Assembly: GCA_023248175.1 (NCBI GenBank)
Contig: JAHFFC010000016.1
Location: 1 to 11,249 of the forward strand
Length of the DNA stretch: 11,249 nucleotides
Direction: 5' to 3'
Source: Candidatus Omnitrophota bacterium
GTDB taxonomy: Bacteria; Omnitrophota; Gorgyraeia; JACOVV01
The translations under genes were made by a program, and so were the position numbers. This document shows, one piece after another, positions 1 through 11,249 of this stretch. Every line of letters begins with the position of its first letter. The first letter of the stretch is position 1. The notes under the pieces are model-generated. The model saw nothing but the letters and a program-made list of their open reading frames with translations, did no database searches and was not told the DNA's origin.

Positions 1-1059
1 TTAGTGGAGATGATTTGCCCTGTCGCTGAACGATATCGAGAGTCGAAGGAAAAAGAGTGGTCTGTGCTGACGTGGTTTGAAGTTTTTACGACGATTGCAT
101 TCCTCTATTTTGCTGGAGAGAGAATCGGCTTTGCTGTCTTAGAAACGGGACTGGGAGGAAGGTTAGATGCAACGAATGTGGTTCAACCCAAGGTGTGCGG
201 TATTACCTCAATTAGCCACGACCATACCGCGATTCTAGGGTCGGATCTTGCAGAAATCGCTCGAGAAAAGGGAGGAATCATCAAGGAAGGGATTCCTGTT
301 GTCTCTTCTCCTCAATTTCCCCAAGTGACCGAAGTACTAGCGAAAATCGCCCAAGAGAAGAACGCTCCCTTTTATCAGGTAGGGAAAGAGATTCGCCTAG
401 AAGGTAAGATTCAACGCGATCGCCAGTGTCGAAAACAGTCATTTCAGGCGGTGGGCCGTTTGGGAAACTATCCGTTACTGACGATATCTCTTATGGGGGA
501 TTATCAAGTGAACAATGCTCTCACTGCGATTGGAATCATTGAGTGTCTCAGGGAGCAGGGGAGCCAGGTAGGGGAGAAAGCTATTGTAGAAGGATTGTCA
601 GGTGCTCAATGGGCTGGACGTTTGCAGGTCTTAAAGGAACATCCTTTAGTGGTTGTAGACGGTGCCCAGAATAAGGCGAGCGCCGCCGCACTCGCGCAAG
701 CGATTCCAGAATGGTTTTGGTATGATCATCTCCTTCTCATTATTGGGTTCTCCAAGGACAAAGATCAACAAGGAATCCTTTCGGAACTCTCTCGAATCGC
801 TCACCGGATTATCGTTACCCGCGCCGATCATCCGCGCTCCACCTCAGTTGACCGTTTGGCAGAGATGGTGGATGCCAAGAAACTCGCTGGTAAATTCTCC
901 CACGTGGACGAAGCCCTCCACAAAGCCCAGAAGATGGTCTCGACAAGTGACCTTATTCTAGTCACGGGATCGCTTTTCGTAGTCGGTGAGGCGATTCAGG
1001 CCATGCAAAAACCTTTCACCTCCGCACAGGAGAAGGCAAGGAAGCTGTTGGGGTTCTAA
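1..1059 (+). CDS. folC: Bifunctional folylpolyglutamate/dihydrofolate synthase, 5'-truncated by window edge
   Basis: This is the C-terminal roughly 350 residues of FolC, a cytoplasmic ATP-dependent Mur-ligase-family enzyme that adds glutamate to dihydropteroate and folates. The reading frame is open to base 1. The N-terminal P-loop (GTNGKGS in the family) is absent, so the gene starts upstream; a GTG at 4 is only an internal codon. Visible family motifs are GLGGRLDATN (about 148-177), HDHTAILGSDLAEIAREKGGIIK-like central helix (about 220-285), GDYQVNNALTAIG (about 499-537), WAGRLQVL (about 610-633), DGAQN (about 658-672), GFSKDKD and VTGSLFVVGEA near the end. The usual DGAHN motif reads DGAQN here, which may be a lineage variant. 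The stop codon overlaps the next start (TAATG), implying co-transcription and translational coupling with the DUF309 gene. Confidence 0.95.
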   Translation, partial: LVEMICPVAERYRESKEKEWSVLTWFEVFTTIAFLYFAGERIGFAVLETGLGGRLDATNVVQPKVCGITSISHDHTAILGSDLAEIAREKGGIIKEGIPVVSSPQFPQVTEVLAKIAQEKNAPFYQVGKEIRLEGKIQRDRQCRKQSFQAVGRLGNYPLLTISLMGDYQVNNALTAIGIIECLREQGSQVGEKAIVEGLSGAQWAGRLQVLKEHPLVVVDGAQNKASAAALAQAIPEWFWYDHLLLIIGFSKDKDQQGILSELSRIAHRIIVTRADHPRSTSVDRLAEMVDAKKLAGKFSHVDEALHKAQKMVSTSDLILVTGSLFVVGEAIQAMQKPFTSAQEKARKLLGF

Positions 1060-1598
1060 TGACCCTCTCTCGACTTGTTCCCAATCGGCATTTTCCGTCT
1101 TACGCCTATATTCCCCTACGTTGGCCGCATCCGACGAGAGACTCCAAGGGACATAGTTATGGGGAGGGAGATGAAAAAGTAGAACCACTGGATCCCAAGA
1201 GTTGGCGTCAATGCCAGACCTATCTTTATGGCATTGATCTTTTTAATTACGGTTACTATTGGGAAGCACACGATGCTTGGGAATCGGTCTGGCTGGCGTG
1301 TGGCCGAAAAGGAGTAACGGGCGATTTTCTAAAAGGACTCATTAAACTTGCCGCGGCCGGAGTCAAAGCTAGAGAAGGAAGAACTCAGCGTGTCCAACAA
1401 CAAGCCAAACGAGCGGAGGAGCTTTTCCGTCAGACCGCTGGCTCGGTCGGTTCTCAAAGAAGTCGTTATATGGGATTTTCATTAGCTCAGCTGATCGGTT
1501 TTGCCGGACGTCTTCGAGTCAGATCCGTTACTGCTAGTAACAAAGGTGATAACTCTGTAAAGATAGTTTTTCGATTTAAACTCCGCCCACTGCTATAA
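1059..1598 (+). CDS. DUF309 domain protein
   Basis: This 179-residue protein of unknown biochemical function belongs to the DUF309 family. The diagnostic stretch is at residues 61-97, with F-N-x-G-x-Y-x-E-A-H (E69, A70, H71), a tryptophan-rich W-E-S-V-W segment, and then DFLKGLIKLAAAGVKAREG. The N-terminal part carries a PHPTRD-x-x-GHSYG motif (about residues 23-35), which I recall from some DUF309 proteins. The start ATG shares a base with the folC stop (TAATG), so translation is probably coupled. The last 30 or so residues look poorly conserved. The stop codon lies inside a TATAAT hexamer that may belong to the mnmE promoter. The family is mostly alpha-helical with a conserved Glu/His pair; no substrate can be assigned. 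Confidence 0.85.
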   Translation: MTLSRLVPNRHFPSYAYIPLRWPHPTRDSKGHSYGEGDEKVEPLDPKSWRQCQTYLYGIDLFNYGYYWEAHDAWESVWLACGRKGVTGDFLKGLIKLAAAGVKAREGRTQRVQQQAKRAEELFRQTAGSVGSQRSRYMGFSLAQLIGFAGRLRVRSVTASNKGDNSVKIVFRFKLRPLL

Positions 1599-1599
1599 T
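1571..1599 (+). promoter_or_regulatory. Candidate sigma70 promoter for mnmE with extended -10
   Basis: A perfect TATAAT lies at 1594-1599 and is preceded by TGC, giving the extended -10 form TGnTATAAT. The -35 position at 17-base spacing reads TCGATT (1571-1576), a weak match that an extended -10 could tolerate. The -10 overlaps the stop codon of the DUF309 gene. Transcripts would begin around 1606 and run through the hairpin repeats into mnmE at 1738. Confidence 0.45.
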
Positions 1600-1610
1600 G
1601 CAATAGATTT

Positions 1611-1717
1611 CCCCGTGGTCTTGCCACGGGGTACCACACAAATCCCCTCTCCCCCCAGCGGGGGGAGAGGGCTAGGGTGAGGGGGATGAAAAGATACCCC
1701 GTGCTCTTGGCACGGGG
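1611..1717. repeat. Composite palindromic repeat: three hairpins upstream of mnmE
   Basis: The spacer between the DUF309 gene and mnmE is almost entirely palindromic. Hairpin A is CCCCGTGG (1611-1618), loop TCTTG, CCACGGGG (1624-1631). Hairpin B is a perfect 12-base-pair stem, 1645-1656 with 1660-1671, loop AGC. Hairpin C is CCCCGTGC (1697-1704), loop TCTTG, GCACGGGG (1710-1717). A and C have the same loop and stem except for the loop-closing pair, which is G-C in A and C-G in C. The 21 bases at 1681-1701 recur at 3255-3275. None of the stems is followed by a T-run, so they are not typical rho-independent terminators. Confidence 0.8.
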
Positions 1718-1737
1718 AGCATTCATTAAGAAATCCT

Positions 1738-3156
1738 ATGAAAACCTCTAGTTTAGAGGATACTATTGCTGCTATCTCTACTCCCCTTGGAGAGGGGGGG
1801 ATTGGGATTGTCCGTGTCAGCGGTAAGCAGGCGATTGAAATCACTGATAGAATTTTTCGCAGCCACAGCGGGAAGAGACTAGAAAATGTCAAAAACTTTA
1901 CGGTACATTATGGATGGATTGTGGAAGCCCCAAGCTCTAAGCTCCAAGCTCCATGCCCAAATGAAGTGATTGACGAGGTCCTCATCACTATCATGCGCGC
2001 TCCAAGAAGTTATACAACCGAGGATATGATCGAGATCAGCTGTCACGGCGGCATTCTGCCGATGCGGCGGATTTTGGATCTTCTGGTACAACAAAGAGCG
2101 CGGCTGGCAGAACCAGGAGAGTTTACCAAACGGGCTTTCTTAAATGGACGGATTGATCTTGTTCAAGCCGAGGCGGTTCTTGACATTATCCGATCGCAAA
2201 CTGATTTAAGTTTGCGGGTGGCTATGAATCAGCTCGAGGGGCATCTCTCCAAAAAAGTTCGCCAGATTCGGGAAGAGTTGTTGGATATTTATGCTTATGT
2301 CGAGGCCTCTGTTGATTTCCCAGATGAAGACCTGGAAATTCTCTCCAGTATTGACATGCTCAATCGAGTGAAAAAGACCAAAGAGGCAATTCATCGTCTT
2401 TCAGCAACGGCCGAAAGGGGGCAAATTCTTCGAGATGGAATCGTTGGAGTTATCTGCGGTAAGCCGAATGTCGGGAAATCGAGTCTGCTCAATGCCCTTT
2501 TAGGACGCGAGCGGGCGATTGTCACACCCATTCCAGGCACCACGCGGGATATCATTGAAGAAGTGATGAACCTCGATGGAATCCCCATGCGATTAGTGGA
2601 TACTGCTGGGATTCGAGAAAGTGAAGAGACCATCGAGAAAGAGGGAATCCGTCGAAGCCGAATTTATTTCGAGCGAGCTGATCTTTTGCTGACTGTAGTT
2701 GATAGCTCTGATCCTTTAACACAGGAAGATGAAAAAATTATAAAGGAAGTCGCCGGGCGTCGGGCGATTGTCGTGATCAACAAGAATGATCTTCCCCAGA
2801 AAGTTGAAAGAGGGGAAATCAAGAAATTAACCGGCGATCTTCCGATGGTCTCCATTTCTGCCTCACAGGGGAATGGACTTGATGAATTAGTAGAAGTGAT
2901 TTCAAGGTTAGTCTGGAAAGGAGAAGTGATTGCCTCCACTGAGGAACTAATAACGAATGTCCGTCACAGGGAAGCATTGATTCGTGCCGAGAAAGCGTTG
3001 GGACATTTAATTGAAACCATGGAGAAGAAGTTATCGGCAGAATTCATCTCGGTAGATATCCGCGATGCGCTGGATGCGATCGGTGAAGTCGTCGGAGAGA
3101 CAACCACCGATGATTTGCTGGGTCGGATTTTTTCGAAGTTTTGCATCGGGAAATAA
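1738..3156 (+). CDS. mnmE: tRNA uridine-5-carboxymethylaminomethyl modification GTPase MnmE
   Basis: MnmE works with MnmG to install aminomethyl or carboxymethylaminomethyl groups at C5 of wobble uridine 34 in certain tRNAs. At 472 residues it is complete. The N-terminal tetrahydrofolate-binding domain spans about 1-125 (PLGEGGIGIVRVSG, then the RAPRSYTTEDMIEISCHGG-type motif). Helical segments flank an inserted G domain with G1 GKPNVGKSS (241-249), PGTTRD (266-271), G3 DTAG (288-291) and G4 NKND (348-351). The C-terminus ends FCIGK, including the conserved cysteine. Residues about 64-74 form an unusual insert encoded by a heptamer repeat (1930-1953) in a spot where most homologues have a short turn. 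No strong Shine-Dalgarno precedes the ATG, but homology starts right at it. It lies between two hairpin-rich spacers and may have its own promoter at 1594. Confidence 0.97.
   Translation: MKTSSLEDTIAAISTPLGEGGIGIVRVSGKQAIEITDRIFRSHSGKRLENVKNFTVHYGWIVEAPSSKLQAPCPNEVIDEVLITIMRAPRSYTTEDMIEISCHGGILPMRRILDLLVQQRARLAEPGEFTKRAFLNGRIDLVQAEAVLDIIRSQTDLSLRVAMNQLEGHLSKKVRQIREELLDIYAYVEASVDFPDEDLEILSSIDMLNRVKKTKEAIHRLSATAERGQILRDGIVGVICGKPNVGKSSLLNALLGRERAIVTPIPGTTRDIIEEVMNLDGIPMRLVDTAGIRESEETIEKEGIRRSRIYFERADLLLTVVDSSDPLTQEDEKIIKEVAGRRAIVVINKNDLPQKVERGEIKKLTGDLPMVSISASQGNGLDELVEVISRLVWKGEVIASTEELITNVRHREALIRAEKALGHLIETMEKKLSAEFISVDIRDALDAIGEVVGETTTDDLLGRIFSKFCIGK
1930..1953 (+). repeat. Heptamer repeat inside the mnmE coding region
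   Basis: Three consecutive heptamers CCAAGCT, CTAAGCT and CCAAGCT (1930-1950) followed by CCA lie within mnmE. They keep the frame and encode a proline/serine/lysine/leucine/glutamine-rich insert (residues about 65-72, P-S-S-K-L-Q-A-P) between the conserved GWIVE and EVIDEVL segments. Confidence 0.7.
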
Positions 3157-3167
3157 AAAAGATTAGT

Positions 3168-3257
3168 CACCCCCTTTACTAAAGGGGGGTGAGGGAGAAA
3201 TTGAAGATGATGGAAATCAACCCTCACCCCGACCCTCTCCCTTAAAAAGGGAGAGGG
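3168..3257. repeat. Nested inverted repeats downstream of mnmE
   Basis: The first hairpin is 3168-3177 with 3181-3191 (CACCCCCTTT, loop ACT, one bulged G). The second is a perfect 11-base-pair stem, CCCTCTCCCTT (3233-3243) with 3247-3257, loop AAA. A third, longer-range 10-base-pair match, GGGGTGAGGG (3186-3195) with CCCTCACCCC (3221-3230), overlaps the right arm of the first hairpin, so the two pairings exclude each other. No T-run follows on the + strand. The stems may still mark the end of the mnmE transcript, but they look more like a mobile palindromic repeat family. Confidence 0.75.
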
Positions 3258-3351
3258 GGATGAAAAGATACCCCGCAGCTTCAGCCGAAGGCTGATCTTC
3301 TGCCAGAGGCAGATCCGCCTCAGGCGGAGCCTCAGGTATGATGCTGCGGAG
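3255..3351. repeat. Multibranched three-hairpin repeat ending in the next gene's ribosome binding site
   Basis: The element begins with the 21-base word shared with 1681-1701. A closing stem CCGCAGC (3273-3279) with GCTGCGG (3343-3349) encloses three consecutive 6-base-pair hairpins, each with a three-base loop: TCAGCC/GGCTGA (3281-3295, loop GAA), TCTGCC/GGCAGA (3299-3313, loop AGA) and TCCGCC/GGCGGA (3314-3328, loop TCA). A degenerate copy of GCCTCAGG follows at 3329-3336. The fold resembles a cloverleaf but has no tRNA anticodon or T-arm features. Its right arm overlaps the GGAGAG ribosome binding site at 3348-3353. Confidence 0.75.
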
Positions 3352-3353
3352 AG
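3348..3353 (+). promoter_or_regulatory. Ribosome binding site deciding the histidine-phosphatase start
   Basis: GGAGAG sits 8 bases before the ATG at 3362 and supports that start over the in-frame ATG at 3338, which lies inside the repeat. Its first two bases are part of the closing stem of the upstream repeat, so folding could partly hide it. Confidence 0.6.
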
Positions 3354-3361
3354 ACTTCGTT

Positions 3362-3973
3362 ATGCGTTTTTATTTAATCCGTCACGGCCAAAGCACCTGG
3401 AACAAGGAGAATCGAGTCCAAGGGCACTCCAATCCCCCTCTCTCAGAGAAGGGGAGAGGACAAATTGAGAAACTGATTCCTCGGCTGAAACGAGAGAAGA
3501 TCGAAAAGATCATCGCAAGTCCTCTGATACGAGCATACGAATCGGCCCAAATGTTAGTGAAAGGTCTGGGGATTCCCTGCCACACCCAAAAAGGACTGAT
3601 GGAGATTCATTTAGGAAGCTGGGAGGGGAAGACGCCGGATGAAGTCAACCGGCTCTACAATAACGGTTATCAGAAATGGCTCAAGGGTCCTTCCAAGATG
3701 AAAATTCCAAAGGCAGAAACCATTGTAGAATTTCGACAGCGGGCAGTGAAGGCGTTCACGGAAATTGTCGCTTCAGAGACAAAAGAGCGGGTAGTTCTAG
3801 TGACTCACGGAGGAATCTTGGCCGCCTTAATCTCCCACTGGCTCAATGCCGATTTCGATAAAATCCTCTTAAATATCTTCTTCGAGAACTCCAGTCTCAC
3901 GATCGCTGAAGTCATCAACGGCCAAGTCTATCTGACCGACATCAACGACACCTGCCACCTGCACGACCCCTAA
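3362..3973 (+). CDS. Histidine phosphatase / phosphoglycerate mutase-like protein
   Basis: This 203-residue protein belongs to histidine phosphatase branch 1, in which an active-site histidine is transiently phosphorylated. It opens with the canonical strand and motif LIRHGQS (R7, H8, G9). It continues with SPLIRA (R57), an E81-containing MEIHLGSWEGK segment and the second catalytic histidine in VTHGG (H149). The ATG at 3362 is chosen because homology begins immediately after it and GGAGAG lies 8 bases upstream; starting at 3338 would add residues encoded by repeat DNA. Length and motifs fit GpmB, CobC (alpha-ribazole phosphatase) or broad-specificity phosphatases. No cobalamin gene is nearby, so the substrate is not assigned. 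The C-terminus (residues 190-203) is rich in Asp and His and looks lineage-specific. Confidence 0.9.
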   Translation: MRFYLIRHGQSTWNKENRVQGHSNPPLSEKGRGQIEKLIPRLKREKIEKIIASPLIRAYESAQMLVKGLGIPCHTQKGLMEIHLGSWEGKTPDEVNRLYNNGYQKWLKGPSKMKIPKAETIVEFRQRAVKAFTEIVASETKERVVLVTHGGILAALISHWLNADFDKILLNIFFENSSLTIAEVINGQVYLTDINDTCHLHDP

Positions 3974-3990
3974 GGTGGTATCCTTAAAAC

Positions 3991-4033
3991 TCCCCCTTTG
4001 AAAAAGGGGGATAAAGGGGGATTTAAGGGGGGT
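3991..4033. repeat. Hairpin and G-rich direct repeats after the phosphatase gene
   Basis: A perfect 9-base-pair stem (3991-3999 with 4003-4011, loop GAA) is followed by near-repeats of AAGGGGGAT ending in TTAAGGGGGGTG. The A/G composition resembles the repeat after mnmE. No U-tract follows, so termination is possible but not supported by a classical signal. The rest of the 3974-4217 spacer holds the promoter at 4075-4103 and a 39-codon frame discussed under findings. Confidence 0.6.
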
Positions 4034-4074
4034 GTCCAAGTTGATGGGGAACTTCTGGGAATGCATTTAAAGAC

Positions 4075-4103
4075 TTAACTTATTTAGTCCGATCCGCTAT
4101 AAT
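4075..4103 (+). promoter_or_regulatory. Sigma70-type promoter of the radical SAM/glycan operon
   Basis: The -35 element TTAACT (4075-4080) matches TTGACA at four of six positions. It is separated by exactly 17 bases from a perfect TATAAT (4098-4103). The expected transcript start near 4110 gives a leader of about 108 bases before the radical SAM ATG at 4218. It is the only strong promoter seen ahead of the six tightly linked + strand genes. No operator-like palindrome overlaps it. Confidence 0.6.
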
Positions 4104-4217
4104 GGAGTACAGAATTGAACGCGTTCTGACTTTGTGGACTCCCGAAGAATCAGACAAGAACAAAATTCGATGGAGTGACACAAAGAAAATGGCTGTTATG
4201 AGAGGGGAGAAAATCAC

Positions 4218-5360
4218 ATGAATCAAGACCCGCACTATGCTTATGGCAGTCCTGCTTTGAAAGATCTGATCCTGGACGGGACGAAGATCGCTTGGCATAT
4301 GGATCGTGTTCGTGCCTGGGAGAGGGGAGAACGGATTGCTCCTATTACCATTGATATGGCGTTGACCAGGGCTTGCAATTTTGGTTGTGAATATTGTTAC
4401 GCGAAACTGCAAGAAAATGACCGAAAAACACTCACCAAAGAAGTCATGGATGCTTTCCTTGAGGATTGTGCCGAGATCGGCGTAAAAGCAATCAGCCTTG
4501 TTTCCGATGGAGAAAGCACTATTTCTCCTGTTTTTGTAGACACTGTTATTCGTGGCAGGGAGTTGGGAATTTGTATGGCTGTTGGAACGAATGGTTATGT
4601 TTTGAATCGTCGGAAACTAGAGTTAATCTTACCTCACCTGACCTACCTGCGAGTCAATATTTCCGCTGGTGAACCCAAGAGATATGCCGAGATTATGGGA
4701 GTCAAGGAAGAGTGGTTCTATCAGGTTTGCCAGAACATCCGGGACATGGTTGAAATCAAGAAAAGAGATAAATTATCCGTAACCATTGGAATGCAGATGG
4801 TTCTCATGCCGCAATATAGGGACCAAATTATCCCATTGGCGGAATTGGGGAAAGAGCTCCGGCCGGATTATTTAATCATCAAACATTGCAGTGATAACGA
4901 AGACGGTGCTTTGGGCGTTGATTATTCGGGTTATCAGGCGCTTTATGGGTTGCTCAAAGAAGCGGAAAGTTACTCTGACGATGAATATGTAGTCAAAGTG
5001 AAATGGTCCAAGATCACTCAGAATGGAACAAGGAGTTACCAACGTTGTTATGGGGCGCCCTTCATTCTTCAGATGTCAGGGACTGGTCTTGTCGCTCCGT
5101 GTGGTGGATTGTTCAACGAGCGTTATCAGAAATTCCACATTGGCAATATCACCGAAAAGCGGTTTAAGGATATCTGGAATTCAGATCAATATTGGGATGT
5201 CATGAATTACTTAGCTTCTCCAGAGTTTAACGCCCAGACAATGTGCGAAGCCCTTTGCCTGCAGCACAACGTCAATGAAGCTTTAGACGGGTACATGAAG
5301 GAAAGAATTCATCTTGAAACACCCCAGGGAGCTTCACCAGCTCATCTTAATTTCATCTAA
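4218..5360 (+). CDS. Radical SAM protein with SPASM/twitch-like C-terminal domain
   Basis: This 380-residue radical SAM enzyme binds a 4Fe-4S cluster through C53-x3-C57-x2-C60 in the motif TRACNFGCEYCY and should cleave S-adenosylmethionine to start radical chemistry. The segment around SDGEST (96-101) takes the place of the usual GGEP SAM-binding motif, and GTNGY (123-127) follows it. The C-terminal part has four further cysteines, C277, C295, C343 and C347, with G-N-I-x-E-x-x-F-K-D-I-W-N-S between them. That pattern resembles a reduced SPASM (twitch) domain holding one auxiliary cluster. The start is supported by AGGGGAG 8 bases upstream. It leads an operon of glycosyltransferase, epimerase and membrane proteins, so it may modify a sugar, lipid carrier or small peptide; the substrate is unknown. 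Its stop overlaps the next start (TAATG). Confidence 0.9.
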   Translation: MNQDPHYAYGSPALKDLILDGTKIAWHMDRVRAWERGERIAPITIDMALTRACNFGCEYCYAKLQENDRKTLTKEVMDAFLEDCAEIGVKAISLVSDGESTISPVFVDTVIRGRELGICMAVGTNGYVLNRRKLELILPHLTYLRVNISAGEPKRYAEIMGVKEEWFYQVCQNIRDMVEIKKRDKLSVTIGMQMVLMPQYRDQIIPLAELGKELRPDYLIIKHCSDNEDGALGVDYSGYQALYGLLKEAESYSDDEYVVKVKWSKITQNGTRSYQRCYGAPFILQMSGTGLVAPCGGLFNERYQKFHIGNITEKRFKDIWNSDQYWDVMNYLASPEFNAQTMCEALCLQHNVNEALDGYMKERIHLETPQGASPAHLNFI

Positions 5361-5860
5361 TGAACTCGGGCGTTTTACTCAATGGTTTTCTGTCGTTTGT
5401 CATCCTACTGGTGCTTCACCTATTGATCCGACGGTTCATCCGCGTCCAGAGAGAAATTTTACTCCTGTTCATGCTTTTCCTGTTGATTCCATTGCTGTAT
5501 TTCACCATCCTGGCCATAAAGAGCGCTGAGCCATTGACAAATTTAACAGCGGTGGCGGCTGTTTATTTTTCGTTAGCGCTGGTCTATCTGCAGACTTATC
5601 CCGTTCTTACTGTCGAGATTCCATCTTTCAAAATTTTAAGGTTGGTCTATCGTCAAAAAGGGATCACTGAAACAGAGATCATAGCTTCTATGAAAGATGA
5701 CAAGGAATTATTCGACGCCAAGGTCGAGGAATTGGAAAAAGACTCTCTTGTTAGACGATGCCAAGACGGCCGCTATGAACTCAGTGGGTCAGGCAGGACA
5801 TTAGCGAATCTTTTTATTCTGTACCGATCCTTGCTGGGGACTCAATGGGGGCAGGGATGA
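5360..5860 (+). CDS. Small membrane protein with C-terminal winged-helix-like domain (copy 1)
   Basis: I do not recognise this 166-residue protein as a named family. Three hydrophobic segments lie at about 5-23, 32-53 and 62-81. A soluble region (about 88-147) has the rhythm of a winged helix: a helix at KILRLVYRQ, then GITETEIIAS, a likely recognition helix at KELFDAKVEELEKDSLV, a beta-wing at RRCQDGRYELS, and GSGRTLA. A moderately hydrophobic end (147-160) finishes with YRSLLG. The start ATG overlaps the radical SAM stop (TAATG), and its own stop overlaps the glycosyltransferase start. The protein two genes downstream (6654-7202) has the same layout and shares V-L-H-[L/I]-L near the first segment and R-S-L-L-G near the end. 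Possible roles are a membrane adaptor for the soluble glycosyltransferase between them or a membrane-bound regulator; both are inference. Confidence 0.8.
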   Translation: MNSGVLLNGFLSFVILLVLHLLIRRFIRVQREILLLFMLFLLIPLLYFTILAIKSAEPLTNLTAVAAVYFSLALVYLQTYPVLTVEIPSFKILRLVYRQKGITETEIIASMKDDKELFDAKVEELEKDSLVRRCQDGRYELSGSGRTLANLFILYRSLLGTQWGQG

Positions 5861-6657
5861 AAAGAGTGCCGACTCTTTCAGTGGTTATGCCGTGCCTCAA
5901 TGAGGAAGAGAATATCGAGGCGGCGATGAAATCCACATTAGCTGCCTTCGATCGTTATGGTATTGAAGGAAGATTGATTGTTGTCAATGACGGTAGTACC
6001 GACAAGACACGCGACATTGTCTGTCAGTTGATGACGCGGGACAGTCGCCTTACTCTTCTGGAGCATGACAAGCCGTGGGGAGTGGGAGCTTCCTTTTGGG
6101 ATGGAGTGAAACAGTCCAAGGACGAATACGTGACGATATTTCCGGGAGACAACGAGAACAGTCCGGAAGAAACCCTGGCATACTTTGGTCTGACCGAGGA
6201 TGTAGATATCATCATTCCTTTCATTCATAACAGCGAAATTCGAGCGCGGTGGCGCCGTATTATCTCTTCCTGCTACCGTTTTATCATTAACGTTTCTTTC
6301 GGAACAAGCCTCAATTATATGAACGGTACCGTCATCTATAGTACGGCTGTCCTGAAGGAAATTCAGCATTATTCGACAGGGTTCTTTTACCAAGCGGAAA
6401 CGTTGATCCGGTTGATCCGCGCGGGGTATCTGTATGCCGAAGTCCCGCACTTCTTGCAGCGCCGCGGCTTTGGGCAGACCAAGGCGCTTTCCCTACGTTC
6501 TCTCTGGAACGTCACAAGAGGTTATTTCCGACTTATATGGGATATTCACGTTCTTCGTAAAATTGGCGGCGCCAACCTGAAGATTAACGAGACTTCAACG
6601 ACCTACCGCCGGCAATACAAGAATCTAAATCAGATACCTATGAGCGCACGGACATGA
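5857..6657 (+). CDS. GT2-family glycosyltransferase, DPM1-like
   Basis: This 266-residue protein has the GT-A fold signature of family 2 transferases that use nucleotide-sugar donors, often with a polyprenyl phosphate acceptor. SVVMPCLNEEENI (8-20), VVNDGSTDKT (42-51) and a metal-site region FPGDNENSPEE (95-105) appear in order, followed by LNYMNGTVIY and the RRGFGQTKALSLRSL block. The metal site reads GDNE rather than a plain DxD or DADxQ. No transmembrane segment is evident, whereas many lipid-acceptor relatives carry C-terminal ones; the flanking small membrane proteins could provide membrane attachment (inference). The ATG at 5857 is preferred because it forms an ATGA overlap with the upstream stop and homology begins just after it; an in-frame ATG at 5845 would add four residues. 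The stop overlaps the next ATG, again as ATGA. Confidence 0.9.
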   Translation: MKRVPTLSVVMPCLNEEENIEAAMKSTLAAFDRYGIEGRLIVVNDGSTDKTRDIVCQLMTRDSRLTLLEHDKPWGVGASFWDGVKQSKDEYVTIFPGDNENSPEETLAYFGLTEDVDIIIPFIHNSEIRARWRRIISSCYRFIINVSFGTSLNYMNGTVIYSTAVLKEIQHYSTGFFYQAETLIRLIRAGYLYAEVPHFLQRRGFGQTKALSLRSLWNVTRGYFRLIWDIHVLRKIGGANLKINETSTTYRRQYKNLNQIPMSART

Positions 6658-7202
6658 ATACTGTCTCGGATGCTCTTTTAATATTTTCGTTTTCCTGGAT
6701 CGTGCTGGCGGTGGTTCTTCATATCCTTTCTTACCGTTTGATATGGAGAGGACGCGGTCCCCGTTCACCTCAGGGGTTTCTCGCCAGATTGATTTTAGGA
6801 ATGAACTTATTCCTGCCGCCGGCTGTTCTGAAGATCGCCCGCAGTGAAGTAAGATCGGCGCAGGAAACGATTTTGATGCTGGTTTTTGTTTTTCTGGTAG
6901 TGAATAGTTTTCTCTACGCTTATTTCCATTTTTTTAACATGAGCGAGACAGCACGCCGGATTCGAATGCTCTTGCAACTCCAACTTAAGGGGGCACTTCA
7001 GGCGGAAGAGATAAAGGAAGAGTACTCTCCTGTCAGCATGGTGAGAGCTCGGTTGAATCGTCTCGTTGAAACGGGACAGATTATTAAGAAATCGGACGAT
7101 CAATATTATATTGCCAGCTTCTTTCTCCTAAAGATCGCTTTTTTGATCGTGGTATGCCGCTCCTTATTAGGGTTTGAACAACGGAGGAGAGAGAATGTCT
7201 AA
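6654..7202 (+). CDS. Small membrane protein with winged-helix-like domain (copy 2)
   Basis: This 182-residue protein has no family name I recognise. Hydrophobic segments lie at about 6-30, 42-61 and 70-94. A soluble winged-helix-like stretch follows (about 98-152): helix ARRIRMLLQL, then ALQAEEIKEEY, a likely recognition helix VSMVRARLNRLVETGQI, and a short wing KKSDDQYYI. A fourth hydrophobic helix (153-172) ends in CRSLLGF. Order and motifs match the protein at 5360-5860, including V-L-H-I-L-x-x-R-x-I after the first segment and R-S-L-L-G at the end, so the two are probably distant paralogues. Its start overlaps the glycosyltransferase stop (ATGA), and its last codons hold the GGAGGAG ribosome binding site and start of the epimerase gene. 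DNA binding is not shown; the domain could serve protein contacts. Confidence 0.8.
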   Translation: MNTVSDALLIFSFSWIVLAVVLHILSYRLIWRGRGPRSPQGFLARLILGMNLFLPPAVLKIARSEVRSAQETILMLVFVFLVVNSFLYAYFHFFNMSETARRIRMLLQLQLKGALQAEEIKEEYSPVSMVRARLNRLVETGQIIKKSDDQYYIASFFLLKIAFLIVVCRSLLGFEQRRRENV

Positions 7203-8181
7203 AGTGCTTATCACAGGGGGAGCTGGTTTTATCGGAAGTCATTTAGTGGAACGTTTAGTCCATGAAGAAGACGAAGTGGTAGTGATTGACAATTATTCAA
7301 CCGGACGGCTTTCCAATATGGCGCCGTTTCAATCAAAAAAAAACTTCCTGTTTTACCAAAAAGACATTGGCGATTTTGATTCAATTAAAGAGTTGTTTTT
7401 AGGGGTTGAGGCGGTTTATCACATTGCCGGGCTTGCCGATATTGTTCCTTCAATTCAAAGACCGCTCGATTATTTCAGGTCAAATGTAGATGGAACCGTG
7501 AATGTGATGGAAGCGGCCCGCTTAGCGGGGGCCAAACGTATTGTCTATGCAGCGTCGTCCTCCTGCTATGGGATTCCAGATATTTTTCCTACTCCAGAAA
7601 CAGCCCCTGTTCGTCCGCAATATCCCTATGCTTTGACTAAGTTTTTGGGAGAACAAATAGTACTGCACTGGGGACAAGTTTATAAAATGGGGGTGAACTC
7701 TCTTAGGTTCTTTAACGTTTACGGGCCAAGGGCCAGAACCAGCGGGACCTACGGCGCTGTCTTCGGCGTTTTCCTGGCACAAAAAATCCATGGTAAACCC
7801 TTTACCGTGGTCGGCGATGGCACTCAGACCAGAGATTTCACCTATGTCGCCGATGTGGTTGACGCGGTGATTACCGTGGCCAGAAGCCAGTTAAAGAATG
7901 AAATTTTCAACGTTGGTTCCGGTCGGGCGGTGAGTGTGAACCAAATCGCAGAGCTTTTGGAGGGAGAAAAGATCTTTGTGCCAAAACGCCCCGGAGAACC
8001 GGACTGCACTTTTGCCGATATCTCAAAAATCGAGAAACTGATCGGTTGGCGGCCCAAAGTCTCCATCGAAGAGGGGGTCAGCAGACTGCTCCAATATATG
8101 AATGATTGGAAAGAAGCTCCCGTGTGGACTCCCGAATCCATCGCGACAGCAACACGTGATTGGTTCCGTTATTTGGGATGA
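7195..8181 (+). CDS. NAD-dependent sugar epimerase/dehydratase (extended SDR)
   Basis: This 328-residue extended short-chain dehydrogenase/reductase probably acts on a nucleotide sugar, for example as a UDP-sugar 4-epimerase. The NAD-binding motif GGAGFIG is at 8-14. Catalytic residues are visible as SSSCYG (121-126) and Y145-x3-K149 in YPYALTKFLGE. RFFNVYGPRA and GDGTQTRDFTYVADVV are substrate-side motifs typical of GalE/WbpP-like enzymes. The C-terminal end (PVWTPESIATATRDWF) extends beyond the core SDR fold. The ATG at 7195 is chosen because GGAGGAG lies just upstream and homology starts with MSKVLITGGAG; an in-frame TTG at 7174 is less likely. It overlaps the upstream gene by 8 bases, and its stop overlaps the next ATG (ATGA). 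Exact substrate cannot be told from sequence alone. Confidence 0.93.
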   Translation: MSKVLITGGAGFIGSHLVERLVHEEDEVVVIDNYSTGRLSNMAPFQSKKNFLFYQKDIGDFDSIKELFLGVEAVYHIAGLADIVPSIQRPLDYFRSNVDGTVNVMEAARLAGAKRIVYAASSSCYGIPDIFPTPETAPVRPQYPYALTKFLGEQIVLHWGQVYKMGVNSLRFFNVYGPRARTSGTYGAVFGVFLAQKIHGKPFTVVGDGTQTRDFTYVADVVDAVITVARSQLKNEIFNVGSGRAVSVNQIAELLEGEKIFVPKRPGEPDCTFADISKIEKLIGWRPKVSIEEGVSRLLQYMNDWKEAPVWTPESIATATRDWFRYLG

Positions 8182-8588
8182 AATCTCCTCGGCACGTTAT
8201 CCTTATCTGTGAAGACGGCTGGGAAGGAATCCGAAAGTTTGCCCTGCTTCTTTCGGAAAGGAAAATTCCTGTTTTGGTAATCATTAAAGGAAATCCGGGG
8301 CGCGAAGTAAGAGAAATGATTTCTCCAAAACCGGATATCCGAAATTATTTTTTTGAGCGGAATTTATACCGCGTTGTTCTTTATCCTCTGTTAGTATGGT
8401 TTTATTTGCGATACCGATGGGATATCTGCTGTATTACTAAGGAAAGAACTTACAAGGAATTAAGGATACTACAGAGACTCTTGGGATTTTCCCTTTATTA
8501 CTTCCTGGAATCGGGAACTAACTCCCTGCTTCAAGACCGCTTTGGAAAGAAGATTTTTCTTCTCGATTATATCCAACATCTGAATTAA
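8178..8588 (+). CDS. Protein of unknown function, last gene of the radical SAM/glycan operon
   Basis: This 136-residue protein is not recognised. It starts at an ATG overlapping the epimerase stop (ATGA), which supports translation. Residues 5-40 alternate hydrophobic strands and a helix (HVILICEDGWEGIRKFALLL then IPVLVIIKG) like the first half of a Rossmann-type unit, as in the N-terminus of some glycosyltransferases. A hydrophobic, aromatic-rich stretch at about 64-78 (LYRVVLYPLLVWFYLRY) could associate with the membrane. The last 39 residues (98-136) lie in the 120-base overlap with the convergent glycosyltransferase gene. It may be a complete small protein or the 5' remnant of a longer gene cut short when the opposing operon was joined. 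Base composition does not differ obviously from its neighbours. Confidence 0.6.
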   Translation: MKSPRHVILICEDGWEGIRKFALLLSERKIPVLVIIKGNPGREVREMISPKPDIRNYFFERNLYRVVLYPLLVWFYLRYRWDICCITKERTYKELRILQRLLGFSLYYFLESGTNSLLQDRFGKKIFLLDYIQHLN

Positions 8589-9386
8589 TTGATGCTGATA
8601 GGTTAACCTGCCAACGGCTGTTTTGTATCCTTCTTCGGCAATGGCCGTTCTCTCACGCGGATGCGAAAGGTAATGATCTATTAACTGGAAAAGTTCTCCA
8701 GGTGAACGATACAAGACTAGATGTTGCCGGTCTTGTAACCCCAATACTTCAACCGTATCATCTTTTGGAGGGTTTGTTAAACAGAGAGTTCCGCAGGCCA
8801 TGATCTCCAAAGAACGCATGGTCAGTGTTTCCCGCCGGATCGCGTAGCTAAAACCAATTTTTGAACGGCTATAGATATCAGAAATGTTTCGATAATCTGC
8901 CTGCCCGATATAACTATTGGGGTAACGCTCTCTTAATTCTTGAAGGTAAAACTTTCTCGGGACGCCGCCGTCTGTCCCGACAAAACCGATGTCTAAATCC
9001 CGTTCCAGGTCGAGCCGTTTGTGGATTTCAGGATCACAGCATCCCCCGGGAATCCATACAACATCAGCTCCCGCCCGTTTCAACGACTCCACTCCATCTT
9101 TCATGGGGCAAAAAACAAGATCGTACCGAATGGACAGGGGTTTAATTCTTTTTAAAGCGAGATGCGTATCGGAGACCCAATAAACAGCCGGTCTTAGGTG
9201 ACTTGGCGGAGGGGAAGAGTAATCTCCATCGTCAATGCGAAAGTAAAGATCACAAGGGGTTGTCAGTTGCGCGAGTTGAGCGGGAGTCACTTGCAGGACT
9301 TCATGGCCCAGTTGGCAGAGAGCCCGCTCAAAATAAACGCCAATCGTATCCGGCCGGTAAAGATTGAAGATAACCGCGATCCGCAT
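8469..9386 (-). CDS. CgeB-type glycosyltransferase
   Basis: This 305-residue protein resembles glycosyltransferases of the CgeB / Glyco_trans_1_2 type, a GT-B fold group found in surface glycan loci. The N-terminus MRIAVIFNLYRPD is a Rossmann strand. DIGFVGTDG (131-139) opens the C-terminal domain. The donor-site block is clear at 187-225: TLTMRSLEIMACGTLCLTN, then TVEVLGLQD and HLVLYRSPGELFQLIDHYL, followed by a RERTAIAEEGY helix and LTYQHQL. Homology fades after about residue 271, so the last 34 residues, which overlap the convergent gene, look like a non-conserved tail. The start codon overlaps the stop of the upstream epimerase gene (TAATG on the - strand). As the last gene of the - strand operon it probably adds a sugar made by its neighbours; donor and acceptor are unknown. 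Confidence 0.87.
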   Translation of the reverse strand: MRIAVIFNLYRPDTIGVYFERALCQLGHEVLQVTPAQLAQLTTPCDLYFRIDDGDYSSPPPSHLRPAVYWVSDTHLALKRIKPLSIRYDLVFCPMKDGVESLKRAGADVVWIPGGCCDPEIHKRLDLERDLDIGFVGTDGGVPRKFYLQELRERYPNSYIGQADYRNISDIYSRSKIGFSYAIRRETLTMRSLEIMACGTLCLTNPPKDDTVEVLGLQDRQHLVLYRSPGELFQLIDHYLSHPRERTAIAEEGYKTAVGRLTYQHQLIQMLDIIEKKNLLSKAVLKQGVSSRFQEVIKGKSQESL

Positions 9387-10351
9387 TAACCATTTTCCTT
9401 AAACCATGCGATGGTTCGTTTGAGCCCTTCATCCAGTTCTGTGGTTGCTTTGAATCCAAGAGTCTTTTCTGCTTTGCGGATATCCGGAACGCGGCGCTGG
9501 ATATCTTCGTAGCTGTCGCCGTACACTTCGCGCTGGGAGACAAAGCGAACGGAGGAACTTGATTTTGAGAGTTGAGTCATTCGCTTAGCCAGTTCCAGCA
9601 TGGATATTTCCCTGTTACTGCCGATGTTAAAAACTTCTCCTTCGGCCTTTTCTGTTTCCATGGCTTTGATGGTTCCTTCGACGGCGTCGTCAACATACGT
9701 GAAACAGCGGGTTTGGTTTCCATCTCCGATGATGGTGACAGGTTTGCCCTGCAGGATCTGCCCCAGAAAAATAGTGACCACCCTTCCTGTGTCGAGACGA
9801 TCCATTCGGGGACCATAGACGTTGAAATAACGGACAATGGACATGCTCAACCCTAGTTTTTTATAAGCGAAACAGAAATGTTCCCCGATCGCTTTTGAAG
9901 TTGAATAACACCACCGGTCAATCGCGGTTGATCCAAGAACCCGGTCATCATTTTCCGAGTAAGGAATCTTCGCACTGCGTCCGTAGATTTCCGAGGTGGA
10001 GGCAAAGCAGACTTTTTTATTGTATTTGTGGGCGAGTTGGAGAACTAACTGGGTTCCATTGACGTTGACATTGAGGACGGCGTAAGGGTTGATCACGTAA
10101 TGATGAACGCCGACCACCCCCGCCAAATGATACACCTGGTCGCACTGGCTGATGAGATTGTCAACGATCTCCCGATTGAGGATGGAATCCCGGACAAAGC
10201 GGAAACGGAGATTCTTAAAGTGGTGGAGGATTTTATCCTCGCCGCCGGAGGAGACGTCGTCCAAAACCACGACCTCATGCCCGCGCTCTAATAATTTGTC
10301 GACCAGGAAAGATCCCAAAAAACCCGCGCCCCCAGTGACTAGAATTTTCAC
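9386..10351 (-). CDS. NAD-dependent sugar epimerase/decarboxylase (UXS-like extended SDR)
   Basis: This 321-residue extended SDR acts on a nucleotide sugar. It has GGAGFLG (7-13), YHLAGVVG, STSEIYG (118-124), and Y149-x3-K153 in YSTSKAIGE. It also has RYFNVYGPRMD and GRVVTIFLGQILQGKPVTIIGDG, which resemble UDP-glucuronate decarboxylases and related epimerases. The C-terminal stretch EVYGDSYEDIQRRVPDIRKAEKTLGF recalls homologues annotated as UDP-glucuronate decarboxylase or UDP-glucose 4-epimerase, so the exact reaction is open. It overlaps the methyltransferase stop by four bases (ATGA) and the glycosyltransferase start by one base (TAATG), within a - strand operon. It is clearly distinct from the + strand epimerase at 7195-8181, so the two operons probably make different sugars. 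Confidence 0.9.
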   Translation of the reverse strand: MKILVTGGAGFLGSFLVDKLLERGHEVVVLDDVSSGGEDKILHHFKNLRFRFVRDSILNREIVDNLISQCDQVYHLAGVVGVHHYVINPYAVLNVNVNGTQLVLQLAHKYNKKVCFASTSEIYGRSAKIPYSENDDRVLGSTAIDRWCYSTSKAIGEHFCFAYKKLGLSMSIVRYFNVYGPRMDRLDTGRVVTIFLGQILQGKPVTIIGDGNQTRCFTYVDDAVEGTIKAMETEKAEGEVFNIGSNREISMLELAKRMTQLSKSSSSVRFVSQREVYGDSYEDIQRRVPDIRKAEKTLGFKATTELDEGLKRTIAWFKENG

Positions 10352-11145
10352 GATGACTCCTTCCGAAAAACATACAGTTTCTGAGTACCGTAGTCTCCGA
10401 CGTTTGGGAAAAGAGTAAAGAGTTTGTTGATTTCCGAATCAAAACAGGGTTCTTTATCTTTGCCGATGATGAAGGGTTGAAGCACGCGCGATCCGATGTA
10501 GTAGGTACTGCTGAAGTTGATATTCTCGACTAATTTCATCCATGGCTTAAGGGTGGGAAAGAGTTTTTCTTCGTCAAGATAGAGGTTATGCCACGGTTGC
10601 GGGATTTCGTTCAAGCCGAACTCTTTCCGGAGCCGGTTCATATTCCGCCACCCTTGCGCCGATGCTTCCGATAAGAGCAGAGTACCTTGTGGTTTCAACA
10701 CCCGGATAAATTCCTGAAGCGCTTTTTGCTGGAGCTCCCAGCTCGGAAGATTGATGATGCATCGTTTTGAAACAACCTGATCGTAGTGGGATTTTTTTTC
10801 CTTGAGGCCAAGAACGTCTCCAATCCCGAACGAGACCCGTTTCTGGAACTGCCGCGGCGATTTTGCGAGCAGCTCTTTCGCGTCTTGAATCATTGACTCT
10901 GAATAATCCACTCCGCGGACAGAAATGGATGGGCGGGTTTTGGCAAATTCCAGCGTGGAGTAGCCGTTGGCGCATCCGACGTCGAGGAGGGGGCCGCGAC
11001 GGGTCAAATATTTTCGAAGAACCTGATTCTCTAAATTAATCAGGAGCTGGTCCGGCATGGAGACGATCGCTTGTCCGTGAAAATTCTTGGAGCGCTCTTC
11101 GTAATATTCCTTGATCTTGCCGATTTGTTGAGCCGCTTCTTTCAT
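10348..11145 (-). CDS. Class I SAM-dependent methyltransferase
   Basis: This 265-residue cytosolic methyltransferase has a Rossmann SAM-binding core. Motif I is LLDVGCANGYS (53-63), an acidic residue D80 follows strand 2 (RGVDYSESM), GDVLGL lies near 110, and the post-core motif LKPQGTLLLSE is at 150-160. The C-terminal region (about 165-265), rich in aromatic residues, probably forms a substrate cap. The start is supported by AAGGAG on the - strand (11156-11161), which lies inside the end of the upstream aminotransferase gene. The stop overlaps the next gene's start (ATGA). Between a sugar aminotransferase and a sugar epimerase it most likely methylates a sugar or glycan, although the family also includes quinone and lipid methyltransferases. 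Confidence 0.88.
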   Translation of the reverse strand: MKEAAQQIGKIKEYYEERSKNFHGQAIVSMPDQLLINLENQVLRKYLTRRGPLLDVGCANGYSTLEFAKTRPSISVRGVDYSESMIQDAKELLAKSPRQFQKRVSFGIGDVLGLKEKKSHYDQVVSKRCIINLPSWELQQKALQEFIRVLKPQGTLLLSEASAQGWRNMNRLRKEFGLNEIPQPWHNLYLDEEKLFPTLKPWMKLVENINFSSTYYIGSRVLQPFIIGKDKEPCFDSEINKLFTLFPNVGDYGTQKLYVFRKESS

Positions 11146-11148
11146 CCC

Positions 11149-11249
11149 TTAAAATCTCCTTGTAATGTAAGCCAGTTGCCGCACGATATAATCCATCTTC
11201 TGCTTGGATAAATCCGGATAGAGGGGGAGAGATAGAACTTCGTTTGAAA
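11149..11249 (-). CDS. DegT/DnrJ/EryC1/StrS-family aminotransferase, C-terminal end only
   Basis: The - strand frame that enters from the right edge and stops at 11149-11151 reads S-N-E-V-L-S-L-P-L-Y-P-D-L-S-K-Q-K-M-D-Y and ends in YITRRF. The LSLPLYPDLS pattern followed by a D-Y-I/V helix is the characteristic C-terminus of PLP-dependent sugar aminotransferases of the DegT/DnrJ/EryC1/StrS family, which aminate nucleotide ketosugars. Only about 33 codons are in the window; the PLP lysine lies outside. The stop is three bases upstream of the methyltransferase ATG, so both sit in one operon. Confidence 0.8.
   Translation of the reverse strand, partial: SNEVLSLPLYPDLSKQKMDYIVRQLAYITRRF

Follow-up and report, generated by a model that had tools for sequence, protein, structure and literature searches.

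What do two small membrane proteins do on either side of a glycosyltransferase that has no membrane segments of its own? The question is raised by an 11,249-nucleotide stretch of Candidatus Omnitrophota DNA (contig JAHFFC010000016.1, hereafter the window), in which a run of overlapping genes on the forward strand opens with a radical SAM/SPASM protein (4218..5360; PF04055 54.9 bits, PF13186 30.3 bits) and closes with an NAD-dependent sugar epimerase/dehydratase (7195..8181; PF01370 199 bits). Between them lie the small membrane protein M1 (5360..5860, 166 aa), a GT2 glycosyltransferase (5845..6657, 270 aa; PF00535 68.8 bits), the start of which may be 5857, and a second small membrane protein, M2 (6654..7202, 182 aa). 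The radical SAM gene and M1 are joined by a TAATG overlap, GT2 and M2 share ATGA at 6654–6657, and M2 overlaps the epimerase gene by 8 nt; the M1/GT2 overlap is either ATGA at 5857–5860 (start 5857) or 16 nt (start 5845). The reading frame positions stated for M1, GT2, and M2 agree with the ORF table, as do the lengths given for M1 and M2 in the first-pass annotation, and its overlaps on both flanks of GT2 agree with the sequence, that on the M1 side depending on the start chosen. Promoter- and terminator-like sites in 3900–8700 were fewer than in shuffled sequence.

The two membrane proteins had been proposed to be related, and profile comparison agrees. In hhalign (12 rows each), M1 and M2 aligned over 159 columns with a probability of 97.6 (E 3e-12), whereas a control against DUF2304, another three-helix membrane family (5 rows), gave 4.3 for M2 and 2.9 for M1. 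Because the first value lies far above the DUF2304 comparison, chance likeness between hydrophobic proteins was ruled out, and by this measure M1 and M2 are relatives along their whole length. Both motifs on which the proposal had rested are present in the translations: the first reads VLHLLIRRFI in M1 and VLHILSYRLI in M2, and RSLLG occurs in both. Across the families, the His and Arg of the first motif are kept on either side (M1 H20 90% and R25 97%, 33 rows; M2 H23 95% and R28 98%, 123 rows), while RSLLG is kept in part (M1 R156 100%, 33 rows; M2 L172 81%, 123 rows). M2 additionally possesses residues that are invariant in 123 rows (Y90, F91, H92, N95, E98, R101, R102, Y124, R133, and R136), several of which fall in its signature, YFHFFNMSETARR (residues 90–102).

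Predicted structures give M1 and M2 identical elements in identical order, three membrane helices followed by a winged helix, as had been read from the sequence. In the M1 model, membrane helices span residues 3–26, 32–54, and 59–84 and the winged helix residues 85–161; in the M2 model (pLDDT 86.5), helices at 6–30, 39–64, and 69–95 precede a winged-helix-like domain, and in both models this domain opens 1–3 residues past the third membrane helix. The hydrophobic end described in the first-pass annotation belongs, in the models, to the winged-helix domain, of which it is the final helix, and is not a further membrane segment. Model and structure search together assign the cytosolic domain of M1 to the MarR-type winged-helix fold, with MarR-type matches none of which reached E ≤ 0.001 and a Pfam MarR score of 19.2 bits, below the cut-off of 24.6. 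M2 had no Pfam MarR match and its model no PDB match at E ≤ 0.001; a second structure search returned helix bundles only, covering residues 1–96. The winged-helix net charges of M1 and M2 have opposite signs in 31 of 47 pairs, with a weak correlation between them (Pearson −0.31, p 0.035; Spearman p 0.07).

The system had not been recognized as a described one, and no curated family covers either protein. Neither matched PF10066 (DUF2304) or PF04138 (GtrA) at E ≤ 1. Titles and abstract openings, a scope largely outside subscription journals, yielded no published description of the M1/M2 pair. A profile search with M2 found 875 proteins, and 72,556 plasmid records held no relative of the M2 protein from locus L005.

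A gene-neighborhood census was built from 57 loci in about ten bacterial groups; these are nonindependent, several coming from one genus and genomes G302 and G773 supplying two each. Left outside the count were L073 (a weak match with an internal stop and no recognized M protein), L013–L032 and L033–L036 (shorter versions of sites, or close relatives, refetched with more flank; L033 belongs to G284, and L034 and L036 are repeats), and weak matches of G230 and G263. Both partners or two copies occur in 55 of the 57 loci: M1 together with M2 at 47, two copies of the M1 class at 5, and a fusion of M2 to GtrA at 2, with L050 completing the number. M1 precedes M2 in 40 of the 44 rows in which order was read. 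The conserved unit is thus the M1/M2 pair, which is co-inherited in many uncultured bacteria. The order membrane protein, GT2, membrane protein, which had been put forward for comparison across genomes, was rejected as a conserved feature, since it is found in 3 of 57 loci (the window, L002, and L046), most others having M1 and M2 adjacent. The association with GT2 itself held: 39 of the 57 loci have a relative no more than five genes from the pair, versus 0 of 233 control positions. The controls came from 15 of 20 regions (5 contigs were too short) and are random stretches, as opposed to glycan clusters, of genomes in the same phylum as the window. No such GT2 lies within five genes in 18 of the loci, 5 of which lack a large membrane protein as well; a radical SAM relative (>250 bits) is found within the same distance in 19.

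Among 27 genomes with a GT2 of at least 190 bits, 10 have no detected pair, a number to be read with profiles that are not fully sensitive, since they missed the M1-class proteins that an iterated profile detects in G008 and G264. The GT2s of these 10 genomes are also without membrane segments by a crude count. The first-pass suggestion of a membrane scaffold or sensor pair that controls the transferase is borne out in part, by the kinship, predicted fold, pairing, and GT2 association, and not by the bracket order or by these genomes. Distance matrices over 31 loci correlate for M1-M2 (r 0.72), M1-GT2 (0.73), and M2-GT2 (0.62), with 0 of 2000 permutations as high, although part of this is shared descent, the partial r being about 0.51–0.52. 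Natural M1-M2 or M-GT2 fusions were absent at E ≤ 0.001 from the 7998 candidates sharing most words with a two-row tandem query.

A crude hydropathy count finds the GT2 enzyme of the window free of hydrophobic segments, as previously annotated. Its nearest solved relatives include ArnC, GtrB sll0501, and dolichol-phosphate-mannose synthase (DPMS, E 6e-4). GtrB and ArnC have C-terminal membrane helices, which by the same count the window GT2 lacks. All 41 aligned rows, among which the window appears twice, have D102, R133, and R137; we read them as candidate metal- and phosphate-binding residues, matched to Asp98 and Arg140 of WpsA (PMC10821137) by motif order, not alignment. The enzyme probably loads a sugar onto a membrane lipid.

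For M1 and M2, we give an even chance to the reading that they form a paralogous heterodimeric membrane accessory subunit of a GT2 lipid-linked-sugar synthase. By analogy with GacJ/WpsB, their likeliest task is to hold GT2 or to activate it, and the best reading of the analysis is that they work like GacJ/WpsB or DPM2/DPM3. M1 and M2 would pair in the membrane as a heterodimer, and GT2 would transfer a nucleotide-activated sugar, supplied by the neighboring epimerase and related genes, to polyprenyl phosphate at the inner membrane face. Since GT2 lacks membrane helices of its own, it is proposed to dock on M1/M2, the contact being the cytosolic winged helices together with a conserved polar face at the membrane boundary (in M2, H23, R28, Q40, H92, N95, E98, R101, and R102). 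Docking would bring GT2 to its lipid substrate and may raise its activity; the lipid-linked sugar would next be flipped, and a GT-C transferase of the YfhO, DUF2079, or PMT type would use it. What the analysis shows is the kinship and shared predicted fold of M1 and M2, their strict pairing, their association with GT2, the M2-GtrA fusion, and the YfhO neighbors; the heterodimer, its contact with GT2, the activation, and the lipid substrate are inferred. The distance correlations, the opposite winged-helix charges, and the WpsA/WpsB precedent also favor this reading. Against it count the genomes and loci in which a GT2 and the pair occur apart, the lack of any M-GT2 fusion among the candidates scored, and the share of common descent in the distance correlations.

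The chief rival, which we regard as unlikely, is that M1/M2 are themselves the flippase, a heterodimer of small proteins turning the polyprenyl-phosphate sugar outward as proposed for GtrA or for ArnE/ArnF. M1/M2 would be a paralogous heterodimer under this proposal. GtrA, moreover, is undetectable in 37 of 46 pair-bearing genomes and in the window's genome (71% complete), in a search directed at GtrA. However, it is also absent from 8 of 10 genomes without the pair, and flipping needs no cytosolic winged helix. In two genomes M2 is fused to a GtrA domain (L060 and L061; PF04138 61.6 and 69 bits, cut-off 26.1), the match being confined to an extra C-terminal part (residues 200–310), and separate GtrA genes lie beside the pair in L005 and L008. 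The flippase seat therefore looks taken at these four loci, and the same fusions and neighbors tie the pair to polyprenyl-phosphate sugars.

Quite improbable, in our estimate, is a general scaffold bound mainly to GT-C transferases, which it would link to polyprenyl-phosphate-sugar synthases. It draws on the large membrane proteins (at least 400 aa and six segments) that 37 of the 57 loci have no more than five genes from the pair, versus 38 of 233 control positions, which were not taken from glycan clusters, and on pairs that have such a protein nearby and no GT2. YfhO above cut-off gives the order M1-YfhO-M2 in L152 and adjoins the pair in L131. Against it, GT2 loci without the pair hold large membrane proteins too, so the link may merely mark glycan clusters; 5 of 10 large neighbors scanned match no family, and the window has a GT2 and no GT-C gene was seen there. 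Weakest is a membrane-bound regulator, with the MarR-like winged helix binding DNA and the membrane part sensing lipid-linked sugar, which we consider very unlikely given a sub-cut-off MarR score, an M1 winged helix that is negative on average (−3.3, 33 rows; −1.6, 47 loci), and a domain so close to the third membrane helix that it would have little reach to DNA.

Returning to the accessory subunit, we tentatively put somewhat below an even chance a broader claim: that three helices plus a MarR-like winged helix define a new heterodimeric subunit class, independent of GacJ and DPM2/DPM3, that docks and switches soluble lipid-linked-sugar synthases in many uncultured lineages, sometimes bridging to GtrA and YfhO-type partners. 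If so, an unnamed pair of protein families would join the bacterial machinery for surface-glycan decoration, as a third independent way, after GacJ and DPM2/DPM3, of holding soluble sugar-lipid synthases to the membrane. A transcription-factor fold would have been recruited as a membrane-side docking part, and M1/M2 would mark sugar-lipid gene clusters in uncultured phyla.

Among known systems, the MarR family shares the predicted fold of the M1 cytosolic domain, which differs in being fused directly to three membrane helices, in scoring below the Pfam cut-off, and in its negative charge. GtrA/GtrB/GtrC and CsbB/GtcA/YfhO are multicomponent transmembrane glycosylation systems in which the GtrB/CsbB-type synthases bear their own membrane helices (PMC8035078). 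Elsewhere GT2, a GtrA domain, and YfhO-type enzymes occur with M1/M2 at some loci; of this set the window has GT2 only, most GT-C neighbors at other loci are putative, most pair genomes lack GtrA, and M1/M2 would be a component unnamed in the available text of PMC8035078. DPM2 and DPM3 are likewise a pair of small membrane proteins, described as anchors and regulators of a catalytic subunit that is itself soluble (PMC7728079), a likeness extended by the match of the window GT2 to DPMS; by description they are shorter and eukaryotic. GacJ/WpsB (DUF2304) is a small three-helix membrane protein encoded next to GacI/WpsA, the GT2 enzyme that makes a polyprenyl-phosphate sugar and itself has no membrane segments; GacJ/WpsB is published as its activator and membrane anchor (PMC10821137, PMC8327497), with WpsB activating WpsA (PMC10821137). 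Placement of M1/M2 in DUF2304 by sequence was rejected on the profile results above. They resemble GacJ/WpsB in having three membrane helices, by model, and in being encoded next to a GT2 that has no membrane segments; they are set apart as a paralogous pair, each carrying a winged helix some 75 residues long.

M1 and M2, two small related proteins each with three predicted membrane helices and a winged helix, form a real, widespread and unnamed two-gene module of lipid-linked sugar gene clusters. In the window, they belong to a plus-strand run of five genes, each overlapping or touching the next: a radical SAM/SPASM protein (4218-5360), M1 (5360-5860), a GT2 glycosyltransferase without membrane segments (5845-6657), M2 (6654-7202), and an NAD-dependent sugar epimerase/dehydratase (7195-8181). 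The first-pass annotation was right in describing a related membrane pair that brackets GT2. GT2 probably starts at 5857, which would create the same ATGA overlap with M1 that it has with M2. A second, convergent glycan run on the minus strand (8469-11145) encodes a glycosyltransferase (PF13524), an epimerase, and a methyltransferase.

Against Pfam, M1 scored 19.2 bits to MarR, under the cut-off of 24.6, and M2 had no match above a cut-off; neither reached the cut-off of an NCBIfam model. Profile searching with M2 retrieved 875 proteins at E <= 0.001, with no precomputed Pfam domain on the 120 matches listed, while the M1 search retrieved at least 25. Across 123 rows, M2 is invariant at Y90, F91, H92, N95, E98, R101, R102, Y124, R133, and R136, residues 88-102 running from the last part of the third membrane helix into the first part of the winged helix. 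M1 conserves P44, Y80, P81, P88, G145, F152, and R156 (33 rows), and both proteins conserve a His and an Arg close to where the first membrane helix ends. We infer that the conserved residues of M1 and M2 make up a single polar face where the membrane ends. Winged-helix net charges are opposite in sign in 31 of 47 M1-M2 pairs, a weak hint at a heterodimer.

An M2 scan of genome contigs yielded 11 loci, titled Gammaproteobacteria, Melainabacteria, Cyanobacteria, Spirochaetes, Nitrospirae (two), Clostridia, Erginobacter, Deltaproteobacteria, Euphemobacter, and KSB1; in all 11, M1 adjoins M2 or sits one gene off. Whole-genome searches (E <= 0.001) gave a patchy distribution: M2-class matches turned up in 9 of the 59 relatives searched, in 34 of the 285 genomes from the window's phylum, and, for three other phyla, in 9 of 198, 2 of 198, and 3 of 240 genomes. 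Among 57 compared loci (the window, L002-L012, L039, L042, L046-L072, L122, L131, L132, and L151-L163), 47 carry one M1 and one M2, five carry two M1-class proteins, and two carry M1 with a natural fusion of M2 to a domain of the proposed flippase GtrA (PF04138; L060:6404-7351, 69 bits; L061:10079-11032, 61.6 bits; cut-off 26.1). L050 has both members, one masked by the gene caller. Only one member is present at L071, and likewise at L122, where it sits at a contig end. In 40 of 44 tabulated rows (two places entered twice), M1 precedes M2; of the other four, one is L050 and three are loci carrying two M1-class proteins. The pair is an inherited unit.

Within five genes of the pair, a GT2 above 90 bits to the window's enzyme occurs at 39 of the 57 loci, a counterpart of the window's radical SAM protein (over 250 bits) at 19, and a large membrane protein (at least 400 aa, with at least six segments on a rough hydropathy count) at 37; 52 loci have a GT2 or a large membrane protein nearby and five have neither. 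In 15 random control stretches (248 genes) from genomes of the window's phylum, none of 233 pseudo-pairs had such a GT2 within five genes, and 38 had a large membrane protein. The neighborhoods of 40 loci also hold sugar-nucleotide genes, namely, split TPP enzymes (C-terminal part in 18 loci), HldE-like and GmhA-like proteins (nine loci each, both scoring under their curated thresholds), plus a second radical SAM protein. A recurrent cluster around the pair (L046, L047, L051-L057, L059, L063, L070, L071, and relatives) combines EPI, a GmhA-like isomerase, an HldE-like fusion whose two domains have traded places, the second radical SAM protein, GT2, the radical SAM/SPASM protein, and a split transketolase- or PDH-E1-like TPP enzyme, which suggests an unusual sugar, chain-extended or branched. 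Elsewhere, a very large protein adjoins M2 in two Melainabacteria/Cyanobacteria loci (L003:8441-12151, with many EF-hand repeats; L004:8624-12940), and B12-binding radical SAM proteins adjoin the pair at L005:5925-7466 and L009:2965-4407.

As a conserved arrangement, the order M1-GT2-M2 did not hold up, occurring among the 57 loci in the window, L046, and L002. At L152 (minus strand, 1-12500), GT2's place between M1 and M2 is taken by a protein of the YfhO (GT-C) type (1083 aa, 16 hydrophobic segments; 46.6 bits, cut-off 28.5). Ten large neighbors were scanned, of which four matched YfhO (two over the cut-off), one matched DUF2079, and five had no family match. The pair is also not obligatory for window-type GT2: of 27 genomes whose GT2 scores at least 190 bits, 10 gave no sign of it with the M2 profile, with the M1 profile, or in the GT2 surroundings (G190, G051, G272, G238, G213, G273, G050, G212, G178, and G196), a count that may fall because both searches miss divergent members. 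Genomes G008 and G264, missed by the M1 profile search, were recovered with an iterated profile. In G246, GT2 and the pair are on separate contigs. The window's own genome encodes a second window-type GT2 (G000:C54, locus L124; 149 bits); its neighbor is another radical SAM protein, and the 5.6 kb contig that carries it does not include the pair. GtrA turned up in 9 of 46 pair-bearing genomes (two as fusions) and in 2 of 10 that lack the pair, so the pair does not track it and may act in its place.

GT2 has a PF00535 domain, with ArnC, GtrB, and DPMS among its solved relatives, and D102, R133, and R137 are kept in 41 of 41 rows (window counted twice). Over 31 loci, inter-locus distances correlate between M1 and M2 (r 0.72), M1 and GT2 (0.73), and M2 and GT2 (0.62), an agreement for which shared descent can partly account. 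In a published system (PMC10821137), WpsA, likewise a GT2 without membrane segments, produces GlcNAc-phosphate-undecaprenol and is activated by the three-helix protein WpsB; a model of their complex positions the active site at the membrane. Human DPM1 requires both DPM3, its anchor, and DPM2, its regulator (PMC7728079). On the simplest reading, M1 and M2 would, as a pair, do for GT2 what WpsB and DPM2/DPM3 do. By this analogy, the scaffold half of the earlier proposal, a membrane scaffold or sensor pair holding and controlling GT2, is plausible; the sensor half found no support of its own. The nearest parallel to such a scaffold is already published for other protein families: the type of system is known, and what is new is the component, M1/M2.
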